Part shown: positions 1-64,000 of the stretch, one piece after another | How the letters are laid out: each line of letters starts with the position of its first letter | Numbering within the stretch: the first letter of the stretch is position 1 | DNA from: an uncultured Bacteroides sp. | GTDB lineage: Bacteria; Bacteroidota; Bacteroidia; Bacteroidales; Bacteroidaceae | NCBI GenBank assembly: GCA_947074205.1 | Contig: CAMTOQ010000006.1 | Location: 1-64,000 of the forward strand | Direction of reading: 5' to 3' | DNA: 64,000 bases | Notes under the pieces: model-generated | The model's input: only the letters and a program-made list of their open reading frames with translations | Databases searched by the model: none | Told to the model about the DNA's origin: nothing | Translations under genes and position numbers: made by a program

Positions 1-72
1 CTACTGCAGAGGGCTGTGCAGCAGGTTGAGAAGGGCTACTCAGCAAACGGGCAAAGGCTATCCACCAACCTG
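1..72 (-). repeat. Copy A of a dispersed imperfect palindromic repeat (possibly cut by the window edge)
   Basis: Reverse complement begins caggttggtggatagcc...gctgagtagccctt, sharing gttggtggatagcc and gagtagcc with copies near 16690 and 41120. Confidence 0.55.
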
Positions 73-99
73 TTTAAGGTCACCTCGAGAGCTAGGTAT

Positions 100-131
100 A
101 AAAAAATCCCCCGAGCCGTGGCACGGAGGAT
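100..131 (-). terminator. Rho-independent terminator of the frd/sdh operon
   Basis: Minus strand ATCCTCCG-tgccacggct-CGGGGGAT followed by a T-run, just downstream of the 167-922 stop. Confidence 0.75.
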
Positions 132-166
132 TCTTCTGCTATTAATCAAATGCTAAAAAGCGATTC

Positions 167-922
167 TTAGTCTTTCAATTTTGCAACGATGAAGTCGCGG
201 TTCAAACGAGCGATGTTGCTGATAGAGATGTTCTTAGGACATTCTGCTTCGCAAGCACGAGTGTTGGTACAGTTACCAAAACCTAGCTCGTCCATCTTAG
301 AAAGCATGGCTTTAGCACGGCGATGAGCTTCTACTTTACCTTGAGGAAGAAGGTTCAACTGGCTTACTTTAGCTGCTACGAATAGCATAGCCGAACCATT
401 CTTACAAGCTGCTGCACAAGCACCACAACCGATACATGCAGCTGCATCCATTGCTTCTTCAGCAATTGGGTTAGGGATAAGGATAGAGTTAGCATCTTGT
501 GGAGCACCTGTATTGATGCTTACATAGCCACCTGCTTGCATAATCTTATCGTAAGCTGTGCGGTCTACCATCAAGTCGCGGATCACTGGGAAACCAGCCG
601 AACGCCAAGGCTCGATAGTGATGGTTTCGCCATCGTTGAAACGACGCATGTAGATCTGACAAGTAGTTGCACCTGTACCAGGACCGTGAGGACGGCCATT
701 GATATAAAGTGAACACATACCGCAGATACCTTCGCGGCAGTCATGGTCGAACACGATAGGTTCGCCACCATCGTTGATGATTTGTTCGTTAAGGATATCC
801 AGCATCTCAAGTAAAGAGGTGTCGCCGGTAATATCCTTCATTTGGAATTCTTGGAAGGCACCTTTTGCTTTAGGGCCTTTCTGACGCCATACGCGCAGTG
901 TGAATGATATACTTTTTTCCAT
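167..922 (-). CDS. frdB: Succinate dehydrogenase/fumarate reductase iron-sulfur subunit
   Basis: [20 protein letters not shown] (2Fe-2S) and [13 protein letters not shown] / [10 protein letters not shown] cysteine motifs; operon with FrdA and cytochrome b subunit. Confidence 0.95.
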
Positions 923-954
923 TTTTGTTTTCCTTTAATTGATTTACCGACGGC

Positions 955-2898
955 TTATGCCTTGTAGTTACGAGTTTGTACTTTCACGAACTGATAGTTC
1001 AAATCTTCTTTGATAAGTTCGGGAGCAGTGTCTTCACCGGTATATTTCCAGCAAGCCACATACGAGTAGTCTTTATCGTCACGAAGTGCCTCACCCTCTG
1101 GAGTTTGGTATTCTTCGCGGAAGTGACCACCGCAAGACTCATTACGGTTCAAACCGTCTGTAGCCATCAACTTACCGATTTCGATAAAGTCGATTAAGCG
1201 AAGAGCTTTCTCTAGTTCGATGTTCAACTCGTTGATTTCGCCTGGGATACGTACGTTAGCCCAGAACTCTTTTTGTACCTCTTCGATACCTACAAGAGCT
1301 TTCTTCAACGACTCTGCTGTACGACCCATACCTACGAAGTCCCACATGATGTGACCTAGTTTTTTGTGGATAGAGTCTACCGAAGCTTTACCGTTAACAG
1401 CTTTGATCTTCTTGATCTTGTCCATAACTTCTTTCTCTGTAGCCACAAATTCTGGCAAGTCAGTAGAGAAGCGTGGAACCTGAATCTGATCAGATAGGTA
1501 GTTTTGAATCGTGTAAGGCAATACAAAATATCCGTCGGCCAAACCTTGCATCAATGCCGAAGCACCAAGACGGTTAGCACCGTGGTCTGAGAAGTTGGCT
1601 TCACCAATAGCAAACAAACCAGGGATAGAAGTCATCAATTCATAGTCAACCCAGATACCACCCATAGTGTAGTGAATAGCTGGGAAGATCATCATTGGCA
1701 CGTGGTATGGATCTTCGTCGGTGATCTCTTCGTACATATCGAAAAGGTTACCATAACGAGCACGAACCACATCGATACCAAGACGGTCGATGGCATATTT
1801 AAAGTCAAGGAATACGGCAAGACCTGTGTTGTTCACACCAAAGCCAGCGTCGCAACGCTCTTTAGCAGCACGCGAAGCAACGTCGCGAGGAACAAGGTTA
1901 CCGAATGCAGGGTAACGGCGCTCTAGATAGAAGTCGCGATCTTCGTCTGGAATATCGTTGGCCTTCTTAGTACCAGCCTGCAATGCCTTGGCATCTTCAA
2001 TCTTTTTAGGCACCCAAATACGACCGTCGTTACGAAGTGATTCAGACATCAAAGTCAATTTAGACTGTTGATCGCCGTGAACAGGAACGCAAGTAGGGTG
2101 AATTTGAGCGAAACATGGGTTAGCGAAGTAAGCGCCACGACGGTAACATTGGATAGCCGATGAACCGTTTGAACCCATAGCGTTGGTAGATAGGAAGTAA
2201 GCGTTACCATAACCACCAGTACCGATTACCACAGCGTGAGCAGAGAAACGCTCTAGCGCACCAGTAACCAAGTTACGAGCGATGATACCACGAGCACGAC
2301 CATCGATGATTACGAGGTCAAGCATTTCGTAGCGAGTAAATAGCTTAACAGTACCTAGTTGTACTTGACGGCTCAATGCCGAGTAAGCACCTAGCAACAA
2401 TTGTTGTCCGGTTTGACCGCGGGCGTAGAATGTACGTGATACCTGAGCACCACCGAAAGAACGGTTGTCTAGTGTGCCACCGTAATCGCGTGCAAAAGGT
2501 ACACCTTGAGCCACACATTGGTCGATGATAGCGTTTGACACTTCAGCTAGACGATATACGTTAGCCTCGCGTGCACGGTAGTCACCACCTTTAATTGTAT
2601 CGTAGAAAAGACGGTAAACCGAGTCACCATCGTTTTGATAATTCTTAGCTGCATTGATACCACCTTGTGCTGCAATAGAGTGAGCACGACGTGGAGAGTC
2701 TTGAATACAGAAGTTGAACACTCTGAAACCCATTTCGCCAAGTGATGCTGCTGCTGATGCACCGGCAAGACCGGTACCAACAACGATAACGTCAAGACGA
2801 CGCTTGTTAGCAGGGTTCACCAATTTTTGATGTGCTTTATAGTTGCTCCATTTTTCGGCTAATGCGCCTTCTGGAATTTTAGAATCTATCTGAGTCAT
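955..2898 (-). CDS. frdA: Fumarate reductase/succinate dehydrogenase flavoprotein subunit
   Basis: FAD-binding [50 protein letters not shown]. Confidence 0.95.
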
Positions 2899-2935
2899 AA
2901 TGCTTTTCCTTTTTTATCAGTTTAAAAATCTGCTA

Positions 2936-3628
2936 TTAGCAAGCTCCACACAATGATTGTAAGAAGAATACGATCACTACCGAAGCAAAACCTAGTACGA
3001 TAACCCATGAGTAGATGTTAGAGATACATTTCCAGCGGTTAATCCATACTTTATTGTTCCAACCAAGAGATTGCATAGAACTCCAGAATCCGTGAGTAAG
3101 GTGGAATAGCAAAGCGCCAAGCCACACAATGTAAAGTGCAACGAAAATTGGGTTAGAGAATGTTTCGCGGATGTGATAAACACCGTTTGCGGCATAGGTA
3201 ATGTCTACATCATGCATACCCGCTTTATGAAGAAGCTCGGGCAACATCATTTTAGACCAGAAGTTAACCAAATGAAGACCCAAACCTGCCAACACGATAA
3301 TACCAAGTGCCAACATGTTTTGAGATGACCACTCTACCATTTTAGGTGTGTTTGTCACAGCATAGCGTTCGCTACCACGTGCACGACGATTTTGTACCTG
3401 AAGCCAAAATGCGTAGATGATGTGAATGATAAAAAGAACTGCAAGAGCGCTAGTAGCTGCAACAGCATACCAGTTTGCACCCAAGAATTCGCAAATCATA
3501 TTATAGCCCTCTTCCGAGAAAAGCGCTGTAATATTCATCGCCATGTGAAATGTCAGAAAGAGGACAAGAGCTATACCTGTAACGCTCATCACGACCTTTC
3601 TTCCTACAGATGAATTACTTAACCACAT
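2936..3628 (-). CDS. frdC: Fumarate reductase/succinate dehydrogenase cytochrome b subunit
   Basis: Five-helix membrane protein, SNSSVGRKVVMSVTGIALVLFLTFHMAMN; operon position. Confidence 0.9.
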   Translation of the reverse strand: MWLSNSSVGRKVVMSVTGIALVLFLTFHMAMNITALFSEEGYNMICEFLGANWYAVAATSALAVLFIIHIIYAFWLQVQNRRARGSERYAVTNTPKMVEWSSQNMLALGIIVLAGLGLHLVNFWSKMMLPELLHKAGMHDVDITYAANGVYHIRETFSNPIFVALYIVWLGALLFHLTHGFWSSMQSLGWNNKVWINRWKCISNIYSWVIVLGFASVVIVFFLQSLCGAC

Positions 3629-3885
3629 AAATGATTGATTTTTTTGAATTGTTAGTTAGTTATTGAATTGTATAATATTTACAGTCAAATTCTTTGCATG
3701 CAAAAGTACGTGAAAATGGTTTATATACCAAAAGGATTAAAGAAAAAATTCCGTATTGAAAGGTGCTTTAGCGCTAGCTATATAGTGCCAGCTTGCGAAG
3801 TGAGAGGCAGGGGAATGGGTGTAGCAGATTAGCACTTGTGCATAAATGCTCAAATGAAACGTGAATTAGTAAAGAAAAAATGATA

Positions 3886-4791
3886 TTATTGGTTATCGCT
3901 TTTCGCTTTCTGTGCCTTGTTGCGCAGGGCGCGTGGGGTGTCGCCAAACGAAGCTTTGCAGAAGTGCGCAAAGTGCGATGCCGAGTCAAACCCGTAACGG
4001 CTGCTGATCTCGTTGATACGCTCTTTAGTATTGGTCAGCTCGTCTAAGATACCATCGCGTTTTTTGTTGAGAATCCACTCGTAAACTGGTACGTTGTACA
4101 TATTGCGGAACAAGCGGCGGAAAGTAGTAACATTGTACCCACCACGATGAGCAAACTCTTCTACGTTTCGCACGTGCTTGTAGTTGGTCATTACAAAATA
4201 GTGGAAGCTCTCTGTATAGGTACTGATCGGGAAGAAGAAAGTACTCATCTGCTCCAGTGGATAGTAGCAAGTAAGCATGAATATCAGCTCTTTGGCTTTC
4301 ATCTCAATGTAGAGACCACAAGGCATACCCTCTAGCAAGTAATCTTTGAGTGCAAACATAAAGATGCCCAATTGCTTCGACATATCGAGCGGAGTGTAAT
4401 AGCTAGGCTCCTCTGCATTGTTCATGATTTCGTCATGGCGAGTTTGGCAGATAACTGGGAGCTCGTTGAACCAATATAGGATGTATTCAACGTCGGTAAG
4501 GGCTAGCAATTCTACTTTAGACCCGATGGCTTGAAGCACAATGTTGCCTTCGCGCAGAGTAGTACCAGGATACTCTTCGCTATTGATAAGAAGCTCGCCT
4601 TTGAGCATGAAAAGGATACAATTTTGCGTGCATTTATCGGCCGGGAAATGTTGTCCCTGCGAAAATTGGTTGAATGAAAATATGCCTTTCGATGCCTTTA
4701 GGCATGCATTACAATCTGTAAATCTTTTACATTGAGAGTTCCTAATCATAGTTCGAGATAATAGAATCTGCCTTTTTGTGTAGAGCAACAA
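3886..4791 (-). CDS. AraC-family transcriptional regulator
   Basis: C-terminal HTH: FAHRGGYNVTTFRRLFRNMYNVPVYEWILNKKRDGILDELTNT...SRYGFDSASHFAHFCKASFGDTPRALR. Confidence 0.85.
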   Translation of the reverse strand: MLLYTKRQILLSRTMIRNSQCKRFTDCNACLKASKGIFSFNQFSQGQHFPADKCTQNCILFMLKGELLINSEEYPGTTLREGNIVLQAIGSKVELLALTDVEYILYWFNELPVICQTRHDEIMNNAEEPSYYTPLDMSKQLGIFMFALKDYLLEGMPCGLYIEMKAKELIFMLTCYYPLEQMSTFFFPISTYTESFHYFVMTNYKHVRNVEEFAHRGGYNVTTFRRLFRNMYNVPVYEWILNKKRDGILDELTNTKERINEISSRYGFDSASHFAHFCKASFGDTPRALRNKAQKAKSDNQ

Positions 4792-4860
4792 AAGTAGAAA
4801 TAAATATTAATAGATACAAATTTGACCTATCTTTGTTGCATCATTACCTAATATAATTTT

Positions 4861-5496
4861 ATGAAGAAGTGTTTACTTGTCTTTTTGCTATCTATTTGTT
4901 GTTTGTCAATTACAGCGCAGAACTGGGATATCAATACCCTCCACACCATCAATAGTTGGGACGGTAAGTTTGTGCGCAATTACAGCAAGGTGATGTCTAC
5001 CTCTACTCCTTACTTATCTCTGGGTGTACCTGCCGTTATTGCTGCAGTAGGTGGATTCAAGAAGGACCAGAAGCTATTGAAAGATGCAATGTATATATTT
5101 ACCTCGGTGGGCGAGGCCTTTGTAGTATCTTATGCGATGAAGTATATGATTGATCGCGAGCGCCCTTATGTGCGCTACCCTGATAGAGTTCACCCACGCG
5201 AAAAGGTAAGTAGCCCGTCGTTTCCTTCGTCGCATACCGCATCCGCCTTTTCGCTAGCTACTTCGCTGAGTATCACTTATCCTAAATGGTATGTCATAGC
5301 CCCATCGGCTCTATGGGCCTGTTCGGTGGGTTTTGCTAGAATGAATGAAGGTGTGCACTATCCATCAGATGTGATGGCCGGCGCAGTGATAGGTGCAGGT
5401 TGCGCCGTGGTCAACATTTACGTCAACCGTTGGCTCAACCGCATAGTTTTTGGGGAAAAGAAACGAGGCGTAGCGCCCGTAGCTTGGGCATTTTAA
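4861..5496 (+). CDS. PAP2-superfamily phosphatase
   Basis: Signal peptide; KYMIDRERPY, PSFPSSHTASAFS and RMNEGVHYPSDVMAGA motifs. Confidence 0.9.
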   Translation: MKKCLLVFLLSICCLSITAQNWDINTLHTINSWDGKFVRNYSKVMSTSTPYLSLGVPAVIAAVGGFKKDQKLLKDAMYIFTSVGEAFVVSYAMKYMIDRERPYVRYPDRVHPREKVSSPSFPSSHTASAFSLATSLSITYPKWYVIAPSALWACSVGFARMNEGVHYPSDVMAGAVIGAGCAVVNIYVNRWLNRIVFGEKKRGVAPVAWAF

Positions 5497-7124
5497 GGTC
5501 GCTTCAATATCTTATCGTACTGGTCTGATTTGATAACCTCCAGTGCTTTGTTGATGCTTTCGTTGGTGGTGTTCATCACCTGGAAGTACTCATTCATGTC
5601 CCACAAATCGCGAGCTATCAATGCTTTTAGCTGTGCTTGGATGTACGATTTAGAGCGTTGATACTCCTCCTCATTGATAGGAACTCCTATCTTCTCACCT
5701 GTTGCTTGTAGAAGATTCAACAAGTCGTCGTTCACCACAAAGTCGTTGTTGAACTGCTTGAATGTCTTATACTTACTCTTTAATGATTGGCGATTGTTCT
5801 CGATATACTTCGCTATCGTTTGAGTCACTGCCCCCTTGGCTGCCAAGTCGCGGTGATAGTTGGTGAACAAAGTTGTGTCGATAGGCACAAATATGTCCGG
5901 CATGATGCCCCCACCTCCGTACACAGTACGTTGCAGCTTTAAGGTTTGTCTTTTCAGCGAATCGGGGAAGTTAATACTATCAGCACTCATCAGTTCTCCG
6001 CTCTTGTAACGGTTTAGCAAGTCCTCACGGTAGCGTCTGGCATTATCTTCGCCTTTGCCTGCTGAACTGGCCAACTCTGTATCGGCTGTTGTTTCATAGG
6101 GCTTTTGTATAGAGCGCCCCGATGGGGTGTAGTAGCGCGCCACGGTAAGGCGAATCATCGATTCGTCCGGTAGGTCGATAGGACGTTGCACTAGCCCCTT
6201 GCCGAAGGTGCGGCGACCCACAATTACGCCGCGGTCGAGGTCTTGAATGGCACCGGAAACAATCTCGCTGGCCGATGCAGAATACTCGTCCACTATAACT
6301 ATAAGCTTTCCGCTCTTCATACCTCCGTTGCCAACTGCATAGAAGTCGCTACGTTGCGTCACACGTCCCTCGGTGTAGACAATCAATTCTTTCTCTTTCA
6401 AGAACTCATTGGCCATGTCGATGGCTGCTTTCATGTAGCCACCACCATTACCTTGAAGGTCGAGGATTAGGTCTTTCATACCCTCTTTCTTCAACATCTT
6501 CATGGCTTCTAGAAACTCTTCCGTAGTGGTTGCTCCGAATCTATTTATCTTGATATACCCAATGCCCGGTTCAATCATATAAGCGGCATCTAGGCTATGG
6601 ATGGGTATCTTATCTCGTACCACTGTATAGTTTAGTGGTTTGTTTACGCCACGTCGTGCGATGGTAAGGTTTACGCTAGTCCCTTTGGGACCTTTAAGGC
6701 GTCGCATAATCTCCTCCGTGCTCATCTTCACACCGGCAATAGAGCTGTCGTTTACTGCCACAATGCGGTCGCCGGCTAGTATGCCTACCTTTTGCGACGG
6801 GCCTTTGAATACAGGCTGAATCACTAATAGGGTGTCTTCAATCATCTGAAACTGTACGCCGATACCTTCGAAATTGCCTTGCAGAGATTCGTTCATCTTC
6901 TTCACCTCTTCGGCCGAAGAGTAAGTGGAGTGAGGGTCGAGCTGTTCGAGCATCTTTATGATGGCTTCGTCTACTAGCTTGTTTTCGTCTACCGAGTCAA
7001 CATAGAGATTGGCGATGGCAAACTGTGCCGTATTGAGCTTTTGCATAGCAGCCGAGCCAAACTTCTGTGCTTGAACCGATAAGATAGCCATACAGACCAC
7101 TAGCATGCTGATTAAACGTTTCAT
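5493..7124 (-). CDS. S41-family C-terminal processing peptidase with PDZ domain
   Basis: FEGIGVQFQMIEDTLLV, GDRIVAVND PDZ, VDEYSASASEIVSGAIQDLDRGVIVGRRTFGKGLVQ catalytic region. Confidence 0.92.
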   Translation of the reverse strand: MKRLISMLVVCMAILSVQAQKFGSAAMQKLNTAQFAIANLYVDSVDENKLVDEAIIKMLEQLDPHSTYSSAEEVKKMNESLQGNFEGIGVQFQMIEDTLLVIQPVFKGPSQKVGILAGDRIVAVNDSSIAGVKMSTEEIMRRLKGPKGTSVNLTIARRGVNKPLNYTVVRDKIPIHSLDAAYMIEPGIGYIKINRFGATTTEEFLEAMKMLKKEGMKDLILDLQGNGGGYMKAAIDMANEFLKEKELIVYTEGRVTQRSDFYAVGNGGMKSGKLIVIVDEYSASASEIVSGAIQDLDRGVIVGRRTFGKGLVQRPIDLPDESMIRLTVARYYTPSGRSIQKPYETTADTELASSAGKGEDNARRYREDLLNRYKSGELMSADSINFPDSLKRQTLKLQRTVYGGGGIMPDIFVPIDTTLFTNYHRDLAAKGAVTQTIAKYIENNRQSLKSKYKTFKQFNNDFVVNDDLLNLLQATGEKIGVPINEEEYQRSKSYIQAQLKALIARDLWDMNEYFQVMNTTNESINKALEVIKSDQYDKILKRP

Positions 7125-7211
7125 TCTTCTAGGTTTTTAGTTAAATATTCTACGCCTTCGATCTAGAAGGGTAGCTAGACAGCTCTACCGCCCGTAGCGC
7201 TGTTGTTCTTA

Positions 7212-7667
7212 TCAGTCTATCTCTAGACCTTCTGGTAGGAACATAGATACATCTTTGCCATACGAGAGCAACTCGCGAACGATGGTTGAGCTGACGGCTG
7301 TCAATTCGGGTTCGGTAAACAGCAGGATCGTCTCGATATTGGCTAGTTGACGGTTGATGTCGGCTATAGTCTCTTCGTACTCGAAATCTTTCACGGTACG
7401 TATGCCCCTTACGATGAAGCCTGCTTCGTATTTCAGTGCTAGGTCCACGGTTAAAGTGTCGTAGGCCACCACCTTCACACGAGGTTCGTCTTTGTAGAGG
7501 TTGCTGATCATCTTTACACGTTTATCGCTGGGGAAATAGGTGTGCTTCGTCATATTCACCCCTACACCGATGATAATCTCATCCATGAAGGTGAGTGCAC
7601 GTTTGATTACCGAAAAGTGGCCCACTGTAAAGGGGTCGAATGTTCCGGGAAATATAGCTCGTTTCAT
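7212..7667 (-). CDS. coaD: Phosphopantetheine adenylyltransferase
   Basis: [18 protein letters not shown] and [13 protein letters not shown]. Confidence 0.95.
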
Positions 7668-7773
7668 CTTTCTTTTTCAAATTAAGACGTGCAAAGAGAG
7701 CACGTGTTAGTAGTTAAAAAAATAAGTCCACGCTTTGTTCGTGAACCTATTCTATTTTTAGCATATCATAAGT

Positions 7774-9648
7774 TTAAGCTAAATCTTCCTCAACGACAAG
7801 GTTGTCAATGATAAACGTTTGACGCTCCATTGTGTTCTTACCCATATAGAAGGCTAGCAGCTCTTTTACTAAGTCGGTTTTGCGCAGAGATACCTGCTCT
7901 AGGCGGATATCCTTGCCGATGAAGTGTTTAAACTCGTCGGGCGAAATCTCACCAAGACCTTTAAATCGAGTGATCTCCGGGTTGGGGCTTAGCTCGTTGA
8001 TGGCATTAAGACGCTCTTCTTCGCTGTAGCAATACATTGTCTTCTTCTTGTTGCGCACGCGGAATAGTGGTGTTTGCAAGATATAGACATGTCCCTTTTT
8101 GATTAGATCGGGGAAGAATTGCAAGAAGAACGTGATTAACAGCAAGCGTATATGCATACCGTCCACATCGGCATCGGTAGCCACAATCACCTTGTTGTAG
8201 CGCAAACCTTCGATGCCATCCTCAATGTTGAGAGCAGCTTGCAGGAGGTTAAACTCTTCGTTTTCGTAGACTACCTTCTTGGTGAGACCATACGAGTTGA
8301 GTGGCTTACCACGCAAACTAAATACGGCTTGAGTAGTTACATCGCGGCTTTTGGTGATAGATCCACTAGCCGAGTCACCCTCGGTGATAAAGATGCACGA
8401 TTCCGATTCGAGCCCTTTGCCTTTAGGGTCATTGAGATGTAGGCGGCAATCGCGTAGTTTACGATTGTGCAGGTTGGCCTTCTTGGCACGTTCGCGTGCT
8501 AGTTTGGTGACACCTGCTATGGCTTTGCGCTCTTTCTCAGACTCTTGAATCTTCTGCAACATCACCTCGGCCACATCGGCGTGGCGGTGAAGATAGTTGT
8601 CTACCTCGGTCTTCACAAAGTCGCCCACAAACTTGTTTACCGTTACGCCGCCGGGCGACATATTGGTAGAACCAAGTTTAATCTTTGTTTGACTCTCGAA
8701 CAGAGGCTCCTCTACGTTTACAGCAATGGCAGCCACCAATCCGTTTCGGATATCGGCATAGTCCATGTTTTTGTTGTAGAAGTCCTTGATGGTGCGCGCA
8801 ATGTGCTCCTTAAAGGCACTTTGGTGAGTACCTCCTTGTATGGTGTGTTGACCGTTGACAAACGAGTAGTACTCTTCGCCATACTGGCCGGTATGTGTAA
8901 ATGCAATCTCTATATCTTCCCCCTTCAAGTGAATGATAGGGTAGAGGGCAGCCGCTGTCATGTTGTCGTTCAAGAGGTCTTCTAGACCATTGCGCGAGAT
9001 GATGCGTTGTCCATTGTAGATGATAGCCAGTCCCGTGTTGAGGTAGGTATAGTTGCGCAGCATCGTTTCGATGAACTCACCGCGGAAGCTATAGCCGATA
9101 AATAGCGAACTATCGGGCTCAAAAAAGATGTAAGTACCATTTTCTTCATGGGTAGGCTTTATCTCGTCGCTTTGTAGCTCTCCTTTAGAGAAGATAGCGG
9201 TACGAACGGTTCCATCGCGGTAGCTTCGTACCTCGAAGCGAGTACTTAGGGCATTCACCGCCTTGATACCTACACCATTCAGTCCGACACTCTTTTTAAA
9301 AGCCTTGCTGTCATACTTACCACCGGTGTTGAGAACGCTAACCGCTTCGACCAACTTACCTTGTGGGATGCCTCGACCAAAGTCGCGCACCGATACACGT
9401 AGATTCTCTTCCACGTTGATCTCAATCTTTTTGCCGGCATGCATTTTGAACTCGTCGATACTATTGTCTAATACCTCCTTTAGCAAAACATAGATCCCGT
9501 CTTCGGGATGTGCTCCATCGCCCAGCTTACCGATATACATACCAGGGCGAGTGCGCACATGCTCCATGTCGCTCAGCGTTCTGATATTGTCGTCGGTATA
9601 GGCTACTGGCGCAAATTCATCTATTGGTAACAGTTCGTTCTTATCCAT
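7774..9648 (-). CDS. parE: DNA topoisomerase IV subunit B (type IIA topoisomerase ATPase subunit)
   Basis: [55 protein letters not shown]. Confidence 0.92.
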
Positions 9649-9652
9649 AGTG

Positions 9653-10786
9653 TTATACTATCTTTTTAGCAAATGCACGACGACGTTTATGTTGCACAGG
9701 GTCAAAGAAAGACCATTGTGCCTGTACTTTTCCATTCTCTTCTAGTTCGGGATTACTCTCTGCATCTTTGAAGCCCATCTTTTGATATACTTCTATTAAG
9801 TCGTAGAATAATAGCGAGTTAACCCCTTTGCTTTGGTACTCAGGCTTCACGGCAACGAGTAGCAAGTCCAATGTCTTAGGACGTTTCAAGAAAAGTGATT
9901 TAGCCAGATGGTACCAGCCAAAAGGAAGAAGTCTACCTTTGGCCTTCTGAAGTGCCACTGAAAGTGATGGCATTGATAGCCCAACAGCAATAAGCTGATC
10001 GTTTTCGTCTACCACCATAGAGATCATTCGGAGATCTACGATAGGTAGATACATCTTGATATATTGCTTAATCTGTCTTTGTGTTAAGGGAGAATAGCCA
10101 TATAGAGGGCTATAAGCTTCGTTCATCAGCTCGAATATTTGCTGGCCATAATCGGCTGCTAGCTTCTTGCTCGAAGTATATTTTTTGATGCGCAAGTTGA
10201 ATTTTTTCATAATCATCAACGCTATACGCTCATATCTCTCGGGCATCTTTTCAGGGATCTTAATCTTAAACTCTACCCAGTCTGCTTCCTTCTCGTATCC
10301 TAGCTTCTCCATGTGCTCAGGGTAGTAAGGGTAGTTGTAGGTAGTGGCCATGGTGCTAAGTTGGTCGTAGCCTTCGATCAACATGCCTTCGGCATCGAAG
10401 TCGGTGAATCCTAATGGACCTACGACATCTGTCATGCCGCGTTCTTTACCCCAATCTTCCACCGCTTTTAGCAGAGCTGTAGATACTTCCGGCTCATCAA
10501 TAAAGTCGATCCAACCAAAACGTACATCTTTCTTTTCCCACTTTTCGTTAGCGCGAGTGTTGATAATGGCGGCAACGCGTCCCACAATCTTATCGTCTTT
10601 ATAGGCTAAGAAATAATCGGCTTCGCAAAACTCAAAAGCAGCGTTCTTCTTTTTGTTGAACGTGTTGAGCATATCGTCGAAAAGGTCGGGTACAGAGTAG
10701 GCATTACCTTTGTACATTTGGTAGTTGAAACGTATGAATTTTTTTAATTCGCTCTTTGTTGATACTTTCTTTATCGTGATTGCCAT
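9653..10786 (-). CDS. GNAT-like N-acetyltransferase family protein (about 377 aa)
   Basis: [51 protein letters not shown] resembles a GNAT acetyl-CoA binding region. Confidence 0.7.
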
Positions 10787-10993
10787 ATTGTAGTAAAGTT
10801 TTGAGCTACAAATATAACGGTTAATTTTGTAACAGCCACGAGCTTAGCGGATAAAAAAAGTCTCCAAATAGTGTCTGCTAGCTGCTTTTAAATGTTTGAT
10901 AGCGATCAAAATAGTAGCTCTATCTTCAAACTTATTATCTTCAATTTATGTTTTTATATTGTGTAGATTCAATTCATCTTTTAACGATATATT

Positions 10994-11878
10994 ATGCTAG
11001 TAGTAGGAATGGGTGAGGCATTATGGGACATGTTGCCTCAAGGAAAACAGATTGGTGGTGCACCAGCCAACTTCGCTTATCACGTATCTCAGTATGGCAT
11101 AGATAGTTGCGCTATCAGTGCTATAGGCAGTGATGAGTTGGGCGATGAAATAATTAAAGTGTTCGACGAGAAAAAGCTGTGCTACTCTTTGCCTCGTGTA
11201 GATTACCCCACTGGCACTGTGCAGGTGACGCTTGACGAAGAAGGTGTGCCTTGCTATGATATAAAAGAAGATGTGGCGTGGGATAATATCCCGTTTACAG
11301 ACGAGCTGCGGAAGATGGCATTTAGAACACGCGCTGTGTGTTTCGGCACTTTGGCCCAGCGAAGTCCCATTAGCCGGGAAACGATACTGAAGTTTGTCGA
11401 TACAGTGCCCGATGCCGAAGGTCAGCTAAAGTTATTCGACATCAATCTACGTCAGAACTTTTATAATAAAGAGATTATAGAGCATTCGCTGAAACGCTGC
11501 AATGTGCTTAAAATCAATGATGAAGAGCTGATTGTTTTAGGTCGATTGTTTGCCTATTCGGCCATCGATTTGCAAGAGAAGTGTAGCGCTATACTGAATG
11601 ACTATAAGCTAAAGATGGTGATTCTGACTTGCGGCACCAATGGTAGTTATGTGTTTACCAAAGAGGCAACCTCGTTTTTCCCTACCCCAAAGGTTAAGAT
11701 AGCCGACACGGTGGGAGCCGGCGATTCGTTTACAGCCACCTTCTGTTCTGCTATTCTGAAAGGTCATCCTATACCCGTAGCACATAAATTGGCAGTCGAT
11801 GTATCGGCCTATGTCTGTACACAGTATGGTGCAATGCCGCAGCTTCCCGAAGCGTTTGTGAAGCGTATGGAGATGTAG
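10994..11878 (+). CDS. PfkB-family carbohydrate kinase (fructokinase-like)
   Basis: GMGEALWDMLPQGKQIGGAPANFAYH and DTVGAGDSFTATF. Confidence 0.92.
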   Translation: MLVVGMGEALWDMLPQGKQIGGAPANFAYHVSQYGIDSCAISAIGSDELGDEIIKVFDEKKLCYSLPRVDYPTGTVQVTLDEEGVPCYDIKEDVAWDNIPFTDELRKMAFRTRAVCFGTLAQRSPISRETILKFVDTVPDAEGQLKLFDINLRQNFYNKEIIEHSLKRCNVLKINDEELIVLGRLFAYSAIDLQEKCSAILNDYKLKMVILTCGTNGSYVFTKEATSFFPTPKVKIADTVGAGDSFTATFCSAILKGHPIPVAHKLAVDVSAYVCTQYGAMPQLPEAFVKRMEM

Positions 11879-12066
11879 ATTGTTTGCCTCAAATTGGAAC
11901 AAATAAATAGATGCAGACTGTAAAAGTCTGTGTTAATCATTGCTTTTGTTAAAACAATATGTTATAATTGTGGTTAAAATTATGTAAGTCGTTTTTCGTG
12001 TGTATGAGGAACGAGTGCTTGATTTATAGATTTCGATGAGCAATCGATAACAAAAGTATGTGATAT

Positions 12067-14160
12067 ATGAACAACTTTGGTACTACTAAAAACTGCAGTT
12101 ATAGAGTGAAGTTCTCGCTGATTTTACTCTTTCTTTTTACTACAATTACTGCTTCTGCGCAGTTGCTTCAAGATATAGGTAAAGTTTTTACGGGTGATAC
12201 TATTGGCTCTGACTCTGTGATCCAGAAGGTAAACACAGATTCAATTGCAATTGCCAACCTTAACCGTATGCTAGATAGTGTGCGGCTTAGCGAAGCCAAC
12301 CTCCGTATGGAATTCGAGCAGCTGGAGTTGCAGCACTATAAAGGCGATTCCTTAAAGATTATTCAGCGCAAACATCGCATTGACTCGCTGCGTGCCTATA
12401 CTAAAGGTGTACCGGTAGTTGTTGAGGGCGATACGCTCTACAGTATATTTGGTCAGGAGAGTGGGATTAGTCCTATTCAAAGAGCAGATATGGAGTCGGT
12501 TAGCATTGATAAGCTGGGCAGACAGATGCGTTTCAATGCCGATTCGTTGAAGATTCACGATGTGGACAATGTGGTGAGCCTGTCTTATGGTAAGGATGTG
12601 GTGGCTACCATCACCGAGCAAGATGCCATGTGGGAGGGTGTTTCGCGTAAGGAGTTGGCCGAGAAATACCGAAAAGCCATTGTGACCAAGGTGGAGCAGA
12701 TGCGACGTGAGCATAGTTTATGGAAACTGGCTAGACGCATTCTTTTCTTTATATTGGTTATTGTGGGGCAGTTGTTCTTGTTCCGATTAGTCAACTGGGG
12801 ATTCCGCAAATCTAAAGGAAGCATTGAGGCATTTGCGGGGAGGAAGTTAAAGTCGTTTTCTGTGCAAAACTTCGAGATGCTTAATGTGGCGCAACAAACC
12901 AAAGTGCTACTCTTTGTTGCCAGTATGTTGCGCTATGGGATCATGGCAATCATGTTGCTGTTTACTGTTCCACTACTCTTCTCTATCTTCCCACAAACAA
13001 AAGATTTAGCCAATAAGATTCTATCGTATATATGGAACCCTGTAAAGAGCATCTTTACATCGGTGGTAGACTATATTCCTAATCTCTTTACTATCATTAT
13101 TATATGTATAGCGATGCGCTATCTTGTACGGATGGTGCGCTATCTGGCCACAGAGATGCAAGCAGGACGATTGAAGATTAATGGTTTCTATCCCGATTGG
13201 GCCATACCATCGTTTCACATTGTTCGCTTTATGCTCTATGCGTTTATGGTGGCCATGATCTACCCCTATCTACCCGGTTCTAAGTCGGGTGTATTTCAAG
13301 GTATTTCGGTATTTGTCGGTTTGATATTCTCATTGGGTTCTAGTACGGTGATTGGTAATATTATTGCCGGTCTTGTTATCACCTATATGCGTTCGTTTAA
13401 GATTGGCGACCGTATCAAGCTGAACGACACGATGGGGAATGTAATAGAGAAGACGCCTTTGGTGATTCGTATACGTACCCCTAAGAATGAGGTGGTGACA
13501 CTGCCCAACTCGTTTATGATGTCTACACAGACGGTTAACTATACCCGTTCGGCCCGTGAGTTTGGACTGATTATTCACTCCGAGGTGACTATTGGTTACG
13601 ATGCACCATGGCGACAAGTGCACGATTTGCTAATCAACGCAGCCCTCAATACACCTGGGGTTCAAGAAGATCCACGTCCCTTTGTGCTAGAAACTTCGCT
13701 CAGCGACTTCTATCCTGTCTATCAGGTTAATGCCTATATAAAAGATGCCGACCGCATGGCTCAGATTTACTCCGATCTTCACCAAAATATTCAAGATAGG
13801 TTTAATGAAGCCGGAGTTGAGATTCTATCGCCACACTATGAGGCAAAACGAGATGGAGAGTCTAGTACAGTTGTTAAAGACGACCTGGCTAAAAAGTTCC
13901 CACAATATGATGTAGCGATGAAAGCGCGTCGTGCCGAGGAGAAGGAAAGAGATGCGCAGATTGATGCCGAAGAGAAGGAGGCGGAACTGCATCCGGAACA
14001 GTTCTTCGGAAGTATTATGGGGGATGAAGATGCAGATAAACCTATATCTACAACGGCTACTGATCAGCCGGCAGCACAGCCCGCCGAACAACCGGCAACT
14101 CCATCGCCTGCCGAGGCGCCAACAACACCGCCAACTGACGCACCACAGCCTAAAGCATAG
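12067..14160 (+). CDS. MscS-family mechanosensitive ion channel
   Basis: GSSTVIGNIIAGLVITYMRSFKIGDRIKLNDTMGNVIEKTPLVIRIRTPKNEVVTLPNSFMMS; Pro/Ala-rich C-terminal tail. Confidence 0.92.
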   Translation: MNNFGTTKNCSYRVKFSLILLFLFTTITASAQLLQDIGKVFTGDTIGSDSVIQKVNTDSIAIANLNRMLDSVRLSEANLRMEFEQLELQHYKGDSLKIIQRKHRIDSLRAYTKGVPVVVEGDTLYSIFGQESGISPIQRADMESVSIDKLGRQMRFNADSLKIHDVDNVVSLSYGKDVVATITEQDAMWEGVSRKELAEKYRKAIVTKVEQMRREHSLWKLARRILFFILVIVGQLFLFRLVNWGFRKSKGSIEAFAGRKLKSFSVQNFEMLNVAQQTKVLLFVASMLRYGIMAIMLLFTVPLLFSIFPQTKDLANKILSYIWNPVKSIFTSVVDYIPNLFTIIIICIAMRYLVRMVRYLATEMQAGRLKINGFYPDWAIPSFHIVRFMLYAFMVAMIYPYLPGSKSGVFQGISVFVGLIFSLGSSTVIGNIIAGLVITYMRSFKIGDRIKLNDTMGNVIEKTPLVIRIRTPKNEVVTLPNSFMMSTQTVNYTRSAREFGLIIHSEVTIGYDAPWRQVHDLLINAALNTPGVQEDPRPFVLETSLSDFYPVYQVNAYIKDADRMAQIYSDLHQNIQDRFNEAGVEILSPHYEAKRDGESSTVVKDDLAKKFPQYDVAMKARRAEEKERDAQIDAEEKEAELHPEQFFGSIMGDEDADKPISTTATDQPAAQPAEQPATPSPAEAPTTPPTDAPQPKA

Positions 14161-15340
14161 GCTTGCGGCAGAAGATCAAGGTGCGGCTATCGTCGCTCAA
14201 TGTAGTAGCAAACAGATAGAGCTCTCCCCCTTCGGAGAGCTTTAGTTTTTTGCGCAACTCGGCCACTGTCGATGGAAAATTGCGCACTGCCAAATTGCCT
14301 TTTGATATGCCCTTTAGCTTCTCCTTCAGTTCTTTTTTATTGAAGCCACAGCTATCTGTCACCTCGAATATACGCCCCGGAAAATCGGAGATTAAAGAGT
14401 CTGATGTATAGAGGTGGCTGTTAGGATGAAGTTTCTTCAGCGAAAAGGCTTCGGCTATCCGACGGAAAGCTCCTGCTTTCATCACAGAAGCATTGGGCTC
14501 GTATAGATAGTGTCCCAATTGGTTGGTGTAACTGCAATGTGCCTCTTGCTCCTCTTCGCGGGTAAATACAAACTTTTCGGTGTGCCCGGCTGCAAGGTTA
14601 ATGCAGTGTATATTTATCGGTTCTTTCTCCTCTTGATCTTTGAGAATCAACAGCAGCTCCTTGCATTCGTTTTGGGCCGAAATGATGTGTACCTCCACCA
14701 CATGCTTCATGGTGTTGAGTGCTAATGAGAGGTCTAGCATAGGCGATAACTTAATCATCACCCGGGCAGCTTTCTCGAGAAGTTGAGGCTCGATCGCCGA
14801 AACATCGGGCTCGCAGTCGGCTATCACCACCGTTTTCCCACCTTTACTGTCGCGGCGAGCAGGATCAATGAATAGCCAATCCACACGTGACATGGTAGAT
14901 AGATAGTCTACGCCATCTGCATGATGCACGCTGATATGTTGCTGACCCAATGCGGCAAAGTTATGTGTTGCAATTTCGCAAAGCTCTTCCTGTCGCTCCA
15001 CATAGTCGCCCTTTTTGAAGCTCTCTGCCATGAAGCTGCAATCTACACCAAATCCACCCGTTAGATCGGTGAGGCTATTGCCTTGGGCCAGCTCGGCTTT
15101 GTAGCGTGCCGTGCCTTCGCTGGAACATTGCTCCAACGAAAGATGTCGCGGGTAGCGAATGTCGAGGCAGTTGTACCAAGTGGGCAATTTAATCTTAGCC
15201 ACTTGGCGACCGGCAATCTGCGTGATAGCTACTTTCATATCCACGTCGGGATACTTACCAGCTTGCAGTGCCAAGTTGCGAGGGTCATCAGTGTCGTGCT
15301 GCTCAATGAATTGGAGGGTTGCGGGCGATAGAGCTTCCAT
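14150..15340 (-). CDS. Class I SAM-dependent methyltransferase, THUMP-like
   Basis: LTDLTGGFGVDCSFMAESF, WLFIDPARRDSKGGKTV. Start trimmed to MEALSP; the ORF track extends to 15388 and overlaps the upstream gene. Confidence 0.8.
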   Translation of the reverse strand: MEALSPATLQFIEQHDTDDPRNLALQAGKYPDVDMKVAITQIAGRQVAKIKLPTWYNCLDIRYPRHLSLEQCSSEGTARYKAELAQGNSLTDLTGGFGVDCSFMAESFKKGDYVERQEELCEIATHNFAALGQQHISVHHADGVDYLSTMSRVDWLFIDPARRDSKGGKTVVIADCEPDVSAIEPQLLEKAARVMIKLSPMLDLSLALNTMKHVVEVHIISAQNECKELLLILKDQEEKEPINIHCINLAAGHTEKFVFTREEEQEAHCSYTNQLGHYLYEPNASVMKAGAFRRIAEAFSLKKLHPNSHLYTSDSLISDFPGRIFEVTDSCGFNKKELKEKLKGISKGNLAVRNFPSTVAELRKKLKLSEGGELYLFATTLSDDSRTLIFCRKPML

Positions 15341-15353
15341 ATCGTTTTTCTGT

Positions 15354-16007
15354 TTATTTCTCAGTCTCTTCTTTATAAATCTTCTCAAAGGCTTGGCGCA
15401 CAGCTACTGGATCGGCGATGATGGCGCGAAGGTCGGCCAATCGTTGCGCGTTTTGCGATGGTTCAATCCACAGTTTCAGGTAGCCACCTTCGGCATACTT
15501 CTCATTAAGATGGTGTAAGAAGCGCTTAAACTGTTCCTCTTTACCCAATTCGGGGTGGTGCGACAAACCAAATTGCACGGTGCGTCTTAGGGTGACATCG
15601 CCGTCGATTAATCGGTCGGCTTCTGCCACAATCTTACCGTATATGGTGCGTGGTTCGTGATTGTTCGAGGCACGATGATCTTCAATGGCCTCTTGCATCG
15701 TCACTAGCTCCTCTTCTGTGAACCAAGTTCTCAACTTTCCATCAGCAAGCAATATCGCTCCCGAGTCGATGTGATGACGTTCGCGGCCATTGCAAAGACC
15801 TAGATCGTGATAGGCAGCTATCACTAGTGCCATAGAGCTGTTAATAGCTTTCTGTTCTGCCATCTCTAGGCTATTGTGAATTACGCTAAGTGCATGTTGG
15901 CGCTGATGGGCTTTATCAAAAGCATCATATTGTGGTAGTATGTGGTCGTTGATATAGTCAACTAGCTCATTTGGAATGGATTGTGAAAGTTGAGGTAGGT
16001 GGTTCAT
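15354..16007 (-). CDS. HD-domain phosphohydrolase
   Basis: RQHALSVIHNSL...AAYHDLG...RERHHIDSGAIL...EAIEDHR metal-binding pattern. Confidence 0.8.
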   Translation of the reverse strand: MNHLPQLSQSIPNELVDYINDHILPQYDAFDKAHQRQHALSVIHNSLEMAEQKAINSSMALVIAAYHDLGLCNGRERHHIDSGAILLADGKLRTWFTEEELVTMQEAIEDHRASNNHEPRTIYGKIVAEADRLIDGDVTLRRTVQFGLSHHPELGKEEQFKRFLHHLNEKYAEGGYLKLWIEPSQNAQRLADLRAIIADPVAVRQAFEKIYKEETEK

Positions 16008-16053
16008 TGCTTCTGTTTTGGTGTTTGGAGGGTTGTTAACAGTGGGTGTAGGT

Positions 16054-16582
16054 TGTTAATAACTCGGCCAAATCGGTTAATAACCTATGGACAGTAGTTG
16101 AAAACGGCTGTCTAAATCGGTTTATAATTCTACTCTGCAAATCTACTCTTCTAGGGGTGTAGGGCTCACAATTTTGAAGCTCCACCCAGGGGGCAGCCAA
16201 TGTAGAGTACACGTATATTTGAGTGATTTTCTGTTTAGGGGATAACAAAGTTAGTACAATTAATCGATTTACCATAATTCGTTTCATCTTCGGGGCTCTT
16301 TGCTATAGGGGTCAAAACATCTAAAGGCGGCTATTGGTTCATAACTGTAGATGTAGCTGTTGATAGTGTCTTGATAATTCTCTTCCTATTGTGAATAACT
16401 TGTGGTAATGGTGTTGATAAATGGTGTATAACTTTTTATCTCTTCACCCTATTTTGAGTTGCCGAATTTTAGTTACAAGTAGAGTTATTAACCGATTGTT
16501 TGGAACTTGTTGATAACTGGTGGATAACCTCTTGAAAATCCCTTTGCTACTGTTGAAAACTCTGTTGACAGCCTGTTAATAA
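16054..16582. other. Cluster of DnaA-box-like 9-mers in noncoding DNA (candidate origin)
   Basis: tgtgaataa at 16390-16398 is the exact complement of TTATNCACA; near matches at 16054, 16075, 16412, 16423, 16508, 16519 and 16574, all in the same orientation. Confidence 0.4.
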
Positions 16583-16689
16583 CGAAGATCTATTTATTGA
16601 GTTATGAGTATGTATGGTGTAAACTAACTTGACAATGTTTTTCTGCGGAAGTGTTGTGGTTGCGTCGCTCTTTTGGTTAGATATAAAGC

Positions 16690-16790
16690 GTTTGGTGGCT
16701 AGCCCTACTCAGCGTGCTGGCAAAGGCTTGCCACCGTGGTGAGTAGGGCTAGTCTGGTCGGTAGCAAGGGCTGGTCACCAAACGGTGTTT
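16690..16790. repeat. Copy B of the dispersed imperfect palindromic repeat
   Basis: Outer arms cgtttggtggctagccct / agggctggtcaccaaacg; inner perfect 13-bp arms ctagccctactca / tgagtagggctag. Confidence 0.75.
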
Positions 16791-16822
16791 TTGAGGGGTG
16801 GAAAATGGGGGTAGATAGCTGC

Positions 16823-16855
16823 AAAAAAGCCAGTCTACATAGGTGGACTGGCTTT
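16823..16855 (-). terminator. Terminator hairpin downstream of the ADP-ribosylglycohydrolase
   Basis: aaagccagtc / gactggcttt stem with a T-tract (ggcttttttgc) on the minus strand. Confidence 0.7.
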
Positions 16856-16882
16856 GATAAATCTATTATATGGGGTGTGTAT

Positions 16883-17659
16883 TTACTGATAACACTCTAC
16901 AAATTCGGTGACTATTTTTAGGGCATCACTAGGTAGGGCTTTCATGGCGGCATCGTATAGTGTTGCCGGTATTTTGTAGTCCAAGTTAGCTTCGGCAATG
17001 CTGCCTGCAATGCAAGCAATGGTGTCGCTGTCTCCTCCAAGGCTTACCGCGAGTCGGATAGTATCCTCGAAAGATGTGCTTTCCAGATAGCATACAATGG
17101 ATTGAGGTATAGTGCCTTGGCAACTTTCGTCAAATCCATAGCTGGGGCGGATGGCTTCGATGGTGAAATTGAGGTCGTAGTTAAACTGCTCCTCTATATA
17201 GTTTTTTAGATCGCTTTTGCTAGTGCCTTGGCGGGTTAAGAAGATAGCCGCCGCAATGGCTTGAGCGCCCTTGATGCCTTCGGGGTGCGAGTGAGTGCAT
17301 TCTGCCGATAGTTTGGCTTCTGCCAGTACTTTTTCTAGATCGTCGAAAGCCCACGCGATGGGACTAACACGCATGGCCGAACCATTGCCCCAGCTGTTGT
17401 AGGGTTTGGGGTCAGGCGTTTGAAGCCATTTGCGGAAAGCGCTTCCATAGCCTCCTTTGGGCATGGGGTACTTGTTGCCCCAGTAGCGCATAGCACTTTG
17501 GTAGGGGATGTCGCTAAGAATAGCATCTGCTATAGCAACGGTCATAATGGTATCGTCGGTAATATCACTTTCCTTTGTGATCAGCTTGAAATGGTAGTCT
17601 TTTGTGCGGTCGAATTCATAGGCGCTGCCCACGAAATCACCAATGATAGCTCCAATCAT
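16883..17659 (-). CDS. ADP-ribosylglycohydrolase family protein
   Basis: MIGAIIGDFVGSAYEF, DDTIMTVAIADAIL, GGDSDTIACIAGSIAEA. Confidence 0.93.
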   Translation of the reverse strand: MIGAIIGDFVGSAYEFDRTKDYHFKLITKESDITDDTIMTVAIADAILSDIPYQSAMRYWGNKYPMPKGGYGSAFRKWLQTPDPKPYNSWGNGSAMRVSPIAWAFDDLEKVLAEAKLSAECTHSHPEGIKGAQAIAAAIFLTRQGTSKSDLKNYIEEQFNYDLNFTIEAIRPSYGFDESCQGTIPQSIVCYLESTSFEDTIRLAVSLGGDSDTIACIAGSIAEANLDYKIPATLYDAAMKALPSDALKIVTEFVECYQ

Positions 17660-17764
17660 AGTATATTTATTTATGTAGGTTTTATATAAGAGCCTTGTTG
17701 GGGAGAGGTGTCAGGGTAGAGAGAGCTTCTTTTTTCTTCTTGGCCAATGCATTTCTAAATCGCT

Positions 17765-18010
17765 AGAAAAAAGAAATGGCGTTGGGCTTTTGAATATTAT
17801 TATCATGAGACTCTGGACTGCCTTAACACAAATAATAAACAATAGCCCACGCCAATGTGAAATAATCTTTCACCTTTACAAAGTACATAAATGTACAGCG
17901 GCGTAAGTGTTCTGTCTATCATCCTTGTGTTACGAAATTGTCCAGATTTCATGACCGGATAGTATAAAAACGCTTAACTAGTAAGTAATGTTTTTCTCAC
18001 CCTTGAGAAT
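17765..18010 (-). ncRNA. Putative structured RNA (leader/attenuator or independent sRNA) upstream of the ADP-ribosylglycohydrolase
   Basis: Crossing inverted repeats: 17803-17818 with 17940-17954 and 17824-17831 with 17925-17932; terminator-like stem 17778-17788 with 17844-17853, followed on the minus strand by TTCTTTTTT; minus-strand TAATTTTG box at 18016-18023. Confidence 0.45.
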
Positions 18011-18278
18011 ATCTGCAAAATTACAGAAAAGATATATAACAGAAAAATATATTTTAACAAAAAAACGATAAAACGATATTTTTTTTCAGGATGCTATTTT
18101 TTAATATAAATGTACACGTAGGCATATTCTGATTACAACAGAATGGCGGAACTAGCTTAAATTAAGTAAAGTATCGATGTGGCGGAGATGAAACATTTAT
18201 ACATCTGACCGGTGGGGCAGTAATAAGGAGGCTGAATAAGATTGTCAATTCAGCAAAGAAATCATTGTAGATGTGAGA

Positions 18279-19505
18279 TTAGAGTAGTCGGCGAATGAGG
18301 AAATGAACAGGATACCAAACGGCCAGCAAGCCAACTAGTATCACAGTGGCAAACACTAGCAGCACGTCTTGCCAGTGTACAGAAACGGGATAGGAGTTGA
18401 CAATGAAGCTATTGGTGCCATCGCCTAGAGCAATGATGCCATAGTGTTGCTGAATGAAGCATAGTATCAGTCCGAGAACAATACCTGCTATCGCTCCAAA
18501 GAAGCAAATCATTCGGCCCTCTGTGAGGAATATATTGGTGATTAGACGATTGTCGGCTCCCAGTTTTTTAAGTGTTTGTACGTCGTCGCGCTTATCGAGT
18601 ATCAACATCGATAGCGAACCTATCACATTAAAACTAGCAATAAGCAGAATGAAAGTGAGGAAGATGTAAGAGATGAGTTTCTCGATCTCCATGATGCGGA
18701 ATACGTCGGACTGCTGTTCGTGACGATTTTGTACAATAAAGTCATTGCCTAGCAGTGTGGTTATTTCCTTTTTAAAGGCGTCGATAGATGTGCCGGGCTT
18801 GAGTTTGAGCTCTATAGCGCTAACCTCTGTAGTGTAGTCAAGCATGCGGCGCACAAAGTCTAGCGAGGTAAGGATGTAGTTGCAGTCGTACTTTTGTTGC
18901 TTCACGGCAAACACTACCCCCGGCGAAAAAAGATAGTCGCTTTTAAACGAGGCTGCCGGATTGGCCATATTGACGCGCCCCTCTCGCTTGGGCATGAATA
19001 CTTGTAGCGGATGCATAAACTGGATGCCTGTGCCTAAGGAGTAGACAAGCTCTAGCCCCATCACACCATAGTCCACCTCATGATCTTTTAATTGGAAATC
19101 TCCGGTTCCTATCAGTATGCTGTCAATAGCAGTAAGTTGTTCGAAATTATCTTCCACCCCTTTTATCACTGCCATTATTTGTCGGTCTTTGTACTGCACC
19201 ATCGCACTTTCTTCGAGTGTTTCGGTAAATACTTCGATTTGTGGCATATTGCGCAGAGACGCAATGCGCTGGTCTTGCGCATCGAAAACCTTTCCTTCGC
19301 GGGTGGTGATTTTTATTTCGGGGTCGAAAGCGGTGAAAAGGTTGGATACCATATCCTGAAAACCATTGAACACCGAAAGGGTGCATATCAATGCTAGTGT
19401 GGCAAGTGTCACTCCACACACCGATATGCCCGATATGATGTTGATGGCATTGTGCTTCTTCTTCGAGAAGAGGTAGCGACAGGCTATGAAATGGGATAGC
19501 TTCAC
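18279..19505 (-). CDS. ABC transporter permease, FtsX/LolE-like
   Basis: FIACRYLFSKKKHNAINIISGISVCGVTLAT N-terminus; C-terminal FtsX domain ASFNVIGSLSMLILDKRDDVQTLKKLGAD. Confidence 0.9.
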   Translation of the reverse strand: MKLSHFIACRYLFSKKKHNAINIISGISVCGVTLATLALICTLSVFNGFQDMVSNLFTAFDPEIKITTREGKVFDAQDQRIASLRNMPQIEVFTETLEESAMVQYKDRQIMAVIKGVEDNFEQLTAIDSILIGTGDFQLKDHEVDYGVMGLELVYSLGTGIQFMHPLQVFMPKREGRVNMANPAASFKSDYLFSPGVVFAVKQQKYDCNYILTSLDFVRRMLDYTTEVSAIELKLKPGTSIDAFKKEITTLLGNDFIVQNRHEQQSDVFRIMEIEKLISYIFLTFILLIASFNVIGSLSMLILDKRDDVQTLKKLGADNRLITNIFLTEGRMICFFGAIAGIVLGLILCFIQQHYGIIALGDGTNSFIVNSYPVSVHWQDVLLVFATVILVGLLAVWYPVHFLIRRLL

Positions 19506-19834
19506 TTCAGCAGTCCGTCTATCTTTTCGATATAGTCCAATGAGTCGTCTACAAAGAATTTCAAGTCGGGGATGATGCGTAGCTGCTTGCCCACACGGTT
19601 GCCAAGCTCAAAGCGGATAGCTTTCTTGTGCTCGGTGATGTTGCCAATGATCTCTTCGCCTCTATCAGATGGGAAGATGCTGAGATACACACGAGCAATG
19701 CTCATATCGGGACTGATACGAACAGCGCTCACCGAGATTAATACACCTGGCATAGCCTTGGTTTGTAGCAGAAAGATTTCGCTTAATTCCTTCTGAATTA
19801 AACGTGATATTTTTTGTTGGCGGGTTGTTTCCAT
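19502..19834 (-). CDS. rbfA: Ribosome-binding factor A
   Basis: TTRQQKISRLIQKELSEIF...VSAVRISPDMSIARVYLSIFP...LRIIPDLKFFVDDSLDYIEKIDGLL. Confidence 0.93.
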   Translation of the reverse strand: METTRQQKISRLIQKELSEIFLLQTKAMPGVLISVSAVRISPDMSIARVYLSIFPSDRGEEIIGNITEHKKAIRFELGNRVGKQLRIIPDLKFFVDDSLDYIEKIDGLLK

Positions 19835-20060
19835 ACTTCAGTCCTGATTATGTTTATATATATAACACAAAATTACACAAATATATAAACGGTAGACGAA
19901 TATAAAACTCCTTTTTTAGTTTTAATAAGTAAAACGTTCACAATTGTGTGACTAAAAATACAAAAGCCTTGTTTTGATTAATCAACATTGAAATAAATAA
20001 TTATAAATAATTGCATTTGTAACGATTATGTTTAATCTTCTCATTATAAAATAAATATAT

Positions 20061-21179
20061 TTGTCTGTTTTTTGTAAAATGCGACACTTGATGAAGAAAG
20101 TAATCTCTGTTTTCTTACTATTTATCAGCACTTTTACTCTTGTATCTGCCAACTCTGCCTCTATTGTCGATTCTCTTTATCATGACATCGAAATAGCCGA
20201 AAGTGCTGGTGATGCGGAGCGTGCCTACATGGGCTATAGGGCATTGAGAGACGCATACGATTCTATAAATATTGATATCAATCGCAACCAAGTTGAGGAT
20301 TTACGTCGCACCTACTTTGTAGACGACCTTAGCCTTCAAGAAGCGAAACACCGAGTGACTATGCTCCGAGTGGTTTTAGCAGCTGTCATTCTCTTATCTT
20401 TTATCTCTACCCTAGGCTATTTTATGGTGCGAAGACAAAAAGCAAGGCTAATTGCTTCTCAAAAGTATTTGGGCGAAATGCAACAGCAGGTGGCCTATTC
20501 ACTTCGTAATAAAAGTCTTTATCTCTCTAATATGAGTCATGAGATTCGTACCCCTCTAAATGCCTTAACAGGATTCTCGTCTATATTGTCCGAGTCATCT
20601 GCCGATCCTGCTTTGGCTAAGCAGTGTCGCGAACTGATAAAATTTAATGCAGACCTATTGTTGAACCTCATTAATGAGGTGGTAGATATCACCTGCTTGG
20701 ATGTAGAGAATATATCTTTCAACTTGCAGCGAATAGAGGTGGTAAATCTTTGTCGTCAGGTGGTTAACACTTTAGATGGCATTAAGCGGACGCAAGCTGT
20801 CATCTCTTTCAAGAGCGATATTGATGAACTTTATATCTATACCGATCAGGTGCGCCTGCAACAGGTATTGATTAATATCGTGATCAACGCAACGAAGTAC
20901 ACGCCCGAAGGGAGCATTGTGTTGGAGTTGAAAACAGATCATGAAGGTATGGCTCTCTTTTCTATTACCGACACGGGGTGTGGTATACCCAAGGAGGAAC
21001 AGAAAAAGATCTTTGAACGCTATCGTACACTTGACGAGAATGTGAAAGGTACGGGTATTGGGCTGTCGCTATGTAGCGTTATAATAAGTAGATTGGGTGG
21101 CGATATTTGGGTAGATGAGAACTATACCTCTGGTTCTCGCTTTGTATTTACTCATCCCATGAAAGGGGGTGCGGCATGA
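20061..21179 (+). CDS. Membrane histidine kinase with short periplasmic region (start may be at an internal Met near 20091)
   Basis: H box NMSHEIRTPLNAL, N box QQVLINIVINATKYT, G boxes DTGCGIP and GTGIGLSL. Confidence 0.9.
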   Translation: MSVFCKMRHLMKKVISVFLLFISTFTLVSANSASIVDSLYHDIEIAESAGDAERAYMGYRALRDAYDSINIDINRNQVEDLRRTYFVDDLSLQEAKHRVTMLRVVLAAVILLSFISTLGYFMVRRQKARLIASQKYLGEMQQQVAYSLRNKSLYLSNMSHEIRTPLNALTGFSSILSESSADPALAKQCRELIKFNADLLLNLINEVVDITCLDVENISFNLQRIEVVNLCRQVVNTLDGIKRTQAVISFKSDIDELYIYTDQVRLQQVLINIVINATKYTPEGSIVLELKTDHEGMALFSITDTGCGIPKEEQKKIFERYRTLDENVKGTGIGLSLCSVIISRLGGDIWVDENYTSGSRFVFTHPMKGGAA

Positions 21180-23134
21180 TGCGTATGTCTTGCATAATGG
21201 GTAGACTGTGTGCGCTGTTTATACTGCTGCAGTTTTGTTGCAACTCTTCTTTGAAAGCTGAGGAGAATTTGCAGAAAGACAGTATCATGTTAATAGCCGA
21301 CACTATTAGCAATGTTAGAGACAGAATTGACTATCTCTTTAAAGTTGGTTCTGTGAATCTAAACGACGAGTGGCGTATTGAATTGATTGATATAGCTCTA
21401 AAAGAGGCTGAGGCTTCTAACGACTCTTCGCGTCAAATTAAAGCTCTTTTCGAGCGTGGGCGCCACTATCTATATAGAAAAGATGTGTCCAAACAATATA
21501 AAAACTTTGAGGATCTCCGCATCAAGAGTTATAAGTTTAGCGATTATGTCTCTTATTTCAAGATATGGAATAGCTTGTTGCAGCAGTCTGTGGTAAATGG
21601 AGATATTGAGTACGCATTGATACAGGCGCAAAAGATGGAAGATGAAGCTCAGCGCCTCTCTTATGATAAGGGGAGAATGCTGGCCCTACAAACGCAGGCT
21701 GCAATTTATAGCCATAAAAAAGAACGTAAAAGAAGTCTGGAGATCTATGATCAAGTGATACAGTCGGGCATTATGACCGATAACGAAGTTATTCGTATTC
21801 TGCACCGAATGTCGCGATCGCTTATTAATACGAAGGAGTTTGATAAGGCTTTAATGAATATAGAGCGATCTGATAGTGTAGTGAATAAGATTAAATTGGA
21901 GCGTCCTGATGCGGCTGAACGCTTTAGGAATCTTTACCTAGAGCAGGAGCTTGCATTTGCTCGCCTCTATCTGTCGATGGAAAATCCACAAAAGGCAAAG
22001 ATCTATTTGGATCGCTCTAAACAATACTTGTCCCGAAAGAATTTCCATACTCAGGTGTTGCTCTATCATATCGCATTAGGACGATATTATGCCATGGTGG
22101 GCAATTACGATGAAGCCGAAGCAGAATTCGATACGGCCTATGGAGTTTTGCCCGAAGAGAATTACTCGTACAGGCTTTATCTGCTCTCTTTTATCGGCAA
22201 TAATTATAAGGAACAGGGGCGTATGGACGAGGCTGTGGCGGTAGCGAAAAGGGCTGCCGAAATGAGCGATTCGATAAATACAGTCACGCTGGAAAGATTT
22301 GAGGAAGTGATACAATCTAATTATCAAATTCAGCGCGGCCTGTTGACAGCACAAAAAAATAAGGCATCTATATACTTTGTGGTAACCCTATTGGCTTCAT
22401 TCGTCTTGGTGGTTATAGTCATTTTTACGGTTCGCTCTTTTTTTATTAAGTTGCAACTCAGAAAGATTAATTTGGCTACTCAAGATGCTCTATATATGCT
22501 TGAAAAAGACAATAAAGCTAAAGAGCAGTTTCTGAAAACCATTACTTTCGAGGTGCGCATACCGCTCAATACTGTAGTTGGCTTTGTAGATCTTCTTTCG
22601 AGTGGCGAAGAACTTACTGATGAGGAGGTGGAGAGTTATTCTAAGCTGGTTAATCAAAGTGCTTCCGGATTGATGGATCTTATCAATCAAGTACTAGATA
22701 TTTCGCGCTTGGAAGCTGGTATGATGAAGTTTAATAAGCAGGAGCTCGATATGGTTCAGCTCTGCAATGAGGCCGTGATGATGACAAAAATGAATAATGC
22801 CGGTAAGGGATTAGAAGTGCAAGAAGATATACGAGTAGAATCGTTTGAGCTATTTACAGATCAGCAATGGTTTCTTCGTGTCATTAATTCTCTGCTTACT
22901 CCTAGTCAAGATGACGATGTGGAGACTAAGCTGCAACTTAAACTATATTCGGCAGGGAGTGCCCTCTATATTAAGGTCTATAATAGCCCTCTATACCTTG
23001 CGCCAAGAAGTCAACAGTATTTGCGTATGCAAAACATGTTGAACAAGTTGGCGATAGAACAATTGGGTTACAGCTACGAAGTAGTAAAAGGGCCCAATGG
23101 AAAAGTAGTGGAAATAGTGTGTAAAGCGGAATAG
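21176..23134 (+). CDS. TPR-containing histidine-kinase-like protein with degenerate catalytic motifs (probable pseudokinase)
   Basis: TPR-rich sensor region, TM helix, then H box reads TITFEVRIPLNTV (His replaced by Phe); no N, G1 or G2 box in the C-terminal domain; 4-nt ATGA overlap with the upstream kinase. Confidence 0.85.
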   Translation: MMRMSCIMGRLCALFILLQFCCNSSLKAEENLQKDSIMLIADTISNVRDRIDYLFKVGSVNLNDEWRIELIDIALKEAEASNDSSRQIKALFERGRHYLYRKDVSKQYKNFEDLRIKSYKFSDYVSYFKIWNSLLQQSVVNGDIEYALIQAQKMEDEAQRLSYDKGRMLALQTQAAIYSHKKERKRSLEIYDQVIQSGIMTDNEVIRILHRMSRSLINTKEFDKALMNIERSDSVVNKIKLERPDAAERFRNLYLEQELAFARLYLSMENPQKAKIYLDRSKQYLSRKNFHTQVLLYHIALGRYYAMVGNYDEAEAEFDTAYGVLPEENYSYRLYLLSFIGNNYKEQGRMDEAVAVAKRAAEMSDSINTVTLERFEEVIQSNYQIQRGLLTAQKNKASIYFVVTLLASFVLVVIVIFTVRSFFIKLQLRKINLATQDALYMLEKDNKAKEQFLKTITFEVRIPLNTVVGFVDLLSSGEELTDEEVESYSKLVNQSASGLMDLINQVLDISRLEAGMMKFNKQELDMVQLCNEAVMMTKMNNAGKGLEVQEDIRVESFELFTDQQWFLRVINSLLTPSQDDDVETKLQLKLYSAGSALYIKVYNSPLYLAPRSQQYLRMQNMLNKLAIEQLGYSYEVVKGPNGKVVEIVCKAE

Positions 23135-23142
23135 GCGAGAGC

Positions 23143-23781
23143 CTACAGCTTGCGGATAAGTGTCAGCCCGTCACGAAGAGGTAGAATCACCTTCTCTGTT
23201 CTAGGGTCGCTTGCTACTAAATCATTGAATGCAATGATGCCTTGACTCTGAAGGTCTGTGGGGTGTGGCTTCTCAAGCACATGGCCATCCCACAATGTGT
23301 TATCGGCAATAATAAAACCACCCTTAGAAAGAAGTGAAAGCGACATCTCGTAGTACTCTATATATTTGCGCTTATCACCATCCATAAAGACTAAGTCGAA
23401 CGTAACACCAAGACTGGGCGCTAGCTCTAATGCATCACCTATGTAGAACTTAATCTTGTCGGCAAAGGGGGAATTCTCAAACCAGGGACGGGTGAAGTCT
23501 TCCTGCTCATCGTTAATCTCGAAGGTGTGGAGCATACCACCGTCTTGTAGACCTTCGGCCAAACATAAGCCCGAATATCCACTATATGTACCAATCTCTA
23601 GAATTTGCTTAGGGCGAATCATCTCGACAAACATCTTTAGTAGTCGGCCTTGAAGGTGGCCAGATGCCATGCGAGGGCGGAGAAGTTTAACATGCGTATC
23701 GCGATAGAGCGACTTTAAATAGTCGCTCTCCTCGTCGATATGCTTTAAGATATAACCGTCAATGGTATTCTGTTCTTCCAT
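23143..23781 (-). CDS. O-methyltransferase (class I SAM-dependent)
   Basis: ILEIGTYSGYSGLCLAEGL, FDLVFMDGDKRKYIEYYE, GGFIIADNTLWDGHV. Confidence 0.9.
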   Translation of the reverse strand: MEEQNTIDGYILKHIDEESDYLKSLYRDTHVKLLRPRMASGHLQGRLLKMFVEMIRPKQILEIGTYSGYSGLCLAEGLQDGGMLHTFEINDEQEDFTRPWFENSPFADKIKFYIGDALELAPSLGVTFDLVFMDGDKRKYIEYYEMSLSLLSKGGFIIADNTLWDGHVLEKPHPTDLQSQGIIAFNDLVASDPRTEKVILPLRDGLTLIRKL

Positions 23782-25239
23782 TTATAGGTAACGGTTGCTA
23801 TTAGGCAGAACGCAGTCTGGTGCGTGGTTCAACGCATCTTCCACTACATTGATTTCTAAGAATGAAGTTTGTGTACCGGCTTTACCGCTACTCAAGTAAC
23901 CTACCATGTCTGTTGGTTGTAGGCGACCTTCTTTTAGAAGACGACGTAGACCTGAGAAATAGTACTCTTGACCATTAGCAAGTTCTGGCATGTAGATAGC
24001 TTCAACACCGTAAGAAAGAGCTAAGTGGCGCATTGTTTTTTCCTTATAGCACATAGCTAAAACAGGGAATTTACCACGGAAAGCAGCTAGGTTGCGAGCC
24101 GTACGTCCGCTATAGCTGTCTGTGATGATAGCGCGAATCTTAAGCTTGTTAGTAGCTTTAACAGCTTGTTTAGCTAAGAATGCAGTTACATCATTGCTGT
24201 TTTCATCCAAAGGAATACGGATATCGTTTTCGCTAAGTTTATCTTTCTCTGCTTGTGCAGCAATCTTAGCCATTGTTTTAACAGCTTCAACAGGATACTT
24301 GCCATAAGCAGTCTCGCCACTAAGCATCAAAGCATCTGTGCGGTAATAGATAGCGTTTGCAATGTCAGTCACCTCGGCGCGAGTTGGACGCGGGTTGTTG
24401 ATCATTGTATGAAGCATCTGTGTAGCCACAATAACTGGCTTCTTAGCAAGGATACATTTGCGAATCAATAGGCGTTGGATACCTGGAATACGCTCTTGTG
24501 GAACTTCGATACCAAGGTCGCCACGAGCTACCATCACACCATCAGCCACTTCAAGAATCTCGTCGATGTTGTCTACACCTTCTTGGTTCTCAATCTTAGC
24601 AATGATACGGATGTCGCTGTTGTGAGCGTCAAGAATTTCGCGGATATCAAGTACATCTTGACGGTTGCGCACGAAAGAGTGTGCAATAAAGTCGATGTCT
24701 TTCTCTATAGCATAGAGAATGTTGTTGCGGTCTTTCTCAGTAAGCGATGGGAGGTTGATGCGCACACCAGGAACATTAACACTCTTGCGGCTGCCTAGAG
24801 TTGCTTCATTTTGAACTTCGCAAAGTAGATACTCTTCGGTTTTGTCAACAACAGTCAATTCCAAATCACCATCATCGATAAGGATGGTTCCGCCAATTGC
24901 AAGGTCGTGTACAAAGTGAGGGTAGCTTACAGCGATACATTCGCGTGTAGATTCTTGGTCTGGGTTACCCACAACTTTTACGCGCTCGCCAATTTGATAG
25001 GGAATAGGTTCGGCTAGTGAAGTAGTACGAACTTCCGGTCCTTTTGTATCCATAAGGATAGCAATTTGGTTAGAAACTGAGCGTACATTGGCGATTAACA
25101 CCTCAAAACCTTCACGACTTGCATGAGCTGTGTTCATACGAACAACATTCATACCCGCATCAAACAACTGTTTGATAAAATCAACGTCGCAGCGTCTGTC
25201 CGAGATAGAGGCTACGATTTTAGTTTGCTTCAACAACAT
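23782..25239 (-). CDS. pyk: Pyruvate kinase
   Basis: MNTAHAS, MDTKGPEVRT, GVMVARGDLGIEVP, ATQMLHTMINNPRPTRAEVTDIANAI. Confidence 0.95.
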   Translation of the reverse strand: MLLKQTKIVASISDRRCDVDFIKQLFDAGMNVVRMNTAHASREGFEVLIANVRSVSNQIAILMDTKGPEVRTTSLAEPIPYQIGERVKVVGNPDQESTRECIAVSYPHFVHDLAIGGTILIDDGDLELTVVDKTEEYLLCEVQNEATLGSRKSVNVPGVRINLPSLTEKDRNNILYAIEKDIDFIAHSFVRNRQDVLDIREILDAHNSDIRIIAKIENQEGVDNIDEILEVADGVMVARGDLGIEVPQERIPGIQRLLIRKCILAKKPVIVATQMLHTMINNPRPTRAEVTDIANAIYYRTDALMLSGETAYGKYPVEAVKTMAKIAAQAEKDKLSENDIRIPLDENSNDVTAFLAKQAVKATNKLKIRAIITDSYSGRTARNLAAFRGKFPVLAMCYKEKTMRHLALSYGVEAIYMPELANGQEYYFSGLRRLLKEGRLQPTDMVGYLSSGKAGTQTSFLEINVVEDALNHAPDCVLPNSNRYL

Positions 25240-25341
25240 ATATACCTATTATATTATATAACAATTTCTTTTTAAAAGATCTCTTTGCCCTACTTCTAAT
25301 TGTTGGGCAGAATAAGCACAAAGTCTGTGAAAGACATTTTG

Positions 25342-25761
25342 CTATTTTTGAATAAAAGCTTCAAGGGCTAAACGATATGAATCAAGCCCAAAGCCGCAAA
25401 TAACGCCTTTACAGGCGCAAGCTATCATAGATTTGTGACGGAAAGATTCGCGTGCATGTACATTGGAAATATGTACCTCGATCACAGGGGTTGTTACAGC
25501 GCGAATGGCATCTTGCAGAGCTATTGATGTATGCGTATAAGCACCTGCGTTTAGAATTATGCCGTCGGCTTCAAAACCAACTTCATGGATACAGTCAATC
25601 ATCTTCCCTTCACAGTTGGACTGAAAGTAATCAATCTGTATATTATTGTATTTTGCCCTCAGCTCGCCGAGATAGTCCTCGAACGAAGTTGCACCATAAA
25701 CTGAGGGCTCTCGTTTGCCCAAAAGATTAATGTTTGGACCATTAATTATTTGTATCCGCAT
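25342..25761 (-). CDS. aroQ: Type II 3-dehydroquinate dehydratase
   Basis: IINGPNINLLGKREPSVYG, NAGAYTHTSIALQDA, EVHISNVHARESFRHKS. Confidence 0.95.
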   Translation of the reverse strand: MRIQIINGPNINLLGKREPSVYGATSFEDYLGELRAKYNNIQIDYFQSNCEGKMIDCIHEVGFEADGIILNAGAYTHTSIALQDAIRAVTTPVIEVHISNVHARESFRHKSMIACACKGVICGFGLDSYRLALEAFIQK

Positions 25762-25837
25762 AACAAACTCTTGTATTAATTCGATACCTTTGCTCTATTT
25801 AAGAACACTAATCTCGACACAAAGTTAGCAAAAAGAA

Positions 25838-26779
25838 ATGAAACTAGTAGAAAAAAGACTAGATAAGGAGGTTCAAGAAAGAATTATCCGCAGATATAAG
25901 CAATATTTAAGATTAGAGAAGTCTCTGTCTTCTAATACTTTGGATGCCTATATGCGCGATTTAGATAAGTTGGTGCAGAGCTTGGCTATTGCAAATAAGT
26001 TACTTCTTGAAACGACTGTTGACGATATTGAGCTTTTCTTGGCGGGTCTAAATGACATCGGTATACACCCTAGGTCTCAGGCACGCATACTTTCGGGCAT
26101 TAAGTCTTTTTTTCATTTCCTAATATTGAATGATATGTTAGATGTGGATCCGAGTGAACTTATCGAGGGTCCGAAGACAGGTTTTAAGTTACCCGAAGTT
26201 CTTACTTTGCAGGAGATTGATTCGATTATAGCTGCAGTAGATTTAAGTAAAAATGAAGGACAACGTAATCGTGCACTCTTAGAAACTTTGTATAGTTGTG
26301 GACTTCGTGTAAGCGAACTTATCTCTTTAAAACTATCGGACTTATATTTTGATGAAGGTTTTATAAAAGTGACCGGTAAGGGGAGTAAGCAACGATTAGT
26401 TCCCATCTCGCCACGTGCCATAAAGGAGATTAATCTATATCTTATTTGTCGTAACGAGGGGCGAATTAAGATAGGTTATGAAGATTTTGTATTCTTAGCT
26501 CGATGGGGCAACAACATTTCACGCATCATGGTGTTTCATATGATTAAGGAATTGGCTGTGGCTGCAGGGATTACAAAAAATATTAGCCCCCATACATTTC
26601 GGCACTCTTTTGCTACGCATTTATTAGAGGGTGGTGCTAATTTAAGGGCTATTCAGAGCATGCTAGGGCATGAATCTATTGCCACTACGGAGATCTATAC
26701 GCACGTCGATAGAAACATGCTCCGTTCCGAAATTATAGAGCATCATCCACGCAATATTAAGTATTACGGGAGTGAATGA
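25838..26779 (+). CDS. xerD: Site-specific tyrosine recombinase XerD
   Basis: SCGLRVSEL, HTFRHSFATHLLEGGANLRAIQSMLGHESIATTEIYTHV. Confidence 0.9.
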   Translation: MKLVEKRLDKEVQERIIRRYKQYLRLEKSLSSNTLDAYMRDLDKLVQSLAIANKLLLETTVDDIELFLAGLNDIGIHPRSQARILSGIKSFFHFLILNDMLDVDPSELIEGPKTGFKLPEVLTLQEIDSIIAAVDLSKNEGQRNRALLETLYSCGLRVSELISLKLSDLYFDEGFIKVTGKGSKQRLVPISPRAIKEINLYLICRNEGRIKIGYEDFVFLARWGNNISRIMVFHMIKELAVAAGITKNISPHTFRHSFATHLLEGGANLRAIQSMLGHESIATTEIYTHVDRNMLRSEIIEHHPRNIKYYGSE

Positions 26780-26923
26780 AACGAAATTGTTTAAATTATG
26801 ATAAATACTTGATAGAGTGAATATAAGTTAAGGTTAAAATTAATATATTTGCTTACTAAATGTTTATTGTATAAATATTGCGTTCATAAACAATTTAATT
26901 ATAAACAATTAATTTCTATTAAA

Positions 26924-28615
26924 ATGATTAAGAAACTGTATTTGCCTTTATTAATGGTGATGGTAGTTGCGTTTTCTTCTTGTAGCAAGAAAATGGGTGC
27001 ATTGTCTTCGGACTACTTTACAACAACACCTCAAGTGCTAGAAGCAGTAGCTGGACAAGTTCCTGTAACTATCAATGGTCAGTTCCCAATGAAGTATTTC
27101 AATAAGAAAGCTGTTGTTGAGGTAACTCCTGTATTGAGATGGAATGGTGGTGAAGCTGTAGGTACTCCTGCTGTCTTCCAAGGTGAGAAAGTAGAAGGTA
27201 ATGATCCAACTATCTCTTACAAAATGGGTGGTAACTACACAATGAGAACTAGCTTTACTTATGTACCAGAGATGGCACAATCAGAGCTTTACCTAGTTTT
27301 CAATGCAAAGATTGGTAACAAGGTTGTTAACATTCCTGCTGTGAAGATTGCTGACGGTGTAATTGCTACATCTGAATTGATCAACAACACTATTGGTTCG
27401 GCTAACCTTGCTAACGGTGACGATGCTTTCCAACGCATCATCAAAGACAAGTTCGAAGATCGTATCATGTTCTTGATCAACTCTTACGACGTTCGTTCTT
27501 CTCAATTGAAAAAAGCTACAACTTTTAATAGCGAAGCTGTTGCTGTGAACGATGCTCCTAACAAGCAAATCACTAGCATTGATATCGCTGCTACTTCATC
27601 TCCTGATGGTGGTTACGAATTGAATGACAAGTTGTCTGACAACCGTATGAAAGCTACTGAAAAAGTAGTAGATCGCAACATGAAGAGATCTAAGCTAGAT
27701 TCTCCAGTTGATGCTTCATATACTGCTCAAGACTGGGAAGGTTTCCAAGAATTGGTATCTCAATCTAACTTGCAAGACAAAGAGTTGATCCTTCGCGTTC
27801 TTTCTATGTATCGTGATCCTGCTACTCGTGAGCAAGAAATCAAGAACATGGCTGCAATCTACGAAGAATTGGCTAACTCTATCCTTCCTCAATTGCGTTT
27901 CTCTCGTTTGACTTTGAACTACGAAATCATCGGTAAGTCTGACGAAGAAATCATCGCATTGTTCCAAACTAACCCAGGTGAGTTGAACATCGAAGAAATC
28001 CTTTATTCTTCTACTTTGACTAAGAACCCAACTGAACAAGAAGCTATCTTCCTTGAAACTATCAAGTTGTATCCTAACGACTACCGTGCATATAACAACC
28101 TTGGTAAACTAGCTTACCAAAACGGTAACTACGATGCTGCTCTTGCTTACTTCAACAAAGCTAACTCTATCCAGTCTGCTCCTGAAGTTAACATGAACCT
28201 TGGTCTTATGTCATTGTTGATGGGCGACAAAGCTGCTGCTGAAGCTTACTTCGGTAAAGCTGCTGGTGCTCCTGAATTGAACGAGTCATTGGGTAACCTT
28301 TACGTAGCTCAAGGTCAATACGAAAGAGCTGTTAACGCATTCGGTGATACTAAAACTAACAGTGCTGCTTTGGCTCAAATCCTTGCTAAGGACTACAACA
28401 AGGCTAACCAAACATTGTTGGCTGTTCCAGTTCCTAACGCTTACACAGACTATTTGATGGCTGTACTTGCTGCAAGAACTAACAACGTAAACTTGGTAAC
28501 TACAAGCTTGAAAAGCGCTATCGCTAAAGATCCTTCTTTGGCTAAGAAAGCTGCTACAGACCTAGAGTTTGCTAAGTATTACACTAACACTGCTTTCATC
28601 AACACTATCAAATAA
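26924..28615 (+). CDS. TPR-repeat lipoprotein with strong codon bias
   Basis: Lipobox VAFSSCSKK; TPRs (DYRAYNNLGKLAYQNGNYDAALAYFNKAN). Start trimmed to MIKKLYLPLL (ORF track starts at 26849). Confidence 0.85.
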   Translation: MIKKLYLPLLMVMVVAFSSCSKKMGALSSDYFTTTPQVLEAVAGQVPVTINGQFPMKYFNKKAVVEVTPVLRWNGGEAVGTPAVFQGEKVEGNDPTISYKMGGNYTMRTSFTYVPEMAQSELYLVFNAKIGNKVVNIPAVKIADGVIATSELINNTIGSANLANGDDAFQRIIKDKFEDRIMFLINSYDVRSSQLKKATTFNSEAVAVNDAPNKQITSIDIAATSSPDGGYELNDKLSDNRMKATEKVVDRNMKRSKLDSPVDASYTAQDWEGFQELVSQSNLQDKELILRVLSMYRDPATREQEIKNMAAIYEELANSILPQLRFSRLTLNYEIIGKSDEEIIALFQTNPGELNIEEILYSSTLTKNPTEQEAIFLETIKLYPNDYRAYNNLGKLAYQNGNYDAALAYFNKANSIQSAPEVNMNLGLMSLLMGDKAAAEAYFGKAAGAPELNESLGNLYVAQGQYERAVNAFGDTKTNSAALAQILAKDYNKANQTLLAVPVPNAYTDYLMAVLAARTNNVNLVTTSLKSAIAKDPSLAKKAATDLEFAKYYTNTAFINTIK

Positions 28616-28649
28616 TTATTGATTAGTCGAATTGAAATCATATAAAATG

Positions 28650-28690
28650 GAGTTGCCACCTCGAATTAGAGTTGGCAACTCTTTTTTTTT
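28650..28690 (+). terminator. Rho-independent terminator
   Basis: gagttgcca / tggcaactc stem followed by a run of T. Confidence 0.85.
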
Positions 28691-28721
28691 ACTCTAAAAC
28701 CCAGTACTTTTGTGCAAAACA

Positions 28722-29813
28722 ATGATTGATATGAGGAACCTTTTAATTCTGTTGTTTGCGCTTGCCCTCTTCTCGGGTTGTGGCAAGGAGTCTAAGCTGA
28801 CACAAATTAGTGGAAGCATAGCGGGTATGGGCAACGATACAATATTCGCCTACGATGAATACTCGCTCGATGCTACGTTGGACACTATTGTGATCGAGAA
28901 AGGCAAATTCAGTATAGCGCTTCCTATAGATACCTTGAAAATCATTACTCTTCTATTTAAGGATGGTACAGAGTACCCATTGTTTGTTGATAAGAATCAA
29001 AAGCTGCAGCTGAAAAGCGACACGGCTAGCTTGCCTATGTTTTCAATAGAAGATGAAGGACCTAATCAGCTTTATTACACCTTAGAGACAGAGCTTCAGG
29101 CAGCAGACTCATTGAGTCAACAACAGAAGAGAAACTTGATAGAAGCCTTTATACGAGACAATAACTCATCCATTGTAAGTGTCTATCTGCTTGATAAGTA
29201 TTTCACTCGTGGCCAGTCTCCTAATCTGACCAAAATTAAAGACCTCATCTCTTCGCTGTCGGGTGTGATGCAAGATCAACCTGCTATTGATGTCATTAAT
29301 GAGAGAATTAGTGCTATCGATAAGCTCTCTACCTCTCGCTCGGTTCCCTTTTTCAATATCCCCGATTCTACCGGCACTAAGCTCACGCGCAGTACTAACT
29401 TTCCCGAAATGTACTTAGTCCTTACTGTTTGGGCAAGTTGGGATGATAGCTCGCGTGTGAACAATGAAGAGTTGCGTAAGATGAAGAAGAAATACGACAA
29501 ATACGAGGACTTTGGTATGTTGGGCATATCGCTTGATATAGACAGAGATACTTGGATTGATGCTATCAAAACAGACTCGTTGACATGGGAGCAAGTCTCC
29601 GACTTAGGAGGAATGAACAGCAGTGCCACTGCCCTGTTTGGTGTGCATACCCTACCTACTAACTATCTCGTATCGCCTACAGGTATCATATTGATGAAAG
29701 ATGTTTCTGTAAATGATATTTCCAACAAACTCCCTCTTTATTTGAAAAAGGAGAAGAAACCAAAATCTAAAGCAAAAGCTAAATCTCAGAACACAAAAAC
29801 GGCTAGCAAATAG
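28722..29813 (+). CDS. Thioredoxin-like lipoprotein, TlpA/DUF4369 type
   Basis: Lipobox LFSGCGKES; N-terminal ISGSIAGMGNDTIFAYDEYS; C-terminal thioredoxin-like fold with VWASWDDSSRVNNEEL lacking CxxC. Confidence 0.75.
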   Translation: MIDMRNLLILLFALALFSGCGKESKLTQISGSIAGMGNDTIFAYDEYSLDATLDTIVIEKGKFSIALPIDTLKIITLLFKDGTEYPLFVDKNQKLQLKSDTASLPMFSIEDEGPNQLYYTLETELQAADSLSQQQKRNLIEAFIRDNNSSIVSVYLLDKYFTRGQSPNLTKIKDLISSLSGVMQDQPAIDVINERISAIDKLSTSRSVPFFNIPDSTGTKLTRSTNFPEMYLVLTVWASWDDSSRVNNEELRKMKKKYDKYEDFGMLGISLDIDRDTWIDAIKTDSLTWEQVSDLGGMNSSATALFGVHTLPTNYLVSPTGIILMKDVSVNDISNKLPLYLKKEKKPKSKAKAKSQNTKTASK

Positions 29814-29849
29814 AACAATCTTTTGTAGCCCACTAATACGACAAACATT

Positions 29850-31388
29850 ATGCTAGTAAAAATATTCGGTGCTACTGTGCAAGGCATAGAGGCTACCCTT
29901 ATCACTATCGAGGTGAACAGCTCGAGGGGCTGCTTGTTTCATCTTGTTGGACTTCCCGATTCTGCTGTCAAAGAGAGTCATCAGCGCATCATATCAGCGT
30001 TGCAGGTCAGTGGCTACAAGATGCCTTCCAATAATATTGTAATCAATATGGCACCTGCCGATATTCGGAAAGAGGGTGCGGCTTATGACTTGCCGCTCGC
30101 TATTGGTATCATGGCATCGGCAGAGATGGTTTTACCTCATCGTGTTGGGCAGTTTATGATTATGGGTGAGCTAAGTTTAGATGGAAGTGTCAACCCCATA
30201 AAGGGTGCATTGCCTATAGCTATCAAAGCTCGTGAACTAGGTTTCGAAGGTTTGATTCTTCCCCAAGCCAATGCGCGTGAGGCGGCTGTGGTCAACAACC
30301 TAGATGTGTATGGAGTAAGCCATATCAGTGAGGTGATCGATTTCTTCAACGAGAAACGTCAGCTCGAACCTACTATAGTCAATACCCGCGAAGAGTTCTA
30401 CAATAGCCAAGCACACTTCGATTTAGACTTTGCTGATGTAAAAGGGCAGGAGAGTGTACGTCGCGCTTTGGAGGTGGCAGCCAGTGGCGGCCACAATTTA
30501 ATCATGGTAGGCGCCCCAGGAAGTGGAAAATCCATGATGGCTAAAAGACTGCCTTCTATCCTCCCACCATTGACTCTATCCGAAAGTTTAGAAACTACCC
30601 GCATTCACTCTGTTTCGGGGATGCTCAATCGAAATACATCACTTATCTCGCAACGTCCTTTTCGTGATCCTCACCACACCATCTCGCAAGTAGCGTTGGT
30701 CGGTGGTGGCAGTTATCCACAACCTGGTGAAGTAAGCTTGGCTCACAATGGTGTGTTGTTTCTCGATGAATTGCCCGAATTCAATCGCCCTGTGCTCGAG
30801 GTATTGCGTCAGCCGTTGGAAGATCGGCATATCACCATATCAAGAGTAAAATATTCAGTTAGCTATCCCGCTAGCTTTATGCTGATTGCTTCTATGAATC
30901 CTTGTCCTTGCGGATTCTATAACCACCCCACTAAGGCGTGTGTTTGTTCTACCGGACAAGTGCAGAAATACCTCAATAGAGTCTCCGGCCCTTTGCTCGA
31001 CCGCATAGATATACAGGTAGAGATTGTGCCAGTGCCTTTCGATAAAATGTCCGAGCGACATGAAAGTGAAGCAAGTGCAGTTATACGTCAGCGGGTGATA
31101 AAAGCTCGCGAAGTGCAAGCCCAACGCTTTGCCGACCAACCGGGCATCCATTGCAATGCGCAGATGACTAGCAAACTAATCGCCAAATATGCCCAGCCCG
31201 ATGAAAAGGGGCTTCAACTGCTGAAGAATGCAATGGAACGGCTCAACCTCTCAGCACGGGCTTACGACCGCATACTAAAGGTGTCGCGTACTATTGCCGA
31301 CCTCGAGGGGAGCAATGATATCCTCTCTAACCACATAGCCGAGGCCATCAGCTATCGCAACCTCGATCGCGAGAACTGGGCAGGCTAA
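29850..31388 (+). CDS. YifB/ComM family Mg-chelatase-like AAA ATPase
   Basis: GAPGSGKSMMAKRLPSILPPL, FRDPHHTISQVALVGGG, GVLFLDELPEF, NPCPCGFYNHP. Confidence 0.95.
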   Translation: MLVKIFGATVQGIEATLITIEVNSSRGCLFHLVGLPDSAVKESHQRIISALQVSGYKMPSNNIVINMAPADIRKEGAAYDLPLAIGIMASAEMVLPHRVGQFMIMGELSLDGSVNPIKGALPIAIKARELGFEGLILPQANAREAAVVNNLDVYGVSHISEVIDFFNEKRQLEPTIVNTREEFYNSQAHFDLDFADVKGQESVRRALEVAASGGHNLIMVGAPGSGKSMMAKRLPSILPPLTLSESLETTRIHSVSGMLNRNTSLISQRPFRDPHHTISQVALVGGGSYPQPGEVSLAHNGVLFLDELPEFNRPVLEVLRQPLEDRHITISRVKYSVSYPASFMLIASMNPCPCGFYNHPTKACVCSTGQVQKYLNRVSGPLLDRIDIQVEIVPVPFDKMSERHESEASAVIRQRVIKAREVQAQRFADQPGIHCNAQMTSKLIAKYAQPDEKGLQLLKNAMERLNLSARAYDRILKVSRTIADLEGSNDILSNHIAEAISYRNLDRENWAG

Positions 31389-31406
31389 TACGGTAGAGGT
31401 CATCTG

Positions 31407-32111
31407 TCAAGCGGTAAACTCAATCACCGCATAAGTAGAGTCAATACTATTCATTAATAGGAACAACTTATTATCTTGCCGGATAAGCTGTGGATAGATT
31501 AAGTCGCCCAGTTTAGCCGGCTTTTTGTATTCCACCCTTACACGTCGCGGAGTAAAGTCCTCGGGTAGATATTCGCAAGCCAAACGTATATAATGGGCAT
31601 TGTTCATGTGTCGGTTGTAGTCGATGTCGTTGCGCATCACCGGCACCGCTTCCGAGCTCAAGGCTTCTACCTTAGGTACTACTATTCTGCGATCCAGGTA
31701 TTCCATGTCATACTTTGGGTCGATCGTCATGCCCTCCACCATATCGGCCTCCATTTTACTCAATCGGCCTGTAGCGTGATTCACACAAACTCCTGTGCTC
31801 CACGTAGCATAACAAGGCAGACCTGCTTCATCAAAGATAATAGTGTTGCGATAGCCATAATAGCCATTGCACTCGTACACACTAGTGCGTACTGTTAGCC
31901 TCTCCTTATAGGATGGCACTCTTATGATATCTACTTGTCGGGAGTAGAGCAACTGAGTGATATTGTTGTTTCGCATATAAGCCTGAAACTGAGGCTCCGA
32001 TTCGAACCACAGCTCCGAACAATCTTGCATTAGTTGAAAGGCCGAGAAGAGCTTCAGTTTCCCATCTTCTCCTGTCTTGCTAGTTGTCACTATTTCATGA
32101 GTAGTAAACAT
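31407..32111 (-). CDS. Acyl-ACP thioesterase family protein
   Basis: Hotdog-type; WSTGVCVNHATGRLSKM, DIDYNRHMNNAHYIRLACEYLP, RVEYKKPAKLGD. Confidence 0.85.
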   Translation of the reverse strand: MFTTHEIVTTSKTGEDGKLKLFSAFQLMQDCSELWFESEPQFQAYMRNNNITQLLYSRQVDIIRVPSYKERLTVRTSVYECNGYYGYRNTIIFDEAGLPCYATWSTGVCVNHATGRLSKMEADMVEGMTIDPKYDMEYLDRRIVVPKVEALSSEAVPVMRNDIDYNRHMNNAHYIRLACEYLPEDFTPRRVRVEYKKPAKLGDLIYPQLIRQDNKLFLLMNSIDSTYAVIEFTA

Positions 32112-32229
32112 AGTATTTATCCTTTTATAGTTGGGTTTAACGAAAATGCTAAATAATCAGTTCACTAAATTATTTGGTTTTTGTCAGTGTCGCAAATTTA
32201 TTTCCCTTGATTTACAAGTCAATTTACGC

Positions 32230-32237
32230 TATATTTG
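32230..32237 (+). promoter_or_regulatory. Bacteroides-type -7 box of the pqqD-like gene
   Basis: TATATTTG matches TAnnTTTG, with a TTG about 20 bp upstream and an ATG at 32271. Confidence 0.5.
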
Positions 32238-32270
32238 TCCTAAACTACATTTTTAATATCGAGAATACTC

Positions 32271-32543
32271 ATGAAAACAAAACAAGACTTTGAGCTACGT
32301 ACAGTAGCCGGTGAAAATATCTTGGTAGCAACAGGAAAGATGTCGACCAACTTCTCTAAGCTGATCTCTCTAAACGACTCTGCCGCCTATCTTTGGAAAG
32401 AAGTATCGGCTATGCCATCGTTTGATGTGAATACTATAGCAGATTTATTGATAGATCGCTACGATGTAGATCCTGCCATGGTGCTAGTAGATGCACGTGC
32501 CATTGTAGAAGACTGGGCAGAAGCCGGTATTATAGATTTATAG
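32271..32543 (+). CDS. PqqD-family protein (RRE-like, 90 aa)
   Basis: LNDSAAYLWKEVSAMPSFDVNTIADLLIDRYDVDPAMVLVDARAIVEDWAEAGII matches PqqD/RRE pattern. Confidence 0.8.
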   Translation: MKTKQDFELRTVAGENILVATGKMSTNFSKLISLNDSAAYLWKEVSAMPSFDVNTIADLLIDRYDVDPAMVLVDARAIVEDWAEAGIIDL

Positions 32544-34268
32544 ACTCGCCCCCTTCAACTCCTCGATAGTTACTACTTCTTGGCAGGCTGCCAAAGCTTC
32601 TGCACGATGAGATATTACCACGATAGTTAGCGAAGGGCACTGCACCTTTAGGTGTTTCAGTGTCTCGTTGATGGCTTGTTGTGTCTCTTCATCCAAAGAA
32701 GAAGTTGCCTCGTCTAGTAGCAGTAACTCCACGTTGCGGTACAGCGCGCGAGCTATACCTATACGTTGGCGCTGACCTCCCGAAAGCTTGGAACCGCCTT
32801 CACCAATCTGCGTCTGCACCCCATCGGGCAGGGAAGCCACGAAGTCGCTCAGCGATGCTTGCTGCAACACCATTTGTATACGCTTATCATCTACCTTGTT
32901 TCCCATCACTATATTATCCAGCAACGAGCCGTTTAGCATAAAAAGCTGTTGCGACACATAGCCTATCTGGCTTCGCCAATTCTCTTTAAACTGTTCGCTG
33001 AGTTGCTGCCCATCTATCTCTATGCCTCCTTTTTGTGGTGATATAAAACCCAGCAGCAGATAGAATAAGGTGCTTTTCCCGGAACCCGATTCGCCCTTTA
33101 TGCCGATGAAATCCCCTTTCTCAATTGTCAACGAGAGCTTTTGAATCACATCTTTACCATCCTCATAGCAGAAGTCAACCTCCTTAAATGAAATACTCTT
33201 GTCGAAGGTTATAGATTGGCTTTCTCCTTTAGTTTTCTCGCGTTCATCATCTTCTTTTATCTCATCAAGTAGCTTCAGGGCAAACGAGTTGCTGCGCATC
33301 GTAAATATGGCATTGGTGGTTTTAACCACTCCCGGCATCACTCTATAGATGGCGATTGCAAATAGCCCCACCACGATGCTGAGCGATGATAGCGATAGAA
33401 ACTGTGCTGCACCTACCAGCACCACAACGGCACATACCACAGTGAACTCCAATACGCGTTGTAAAGAGGCTTGCAACATACCTCTGCGCGAGGCCAAAAG
33501 TCCTTGACGTTGAAGCAACGATTCGTACTGTTTCGCACTCTCGTCAAACATTCCGCTTAGCGCCATGTCGCCAAATCCCACAAAGGTTTGTTGCAGCAAT
33601 TGCGCTTTGCGTGGATAGAGCTCGTAAAGCTGTTCGCCATAGCGGCGGATGCGTTTCTGGGTGAGGTAGTAGTAAAGTATGGATATAGGGGCAAAGGTCA
33701 GTACCACAAGGCCAAACACCTTGATGTTGTATACCATTAAAGCGATTAGAACGATGACAGTAACCGTTAGCTCGCTTATTAATCCTACAAATGGGATGAA
33801 ATAACCCTGAATCAGATACGCCGCTACCCCCTCCACTTTATTGATGAGTCGATGGCTACTATTTTGCTTGATGAAAAGAAAACCATTATTGTAATAAAGA
33901 CGATAGAGTCGAAGCGAAAGATACTGGGAAATGTCAAACAACATCCTGCTTTGACGGTAGCCTAGGTACGAGGTGAGCAGAAACCGTATAAAAGCAATTG
34001 CAACCACAGCTATCAATACGGAATAGATAAAAGAAGCGGTGCTTTCGAATCCGCTGTGTTCGTATATAGCGCTGAGGTAGGGATTTTCGGTGATATTATT
34101 CTCCCCCAATATCATCACTAATAGTGGCAAGAGTAGCCCTAAGCCCAGTAGGTCTAGCCCAATCATTAAGAAAGAGTTTGCGCCCGTGAATACAACTTTG
34201 CGTCGCAAGGCTTTGGGCAGAATCTTATAGAGTATAGTGAATGCTTTGAATATGTTTTTTGTCGCCAT
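32538..34268 (-). CDS. ABC transporter, fused permease/ATP-binding (exporter type)
   Basis: N-terminal TM domain; Walker A GESGSGKST, signature LSGGQRQRIGIARAL, Walker B LLLLDEATSSLD; no C39 peptidase domain. Confidence 0.9.
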   Translation of the reverse strand: MATKNIFKAFTILYKILPKALRRKVVFTGANSFLMIGLDLLGLGLLLPLLVMILGENNITENPYLSAIYEHSGFESTASFIYSVLIAVVAIAFIRFLLTSYLGYRQSRMLFDISQYLSLRLYRLYYNNGFLFIKQNSSHRLINKVEGVAAYLIQGYFIPFVGLISELTVTVIVLIALMVYNIKVFGLVVLTFAPISILYYYLTQKRIRRYGEQLYELYPRKAQLLQQTFVGFGDMALSGMFDESAKQYESLLQRQGLLASRRGMLQASLQRVLEFTVVCAVVVLVGAAQFLSLSSLSIVVGLFAIAIYRVMPGVVKTTNAIFTMRSNSFALKLLDEIKEDDEREKTKGESQSITFDKSISFKEVDFCYEDGKDVIQKLSLTIEKGDFIGIKGESGSGKSTLFYLLLGFISPQKGGIEIDGQQLSEQFKENWRSQIGYVSQQLFMLNGSLLDNIVMGNKVDDKRIQMVLQQASLSDFVASLPDGVQTQIGEGGSKLSGGQRQRIGIARALYRNVELLLLDEATSSLDEETQQAINETLKHLKVQCPSLTIVVISHRAEALAACQEVVTIEELKGASL

Positions 34269-34290
34269 AGTCTGTTACACTGCAAATTAA

Positions 34291-34308
34291 AAATGTAAAG
34301 TTACATTT
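34291..34308. promoter_or_regulatory. Palindrome in the divergent ABC / HprK-like promoter
   Basis: aaatgtaa-ag-ttacattt perfect inverted repeat; TATTTTTG (-7 box) at 34327-34334. Confidence 0.5.
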
Positions 34309-34356
34309 AATAGTGCCTAATTTAGCTATTTTTGTCTAACTTATCGAGAGGGAAAC

Positions 34357-35229
34357 ATGAAAAACTATAATATAGCGGGATGGACCTGCACAGTAACTGG
34401 AGATATTGAGGTGATAGGCAATAATTATGCCCCCTTTGCTTGTGAAGCTGCACCTAGTGACAACACTCTGCTGTTCAATCTCAATGTGTTGGGCAATGCC
34501 AACCTTGGAGAGATGGAACGCGGCCAACTGTTGGATACCTACCCCGACGAATCGCTTCGTATCGACATGTGTCGTCTTCAAGATAAGTGGCAGATGGTTT
34601 GCTACGAACCTCATGAGTCTACTCCTTTTTCCATGGTAGAGGCTTCGGCCGACTACAGTAAGGTAGTTCTCTACATCTACGATGCTAGACTTGCCGACTT
34701 TGCTTTCAACAATGCTATGATGATCGTTTATGCTTGTGCTTCAGCCCTACGTGGCGACACCTTGTTGTTTCACAGTTCGGTGGTAGTCCATGAAGGTAAA
34801 GCCTACCTCTTTTTGGGTAAAAGTGGTACCGGAAAAAGTACACATACCTCTCTCTGGGTAAAGCATATTCCAGGTAGTAGACTACTTAACGACGATAATC
34901 CTGTGGTGCGTATATTGCCCGATGGCGTTAGCGTGTTTGGCTCCCCTTGGAGCGGAAAGACACCCTGCTACATCAACGAGAGCTATCCTGTGGGGGGCAT
35001 CGTTCGTTTGTGGCAAGCACCTCACAACCAAATTGAACGGTTGCGCCCTGCTGCCTCGTTTGCAGCTATTATGCCTACTGTCAGCACGCTGCCTTGTAGT
35101 GATGGTATCACCCAAGGCGTACGCGTTGCTATTACTAAAGTGGTAGAGCAAGTCCCCATCTATCGCTTAGATTGCCTGCCCGATGAGGCTGCCGCACAGT
35201 TGTCTTTCACTACACTCACCGGCCGATGA
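34357..35229 (+). CDS. HPr kinase/PEPCK-like P-loop protein
   Basis: LFHSSVVVHEGKAYLFLGKSGTGKSTHTSLW, RLLNDDNPVVR, VFGSPWSGK. Confidence 0.8.
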   Translation: MKNYNIAGWTCTVTGDIEVIGNNYAPFACEAAPSDNTLLFNLNVLGNANLGEMERGQLLDTYPDESLRIDMCRLQDKWQMVCYEPHESTPFSMVEASADYSKVVLYIYDARLADFAFNNAMMIVYACASALRGDTLLFHSSVVVHEGKAYLFLGKSGTGKSTHTSLWVKHIPGSRLLNDDNPVVRILPDGVSVFGSPWSGKTPCYINESYPVGGIVRLWQAPHNQIERLRPAASFAAIMPTVSTLPCSDGITQGVRVAITKVVEQVPIYRLDCLPDEAAAQLSFTTLTGR

Positions 35230-35675
35230 AGAAGATTACACTCCCCAACGAGCTAGTTATTGCCGAAGTAAAGAAATTGATCGACGAAGGCAAAGAGGTC
35301 ACGCTGCGTGTCAAGGGCAACAGCATGCTCCCTTTTATTCGTGGTGATAAAGACTTTGTGGTGATGCGCCAAGTAGACGCACCCTTGCGCCGTTGGGACA
35401 TCATCTTGGCTAGAGACACAGAATGCAGGTTGTTGATACATCGCATTGTGGCAATTACGCCCGATCGTGTCATTATGATGGGGGATGGCAATCTGGGCTA
35501 CACCGAGAAGTGTCTTCACAAAGACATCATTGCCCGAGTAGAGCAGATCCGTAAAGGAGATAAGCTTATCAATTGCTATAGCAAGTCCATGCTGGCTAAG
35601 ACCATTTGGTGGCATCGACTACTCCCTATACGTCGCTACTTATTGGCTATTTATCGTTTGACACATAAAAGATAA
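35226..35675 (+). CDS. S24/S26-family signal-peptidase-like protein
   Basis: VTLRVKGNSMLPFIRGDKDFVVM, LLIHRIVAITPDRVIMMGDGNLG. Confidence 0.8.
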   Translation: MKKITLPNELVIAEVKKLIDEGKEVTLRVKGNSMLPFIRGDKDFVVMRQVDAPLRRWDIILARDTECRLLIHRIVAITPDRVIMMGDGNLGYTEKCLHKDIIARVEQIRKGDKLINCYSKSMLAKTIWWHRLLPIRRYLLAIYRLTHKR

Positions 35676-35681
35676 CTACGA

Positions 35682-36806
35682 ATGACAAAATCTCAAGACG
35701 AGAAAGCTTTTTTCTCCTTGCTGCGAGCAGGACTATGGCCTAATCATCAACCCGACGCCGATTTATTCGGCGAGCAAACTGATTGGAATGAAATCTTTAT
35801 TCTCTCCATGCAGCAAACCGTTACAGGTTTGGTGTGGGATGGCATGGCGAAACTCCCCTCAGAGCTTCAGCCGCCAAAGGCCTTCAAACTAAAATGGTAT
35901 AGCTATGTCTTGAAGATAGAGCAGGGCAACGAGCAGATCAATGGCAGTGTGGCCGAGATTATTCCTGCCTATCAGCAGAGTGGCCTACACCCTGTGTTGC
36001 TAAAGGGAGCAGGTTTAGCGGCGCTATATCCCAACCCTCTACACCGTTGTGCGGGCGATATGGATATCTATGTGGGCGAGACCGATTATGATAAGGCCAA
36101 CCGAGTGGCGCAATCCATTGGCTATAAAATGGGGAGCGAAAGCACCTATCACAGTCATCTAGACCGTGGGACTATGGTGGTGGAAAATCACCGTAAGATG
36201 GTGGCTATTTTTTCGAAACCGTTGCAAAAAGAGTTCCTTCGTCAGCTCTCGGCATGGTATCCCAGTGGTGCCGCATCGGTTCAGATAAATGGTGTAGCTA
36301 TTCCCGTTCCGCCAGCTCAGTTCAATGTATTGTTTGTGTTTCTGCACATGTACAAGCACTTCATTCAGATGGGTGTCGGCCTACGCCAGTTGTGCGACTG
36401 GGCCATCTTGCTGAACAGTACTTCAGTATCTAGCCTTGAACTAGGCGGTTGCAAAAAGGGGTGGGAATATCTGGGACTGTTCTTAGTGGAGTATCTGGGT
36501 TTAGATGCCGAAAAGCTACCCTATTACAATCCAGCTATGCGCACTGAAATGGAACTAGCAAAGGAGTTGATATTAAAAGATGGAAACTTTGGGTTCAATG
36601 ACGTAGAGTTTCATACTAAGCGCCCAAAGAGCTATTGGGCAGGAAAACTTTTTTCTATGCGCTATCAGGCCAACCGGTGGTTCAAAGTGCTTCGTATTCA
36701 GCCTTCTCAGGCCATGAGTTTCTTGCTGATCTATCGCATACAACTTTCTATAGAGCAAATCGTTAAAGATCGATTCGGGAAGTCTAAGTCTAGAGTCAGT
36801 ATGTAG
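35682..36806 (+). CDS. Uncharacterised nucleotidyltransferase-family protein
   Basis: HPVLLKGAGLAALYPNPLHRCAGDMDIYV nucleotidyltransferase core; FLHMYKHFIQMGVGLRQLCDWAIL. Confidence 0.8.
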   Translation: MTKSQDEKAFFSLLRAGLWPNHQPDADLFGEQTDWNEIFILSMQQTVTGLVWDGMAKLPSELQPPKAFKLKWYSYVLKIEQGNEQINGSVAEIIPAYQQSGLHPVLLKGAGLAALYPNPLHRCAGDMDIYVGETDYDKANRVAQSIGYKMGSESTYHSHLDRGTMVVENHRKMVAIFSKPLQKEFLRQLSAWYPSGAASVQINGVAIPVPPAQFNVLFVFLHMYKHFIQMGVGLRQLCDWAILLNSTSVSSLELGGCKKGWEYLGLFLVEYLGLDAEKLPYYNPAMRTEMELAKELILKDGNFGFNDVEFHTKRPKSYWAGKLFSMRYQANRWFKVLRIQPSQAMSFLLIYRIQLSIEQIVKDRFGKSKSRVSM

Positions 36807-36910
36807 AGTAATGAAGTTTAGCATACCTTATGTTAAAGCTGCAAAATGCTAACTAACCAATCCATTATCAGTTTGTTATTTCTATACTTAATAGCTAAAC
36901 CTAAACTGAT

Positions 36911-37909
36911 ATGTATAAGTCTCTAGTTCGCCCTTTTCTGTTTCTATTCGATCCGGAAGATATCCATCGATTTGTATTCGATGGATTGAGTTTCTATAAA
37001 TATATACCTTTTGCCCGCAAGGTGGTTCGAAGCACTACGCATTCGGCTATCGAACTAAAAGGTCTAAAGTTTAAAAGTCGTATTGGTCTTGCCGCCGGAA
37101 TGGATAAAGGCGCTGAGGTGTACGACGAGCTGTCCGATTTCGGTTTCGGCTTCATCGAAATTGGAACGATTACCCCCAACGTTCAGGTAGGCAATCCTAG
37201 GCCACGTATTTTTAGGTTGGTCGAAGATCAATCGCTTATCTCGCGAACAGGTTTCAACAACCCCGGTCTTCCGGTAATACTCAAGCGCCTTGCCAACTCA
37301 AACGATCGCAACTATATCTTAGGGGCCAATATCAATCGCGATTCTACCTCATCAGGCGAACAGTTGGAGGCCGACTTCTTACTACTTTTCACGAAGCTTT
37401 ATGCCGATGTAGACTACTTCACTTTGAACTGGGGAAGCATAAATCCCGACGACTTTGAGGCTGTGCTTCTGGCATTGACCGGCTATCGTAAAACTCAAGA
37501 AGAGCAGCGCAAGATATTTATTAAGCTCCCTGCCGATATCCCTATGGAGGTACTCGACCTTGTAATACAGTTGGCGCGCCAATACCATACAGATGGTTTC
37601 ATCGCTACCGGCCCCACTATGGACCGCCGTGGGCTGAAGCACCTAACCCCTGACGAAGGAGATAAGATTGGTGCAGGAGGTGTGAGCGGTAAAGGCTTAG
37701 GAGATAAATCGCTAAAGATCGTTCAACATTTGGCTAACCTCGTAAAAGGGGAGTTTATCATTATAGGTGCAGGCGGGGTGATGACTCCAAAAGATGCTGT
37801 TGCAATGATAGCTGCAGGTGCCGATCTGATACAAATCTACTCCGCTTTTATCTATGGCGGCCCAGGCATTGTAAAGTCTATGGATCGTGCCTTAACTAAG
37901 AAGCATTAA
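36911..37909 (+). CDS. pyrD: Dihydroorotate dehydrogenase (quinone)
   Basis: FKSRIGLAAGMDKGAEV, IEIGTITPNVQVGNPRPRIFRL, GAGGVMTPKDAVAMIAAGADLIQIYSAFIYGGP. Confidence 0.95.
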   Translation: MYKSLVRPFLFLFDPEDIHRFVFDGLSFYKYIPFARKVVRSTTHSAIELKGLKFKSRIGLAAGMDKGAEVYDELSDFGFGFIEIGTITPNVQVGNPRPRIFRLVEDQSLISRTGFNNPGLPVILKRLANSNDRNYILGANINRDSTSSGEQLEADFLLLFTKLYADVDYFTLNWGSINPDDFEAVLLALTGYRKTQEEQRKIFIKLPADIPMEVLDLVIQLARQYHTDGFIATGPTMDRRGLKHLTPDEGDKIGAGGVSGKGLGDKSLKIVQHLANLVKGEFIIIGAGGVMTPKDAVAMIAAGADLIQIYSAFIYGGPGIVKSMDRALTKKH

Positions 37910-37975
37910 AATTTGTAGAAATAAATAGACCCCTTTCTGCTAGCAATCTAAAAATATTGGCTACTTTTGCCACCA

Positions 37976-38068
37976 CTGTTGGGGGTGCATCTTTCTATGG
38001 AAGATGCTGAGATAATACCCCATGAACCTGATATGTATAATTACAGCGTAGGGAAACAGGCGGATATT
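37976..38068 (+). promoter_or_regulatory. TPP riboswitch (THI element)
   Basis: gggggtgc...gctgagataataccccatgaacctgatatgtataattacagcgtagggaaa; directly upstream of thiD-thiC. Confidence 0.93.
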
Positions 38069-38182
38069 ATTCTCTTCATAGATGGCAAATTCCTATGCTG
38101 TCTATCCTATAAGAAGTTTTAGTTACCCTTCCTGTTTTAGCGCTATGCTATTAACTAGAACTTCATCATAATAACAACTCGT

Positions 38183-38995
38183 ATGACATATAATCGTGTA
38201 TTGTCTATCGCCGGGAGTGATTCGGGCGGTGGGGCAGGCATTCAAGCCGATATTAAAAGTATATCGGCCAATGGCGCTTTTGCTATGACAGCCATCACAG
38301 CCGTCACTTCACAAAATACGCTGGGTGTACAAGGTGTTTTCCCACTGCCTACAACGGTGGTGCAGTCGCAAATCGAATCGGTGTTGAGCGACATCGGTGC
38401 GGATGCAGTAAAGATAGGAATGCTCCACTCGGCAGAGATTATAGATGTGGTGAGCCAAGCACTACAGAAGTTTGCTGCTCCTAATATTGTACTCGACCCC
38501 GTGATGGTGGCCACATCGGGCGATAGACTTTTCCAAAGTGAGGCACTCGAAGCCCTCAAAACCAAACTTATCCCAATCAGTACACTTATCACGCCCAATC
38601 TTCCCGAAGCCGAAGCGCTATGGGGTAAACCGGTAGTAACCATCGAGGAGATGCGACAAGCGGCTCATGCGTTGTCGCTTGGTGGCAAGATCTCTGTGCT
38701 CATCAAGGGTGGACATCTTGCCGGTACTAGCCGTTTGTGCGATGTGCTGTTCGATGCTACTTCAGGCGAACTCGAAGAACTCTATAGTGAAAAAACAGAG
38801 ACAGAGAACACCCACGGCACAGGTTGCACGCTTTCATCGGCCATAGCGGCTTGGTTGGCTCAAGGATACAGTGTGAGCGAAGCGGTGAAACGTGGTAAAG
38901 CCTATATTGCTGAGGCCATCGAGGCGGGTAGTCACTATAAGATTGGCGGTGGTCATGGCCCCGTGCATCACTTTTATCAACAGAATAAATCATAA
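38183..38995 (+). CDS. thiD: Hydroxymethylpyrimidine/phosphomethylpyrimidine kinase
   Basis: LSIAGSDSGGGAGIQADIK, ENTHGTGCTLSSAIAAWLA. Confidence 0.95.
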   Translation: MTYNRVLSIAGSDSGGGAGIQADIKSISANGAFAMTAITAVTSQNTLGVQGVFPLPTTVVQSQIESVLSDIGADAVKIGMLHSAEIIDVVSQALQKFAAPNIVLDPVMVATSGDRLFQSEALEALKTKLIPISTLITPNLPEAEALWGKPVVTIEEMRQAAHALSLGGKISVLIKGGHLAGTSRLCDVLFDATSGELEELYSEKTETENTHGTGCTLSSAIAAWLAQGYSVSEAVKRGKAYIAEAIEAGSHYKIGGGHGPVHHFYQQNKS

Positions 38996-38999
38996 CTAA

Positions 39000-40547
<1,548 letters not shown>

Positions 40548-40570
40548 CCGACCACTATATATTCACAACA

Positions 40571-40607
40571 AAAAAGCATCTGTCAACTCTGGCAGATGCT
40601 TTTTTTA
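40571..40607. terminator. Bidirectional rho-independent terminator
   Basis: aaaaagcatctgtc-aactct-ggcagatgcttttttt between convergent genes. Confidence 0.9.
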
Positions 40608-40979
40608 TTAGATCTCTATATCCTCGAAGATAACATTGGCTATGGTCCACTTCTTCATCCTTACATGAAGTGCTATGGAGAAAAGCCCAAGTGTGATGAC
40701 ACACAGCAGCCACCACCAAACCCAGTGTTGAGCCAAGTCCTTTGGACATCCAATAAATTTTAGTCGTTTACCACAAACCACAGTGTGGTGATAGGTGGCG
40801 CGGTACTTCATGCAAAGCGCCCACGGATAGGCCAGCCCAAGCGAGAAGACGCACATCAGCGTGTATTTGATTTGCAGTAGCAGATAAGCCTTAACAGACT
40901 CGTCGAAATAGGAGTTATACTTTTTGCGGTTGCTCACTATCGTTGCTTGGTCGAGCGCCATTTGCATCTTCTGTTTCAT
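40608..40979 (-). CDS. DUF898-like small membrane protein
   Basis: YFDESVKAYLLLQIKYTLMCVFSLGLAYPWALCMKYRATYHHTVVCGKRLKFIG. Start trimmed to MKQKMQ. Confidence 0.6.
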   Translation of the reverse strand: MKQKMQMALDQATIVSNRKKYNSYFDESVKAYLLLQIKYTLMCVFSLGLAYPWALCMKYRATYHHTVVCGKRLKFIGCPKDLAQHWVWWWLLCVITLGLFSIALHVRMKKWTIANVIFEDIEI

Positions 40980-41075
40980 ATGGATAGTTTGATTTGAATG
41001 AATAAAACACAAAAGTAGCTGTTTTCTCTTTTAACGTCTAAGTATAATCTTTAGTTTTGCATTTTTGTAAGTAGA

Positions 41076-41894
41076 ATGATGAAAGAATACCCCGTTCTGC
41101 GCCATCTGAGGCGCTTTTTATTAGGCCGTTGGTGGATAGCCCTACTCCGCTCGGTGAGTAGCCTTTGCCACCGTGGTAGCCAGCCCTTGCCAGCAACGTG
41201 GCAAGGGCTAGCCACCAAACCGATTGTTAGGGGCTTATCCATACTGCTTGTTTTGCTACTTTTTTACCCTGCTCTATATGCCCAACAAGCCACCTTATCG
41301 CAAAAGATGAGCAGCATGGGACTTAAAAGTGTAACGGCTGCCGATAGCACTATACTTGTCGATTTGATATACACGCGCAGTGATAATTTTACGGATCAGG
41401 TGCTTTATGAAGATTTAGATGAGGCCTATCTTCACCCTCATGCATTGGCGGGTTTGCTAAAGGCCCAAAAGGCGCTGAAAGATTTATATCCACGATATAG
41501 TTTAATTGTTTACGATGCAGCTAGACCCATGCAGGTGCAACAACAAATGTGGCGTGTGGTGCGAGGCACTACTTTGCGCAAATATGTATCCAACCCCGCC
41601 AATGGTGGAGGGCTACACAATTATGGGTTGGCTGTGGATGTTAGTATTGTAGATGAGGAAGGTGTACCGCTAGCTATGGGTACGGAGGTGGATCATCTTG
41701 GCGAGGAGTCGCACATCACCCACGAAGCCGATTTGCTACGCGAAGGCAAATTGACTAAAAAGGAGGCGGACAATAGATTGCTTCTTCGACGGGTGATGCG
41801 AAGTGGTGGGTTCAGGGCATTGCCCTCGGAGTGGTGGCACTTTAACTGGTGTAGCCGCCAGGAAGCACGTGAGAACTACCAGCTTATCCCCTGA
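41076..41894 (+). CDS. D-alanyl-D-alanine dipeptidase (VanX/DdpX family)
   Basis: YSLIVYDAARPMQVQQQMW, NPANGGGLHNYGLAVDVSIVDEEG, LPSEWWHFNW. Confidence 0.88.
   Translation: MMKEYPVLRHLRRFLLGRWWIALLRSVSSLCHRGSQPLPATWQGLATKPIVRGLSILLVLLLFYPALYAQQATLSQKMSSMGLKSVTAADSTILVDLIYTRSDNFTDQVLYEDLDEAYLHPHALAGLLKAQKALKDLYPRYSLIVYDAARPMQVQQQMWRVVRGTTLRKYVSNPANGGGLHNYGLAVDVSIVDEEGVPLAMGTEVDHLGEESHITHEADLLREGKLTKKEADNRLLLRRVMRSGGFRALPSEWWHFNWCSRQEARENYQLIP
41120..41224. repeat. Copy C of the dispersed palindromic repeat, inside the dipeptidase 5' coding region
   Basis: Outer arms gttggtggatagccct / agggctagccaccaaac; inner gagtagcctttgccaccgtgg shared with copies A and B. Confidence 0.75.
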
Positions 41895-41914
41895 TTTGCG
41901 GCAAAGGTTAGACA

Positions 41915-41966
41915 TAAAAAACCGTCCTTCTATAAAGCTTATGGCCATATAGTAGGGCGGTTTTCT
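41915..41966. terminator. Bidirectional terminator
   Basis: aaaaccgtcct ... agggcggtttt between convergent genes. Confidence 0.75.
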
Positions 41967-42016
41967 ATCCTTTATTCTAAGTACCTATTTATAATCGAGA
42001 AATAGAGTTGTGCATA

Positions 42017-42985
42017 CTATTGCACCCCTTCTGTGGTCATCACGACCCTTTTCATCGTACCGTCAGGGTTATAGTATAGCTTGTCTATACACACCGAACG
42101 GCGGAAACTTCCTCCTTGGTGGTTGATACCCCCATTGTGATAGATGAAGTACCACTGGCCATCAAACTCCACTATGGCTTGGTGGTTGGTGTTCGAATTG
42201 CCTGCCAACTCGTTCAATATCCCTTTGTATTCCCACGGGCCATTGATGCTGCGACTCATGGCATAGCATATCTTCTCTGGAAATTCTGACGCATACGACA
42301 AGTAATACCAGCCGTCGCGCTTATGTAGCCAAGGTGCTTCAGTGAAACGTGGCAAGTCAATAGGGACGATAGGGCCATCTAGCTCAATCATATTCTCTTT
42401 TAACTTAGCGATGTAACACTGTGTGTTGCCCCAGCAAAGGTAAGCTTGTCCGTCATCATCGATAAACACCGTTGGGTCGATATCGTCCCAGAATATTTGA
42501 GTCTGCTCAGTAGTCATGTCGTTTGTAACGATTGCCGAACCACGTGCGTCCTTAAAAGGGCCTACAGGCGAGTCGGAAACAGCCACCCCGATAGATTTAC
42601 CGGGGATGGTGCCATGCTCCACGGTGACATACCAGTAGAACTTACCATTACGTTCGATCACTTGGCTAGCCCATGCTTCTCCTTTAGACCATTCGAAGCT
42701 TTTGGCTTGAAGCGTCTGAGCATGCTCTGTGAAGTTCTTCAGATCTTTTGTAGAAAGAACCACCCACTCATTCATCAGATAGTACTGTTCGGGTGCAGGA
42801 CATTCATCGTGTCCGGCATAGATGTACAAAGTACCATCGTGTACCAATGCAGCCGGGTCGCCAAGATACTTGTGAGTGGCAATGGGGTTACCCTTTGCCG
42901 TGAAAGTAAAGTCTTGCTGCGCATAGAGAGGCAGTGCTGCCAGTCCTACACAACCAGCAATCATTGTCTTAATCAGTCTATTCAT
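42017..42985 (-). CDS. GH43-family glycosidase (arabinosidase/xylosidase-like)
   Basis: HKYLGDPAALVHDGTLYIYAGHDE, DIDPTVFIDDDGQAYLCWG, FTEAPWLHKRDGWYYLSYA. Start trimmed to MNRLIK. Confidence 0.85.
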   Translation of the reverse strand: MNRLIKTMIAGCVGLAALPLYAQQDFTFTAKGNPIATHKYLGDPAALVHDGTLYIYAGHDECPAPEQYYLMNEWVVLSTKDLKNFTEHAQTLQAKSFEWSKGEAWASQVIERNGKFYWYVTVEHGTIPGKSIGVAVSDSPVGPFKDARGSAIVTNDMTTEQTQIFWDDIDPTVFIDDDGQAYLCWGNTQCYIAKLKENMIELDGPIVPIDLPRFTEAPWLHKRDGWYYLSYASEFPEKICYAMSRSINGPWEYKGILNELAGNSNTNHQAIVEFDGQWYFIYHNGGINHQGGSFRRSVCIDKLYYNPDGTMKRVVMTTEGVQ

Positions 42986-42998
42986 AATTGGTAGTTGC

Positions 42999-44972
42999 TT
43001 ATTGCTTGTTGAACTTATAGATAGCAAATGTGTGTGGTGCAATGTCGGCAGTAAGCATGTTTCCATCTATGGCAACAGGTGACTCTTGTGGCACCACAGC
43101 ATTAGGCTGTTCGATGGTGTTTTCAAGATCTGTATTTGGAGAATTGAAGGTGATGCAAGTACCGTTGGTTAGTTTGTTGTTTTTCTTTAAGCCGGCAAAG
43201 TTCAAGCTTACAGGTTGAGCTTTATCCGATGTGTTCACTACCTTCACAATATACGATTGAGTAGGCCCATCCCATACAGCACTAGCAAATAGTCCGTTTT
43301 GTCCCTCTTGTCCCGACACTGCTACCTTGTCCATAGTCAATGGCACTACATTGGTACCCTTGTTGTGCGAGTAGAGCTGTTGCACATAGTAGCTACAAGT
43401 ACGTACCGAGTTGAGGTTGTCGAACCAAATCATGTCCGGACGCCATTGCCAGCCATCAACGTGTGCAAACAGTGGAGCATAAGTAGCCATGTGCACGATG
43501 TCGGCATTACGTTCCAATCCGGTCATAAAGGCTGCTTCTAGTAGCGCTGCGTTGAAGTGATTGTATTTTTTCCCTTTACCATGACAAGCATATTCGCCAG
43601 CAAATACCTTAGGACCCTTACGGTCGTAGTTGTCATAGCGATTACCTTGCGACAAGAACCACGATTCTGGTCTGTAGAAGTGTTCGTCTACCATATCTAC
43701 CTTCAAGTTCTTCATCTCCGGCCATAGGTATTCAAACTGTTTGCCTTCCGAGTCGGGGCCCGAGCTACCAATGATTTGAACGTTAGGATAAGCCTTGCGA
43801 ATAGCGGTAACAAATGGCTTAAGGCGTTCGGGATACTCTTCGCCCCATTGCTCATTGCCCACACCGATATATTTGAGGTTGAAAGGTTCAGGGTGGCCCA
43901 TTTCGGCACGCACCTTACCCCAAGTGGTGTTTACGTCACCGTTGGCAAACTCGATAAGGTCTAATGCGTCTTGTATGTATTCGTCAAGGTCGCAAGTGGC
44001 CACATGGGCAGCAGGATCTTGATTTTGGAATTGGCACGATAGTCCACAGTTTACAATAGGAAGTGGTTCGGCACCAATCTCCTCAGATAATAAGAAGTAT
44101 TCGTAGAAGCCCATTCCGTAAGACTGGAAGTAGTCGGGGAAGAAACGATATTTAAAGGTATAGTGCCAGCGGTTTTCGTTGAGTGGACGGTTTTCTACCG
44201 GTCCAACAGACTTTTTCCAGTCGTAGCGAGTTTCTAGGTCGGTTCCCTCTACAATACATCCTCCGGGGAAGCGGAATACACCAGGATTGATATCGGCCAA
44301 CGCTTGTGCTAAATCCTTGCGAAGACCATTCTCGTGTCCATTGAAGGTATCGACAGGAAATAGAGAGATATGCTCTAGATCGACACTACCCGGGCTGTCT
44401 AGAAAGATGCGAAGGTGTGCTTTAGCCTCTGTCACCGGTGAGGTAAACACCAGCTCATATTTTTTCCACTCGTTAGAGTTGATTGATAGATCCTCTTTAA
44501 TAAGAGCTTGGTGGTTCTCGTCCAAGTTGTTTTTAATCAACTCCACGTTAATCTTTTGATCTTTACCACGTGCCCATACCGTGAAGCGATATGATTCGCC
44601 TTTAGTAAGTCCGATACCAAAGAAACCTTCGTTCTCTAGTCCGGTATGTTTATGTCCATGTCCGGCATTGCTTAGACGAACATAGTGAGGGTTATTTTGG
44701 AAAGGGCCATCGTTCATCAACTCTACGTTGCCAAAGGTATACCATCCCATCAAGTTTTGTGGGAATTCGAACGAACGGTTCTTAATCAATTCGGCATAAA
44801 GACCTCCATCGGCTGCATAGTTGATGTCTTCAAAGAAGAGTCCATACATAGTAGGTTGTATAGGTGCCCCTATTTTGTTGGTTTGAATGACAAAGTTGGA
44901 TGTGTCCTGCGCATTGAGCGACATCCCTGCGGCAATAGCTGCTGCCGCCAGTAGCGTTTTGTGTAATCTCAT
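42999..44972 (-). CDS. Alpha-L-arabinofuranosidase, GH51
   Basis: PTMYGLFFEDINYAADGGLYAELIKNRSFE, VFRFPGGCIVEGTDLETRYDWK, YIGVGNEQWGEEYPERLKPF. Confidence 0.92.
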   Translation of the reverse strand: MRLHKTLLAAAAIAAGMSLNAQDTSNFVIQTNKIGAPIQPTMYGLFFEDINYAADGGLYAELIKNRSFEFPQNLMGWYTFGNVELMNDGPFQNNPHYVRLSNAGHGHKHTGLENEGFFGIGLTKGESYRFTVWARGKDQKINVELIKNNLDENHQALIKEDLSINSNEWKKYELVFTSPVTEAKAHLRIFLDSPGSVDLEHISLFPVDTFNGHENGLRKDLAQALADINPGVFRFPGGCIVEGTDLETRYDWKKSVGPVENRPLNENRWHYTFKYRFFPDYFQSYGMGFYEYFLLSEEIGAEPLPIVNCGLSCQFQNQDPAAHVATCDLDEYIQDALDLIEFANGDVNTTWGKVRAEMGHPEPFNLKYIGVGNEQWGEEYPERLKPFVTAIRKAYPNVQIIGSSGPDSEGKQFEYLWPEMKNLKVDMVDEHFYRPESWFLSQGNRYDNYDRKGPKVFAGEYACHGKGKKYNHFNAALLEAAFMTGLERNADIVHMATYAPLFAHVDGWQWRPDMIWFDNLNSVRTCSYYVQQLYSHNKGTNVVPLTMDKVAVSGQEGQNGLFASAVWDGPTQSYIVKVVNTSDKAQPVSLNFAGLKKNNKLTNGTCITFNSPNTDLENTIEQPNAVVPQESPVAIDGNMLTADIAPHTFAIYKFNKQ

Positions 44973-44994
44973 AGTCTTATATTAATATTAAAAG

Positions 44995-46530
44995 TTATTT
45001 TACTTTCTTGCCCCAAACAGAGTATCCCTTTTGATCTAGGCCTGTAAAGAGAATGGTTTCCGTTTCGTTTTCCCAGTCATGTCCGGCCATTACTAGTAGG
45101 TTGTTTATCTCTTCGCCGGTAGCGTTTATTTTTAATGTCTGCTTCTTGGTGTTGAAGTTCCATTCTCCGTCTCCTGCCTTGCCTTCTTTGTCGAAGCTGA
45201 TAACAGAAGATTGGGCTACTTCATCTTTTCGCAGATCACCCTCTCCCCAAAGTATCTGTCCGGCTATAAGGTCGCGAACAAGGGGTGGCTCTGCAATGCG
45301 TATCACTTCCCATTCGCCCACCAAATCGTTACGATCGAATACTCTCTCGGGAGTACCGGTATAGCGTTGTGGTGACACTACAGGCCATCCACTCTCTGTG
45401 AAGAATACCTCTCTAATGTGCAAATCCATCATGTGATTGCCGGGTGACAATCGTCCTTGGTGAGCCATAAAGTAACGACCATCTCCGGCATCAATTAGTC
45501 CGCAGTGAGCTGTGCCCGCCCATCCTGGGTGGTTGTCAAAGCGATAGGGTGCTGTGAGGATAGGTACATTATTGGTTGTATCTTTTATGTCATGTCCGTA
45601 GAAGTCGCGAAATGGTCCTTCGGGTTGGTCGGCATAGGCCACTCTAACATTGTAAGTGGTCATCAAAGGGTCATAAGATGTAAAGAGGTAATATTTATCC
45701 AGTTGAGGATGGTAGATGATTTCGGGTGCTTCAAGATTATCTTTTGCATAGTCGGCACGGCGTGCTATGAGGTGGCCTTTGTCGCCATCGGTAGCAGCAA
45801 GTCCTGTAGCGGGGTCGAGCTCCATCGCAAATAGGCCGCCAAAGTACGACCCATAGTGCATCCACCATTTGCCGTTTTTAGCGTCTTCAATTACCGAAGG
45901 GTCTATTGCGTTCATTGTGTCTTCCTTAGCTGTTTTTACTACGCAGCCTTTTTCTATCCAAGGTCCTACCGGTGAATCCGATTCAAGCATTCCAATATAC
46001 GAAGTGTTTAGTCCAAAGGCCGAAACACAGTAGTAAAGTCGGTAGCTGTTGTTGTGGACAATCATGTAGGGTGCCCAGATGTTGGTAGCTCCCTTACCGT
46101 TGGCTTGTTGCTGTACCCATTCCACCGCTTCTGTCGGTATATTTGGTAGTGCCCATCCCACAAATTCCCAGTTGACAAGGTCGTTCGACTTGCGCATCTG
46201 AATAAAGCCTAAAGGTATATCTTTTTTTGCAGCTTCCTCCCTATCTTCTGCGAAAATTGCATCGGTGGAATACATGTAATAAGTGTCGCCTACTTTTCTG
46301 CAGGCAGGGTCGTGCACGTTGTATGTTCCCCATGATTTATAGTTCTCCATCCCTACGACTGCTGTATAGTCATCCGGCCACGGATTGGGTGCTGAGGTGA
46401 TAGTGAAAGTTGCAGGTGTATGAAAAGAGAAATAGACTCCGGCAATAGCTATTAAGAGTAGGGCTATTGTAAATAATCGAGCTATGCTGCCCGAGCTAGA
46501 ACTTTGATTTTTGTTAGACGATGAATTCAT
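44995..46530 (-). CDS. GH43-family arabinan endo-1,5-alpha-L-arabinosidase-like protein
   Basis: NVHDPACRKVGDTYYMYSTDA, NIWAPYMIVHNNSYRLYYCVSAFG, AIDPSVIEDAKNGKWWMHYGSYFGGLF. Start trimmed to MNSSSNK. Confidence 0.88.
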   Translation of the reverse strand: MNSSSNKNQSSSSGSIARLFTIALLLIAIAGVYFSFHTPATFTITSAPNPWPDDYTAVVGMENYKSWGTYNVHDPACRKVGDTYYMYSTDAIFAEDREEAAKKDIPLGFIQMRKSNDLVNWEFVGWALPNIPTEAVEWVQQQANGKGATNIWAPYMIVHNNSYRLYYCVSAFGLNTSYIGMLESDSPVGPWIEKGCVVKTAKEDTMNAIDPSVIEDAKNGKWWMHYGSYFGGLFAMELDPATGLAATDGDKGHLIARRADYAKDNLEAPEIIYHPQLDKYYLFTSYDPLMTTYNVRVAYADQPEGPFRDFYGHDIKDTTNNVPILTAPYRFDNHPGWAGTAHCGLIDAGDGRYFMAHQGRLSPGNHMMDLHIREVFFTESGWPVVSPQRYTGTPERVFDRNDLVGEWEVIRIAEPPLVRDLIAGQILWGEGDLRKDEVAQSSVISFDKEGKAGDGEWNFNTKKQTLKINATGEEINNLLVMAGHDWENETETILFTGLDQKGYSVWGKKVK

Positions 46531-46581
46531 AGTATTGAGTTTAATAACTGTGGCAAATATATGCCGAAGAGTCATCTAGCC

Positions 46582-46611
46582 GGGTGGACAAATATATAAT
46601 ATGGGTGGACA
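46582..46611 (-). promoter_or_regulatory. Direct repeat TGTCCACCC x2, 21-bp spacing (candidate HTCS operator)
   Basis: gggtggaca at 46582-46590 and 46603-46611; minus-strand TATATTTG at 46554-46561. Confidence 0.6.
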
Positions 46612-46712
46612 TTAGAGTAAAATGTATACAAAAAGTGAAACAAACCGACGCAATTAACCGTCTTTGATATATCTTTGTTTTTATTTACCTAAACATCTGA
46701 AAGCACTATAAT

Positions 46713-49700
46713 ATGCCAAGAATACTACTTTTCATACTATTATTCTCATTTATAATACCCGATAGCTTTGCATTTGTCGATAGATCAAAAGAATGGGCCG
46801 AACGCTACAATTTTTCTTCTCTATCTATGAATGATGGTTTGCCTTGCAACTTTGTAGATGATATGATAAAAGATAGTAGAGGGTTTCTATGGCTAGCTAC
46901 ACTTGGCGAGGGCGTGACGCGCTACGATGGTTCGGACTTTGTGTTGTTTAATATGGGCTCTACTCAAACTAAACTTCGTAGCAACTTTGTGCGTACCATT
47001 TGTGAAGACGACTTTGGTCGTATATGGGCCGGTAGCGAAATGGGGCTGGATGTCATAAATATATATAGCCTAGAGCAGGAAACACCATCTAGTTTTGAAG
47101 GCAAACTTACTCCTTTCTCTATTCTTCCTATACATTATATATATAAGAGTAAAAACGGACACCTTTGGCTGGCTTCAAAAAACAACCTATATCGTATCAG
47201 TTTTAACGACCAAGGAGATGTGAAACAGATAATCAAAGTCTATGAACTATCTGATGAGAGTGAATGTGTTCGAACTATTATACAAAGAGGGGATGAGGTG
47301 CTTTTCAATAACGGCATTAGCATTATATCTCTAAAGGAGAACGAGGATAGATATGACTGGACTACCGAAAAAGCTCCTTTAGTGGTGATGCCATTATTAA
47401 ATTCACGTGTTCAGTCTATCTACCATAAAGAGAATGAACTTTGGGTGGGTACGATAAGTGGCTTGTTTCGTTTCGACCTACTCGGTGGGGCAGTGAGATG
47501 GTATCTGCACGATCCACAAGATGGGTCTTCGCTCTCTCAGAACTTTATCACTGATATAGCAGAAACGAGTGATCACTACTTGCTGGTATCGACTTTCAAA
47601 GGTATTAATGTTTACAATGCCTTGACGGATAACTTTGAACGAATTGATAAAGATGGCTGTGGATTGGGAGCTAACAACCATCTTTCTAATAGACTGAACT
47701 GCGATTTTATCAACTGTATGCTCATCGATGACGAGATGGTATGGGTGGGCACGGAAGTTGGTGGTCTCAACTTAATATCAAGGCGCAAACTCTATGTAGA
47801 CAACTATTTACACTCGCCTTCACAGCCGGGAAGCATATCCCATAATCCGGTTAATGCCATATACGAAGATAGTAAGGGAACACTTTGGGTGGGAACTGTA
47901 GAGGGCGGACTAAACCGCAAGAAAAAGGGGGAAGATTATTTCTCGCATTTCACGACTGACTCTCCCACAAACTTATCGCACAACTCGGTGAGTTGCTTTA
48001 CCTCTGATGCTAAAGGCCGTATATGGGTGGGTACCTGGGGAGGTGGAATAGGCAGGGTAGAAATCAATCAGAGAGGTGATGCTACCTTCCATCCTATTTC
48101 TAGCGAAGATTTTACCGATTTCTCTGACGGATTTATAGGAGTGTTGAGTTACGACGCAATCAACAATGCTCTTTGGGTGGGGACTGCTCAAAGCGTCTAT
48201 GTCCATCTACTTGAATCGGGAAAGGTGCTGGAACCTTTAAAGGGCGCTATACCGGGCGGCATTGAGGGATGTACGGGCTATTTCATTGATGATAAAAGCC
48301 ATCTATGGATAGGTATGGCGGCTGGCTTGTGCCGAATAGACTTACACACCTTGCATGCTCCGCGTTTGGTGTATCAACTGTGGCGCAATAAACTGGATGA
48401 CCCCGAGTCGAAGATTCCTGAACGTGTAACCTATATCACGCAATCTAAAGACGGTACGATGTGGGTAGGGAGTAATGGCTACGGATTCTACTACTCTGTT
48501 GTCGATGATAATGGAGAATACCACTTTAAAGGATTGACAACCGAGGATGGACTAGTCAATAATAGTGTGAGAGGTATAAAAGAAGATCTCGATGGAAATA
48601 TATGGGTGTCGACTACCAACGGACTCTCTTATTACAACCGCCAACAAGATAGTTTTGTGAACTATGGCGAACGTGATGGATTGGCCTGCAGTCAGTTTTA
48701 CTGGAATGCCATAGAGTATGGCCGAGAAGGGGAACTGTATCTGGGAAGTGTAGCCGGACTATCAATAGTGAAACCGGGTGTGCAGACCACTAAACTTGTG
48801 GATATCCCCATTGCCTTTACTCAGACTAGGGTGGCAAGTAAGGATGTGCAACCTGTGGATGGTAAGCTCAAAATGCACGAGCGTGATAAGACACTCTATC
48901 TTGAGTTTGCAGCTCTAGATTATAGTTCGCCTACCTCATCGGCCTATTCGTATCGCCTAAAGGGCTTTGATAACCAATGGGTACGGGTGTCGGCCAACCG
49001 TCGTACGGCTGCTTTTACCAACCTAGATGCGGGCACCTATCAGTTCGAACTTCGATATGCTCCCTATGGAAGGGAGTGGCAACAGTTGGAGGAAACTCTA
49101 ACCATTGAGGTCGTTCCTTACTTCTATAAAACGGTGGGGTTTATTGCGCTTGTTTCCTTATTGGTCCTCTTTATTGGTTATCAGTTATGGAACTGGCGTA
49201 TCAGATCGCTGAAACTACAACAAGAGCTGCTTCATAGAAAGGTAGAAGAGAGGACACGCACTTTGGAACAACAGAAGATGCTACTCACCACTCAAACTAA
49301 CGAGCTATCGAGGCAGAATGAACTATTGGTGGCGCAGAATGAGAAGATCACGAAGCAGAAGACGCAGATTCTCACGATGAGCAAGAAGGTGCAAGAACTT
49401 ACGGTGGATAGATTGTCGTTCTTCACCAATATCACGCATGAGTTTCGAACTCCGCTTACACTAATCATAGGCCCTATAGAGCGTGCACTTAAACTAAGTA
49501 GTAATCCTTTGGTGGTAGAACAACTCAACCTTGTAGAACGTAACTCTAAGTATCTGCTCTCATTGGTTAATCAATTGATGGACTTCCGAAAAGTGGAGTC
49601 CGGAAATATGTCTATAATGCTAAAGGCCGGTGACTTTAAGAGCTTCTTTGAGGAGGTGATAGCTCCGTTCCGAGATTTTGCAGCAAGCCATGGTATAACT

Positions 49701-50942
49701 TTAGATAGTCATTTACGGCTTCCCGATCGTTCTATTATGTTCGATGAAGATTCTATGCGCAAGGTGTTTACCAATCTGGTGGGTAATGCCATGAAGTTTA
49801 CTCCGAAAGGTGGCAAAGTGAGCGTATTTGTATCGACTATGGCTCATCAAGGTAGTTCTTCGCTCTTTATCGCTATAAAGGATACCGGTAGCGGAATACC
49901 CGAACCGGATATTAAGCGGGTATTCAACCGTTTCTATCAGTCGCGAAACCAGCAATATGAGTCTATGTCGGGCCAAAGTGGTACAGGTATTGGTCTTTAT
50001 CTCTGCAAGCGTATCATTCAACTCTATGACGGAGAGATTGCAGTGAAGAATAATCGCAACGTAGGGTGTTCGTTCCGTATAATGTTGCCATTGCAGTTGG
50101 GTGACAACAGTGCAATAGATGAGGCCGGCCAACAAGAAATGATGCCGATGAATCTCAAAAGAGATGTAGAGAGTCAAACCATACCAATGAATATATTAGT
50201 GGTGGAAGACAATAAGGATATGCGCGACTATATATCGTCTATCCTTCGCTCACGATACACTATCCTTGAGGCAGGACATGGGCTAGAGGCATTGGAGGTT
50301 CTAAAGAAACAATCAGTAGACTTTATCATCAGCGACCTGATGATGCCTATGATGAATGGTATTGAGCTATCAAGACAGATTAAATCAGACTTTACTCTAT
50401 CGCATATTCCACTACTGATGCTGACAGCAAAAACGGCCGACGAATCGCGTATTGAAGGGTTTAAAGTTGGGGTGGACGAGTACCTACTCAAACCATTTGA
50501 AGAGGAATTACTACTGACACGAATAGATAATCTACTCGAGAATCGTCGTCGCCTGCAACAGAAATTCTCTATCAGCATGGAAGTCGATACGCTCAATATT
50601 GATTGCGAGTCGGCGGATAAGCGTTTCATGGATAAAGTGATGGAGGTCGTTAAAGACAACTTCCGCAACTCCTACTGGGAAGTGAGCGACTTTGTAGATG
50701 CTATGGGAGTGAGCAAGAGCTTAGTAAACAAGAAAATGCAAACACTAACCGGACAAAGTGCCGGACAATTTATACGCAACTATCGACTAAACATTGCACG
50801 AGAACTATTAGGGCGTAATGCTAAAACGAAAGGGCTGAATATTTCGGAGGTGGCCTATGAAGTAGGCTTTAACGATCCTAAATATTTCACACGCTGTTTC
50901 ACGAAGCAATTTGGTGTAACGCCATCATCGCTACTAGATTAA
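46713..50942 (+). CDS. Hybrid two-component system sensor/regulator (HTCS)
   Basis: Reg_prop repeats (GTVEGGLNRKKKGED), Y_Y_Y domain, ITHEFRTPLTLIIGP, DTGSGIPEPD / GTGIGLYL, receiver FIISDLMMPMMNGIEL, AraC-type HTH. Confidence 0.95.
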   Translation: MPRILLFILLFSFIIPDSFAFVDRSKEWAERYNFSSLSMNDGLPCNFVDDMIKDSRGFLWLATLGEGVTRYDGSDFVLFNMGSTQTKLRSNFVRTICEDDFGRIWAGSEMGLDVINIYSLEQETPSSFEGKLTPFSILPIHYIYKSKNGHLWLASKNNLYRISFNDQGDVKQIIKVYELSDESECVRTIIQRGDEVLFNNGISIISLKENEDRYDWTTEKAPLVVMPLLNSRVQSIYHKENELWVGTISGLFRFDLLGGAVRWYLHDPQDGSSLSQNFITDIAETSDHYLLVSTFKGINVYNALTDNFERIDKDGCGLGANNHLSNRLNCDFINCMLIDDEMVWVGTEVGGLNLISRRKLYVDNYLHSPSQPGSISHNPVNAIYEDSKGTLWVGTVEGGLNRKKKGEDYFSHFTTDSPTNLSHNSVSCFTSDAKGRIWVGTWGGGIGRVEINQRGDATFHPISSEDFTDFSDGFIGVLSYDAINNALWVGTAQSVYVHLLESGKVLEPLKGAIPGGIEGCTGYFIDDKSHLWIGMAAGLCRIDLHTLHAPRLVYQLWRNKLDDPESKIPERVTYITQSKDGTMWVGSNGYGFYYSVVDDNGEYHFKGLTTEDGLVNNSVRGIKEDLDGNIWVSTTNGLSYYNRQQDSFVNYGERDGLACSQFYWNAIEYGREGELYLGSVAGLSIVKPGVQTTKLVDIPIAFTQTRVASKDVQPVDGKLKMHERDKTLYLEFAALDYSSPTSSAYSYRLKGFDNQWVRVSANRRTAAFTNLDAGTYQFELRYAPYGREWQQLEETLTIEVVPYFYKTVGFIALVSLLVLFIGYQLWNWRIRSLKLQQELLHRKVEERTRTLEQQKMLLTTQTNELSRQNELLVAQNEKITKQKTQILTMSKKVQELTVDRLSFFTNITHEFRTPLTLIIGPIERALKLSSNPLVVEQLNLVERNSKYLLSLVNQLMDFRKVESGNMSIMLKAGDFKSFFEEVIAPFRDFAASHGITLDSHLRLPDRSIMFDEDSMRKVFTNLVGNAMKFTPKGGKVSVFVSTMAHQGSSSLFIAIKDTGSGIPEPDIKRVFNRFYQSRNQQYESMSGQSGTGIGLYLCKRIIQLYDGEIAVKNNRNVGCSFRIMLPLQLGDNSAIDEAGQQEMMPMNLKRDVESQTIPMNILVVEDNKDMRDYISSILRSRYTILEAGHGLEALEVLKKQSVDFIISDLMMPMMNGIELSRQIKSDFTLSHIPLLMLTAKTADESRIEGFKVGVDEYLLKPFEEELLLTRIDNLLENRRRLQQKFSISMEVDTLNIDCESADKRFMDKVMEVVKDNFRNSYWEVSDFVDAMGVSKSLVNKKMQTLTGQSAGQFIRNYRLNIARELLGRNAKTKGLNISEVAYEVGFNDPKYFTRCFTKQFGVTPSSLLD

Positions 50943-51000
50943 CAGAGAAAACACATAGACACATGACGAAAATGCGGAATAAGGGTTCTATTTACACTTT

Positions 51001-51030
51001 TATCCACTTTGTTTATTCTTTTGTCCACCC
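51001..51030 (+). promoter_or_regulatory. Direct repeat tatccactt / tgtccaccc, 21-bp spacing (candidate HTCS operator)
   Basis: 51001-51009 and 51022-51030; TAGCTTTG -7 box at 51050-51057 upstream of the LamG-susCD operon. Confidence 0.6.
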
Positions 51031-51098
51031 CCAATGAGGGGCTTAGGACTAGCTTTGTACCTTAGAAAAACAAAATAGCAACCCTAAAAATCTATATT

Positions 51099-53273
51099 AT
51101 GAAGACAAAAAGTTGGTCATCGCTTCTGATGGCTGCATTTGCAATTCTTTGTTTGTGGTCTTGTAAAGACTGGGGTCAGATAGATCCACCAGCCGGCAAT
51201 CAAGTCTACCCAAAACTAGAATTGAAAGGAGCATTTAAGTTCGAGGAAGAACTATCTCCTGAGACCTCGTTGCTCGTTGCTTATGACAACGGTCAAATCC
51301 CTAAAATTGTAACCGACGAAGAGAAAGGAAAAGTATTGCAGCTCGCTGGCGGGTATGCTCGTTTCACCAATCCTTTGTACGATGTGAAGATTCAAACAGC
51401 TGCATCTGTTACCTTCTGGGTAAAGACAACTGAAAACAACCTCAATGGAGCTATTCTTAGCTTTGCCAACGAAGACAACACATCCAAGGTGTTTTTCACA
51501 CCTAACACTTGGTTGAGTTTTACTAGCCCTACGGCTTCGCTTGATATCAACAACCCTAGCACGTCTACTTCTACAGCTTTGACTGCTGATGAATGGCACT
51601 ATGTGGCACTGATTATGCGCACAGATGGCTATACTATATATATAGATGGTGAAAAGAGCTCGGAAGAGTCTTTCACAGGCGACGATACCTTTAACTATTC
51701 AGAGCTGGTAAACTCGTTTATCCAGATGCCTTTCCTTTATTTGGGATATGGATCGAGCGTTGAACCACAAAAAATGTGGATTGACGATATCAGTGTATAT
51801 AGAAACGTCATCACCTCAAAAGAAATCAGCGTACCGGCTATTAGCGGTGGCGAAGAATATAGATTCCCTCCACGCGGTACAGTGGGCTACTACAAATTGG
51901 ATGGAACTTTTGCCAATAGCTTAAATCCTTCACAAAGTGGTGAGTTGGTTACTGTAGAACCTCAAGCAACACCTTCTGACTTTATAAGTGATGCAGAGCG
52001 TGGTTTGGTATGGAATCAGCAAGAAGGTTGGACAGGACATGCTAATGGATGGGCATATACTCGTTTCACCAACCCATTAAAAGGTCAATCTATTGAAGAT
52101 GGTGTAAGTGTAAGTATGTGGTTGAATCCTCCACATTTGAATTGGTGGGATCAGATCTTTGTATTGAACGATGGTACTAGCAAATTCTGGTTCAATGCTA
52201 TCGGCTACCTAGGCTATAATGGCGATGGTGGTTATTTCGACTGTCACAACAACAACGCAGACAATGCACTTGAACCCGGAGTATGGACATTAGTTACCAT
52301 CAATATGATGGCAGATGATTTCGAGGTGTATTACAACGGTGTATTGAAATTCACGAAAGACAACAATGCAGCGTATGGTGGCGATATGGCCAGCTATAAC
52401 ACAATACTCAACATGTTTACTACTGCCAATGAGTTCTTCTTGGGCTATGAAACTTGGTGGAAATGTGCTCCATCAATGGTGGATGATATCTTCTTGATGA
52501 CTCGCCCATTGACTGAGAAAGAGATTCAAAATCTATTTGAAGATACTAAGAAAGGCAATGGTGGTGCGCCTGTTAACCCATCTTTTGCACCATCACTATT
52601 TGGCTACTACACATTAGATAATACGTTTGCTAACGCATTGAATCCTTCGCAAAGTGGTGAACTTATCACGATGGAAGAACAGGCAACGCCTTCTGACTTT
52701 ATGGTAGATGATGTGCGTGGTGCGGTATGGAATCAGCAAGAAGGTTGGACAGGCCATGCCAATGGTTGGGCCTACACACGCTTTGACAATCCTTTGAAAG
52801 GAAAATCGGCTCCAGAGGGTATCAGTGTAAGCCTTTGGTTGAATCCTCCTCACTTGAACTGGTGGGATCAGATCTTCGTAATGAACGACGGTACTAGTAA
52901 ATTCTGGTTTAACGCTATTGGCTACCTAGGCTACAACGGCGCTGGTGGATGGTTTGACTGTCACAACAATAATGCAGACAATGCTCTTGTACCTGGAGTG
53001 TGGACATTGGTTACAATCAACGTATTGCCCGACGGCTTCCAAGTATTCTACAACGGTGAGTTGAAGTTTGACAACGAAAACAATGCTGCATTTAATAGCG
53101 AGAACCCCAACTACGGTATGATAGTGGATATGTTTACCACTGCCAATGACTTCTTCTTGGGTTACGAAACTTGGTGGAAATGTGCGCCATCTATGGTAGA
53201 TGATATCTATCTATGTGCTAGCCCACTAACCGAACAGCAGGCTGCAGCGATGTATAATGCAACCAAGAAATAA
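51099..53273 (+). CDS. LamG/concanavalin A-like multi-domain surface lipoprotein
   Basis: Lipobox FAILCLWSCKDWG; three LamG-like modules, the last two near-identical. Confidence 0.8.
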   Translation: MKTKSWSSLLMAAFAILCLWSCKDWGQIDPPAGNQVYPKLELKGAFKFEEELSPETSLLVAYDNGQIPKIVTDEEKGKVLQLAGGYARFTNPLYDVKIQTAASVTFWVKTTENNLNGAILSFANEDNTSKVFFTPNTWLSFTSPTASLDINNPSTSTSTALTADEWHYVALIMRTDGYTIYIDGEKSSEESFTGDDTFNYSELVNSFIQMPFLYLGYGSSVEPQKMWIDDISVYRNVITSKEISVPAISGGEEYRFPPRGTVGYYKLDGTFANSLNPSQSGELVTVEPQATPSDFISDAERGLVWNQQEGWTGHANGWAYTRFTNPLKGQSIEDGVSVSMWLNPPHLNWWDQIFVLNDGTSKFWFNAIGYLGYNGDGGYFDCHNNNADNALEPGVWTLVTINMMADDFEVYYNGVLKFTKDNNAAYGGDMASYNTILNMFTTANEFFLGYETWWKCAPSMVDDIFLMTRPLTEKEIQNLFEDTKKGNGGAPVNPSFAPSLFGYYTLDNTFANALNPSQSGELITMEEQATPSDFMVDDVRGAVWNQQEGWTGHANGWAYTRFDNPLKGKSAPEGISVSLWLNPPHLNWWDQIFVMNDGTSKFWFNAIGYLGYNGAGGWFDCHNNNADNALVPGVWTLVTINVLPDGFQVFYNGELKFDNENNAAFNSENPNYGMIVDMFTTANDFFLGYETWWKCAPSMVDDIYLCASPLTEQQAAAMYNATKK
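51881..53270 (+). repeat. Intragenic tandem duplication of about 0.7 kb (two LamG modules)
   Basis: Both units contain ATPSDF..D..RG.VWNQQEGWTGHANGWAYTRF.NPLKG...NPPHLNWWDQIFV.NDGTSKFWFNAIGYLGYNG.GG.FDCHNNNADNAL.PGVWTLVTIN. Confidence 0.9.
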
Positions 53274-53302
53274 GTTAGAATCTAATATTTAAAAAACACT
53301 AT

Positions 53303-56300
53303 ATGAAAGAAAAGAAAATAGGCAGAGCATGGGGCATAAAGAGTCTCTATATGCTACTGACACTTAGCTTTCTGTTTATGAGTCAAGCTGCATTTGCACA
53401 GTCAAGAACTGTGACCGGTGTGGTAAAAGATTCGGCAGGTGAGCCGGTAATTGGTGCCAGTGTTCTTGAAAAAGGTACCTCCAATGGTACAATCACTGAT
53501 TTTGATGGAAACTTCTCGATACAAGTGAGTGGAGATAAGGCCGTGTTACAGGTAAGTTTCGTAGGATATACCCCACAGGAAATAGCTGTGGGGGGCAAAA
53601 ACTTCTATAACATAGTGCTTCAAGATGATACTAAGGTATTGGATGAAGTTGTTGTAGTGGGTTATGGTGCTCAAAAGAAGGAGAGTGTGGTTGGTGCCAT
53701 CTCTCAAGTTTCTTCAAAGGAACTGTTGAAATCGCCAGCTGCCAACGTGTCGCAAGCCATAGCGGGTAAAATTCCTGGGGTGATCACTACACAGACTTCG
53801 GGTGCTCCTGGTTCGGACGATATGCAGATCTTTATCCGTGGTCGTGCTTCGTTCGCAGGTGACAACCAACCTCTAATCTTGGTGGATGGTGTAGAACGTT
53901 CGTTCTCGCAAATTGCTCCAGACGATATTGAAACCATCTCTACTCTGAAAGATGCCTCGGCAACAGCCGTATATGGTGTGCGTGGTGCAAATGGTGTAAT
54001 GATTATCACGACAAAACGTGGTCGTCAGCAAAAACCTGTAGTGAGCTTGACGGCTAACTATCAGATTCAATCGCCTACACGCAAAGATAACTACTTGGAT
54101 TCGTACAACTCTGTATCGCTGCTCGAAGAAGCTTTGGCCAATGACGGCTTAGCTTCGCAATACTCTGCTGCCGATTTGGATATGTATCGCAAATCATCGG
54201 CTGGCCAGCTTTCGGGGCTTGAGGCATTGCTCTATCCTAATGTAGACTGGTATGACACAGTGCTTCGCAAATCGGCTCCTGCTCAACGCTACAATGTCAA
54301 CATTCAAGGTGGTACTAAGCGTATGAGTTACTTCGTGTCGGGTGAGTTCTACGATCAACAAGGCTTGTATCGCGACTTCAGTACGGATGCTTATGGTAAT
54401 AAGTCTAACACAGGTTTCCGCCGTTATGCTTTCCGTGCCAACTTGGACTTCACATTGACTAGTGACTTGCAGATGTCGGTGAACTTCGGTACACGTTTCG
54501 AAGAGCGTCGTGGACCAAATACTTCAGAACGTTCGGATTATAGCGAAGTGTTCTATGAATTGAACTCTACTCCGGGATGGATCTTCCCAGTGAGCTATAC
54601 AGTAGGCGAAGGCGAAGACCGTCAGACACTTTATGGTGGTAGCTCGCAGTATCAAAACAATATCGTTGGACGTTTGGCCAATGCCGGTTTCTATCGTGCA
54701 ACAAACACTATTAGTGAAACCAACTTCATCATTGACTATAAAATGGACTGGTTGACACCTGGTTTAAAAGTTCGTGGTATGGCCTCGTTTGACTACGATG
54801 CTTACTACAATCGTAAATTTGCGGCATCATTTGCAACTTACGAATTGAACGACCGCGCCAACTTCCAATCATTTGATGCCTACAATCAGTTTAACAGTGA
54901 CACAGAACTAGCATATGCCGGAAACGATCAAACGACTATCTATAAGCTGTATTTGGAAGCTCAAATCAACTGGGCACGCACTTTTGGTAAAAACGATATC
55001 ACAGCGATGGTGCTATACAATCAAAACGATTATCGCTTCCAAGCTAACTTGGCTGAACGCTATCAAGGTTTGGTAGGTCGTGCCACTTATGCTTATGACA
55101 ATCGCTATTTAGCCGAGGTGAACTTTGGTTACAATGGTTCTGAAAACTTTATCAGCGGCAAACGCTTTGGTTTCTTCCCCTCGTTCTCTTTGGGTTGGAG
55201 AATCAACAACGAAGAGTTTATGAAAGGCACTGAAGACTGGTTGAGCTCATTGAAGCTCCGTGCTTCGTACGGTCAGGTAGGTAATGATATCTATAAGATC
55301 AATGGTGTGAAACAGCGCTTCTTGTACCAAGCAATATGGTCGCAAATCAGTAATGACTACTATTTTGGAACTACTGGACAAACAGGTATATTCGAAAGTC
55401 AATATCCTAACTACGGTGTGACTTGGGAACGTGCTCATAAATACAATGCAGGTATCGAGGCCGGAGTATGGAATAACAAACTGACGGCTAACATCGACTT
55501 CTTCTACGAAAAGCGCAATAACATCTTGACGCCCTATGCTACACGTCCACAATGGGTAGGTGTAAATATGGCCGCAGGTAATCTGGGAGAAACTAAGAAT
55601 AAAGGTTATGAAGTAGAGTTGAAATACAACGACCAAGTAGGAAGTGATTTTAATTATTCATTAGGCTTTACTTACTCGCATGCTAAGAATGAGATTATTG
55701 GTATGGACGAGCCCGACTCTAAAACAGACTACCGCAAGCGTGAAGGTCATGCCATTAACCAATACTTCGGGTTGGTATGTGACGGATTTGTAACATCGGC
55801 CGATCTTGCTAATCCTAACTTCCCTGTATCGACCTATGGCAATGTGCAGGTGGGTGACTTGAAATACCGTGATATGAACAACGATGGTTTCATTGACGAC
55901 CGTGACGAAACATTCATCGGTTTCAGTGATATCCCTGAAAACACCTACGCGCTATCTCTTAATATGAATTACAAGGGAATTGGTTTTAACATCATGTTCC
56001 AAGGAGTGAGCAATGTGAGCCGTTTCTATGATGCAGAGGCAATGTTTGCCTTTGTGAATGGCGGTAAGGTACGCGAACAACATTTGGAGCGTTGGAATCC
56101 TATGATGAGTGAAGCCGAAAACTTGGCAAGTGCCACTTATCCACTATTACACTATGATGGAAATGGTGACCACAACCAACGTGCCAACTCATTCTTCTTG
56201 AGAAACGGTAATTTCTTCCGTTTGAAAAACATTGAGTTGAGCTATAGCTTCCCACAAAACCTGATCTCAAAGATCGGTATGAGTGATTTGCGTTTCTATG

Positions 56301-56422
56301 TGAATGCTAACAACCTTGTGACTTGGGACAAACTAGATGGTCTATGTGACCCTGAAAGCAACGGATCAAACCGATACCCAATTATGAAGACGGTGAACTT
56401 TGGTGTTAATATTAAATTCTAA
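53303..56422 (+). CDS. SusC-like TonB-dependent outer membrane transporter
   Basis: TGVVKDSAGEPVIGASVLEKGTSNGTITDFDGNFSI, DEVVVVGYGAQKKESVVGAIS plug, C-terminal VNFGVNIKF. Confidence 0.95.
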   Translation: MKEKKIGRAWGIKSLYMLLTLSFLFMSQAAFAQSRTVTGVVKDSAGEPVIGASVLEKGTSNGTITDFDGNFSIQVSGDKAVLQVSFVGYTPQEIAVGGKNFYNIVLQDDTKVLDEVVVVGYGAQKKESVVGAISQVSSKELLKSPAANVSQAIAGKIPGVITTQTSGAPGSDDMQIFIRGRASFAGDNQPLILVDGVERSFSQIAPDDIETISTLKDASATAVYGVRGANGVMIITTKRGRQQKPVVSLTANYQIQSPTRKDNYLDSYNSVSLLEEALANDGLASQYSAADLDMYRKSSAGQLSGLEALLYPNVDWYDTVLRKSAPAQRYNVNIQGGTKRMSYFVSGEFYDQQGLYRDFSTDAYGNKSNTGFRRYAFRANLDFTLTSDLQMSVNFGTRFEERRGPNTSERSDYSEVFYELNSTPGWIFPVSYTVGEGEDRQTLYGGSSQYQNNIVGRLANAGFYRATNTISETNFIIDYKMDWLTPGLKVRGMASFDYDAYYNRKFAASFATYELNDRANFQSFDAYNQFNSDTELAYAGNDQTTIYKLYLEAQINWARTFGKNDITAMVLYNQNDYRFQANLAERYQGLVGRATYAYDNRYLAEVNFGYNGSENFISGKRFGFFPSFSLGWRINNEEFMKGTEDWLSSLKLRASYGQVGNDIYKINGVKQRFLYQAIWSQISNDYYFGTTGQTGIFESQYPNYGVTWERAHKYNAGIEAGVWNNKLTANIDFFYEKRNNILTPYATRPQWVGVNMAAGNLGETKNKGYEVELKYNDQVGSDFNYSLGFTYSHAKNEIIGMDEPDSKTDYRKREGHAINQYFGLVCDGFVTSADLANPNFPVSTYGNVQVGDLKYRDMNNDGFIDDRDETFIGFSDIPENTYALSLNMNYKGIGFNIMFQGVSNVSRFYDAEAMFAFVNGGKVREQHLERWNPMMSEAENLASATYPLLHYDGNGDHNQRANSFFLRNGNFFRLKNIELSYSFPQNLISKIGMSDLRFYVNANNLVTWDKLDGLCDPESNGSNRYPIMKTVNFGVNIKF

Positions 56423-56428
56423 TAGAGC

Positions 56429-58195
56429 ATGAAAAAGCAATTATTATATACAGCATTTGTACTAGGAATGGCTACCTCTACTTTGACATCGTGCGAAGAT
56501 GTATTTGGTGGTTTCCTAGACAAACAGCCCAGTAACGAGCTGACCGAAGAGCAGGTGTTCAGTGACTGGAATACGATGAAACAGTTTCATACGGATACTT
56601 ACAACTTTCTGCTCAATGGGGCCCGCCGCATCAATAACTCGTGGCTAGATACCGCTACCGACCTAGCGCATACAAGTTATGCTAACGGAGGAACACGTAC
56701 CAGCTTCAATATTGGCAACTACTATGCGTCGGGTGCCAGTAGCGAGCTAGCAGGTATTTGGGAAAGTCGCTACCGCGGTATTCGTAAGTGCAATATGCTC
56801 TTGGAACGTGTTGACCTTGTTCCAAAAAATGCGGATGACTCAGAAGAAAAATATGAAAAGGAGAAGAGAAACTTTAAAGCAGAGGCACGCTTCTTTCGTG
56901 CTTATTTCTACTGGGAGATGTTCCTTCGCTATGGCCCAGTGCCTTTGGTGACAGAGGTGCTCGATCCAGACGGAGACTTGTTGAGCAACTACACTACACG
57001 CCCATCATTGAAAGAGTATGTTGTGGACTTTGTTTTGAATGAGCTTAACGAGTGTGAGTCTGACATGATCGATTACGAAGAGGGTTCGAACTCATCGAAT
57101 GCCGGTCGCGTTACTCAGGCAGCTGCTAGTGCCCTGAAATCGCGCATCATGCTCTACATGGCAAGTGACCGTTTTAGCGCAGAGTCGAGTGTGACATGGG
57201 CTCAAGCCGTACAAGCAGCCGAAGAATTTATTGCAAAACACGGTGCCAATTACAGCCTATTTACTGATAACAACCCAATAGATGCATATACTAATGCTAT
57301 CTTGCGTACAACTTATGAAGGTGGAAATAAAGAGGTGATCTTCTTCCGTAATGATGTTAAGATTGGTTGGGGAGCTATCGCATCTGATACACCTGTAGGC
57401 GAAGGTGGTAACGGTGGTATGTGTCCATCGCAAAACCTAGTAGATATGTACGATATGGCCGACGGAACATCGCCTTTCGCTCAATATGATGAAACTGGTG
57501 CACCTGTGTACAATGGCACATCTACTCCTGCTGTGAATGCTAGTAGCAATTACAACGATGCAAGACCTTGTGAAAACCGTGACCCACGTTTGACCGCTAG
57601 TGTTCTGTACAACGGTGTGGCTTGGGGCAATGGTACAATCAATGTTTTGTTGGGCCAAAGAGATAACCCTATAGGCAATGCCAATGCTACACCTACGGGA
57701 TACTATACACGTAAATATATTCCAGAATCTATACTAAGTTCAGTACACTCTGGTTCTAGCTATCGCAACTGGGCATTGATTCGCTACGCTGAGATATTGC
57801 TCAATTACGCCGAAGCGTTGAACGAGTCGGGTGCTAGCCGCGAACAAGTATTGAATGCTATTCAGCCTATCCGTGATCGAGTTGGCTTGACAGCTTTGCT
57901 TGTAGATCGTAGTGACTTGCAAACAAAGGAGCAAATCAGAAACTTCCTTCGCAAGGAACGCACTGTAGAGTTGGCATTCGAAGAACATCGCTCATGGGAT
58001 GTACGCCGTTGGAATGTGGCCCAGAAAGCTTTGGCGCGTCCTATATATGGTGTGGACGTGACGATGCAAAATGGATCAATAGTCTATACACGCAAAGTGA
58101 CACAACAACGCGTATTCACAGAGAAAATGTATTTGTACCCCATACCGGAAGTGGAAGTGTGGAAAACAAACATTGCAAATAATCCCGGATGGTAA
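56429..58195 (+). CDS. SusD-like surface glycan-binding lipoprotein
   Basis: Lipobox TLTSCEDVFGGFLDKQPSNELTEEQVF; RNWALIRYAEILLNYAEALNE; C-terminal LYPIPEVEVWKTNIANNPGW. Confidence 0.93.
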   Translation: MKKQLLYTAFVLGMATSTLTSCEDVFGGFLDKQPSNELTEEQVFSDWNTMKQFHTDTYNFLLNGARRINNSWLDTATDLAHTSYANGGTRTSFNIGNYYASGASSELAGIWESRYRGIRKCNMLLERVDLVPKNADDSEEKYEKEKRNFKAEARFFRAYFYWEMFLRYGPVPLVTEVLDPDGDLLSNYTTRPSLKEYVVDFVLNELNECESDMIDYEEGSNSSNAGRVTQAAASALKSRIMLYMASDRFSAESSVTWAQAVQAAEEFIAKHGANYSLFTDNNPIDAYTNAILRTTYEGGNKEVIFFRNDVKIGWGAIASDTPVGEGGNGGMCPSQNLVDMYDMADGTSPFAQYDETGAPVYNGTSTPAVNASSNYNDARPCENRDPRLTASVLYNGVAWGNGTINVLLGQRDNPIGNANATPTGYYTRKYIPESILSSVHSGSSYRNWALIRYAEILLNYAEALNESGASREQVLNAIQPIRDRVGLTALLVDRSDLQTKEQIRNFLRKERTVELAFEEHRSWDVRRWNVAQKALARPIYGVDVTMQNGSIVYTRKVTQQRVFTEKMYLYPIPEVEVWKTNIANNPGW

Positions 58196-58213
58196 TCTTA
58201 ATTCTAGTCTATT

Positions 58214-61200
58214 ATGCATACTAATAATATATTAAAGAAGATGACAGAAGCTAAAAGATTGATGCTTCTATCAATCGTCATACTGTTGAGCTGTGTGGCC
58301 TGGGCACAAGATGGCCAAGTGCTCCGAGGCCGAATAGTGGATCCTAGTGGTGATCCCATACCGGGCGCTGTCGTAAATGTTTCGGAGGCTAGTCGCATAG
58401 CCCTTTCAGACAAAGACGGTTATTTCAACCTCAAAAATGTAAAGCAAGCCGATGAACTTTGTATAAAGAGTGCAGGTTATCTGTCTACTACTGCCATTGC
58501 CGAGTTTGAGCCTGATTTCCAAATTGTAATGGAACCAGACGTAGATATGTACACACATACTACTCCTGTGCCTTTTGGTCGCAAACCTAAAAAACTAGTT
58601 ACTGAGTCTACCTCTGTGGTAACCGGCGAAGAGCTGGAAAAACACCCTGTGACAGTATTGCAAAATGCCTTCACATCGACAGTGACTGGTATGCAGACCT
58701 ATGAGTGGGCCAGTGAACCAGGATGGACAGAAACTGCTATGTATATTCGTGGCCTTCGTACTATGAACAAGAATGCACGTAGCCCGCTAGTTATCGTAGA
58801 TAATGTAGAGCGCGACCTTTCGTTTCTTGATGCCTATCCTATTGAAAGTATTACTATATTGAAAGATGCTGCTGCTTGTGCTATCTACGGTATGCGTGGT
58901 GCCAATGGTGCAATCCTTGTTACTACTAAACGTGGTGAAGCGGGTAGAACCAATATCGACTTCACACAAGAAGTGGGTTTCCAAACCCTGACAGGAAAAA
59001 TGGAGACGCAAAACTCTTATAATATGGCATTGACTCGCAACCAGGTGAGATACTTAAGTGGTCAAGACCCTATGTATAACGACTATGACATCGACATGTA
59101 TCGTCGCTTAAGCGAAGGGGAACAGCTTACTGGAATGGACCAATATAGATACTATGATACCAACTGGTACGAAGAGCTGTATCGCGAGAAATCGCCTATG
59201 TACAAGACCAACTTGACGGTGAGCGGTGGTAACAACCGTGCTCGTTACTTTGTATCTTTCTCTTATCTTCGTCAAGAAGGTATGTGGAATGATAAATGGA
59301 CTGAATACAATGATGGCTTTAGCACTCAGCATATGTTGAACCGCTACAATCTCCGCTCGAATATGGATATTGATATCAATAAATTCTTGAACGTGTCTAT
59401 TGATTTGGGTGGTCGTATAGATAATATCTCTCAACCATTAACAGGTGTATTCGACCTTGTTACTTTTGGTGCTGTGGAAGCTAATCCAATGGAACCGGTA
59501 TACACTCCTAATGGACAAATCTACGCATCGAGTACAGCTACCAATGCAGGTCGTCTATTGGCTTCATCGGGTATCAACAAGAATCGTCGCCGTAACCTAT
59601 ACAGTACGGTGAATCTTACAGGAGACTTGGGCAGCCTTGTTCCTGGCTTGAAAGCCAATGCTGTGATCAGCTTTGACTCGTACGAGACTTTTATGGCACA
59701 ACAAACAAATAATGTGAACTCGTACAACTATAATTATACGGCAAGTGTAGGCAGTGTTGATGAGTATGAATATACCCGTTTCTCTACCTACTCCGCTTTA
59801 TCGAATCCATCGACTACTCCACGCGACTATTATTACAACATCAACTTCAACGCTGGGTTTAAGTACGCGAATACATTTGGAAAACATTCTATTGATGCGG
59901 CAGCCTTTGTGCGTACCTATCAAAATGTGACACATGGTTATGAATCGTCTAACCGTTATTTATCTTTCAATGCGCTAGCTACGTATTCTTACGCTAACCG
60001 TTATATTGTTTCGGGTAATATCTCGCGTATGGGTTGCGATAACTTCTCGCCCGACGATCGTTGGGGAACATTCCCCGGTGGTTCTATCGGTTGGGTGCTT
60101 TCCGAAGAAAACTGGTTGAGATCTAAAGATATTAGTTTGTTGAAAGTGCGTGCTTCATATGGTCGCGCCGGACAATCTTATACAGGTGCAGGACGCTATC
60201 CATATCAAGGAACTTATGCATCGGGCAGTGGCTATTCATTCGGTACATCTCAATCTTATATCAATGGTGTATACGAAAGTAAAGCAGGTAACTTGAACAA
60301 CAAATGGGAAATCTCGGATATGGTGAATGTGGGTTTGGACTTCGACTTCTTCCAACACAAGCTATATGGTGCTGTTGACTTGTTCAAAGAATGGCGTTCT
60401 AATATTTTGGTGACACGTTCTACTGTACCTACTATCTTAGGTGTAACAGCTCCACAAGACTCTTATGGTAAAGCCGAGTCTAAAGGTTTAGAAATTACTT
60501 TAGGACACCGCAATACCATTGGTAAGTTTAGCTACTCTATTGAGGGTATGTTGACTTGGAATACCAATAAGATTACAGAAATGGATGAACTAGCGCCCAA
60601 CGTGGAGTGGCAACGTAAAACCGGTAACCGCATCTTTGATTATACATCGGTAGCCGAACTTTATGAAGGTGCCTTCACCAATAGCGTGGGTGGATGGAAC
60701 ATCTATAAATTTGATCAATGGGCAGGTGATGCAAACAAAGTGGCTACTAGCCATCAAGATGCTATTGACAATCCTTGGAAGTATCCATACAACTCCGCTT
60801 CTAATGGTAACCAACAGTTGGGTACTGCTGTATTCAAGGATTTGAATGGCGACCGTTTAATCGACTCGAACGATATGATTCCATCGGGCTACACCATGAT
60901 TCCCGAATTAACGCCATCGTTGAATATCGGTATTTCGTATGCAGGTTTTGATGCACGTGTTGTACTGACTGCTTACTTGAACCGTTCAGTGTTCTTGTCA
61001 CCAGCTATCAGCTTCTCGGGTTGGAGTAACATGGGTACACACGAAGTGACTAAAGCATGGGGTTATTATACTGACGATCCTAGTGATCCTCGCAACGTTA
61101 ATGCGATGTATCCACGTCCAGTTTATGGTAGTTTCAATGCTATCGATAGTGACCGTGGTTCGGGTACATATCAGAATGATATCTGGGTGAGAAACGGTAA

Positions 61201-61417
61201 TTACCTATCTCTTCGCAATATCGAAGTGGGCTACTCTTTGCCAAAGAATCTTATTGCTAAAGCAGCAATGACCGAGTGTCGCTTCTATTTCAGTGGTTAC
61301 AACCTATTTAACTGGAGCAGCTTGCCCGATAATACAGACCCTGAAAAACCTATGAGTTACTGCTGGTGGTATCCTAAAACAAGATCGTTCTCATTTGGTG
61401 TAAACATCGGCTTTTAA
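58214..61417 (+). CDS. SusC-like TonB-dependent outer membrane transporter (second pair)
   Basis: LRGRIVDPSGDPIPGAVVNVSEASRIALSDKDGYFNL, YIRGLRTMNKNARSPLVIVDNVERDLSFL, GMRGANGAILVTTKRG. Confidence 0.93.
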   Translation: MHTNNILKKMTEAKRLMLLSIVILLSCVAWAQDGQVLRGRIVDPSGDPIPGAVVNVSEASRIALSDKDGYFNLKNVKQADELCIKSAGYLSTTAIAEFEPDFQIVMEPDVDMYTHTTPVPFGRKPKKLVTESTSVVTGEELEKHPVTVLQNAFTSTVTGMQTYEWASEPGWTETAMYIRGLRTMNKNARSPLVIVDNVERDLSFLDAYPIESITILKDAAACAIYGMRGANGAILVTTKRGEAGRTNIDFTQEVGFQTLTGKMETQNSYNMALTRNQVRYLSGQDPMYNDYDIDMYRRLSEGEQLTGMDQYRYYDTNWYEELYREKSPMYKTNLTVSGGNNRARYFVSFSYLRQEGMWNDKWTEYNDGFSTQHMLNRYNLRSNMDIDINKFLNVSIDLGGRIDNISQPLTGVFDLVTFGAVEANPMEPVYTPNGQIYASSTATNAGRLLASSGINKNRRRNLYSTVNLTGDLGSLVPGLKANAVISFDSYETFMAQQTNNVNSYNYNYTASVGSVDEYEYTRFSTYSALSNPSTTPRDYYYNINFNAGFKYANTFGKHSIDAAAFVRTYQNVTHGYESSNRYLSFNALATYSYANRYIVSGNISRMGCDNFSPDDRWGTFPGGSIGWVLSEENWLRSKDISLLKVRASYGRAGQSYTGAGRYPYQGTYASGSGYSFGTSQSYINGVYESKAGNLNNKWEISDMVNVGLDFDFFQHKLYGAVDLFKEWRSNILVTRSTVPTILGVTAPQDSYGKAESKGLEITLGHRNTIGKFSYSIEGMLTWNTNKITEMDELAPNVEWQRKTGNRIFDYTSVAELYEGAFTNSVGGWNIYKFDQWAGDANKVATSHQDAIDNPWKYPYNSASNGNQQLGTAVFKDLNGDRLIDSNDMIPSGYTMIPELTPSLNIGISYAGFDARVVLTAYLNRSVFLSPAISFSGWSNMGTHEVTKAWGYYTDDPSDPRNVNAMYPRPVYGSFNAIDSDRGSGTYQNDIWVRNGNYLSLRNIEVGYSLPKNLIAKAAMTECRFYFSGYNLFNWSSLPDNTDPEKPMSYCWWYPKTRSFSFGVNIGF

Positions 61418-61431
61418 TACAAGAAAAACTT

Positions 61432-63249
61432 ATGATTATGAGAAAAGTTATTAAATATATGGCTACTGCACTGCTGACAATATCATTGTCAGCGTGCAGC
61501 GACTTCCTAGACAAAGAGTATGATACATCGATGTCAGAAGATCAGGTATTCAAGAATAAAGACAATACACGTGGCTTTCTAGCCAATATCTATACCAATC
61601 TACCCGATGGTTTTAGTGGCTATACTAATGGACAGTTTTTGGGAGCTTCGCGCGACTGCATGACAGACAATGCAATCTCTTTCTGGAGTGTGCACTATTA
61701 TCATGGTGTGCTTACCGATAGCTATTCGGCAGTAAACCATCCATTGCTTACACCTTGGAACAATGCAATGTATGGTATTCGCAAAGCCAATCAGTTTATG
61801 AAGAATGCTCGCCCATCGGTGATCGGTAATGTGGAAAGAGATGGCGATGACAACCGACTCTATGATAGAAACATGGCTGAGGCTCGTTTGCTTCGTGCCA
61901 TCTTCCACCTCGATGTGGTAGCTTGGTTTGGCGATGCCCCTATTATTGGTGATAATGAGAATGGCGAGCCTATTGTATTTGACTTGAGTGATCCGGCTGC
62001 TATGAATATGGAGCGTACCAACGCTGCAGATGCTTTGAAGTGGATTGCCGATCAGTGTGATATTGCTGCTGCCAATTTACCTTTCCGTTATAGCAACGAA
62101 ACCGAAAATTGGGGACGTGTGAGTGGTGCAGTGGCCTATGCCTTGAAAACACGTGCTTTGCTTTACAGAGCATCGAAGCTGCACAACGCTGGCAATAACG
62201 CTCAGTATTGGAAAGATGCTGCCGACGCTGCAAAACAATTCTTAGCTCTAAATAGTCGTCTAAGCAACCCTTATCAGCTATACAGCACCGGCAATACGAA
62301 CAATGACTACTATGAGTGCTTTGTTACTAACCCTGTGTATAATAATGAGTTTATTCTTTGTCGTTCGTTGTGGGCCACTTGGGATGTTGACTTGTTCTTA
62401 GCACCCTGCGGATTTAGTGGTACCATCAACTCTACCGGCCGTGTTAACCCTACACAAAACCTTGTAGACTGTTATGAAACGATTAACGGTTTGCCAATTG
62501 ATAAGGATCCTACTTATAATGAACAGGATCCATACAAAAACCGTGACCCACGCTTGAGTCAAACCATTCTTCATCACGGCGCGATGTGGGGTGATAGAGA
62601 CCAAGAAGAAAACCGTGCAGTAGATGTATCTTACCCTGATGGAAAAGACTATCAAGAGATTCATGGTGGTACTTTGACTGGTTATTACACCAAGAAGTTC
62701 CTCAACAATATCTCGTACAAGAATCCTAGTGTCCCCAATCATGCTTGGCCTATTTTCCGTTTTGGCGAAATATTGCTTAATGCTGCCGAAGCTGTGAACG
62801 AAGCAGAAGGACCCGATGCGGCCTACCAATACATTAATCAGCTTCGTGCTCGTGCTGGTATGCCCGCTTATAGTGGAATGTCGCAAAGTGAATTACGCGA
62901 ACGTATTCGCAACGAACGCCGTATTGAGCTTTGCTTCGAGGACCACCGTTTCTTTGACGAACGTCGTTGGATGTTGTTCGAAGGTCAATCTGCTGGCAGT
63001 GAAAAGAATCTTCCACGCTATCAGCAATACTATAATCTGTATGGTGTGACAGTGACCAACGCTAACAACCCTTCGTACGATTATGGAGCTGCTCAAATGC
63101 ATGCAAGCCGTGCTTTCAATGCGCCTAAAAATTACTACTTCCCATTGCCCGATGATGAAGTGAAGCGTGCACCCAACTTGAAACAAAATCCAGGATGGGA
63201 ACTCTCCAACAATAGCAGTGCGGATGATGGAAGTGTCGACGAACAATAA
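61432..63249 (+). CDS. SusD-like surface glycan-binding lipoprotein (second pair)
   Basis: Lipobox ISLSACSDFLDKEYDTSMSEDQVFKN; WPIFRFGEILLNAAEAVNEAEG; YFPLPDDEVKRAPNLKQNPGW. Confidence 0.93.
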   Translation: MIMRKVIKYMATALLTISLSACSDFLDKEYDTSMSEDQVFKNKDNTRGFLANIYTNLPDGFSGYTNGQFLGASRDCMTDNAISFWSVHYYHGVLTDSYSAVNHPLLTPWNNAMYGIRKANQFMKNARPSVIGNVERDGDDNRLYDRNMAEARLLRAIFHLDVVAWFGDAPIIGDNENGEPIVFDLSDPAAMNMERTNAADALKWIADQCDIAAANLPFRYSNETENWGRVSGAVAYALKTRALLYRASKLHNAGNNAQYWKDAADAAKQFLALNSRLSNPYQLYSTGNTNNDYYECFVTNPVYNNEFILCRSLWATWDVDLFLAPCGFSGTINSTGRVNPTQNLVDCYETINGLPIDKDPTYNEQDPYKNRDPRLSQTILHHGAMWGDRDQEENRAVDVSYPDGKDYQEIHGGTLTGYYTKKFLNNISYKNPSVPNHAWPIFRFGEILLNAAEAVNEAEGPDAAYQYINQLRARAGMPAYSGMSQSELRERIRNERRIELCFEDHRFFDERRWMLFEGQSAGSEKNLPRYQQYYNLYGVTVTNANNPSYDYGAAQMHASRAFNAPKNYYFPLPDDEVKRAPNLKQNPGWELSNNSSADDGSVDEQ

Positions 63250-63290
63250 ATTAATTGGATTAACATAGGTGTTTCTCTTAACTGTTTCTA

Positions 63291-63360
63291 AGTATTCTCA
63301 AGTAGGTGAGAATTCTCTCTCAATACAATGAGAGTAAATGCTTATCTGCTTGAGAATACT
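63291..63360. promoter_or_regulatory. Nested inverted repeats between susD and the downstream lipoprotein gene
   Basis: agtattctcaag (63291-63302) / cttgagaatact (63349-63360); gagaattctc palindrome (63308-63317); ctctca / tgagag (63317-63322 / 63329-63334). Confidence 0.6.
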
Positions 63361-63479
63361 TTCTAACAGGCTTGAGAAGAACAGAACTGCGAATAGGCAC
63401 AATACCGTTTATTGACAGATACCCTGAACGATTCAGCCTCTTACGAAACTATTATTTTTTACCCTAAAACAACTTTGGT

Positions 63480-64000
63480 ATGATTAAAAAAATCAAATGT
63501 ATAAGTCTCTTTATCTCACTTCTCGCTGTTGCCGCTTGTGGCAGTGATGTAACTGTGCCAGAAGAGATAGTAAACCCCGATTCCACTATTTCTGTACCAT
63601 CCGTTACAGATGTTACCTATGAATCGGCTACATTTTCATCCACCATTACAGGAACTTCTACAGTTATAAAAAAAGGCTTTTGCTATGGCACTAGTCCTTC
63701 TGTAACAATCAGTAACACGTTATTAGAATTAAATAATGCAGGATTGAGTATGAATGCCTACGCGCGAAATCTTACACCTGCTACACAATATTACCTGAAG
63801 AGCTACATGATGCTAAGCAATGGAACGGTAGTCTATTCAGGAGAAACAACATTTACCACTACAGCAAAGAGTTCAAGTGACGAACTTTCTAGCTATACAC
63901 CTCCCACATATAGCGACAACTATACTTCAATAGCAGGATGGGCACAGCGCGACCAGTGGAATCTTGCCAATGTGCACGACCCTTCGGTGATGTTGGCAGA
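63480..64000 (+). CDS. N-terminal part of a surface lipoprotein, FN3-like domain followed by probable GH43 start (truncated by window)
   Basis: MIKKIKCISLFISLLAVAACGSD lipobox; SVTDVTYESATFSSTITG...FCYGTSPS; RDQWNLANVHDPSVMLA resembles the GH43 DPSV motif. Open to the window end. Confidence 0.65.
   Translation, partial: MIKKIKCISLFISLLAVAACGSDVTVPEEIVNPDSTISVPSVTDVTYESATFSSTITGTSTVIKKGFCYGTSPSVTISNTLLELNNAGLSMNAYARNLTPATQYYLKSYMMLSNGTVVYSGETTFTTTAKSSSDELSSYTPPTYSDNYTSIAGWAQRDQWNLANVHDPSVMLA

Follow-up and report, generated by a model that had tools for sequence, protein, structure and literature searches.

A putative trans-acting module for peptide maturation and export in Bacteroides, related to the linear polyphosphorylated peptide systems

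The question raised by the locus

A 64,000-nucleotide stretch from an uncultured Bacteroides sp. (assembly GCA_947074205.1, contig CAMTOQ010000006.1, positions 1 to 64,000; hereafter, the window) contains five adjacent genes that resemble parts of a peptide-modifying pathway and have no recognizable precursor beside them. An earlier note on this DNA offered two explanations: (i) a peptide maturation and export system with its precursor encoded in trans, and (ii) another use of the same modules, such as modification of a cell-surface substrate. We asked what these genes have in common, on which substrate they may act, and to which known system they are closest.

Layout of the locus

ORF coordinates and family searches located all five reported ORFs at positions 32271-36806 (Table 1). 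Their adjacency stands; however, the earlier account left out that the ABC exporter gene lies on the minus strand. It is convergent with the PqqD-like gene, the stops of the two genes overlapping (32538-32543), and divergent from the kinase gene; thus, the locus comprises three transcription units and not one operon. The ATGA overlap of the kinase and peptidase genes at 35226 and the 6-nt gap between the peptidase and nucleotidyltransferase genes after 35675 are both present in the sequence. The Bacteroides -7 promoter element has the consensus TAnnTTTG, and matches to it precede the PqqD-like and kinase genes. The same strand layout was observed in two loci of relatives, L003 and L056.

Table 1. 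Genes and putative promoter elements of the locus, in window coordinates
Feature	Position	Strand	Evidence or remarks
TATATTTG, match to Bacteroides -7 promoter element	32230..32237	+	About 33 nt 5' of PqqD-like gene; consensus match, putative promoter
PqqD-like RiPP recognition element (RRE, LppB/B1-like), 90 aa	32271..32543	+	PF05402, E 1.8e-13
ABC exporter, TM + ATPase, MsbA-like (LppD-like), 576 aa	32538..34268	-	PF00005, E 2.7e-32
TATTTTTG, match to Bacteroides -7 element	34327..34334	+	About 22 nt 5' of kinase gene; consensus match, putative
HprK/PEPCK-type kinase (LppK-like), 290 aa	34357..35229	+	Predicted fold; P-loop GKSGTGKS, H139, K160, D179-D180
Signal-peptidase-like Ser/His putative leader peptidase (LppS/SipW/Sec11 type), 149 aa	35226..35675	+	S33, H72, D87
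PF14907 nucleotidyltransferase (LppN/PsmN-like), 374 aa	35682..36806	+	PF14907, 1.4e-45; K108-G109, D126xD128

Conservation of the gene group

We surveyed 56 kinase loci in 46 genomes of the genus, the genome of the window being left out. The RRE, peptidase, nucleotidyltransferase, and ABC exporter genes are all found within 6 kb of the kinase gene at 26 of these loci, and at least three of the four at 34; an ABC gene is near the kinase gene at 41 of 56. The gene order is shuffled between loci, and one of them, L005, forms a compact co-directional run HprK-S24-PqqD-NTase-ABC. The neighborhood comparison that the earlier note had proposed thus revealed five families that are co-conserved across relatives in a changing order, and the gene group is a genuine module.

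Proteins encoded by the module

The profile of 35 RRE proteins matches TfuB1 (4e-8), TbiB1 (9e-7), and LppB (9x8z, 7.6e-5), so that the lasso B1 proteins outscore LppB. Residues N35, W42, Y64, and D74 are nearly invariant among the 35 RREs. Three of them, N35, Y64, and D74, are the predicted leader-binding residues and align with N33, Y60, and D70 of LppB, which hold the leader Tyr and Pro (PMC13381572).

The kinase has no Pfam match and a weak NCBIfam match to HprK_rel_A (6.9e-5). Its AlphaFold2 model (pLDDT 88) has PEPCK (6e-8) and HprK (4e-5) as the best Foldseek matches. Across 37 kinase relatives, H139, K160, and D180 are invariant and D179 is nearly so; as modeled, the kinase is a protein with the H-K-D-D residues on a PEPCK/HprK fold. 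HprK-related kinase A systems, for which PqqD-like partners are known (TIGR04352), and SynChlorMet ScmC (TIGR04249) have an HprK-like kinase in common with the window. Both assignments were rejected, as the kinase scores 22 bits against a cut-off of 200 and 18 bits against a cut-off of 125, respectively.

The S24/S26-like protein matches Pfam weakly (1e-3), and the profile of its 37 members matches SEC11C (1.5e-9) and SEC11A (2.6e-9). S33, H72, and G86-D87 are invariant in these members. The catalytic residues of LppS are S29, H68, and D93 (PMC13381572); the S29-H68 spacing of 39 residues equals that of S33-H72, and D87 is the candidate counterpart of D93. In the nucleotidyltransferase, K108, G109, R122, D126, and D128 are invariant among 30 members. 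Its moderate-quality structural model is similar to nucleotidyltransferases of the ANT(2'') type (E about 1e-3), and a PDB profile search returned no useful match. The best NCBIfam match of the ABC exporter is MsbA (250 bits, under the cut-off), and Pfam and NCBIfam searches yielded no C39 peptidase match, in agreement with the earlier description.

Candidate precursor peptides

No precursor had been recognized beside the five genes, and our search of the window likewise gave nothing above background. The search for co-conserved short ORFs suggested at that time did identify a candidate precursor family that tracks the cassette: 80 distinct peptides of 34-100 aa in which a YxxPx[VI]E leader is followed by a variable C-terminus. 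The leader consensus is approximately YxxPxVEV(L/I)EVxVExGFxxS with Ser at Tyr+19, and 79 of the 80 peptides have Ser or Thr at Tyr+18 to +20. We found no description of these short ORFs in the literature searched. Where conserved short ORFs ran antisense to conserved genes, they were dismissed as shadows.

With a search model trained on peptides near cassettes, YxxP peptides were detected in 36 of 47 cassette genomes of the genus versus 1 of 54 genomes without the cassette (p 1.8e-16, Fisher), and in 20 of 29 cassette genomes of the order Bacteroidales versus 2 of 169 others (p 1.6e-18); since genomes of the same genus are related, the Fisher p-values overstate independence. At the threshold used, 11 of the 47 cassette genomes have no YxxP peptide, and the single cassette-free genome of the genus with such peptides carries two. 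The peptides number up to 13 per genome in relatives and are scattered, and 24 of 150 have a cassette kinase gene no more than 10 kb away (1.2 expected). Cassettes from other Bacteroidales families can contain a YxxP peptide gene, placed between those for PqqD and HprK (L046, L047, L049, L051, and L055). The genome of the window has two YxxP peptides, C15 (MKEIKIKSIRLEYVPPKIEVIEIEIEGAILSLSSGKSDGPSGPSMSSKW) and C68, both on other contigs and with modest scores (E 8.9e-5 and 6e-3).

For the majority of YxxP peptides, 55 of 73, a gene for a surface protein with a lipobox lies immediately downstream, compared with 11% in the control, and three peptides share the reading frame of such a protein. 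Neither of the two candidates in the genome of the window precedes a gene for such a protein; C15 is located downstream of a gene of the alpha-amylase family. A literature search for fimbrillin with PqqD found no paper.

Comparison with linear polyphosphorylated peptide systems

The earlier note left the family unnamed; the closest match to the module is the Paenibacillus alginolyticus pathway (LppA-K-B-S-D-N) for linear polyphosphorylated peptides (LPP; Popov et al., Nat Commun 2026; PMC13381572). Its core consists of a PqqD-like RRE, an HprK-like kinase, a SipW/Sec11-type SpI peptidase, an NTP-transferase, and an MsbA-like exporter, and the pathway has neither a lasso cyclase nor a B2 protease (PMC13381572). 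All five window genes match this core, and they occur together in many relatives; cyclase and B2 are likewise missing from the window system, judging by the gene lists of the loci that were read and, for B2, also by profile search. LPP precursors have 35-200 aa, an N-terminal YxxPxV leader, and a variable C-terminus (PMC13381572), a description that the Bacteroides peptides fit. The two systems also share YxxPx[V/I] leaders, a Ser about 18-20 residues past the Tyr, and a frequent capsule context.

Several features set the systems apart. The full Bacillota leader is YxxPxVLxHQxIxFETxxS, and the phosphorylated S3 corresponds to Tyr+18 (PMC13381572), whereas the Bacteroides leader, YxxPxVEV(I/L)EVExE, lacks the LxHQ and FET segments and has its consensus Ser at Tyr+19. 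LPP were stated to be restricted to Bacillota, and the string "Bacteroid-" is absent from the main text of that study (PMC13381572), whereas the window system belongs to Bacteroidota and its candidate precursors are encoded in trans. In Bacteroides relatives, the scattered precursors are mostly beside surface-lipoprotein genes. Our literature search for PqqD, HprK, and nucleotidyltransferase in "Bacteroid-" found no paper.

Alternative explanations

The cassette could instead modify or export a surface glycan or a lipid-linked intermediate. In that case, a carrier protein or a sugar would be the substrate of the RRE, kinase, and nucleotidyltransferase, and the YxxP peptides would be unrelated or would serve as regulatory leader peptides of fimbrillin-like genes. 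The capsule-export genes Wza and Wzc were each found at 17 loci, with UpxY-like and glycosyltransferase genes nearby; since many cassettes are thus located in capsule loci, a glycan-linked role is possible. A PF14907 protein and an ABC exporter alone specify no peptide substrate, and the position of most YxxP peptides next to surface-protein genes suits the second explanation of the earlier note. However, PqqD-like RREs bind peptides and the predicted leader-binding residues are kept, the YxxP peptides track the cassette in both samples and lie inside it in several families, and the characterized Bacillota LPP clusters are also found in capsule loci, yet act on peptides (PMC13381572). We consider this explanation unlikely.

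Clusters for phosphorylated lasso peptides of the paeninodin and pseudomycoidin type share with the window system a discrete RRE, an H-K-D-D HprK-like kinase, a PF14907 nucleotidyltransferase, an ABC exporter, and [Y/W]xxP leaders; they contain a B2 protease and a cyclase, whereas the window system has a Ser/His signal-peptidase-like enzyme and no cyclase at the loci read. A profile search for B2 (PF13471) found none in the genome of the window, and no cyclase is encoded among the ORFs around the locus; the absence of both from the locus had already been noted, and a lasso cluster of this type was rejected on these grounds. A degenerate or split lasso pathway, with cyclase and B2 lost or used from elsewhere, would account for the paeninodin-type tailoring genes and for the best RRE profile scores being those against lasso B1 proteins. 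We nevertheless hold it to be very improbable: PF13471 exceeds its curated cut-off in 1 of 101 genus genomes, which is cassette-free, and in no cassette-bearing genome of the genus; the Ser/His peptidase stands in for B2; and the full set, lacking lasso enzymes, is found at many loci and is thus not a local remnant. Chance adjacency or general co-transcription of five unrelated genes, to which the use of both strands, the three transcription units, and the flanking housekeeping genes in the window genome might point, is ruled out for practical purposes by the clustering of the same families, reordered, in dozens of species.

Proposed pathway

The first explanation of the earlier note, maturation and export of a precursor encoded in trans, is supported by the co-conserved genes, the absence of B2, the co-occurrence with YxxP peptides, and the two peptides encoded elsewhere in the same genome. 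We therefore interpret the locus, with a probability of about 0.8, as an LPP-type module in Bacteroides that matures and exports RiPPs in trans; in the best reading, it serves several peptides that are paired with surface proteins.

For the homologous Paenibacillus core, both phosphorylation and cleavage of the precursor have been demonstrated; in LPP systems, the kinase adds at least one phosphate to the core Ser, and the SpI peptidase depends on the RRE for leader removal (PMC13381572). By analogy with such homologues, the pathway may proceed as follows: (i) the PqqD-like RRE would bind the YxxPx[VI] leader of short precursors encoded elsewhere in the genome, (ii) the HprK-like kinase would phosphorylate, possibly repeatedly, Ser/Thr 18-20 residues past the leader Tyr, (iii) the signal-peptidase-like Ser/His enzyme, supplied with substrate by the RRE, would take off the leader, (iv) the nucleotidyltransferase would extend the phosphate with an additional nucleotidyl or sugar moiety, and (v) the ABC transporter would export the linear phosphopeptide. 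The final role of the product is probably at the cell surface. More speculatively, one cassette might mature a genome-wide set of peptides in which every peptide has its own genetic partner, a large surface lipoprotein to which it is in some cases fused, and the exported phospho- or glycopeptides might act on or with those proteins; this would be a surface-display or peptide-tagging system of Bacteroidota and not a secreted antibiotic.

If the LPP-type reading holds, such systems occur commonly in Bacteroides and sporadically across the order; they have a new leader subtype, and a single cassette serves many precursors. The short YxxP ORFs would then be assigned a likely role, and the pairing of precursors with surface lipoproteins provides a concrete lead to function.

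Identities of the five genes

The five ORFs that the earlier note had placed at 32271-36806 were all found there. Its family assignments were borne out by strong single-sequence domain matches for the PqqD-like protein, the ABC exporter, and the nucleotidyltransferase (NTase), whereas those of the kinase and the peptidase had weak domain evidence from single sequences and were settled by family-level tests. Given that the profile of the S24/S26-like peptidases (37 members) matches human Sec11 at 1.5e-9 and that Ser33, His72, and Gly86-Asp87 are invariant in this family, the window protein is a Ser/His (ER/SipW-type) signal-peptidase-like enzyme. The predicted model of the kinase (pLDDT 88) matched the PEPCK and HPr kinase folds. 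Its conserved His139, Lys160, and Asp180, together with the nearly invariant Asp179, make up the H-K-D-D set reported essential in lasso-tailoring kinases.

The ABC gene is on the minus strand, a detail absent from the earlier note; with this orientation, the locus comprises three transcription units. TAnnTTTG, the Bacteroides -7 element consensus, occurs 73 times in window positions 1-64000 versus 51 expected, including copies upstream of PqqD and the kinase. The window genome encodes a second PqqD-domain protein (~115 aa) that adjoins a transporter-like gene and is apparently unrelated to the cassette.

Features of the cassette, candidate precursors, and related loci
Feature	Location	Strand	Sequence or match
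PqqD-like protein	window		PF05402, 1.8e-13
ABC exporter	window	minus	PF00005, 2.7e-32
Nucleotidyltransferase	window		PF14907, 1.4e-45
C15 peptide	window genome		MKEIKIKSIRLEYVPPKIEVIEIEIEGAILSLSSGKSDGPSGPSMSSKW, E 8.9e-5
C68 peptide	window genome		MYPNMKPKEKYQRPTIEVIHIELEAPVLSGSDIKKGSGWG, E 6e-3
C15 peptide and flanking genes	G000 C15 ~7450-14500; L114:4947-12027
Second PqqD-domain protein	G000:C59:17708-17869 (L002)
Variant operon	L083:6799-10609
In-frame YxxP-lipoprotein, 580-625 aa, internal hydrophobic signal region	L147:2522-4276
Same	L148:2550-4292
Same	L149:643-2517	minus

Conservation of the cassette

A search with the kinase found relatives in 47/101 genus genomes and in 29/198 genomes of the order. 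Among 56 fetched genus loci, some on contigs ending short of the full neighbourhood, the ABC gene (41), the peptidase (40), the RRE (39), and the NTase (36) lie within 6 kb of the kinase; all four are present at 26 loci and at least three at 34, which supports the co-conservation that the earlier note had proposed to check. Gene order varies between loci: L005 has HprK-S24-PqqD-NTase-ABC in a single direction with overlapping or abutting genes, and the window's layout is common only to its close relatives L003 and L056. L003, from a Bacteroides sp., is the nearest relative with a name, and the genus assignment of the window is based on it. A Wza-like gene is present at 17 loci and a Wzc-like gene also at 17; thus, many cassette copies lie within capsule or exopolysaccharide loci.

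Candidate precursor peptides

Between PqqD and HprK, other Bacteroidales families carry an ORF of 42-62 aa that contains a YxxP motif (L046, L047, L049, L051, and L055), and comparable ORFs are found close to the cassette at further loci. A profile built from 24 cassette-proximal peptides was searched against 19,065 short ORFs. The search for co-conserved leader-bearing ORFs, suggested previously, yielded a peptide family with matches of up to 63 bits (training peptides among them) versus 9 bits for the best residue-shuffled ORF; relatives outside the training set scored 41 bits (L089) and 32 bits (L110). In line with the earlier note, this profile found no precursor among the short ORFs of the 64-kb window. 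The window genome contains two YxxP peptides in all; its assembly, a draft of 89% completeness, may lack further precursors.

In 80 distinct peptides, all of which have the leader Tyr and Pro by construction, positions +5, +7, +8, +10, and +12 from the Tyr are mostly hydrophobic, and Glu predominates at +6, +9, and +13. Ser or Thr occurs at +18 to +20 in 79/80 peptides, whereas core composition alone predicts about 46%. Longer peptides in several larger-genome species (L059, L060, L075, L139, L150-L153, and L161) share an SDLEDxINDILTxE-like C-terminal motif, perhaps a second recognition element. Two variant operons of one genome, G203 (L083 and L110), combine a YxxP peptide and PqqD with HprK-like kinase(s) and an S24-like peptidase; the L083 operon has a gene for a radical SAM protein ahead of the peptide and two kinase genes after it, which suggests an extra modification.

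YxxP peptides were found in 36/47 kinase-bearing genomes of the genus versus 1/54 others (p 1.8e-16), and in 20/29 versus 2/169 across the order (198 genomes, 150 genera; p 1.6e-18). These p-values ignore relatedness among genomes, and the training set of the profile consisted of cassette-proximal peptides; the informative part is that cassette-free genomes have almost no such peptides. The sole exception in the genus, G230, has two peptides on one 15-kb contig (C46, L154); its cassette may be absent through a draft assembly gap. Up to 13 peptides occur in one genome, and 24 of 150 genus peptides have a cassette kinase no more than 10 kb away (1.2 expected).

Partner surface-protein genes

A same-strand ORF that encodes 120 aa or more and has a lipobox-like N-terminus follows 55/73 YxxP peptides versus 70/632 control genes (p 2e-31); the median gap to all 67 downstream ORFs is 39 nt. 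Most of ten partner proteins scanned lack a Pfam match; the matches include Mfa_like_1 (fimbrillin-like) in one protein and BspA-type leucine-rich repeats in another. Three loci of two genomes have the YxxP segment and the lipoprotein in a single reading frame. No separate ATG, GTG, or TTG start for a full signal peptide precedes the hydrophobic region at the L147 and L148 junctions, and these loci could be true fusions; alternatively, a separate start would use an unusual codon.

The C15 peptide, the best YxxP match of the window genome, lies ~20 nt after the gene of a 1491-aa secreted alpha-amylase/CBM48 protein and is followed by a gene of 770 aa, presumably PorZ-like in appearance. At L046, L047, L049, and L055, a gene of a very large secreted-looking protein (763-2607 aa) stands immediately before the cassette and its in-operon peptide.

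Comparison with LPP and lasso systems

Clusters for linear polyphosphorylated peptides (LPP) with exactly the same gene set occur in capsule loci of Bacilli (PMC13381572). There, YxxP leaders are recognised and bound by the RRE, and the HprK-like kinase adds up to four phosphates to the precursor at core Ser3. SpI-like LppS, helped by the RRE, cleaves off the leader; no effect was detected when LppN was deleted (PMC13381572). PsmN, a related protein, adds hexoses to the phosphoserine of a lasso peptide. N35, Y64, and D74 of the window RRE, nearly invariant in 35 homologues, align with LppB N33, Y60, and D70, which hold the leader Pro and Tyr (PMC13381572). From the LPP biochemistry, this alignment, and the PsmN activity, an order of events for the Bacteroides cassette reactions may be proposed by analogy.

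The lasso leader protease B2 was not found in the window genome, and no lasso cyclase was seen in the gene lists of the loci read, an absence also argued from the missing B2. The window system agrees with the LPP definition in gene content, B2 absence, precursor form, and catalytic and binding residues, whereas the Bacteroides peptides do not match the extended Bacillota leader consensus. LPP are stated to be restricted to Bacillota, and the main text of that paper has no mention of "Bacteroid-" (PMC13381572). For these reasons, sequence comparison leads us to call the cassette a putative LPP-like system, whose RRE could belong to either the LPP or the lasso B1 clade. Compared with LPP, the phylum and the leader subtype of the Bacteroides system would be new, as would its precursors, which are encoded in trans, several per genome, and paired with surface-protein genes, although parts of this may already be described in other papers.
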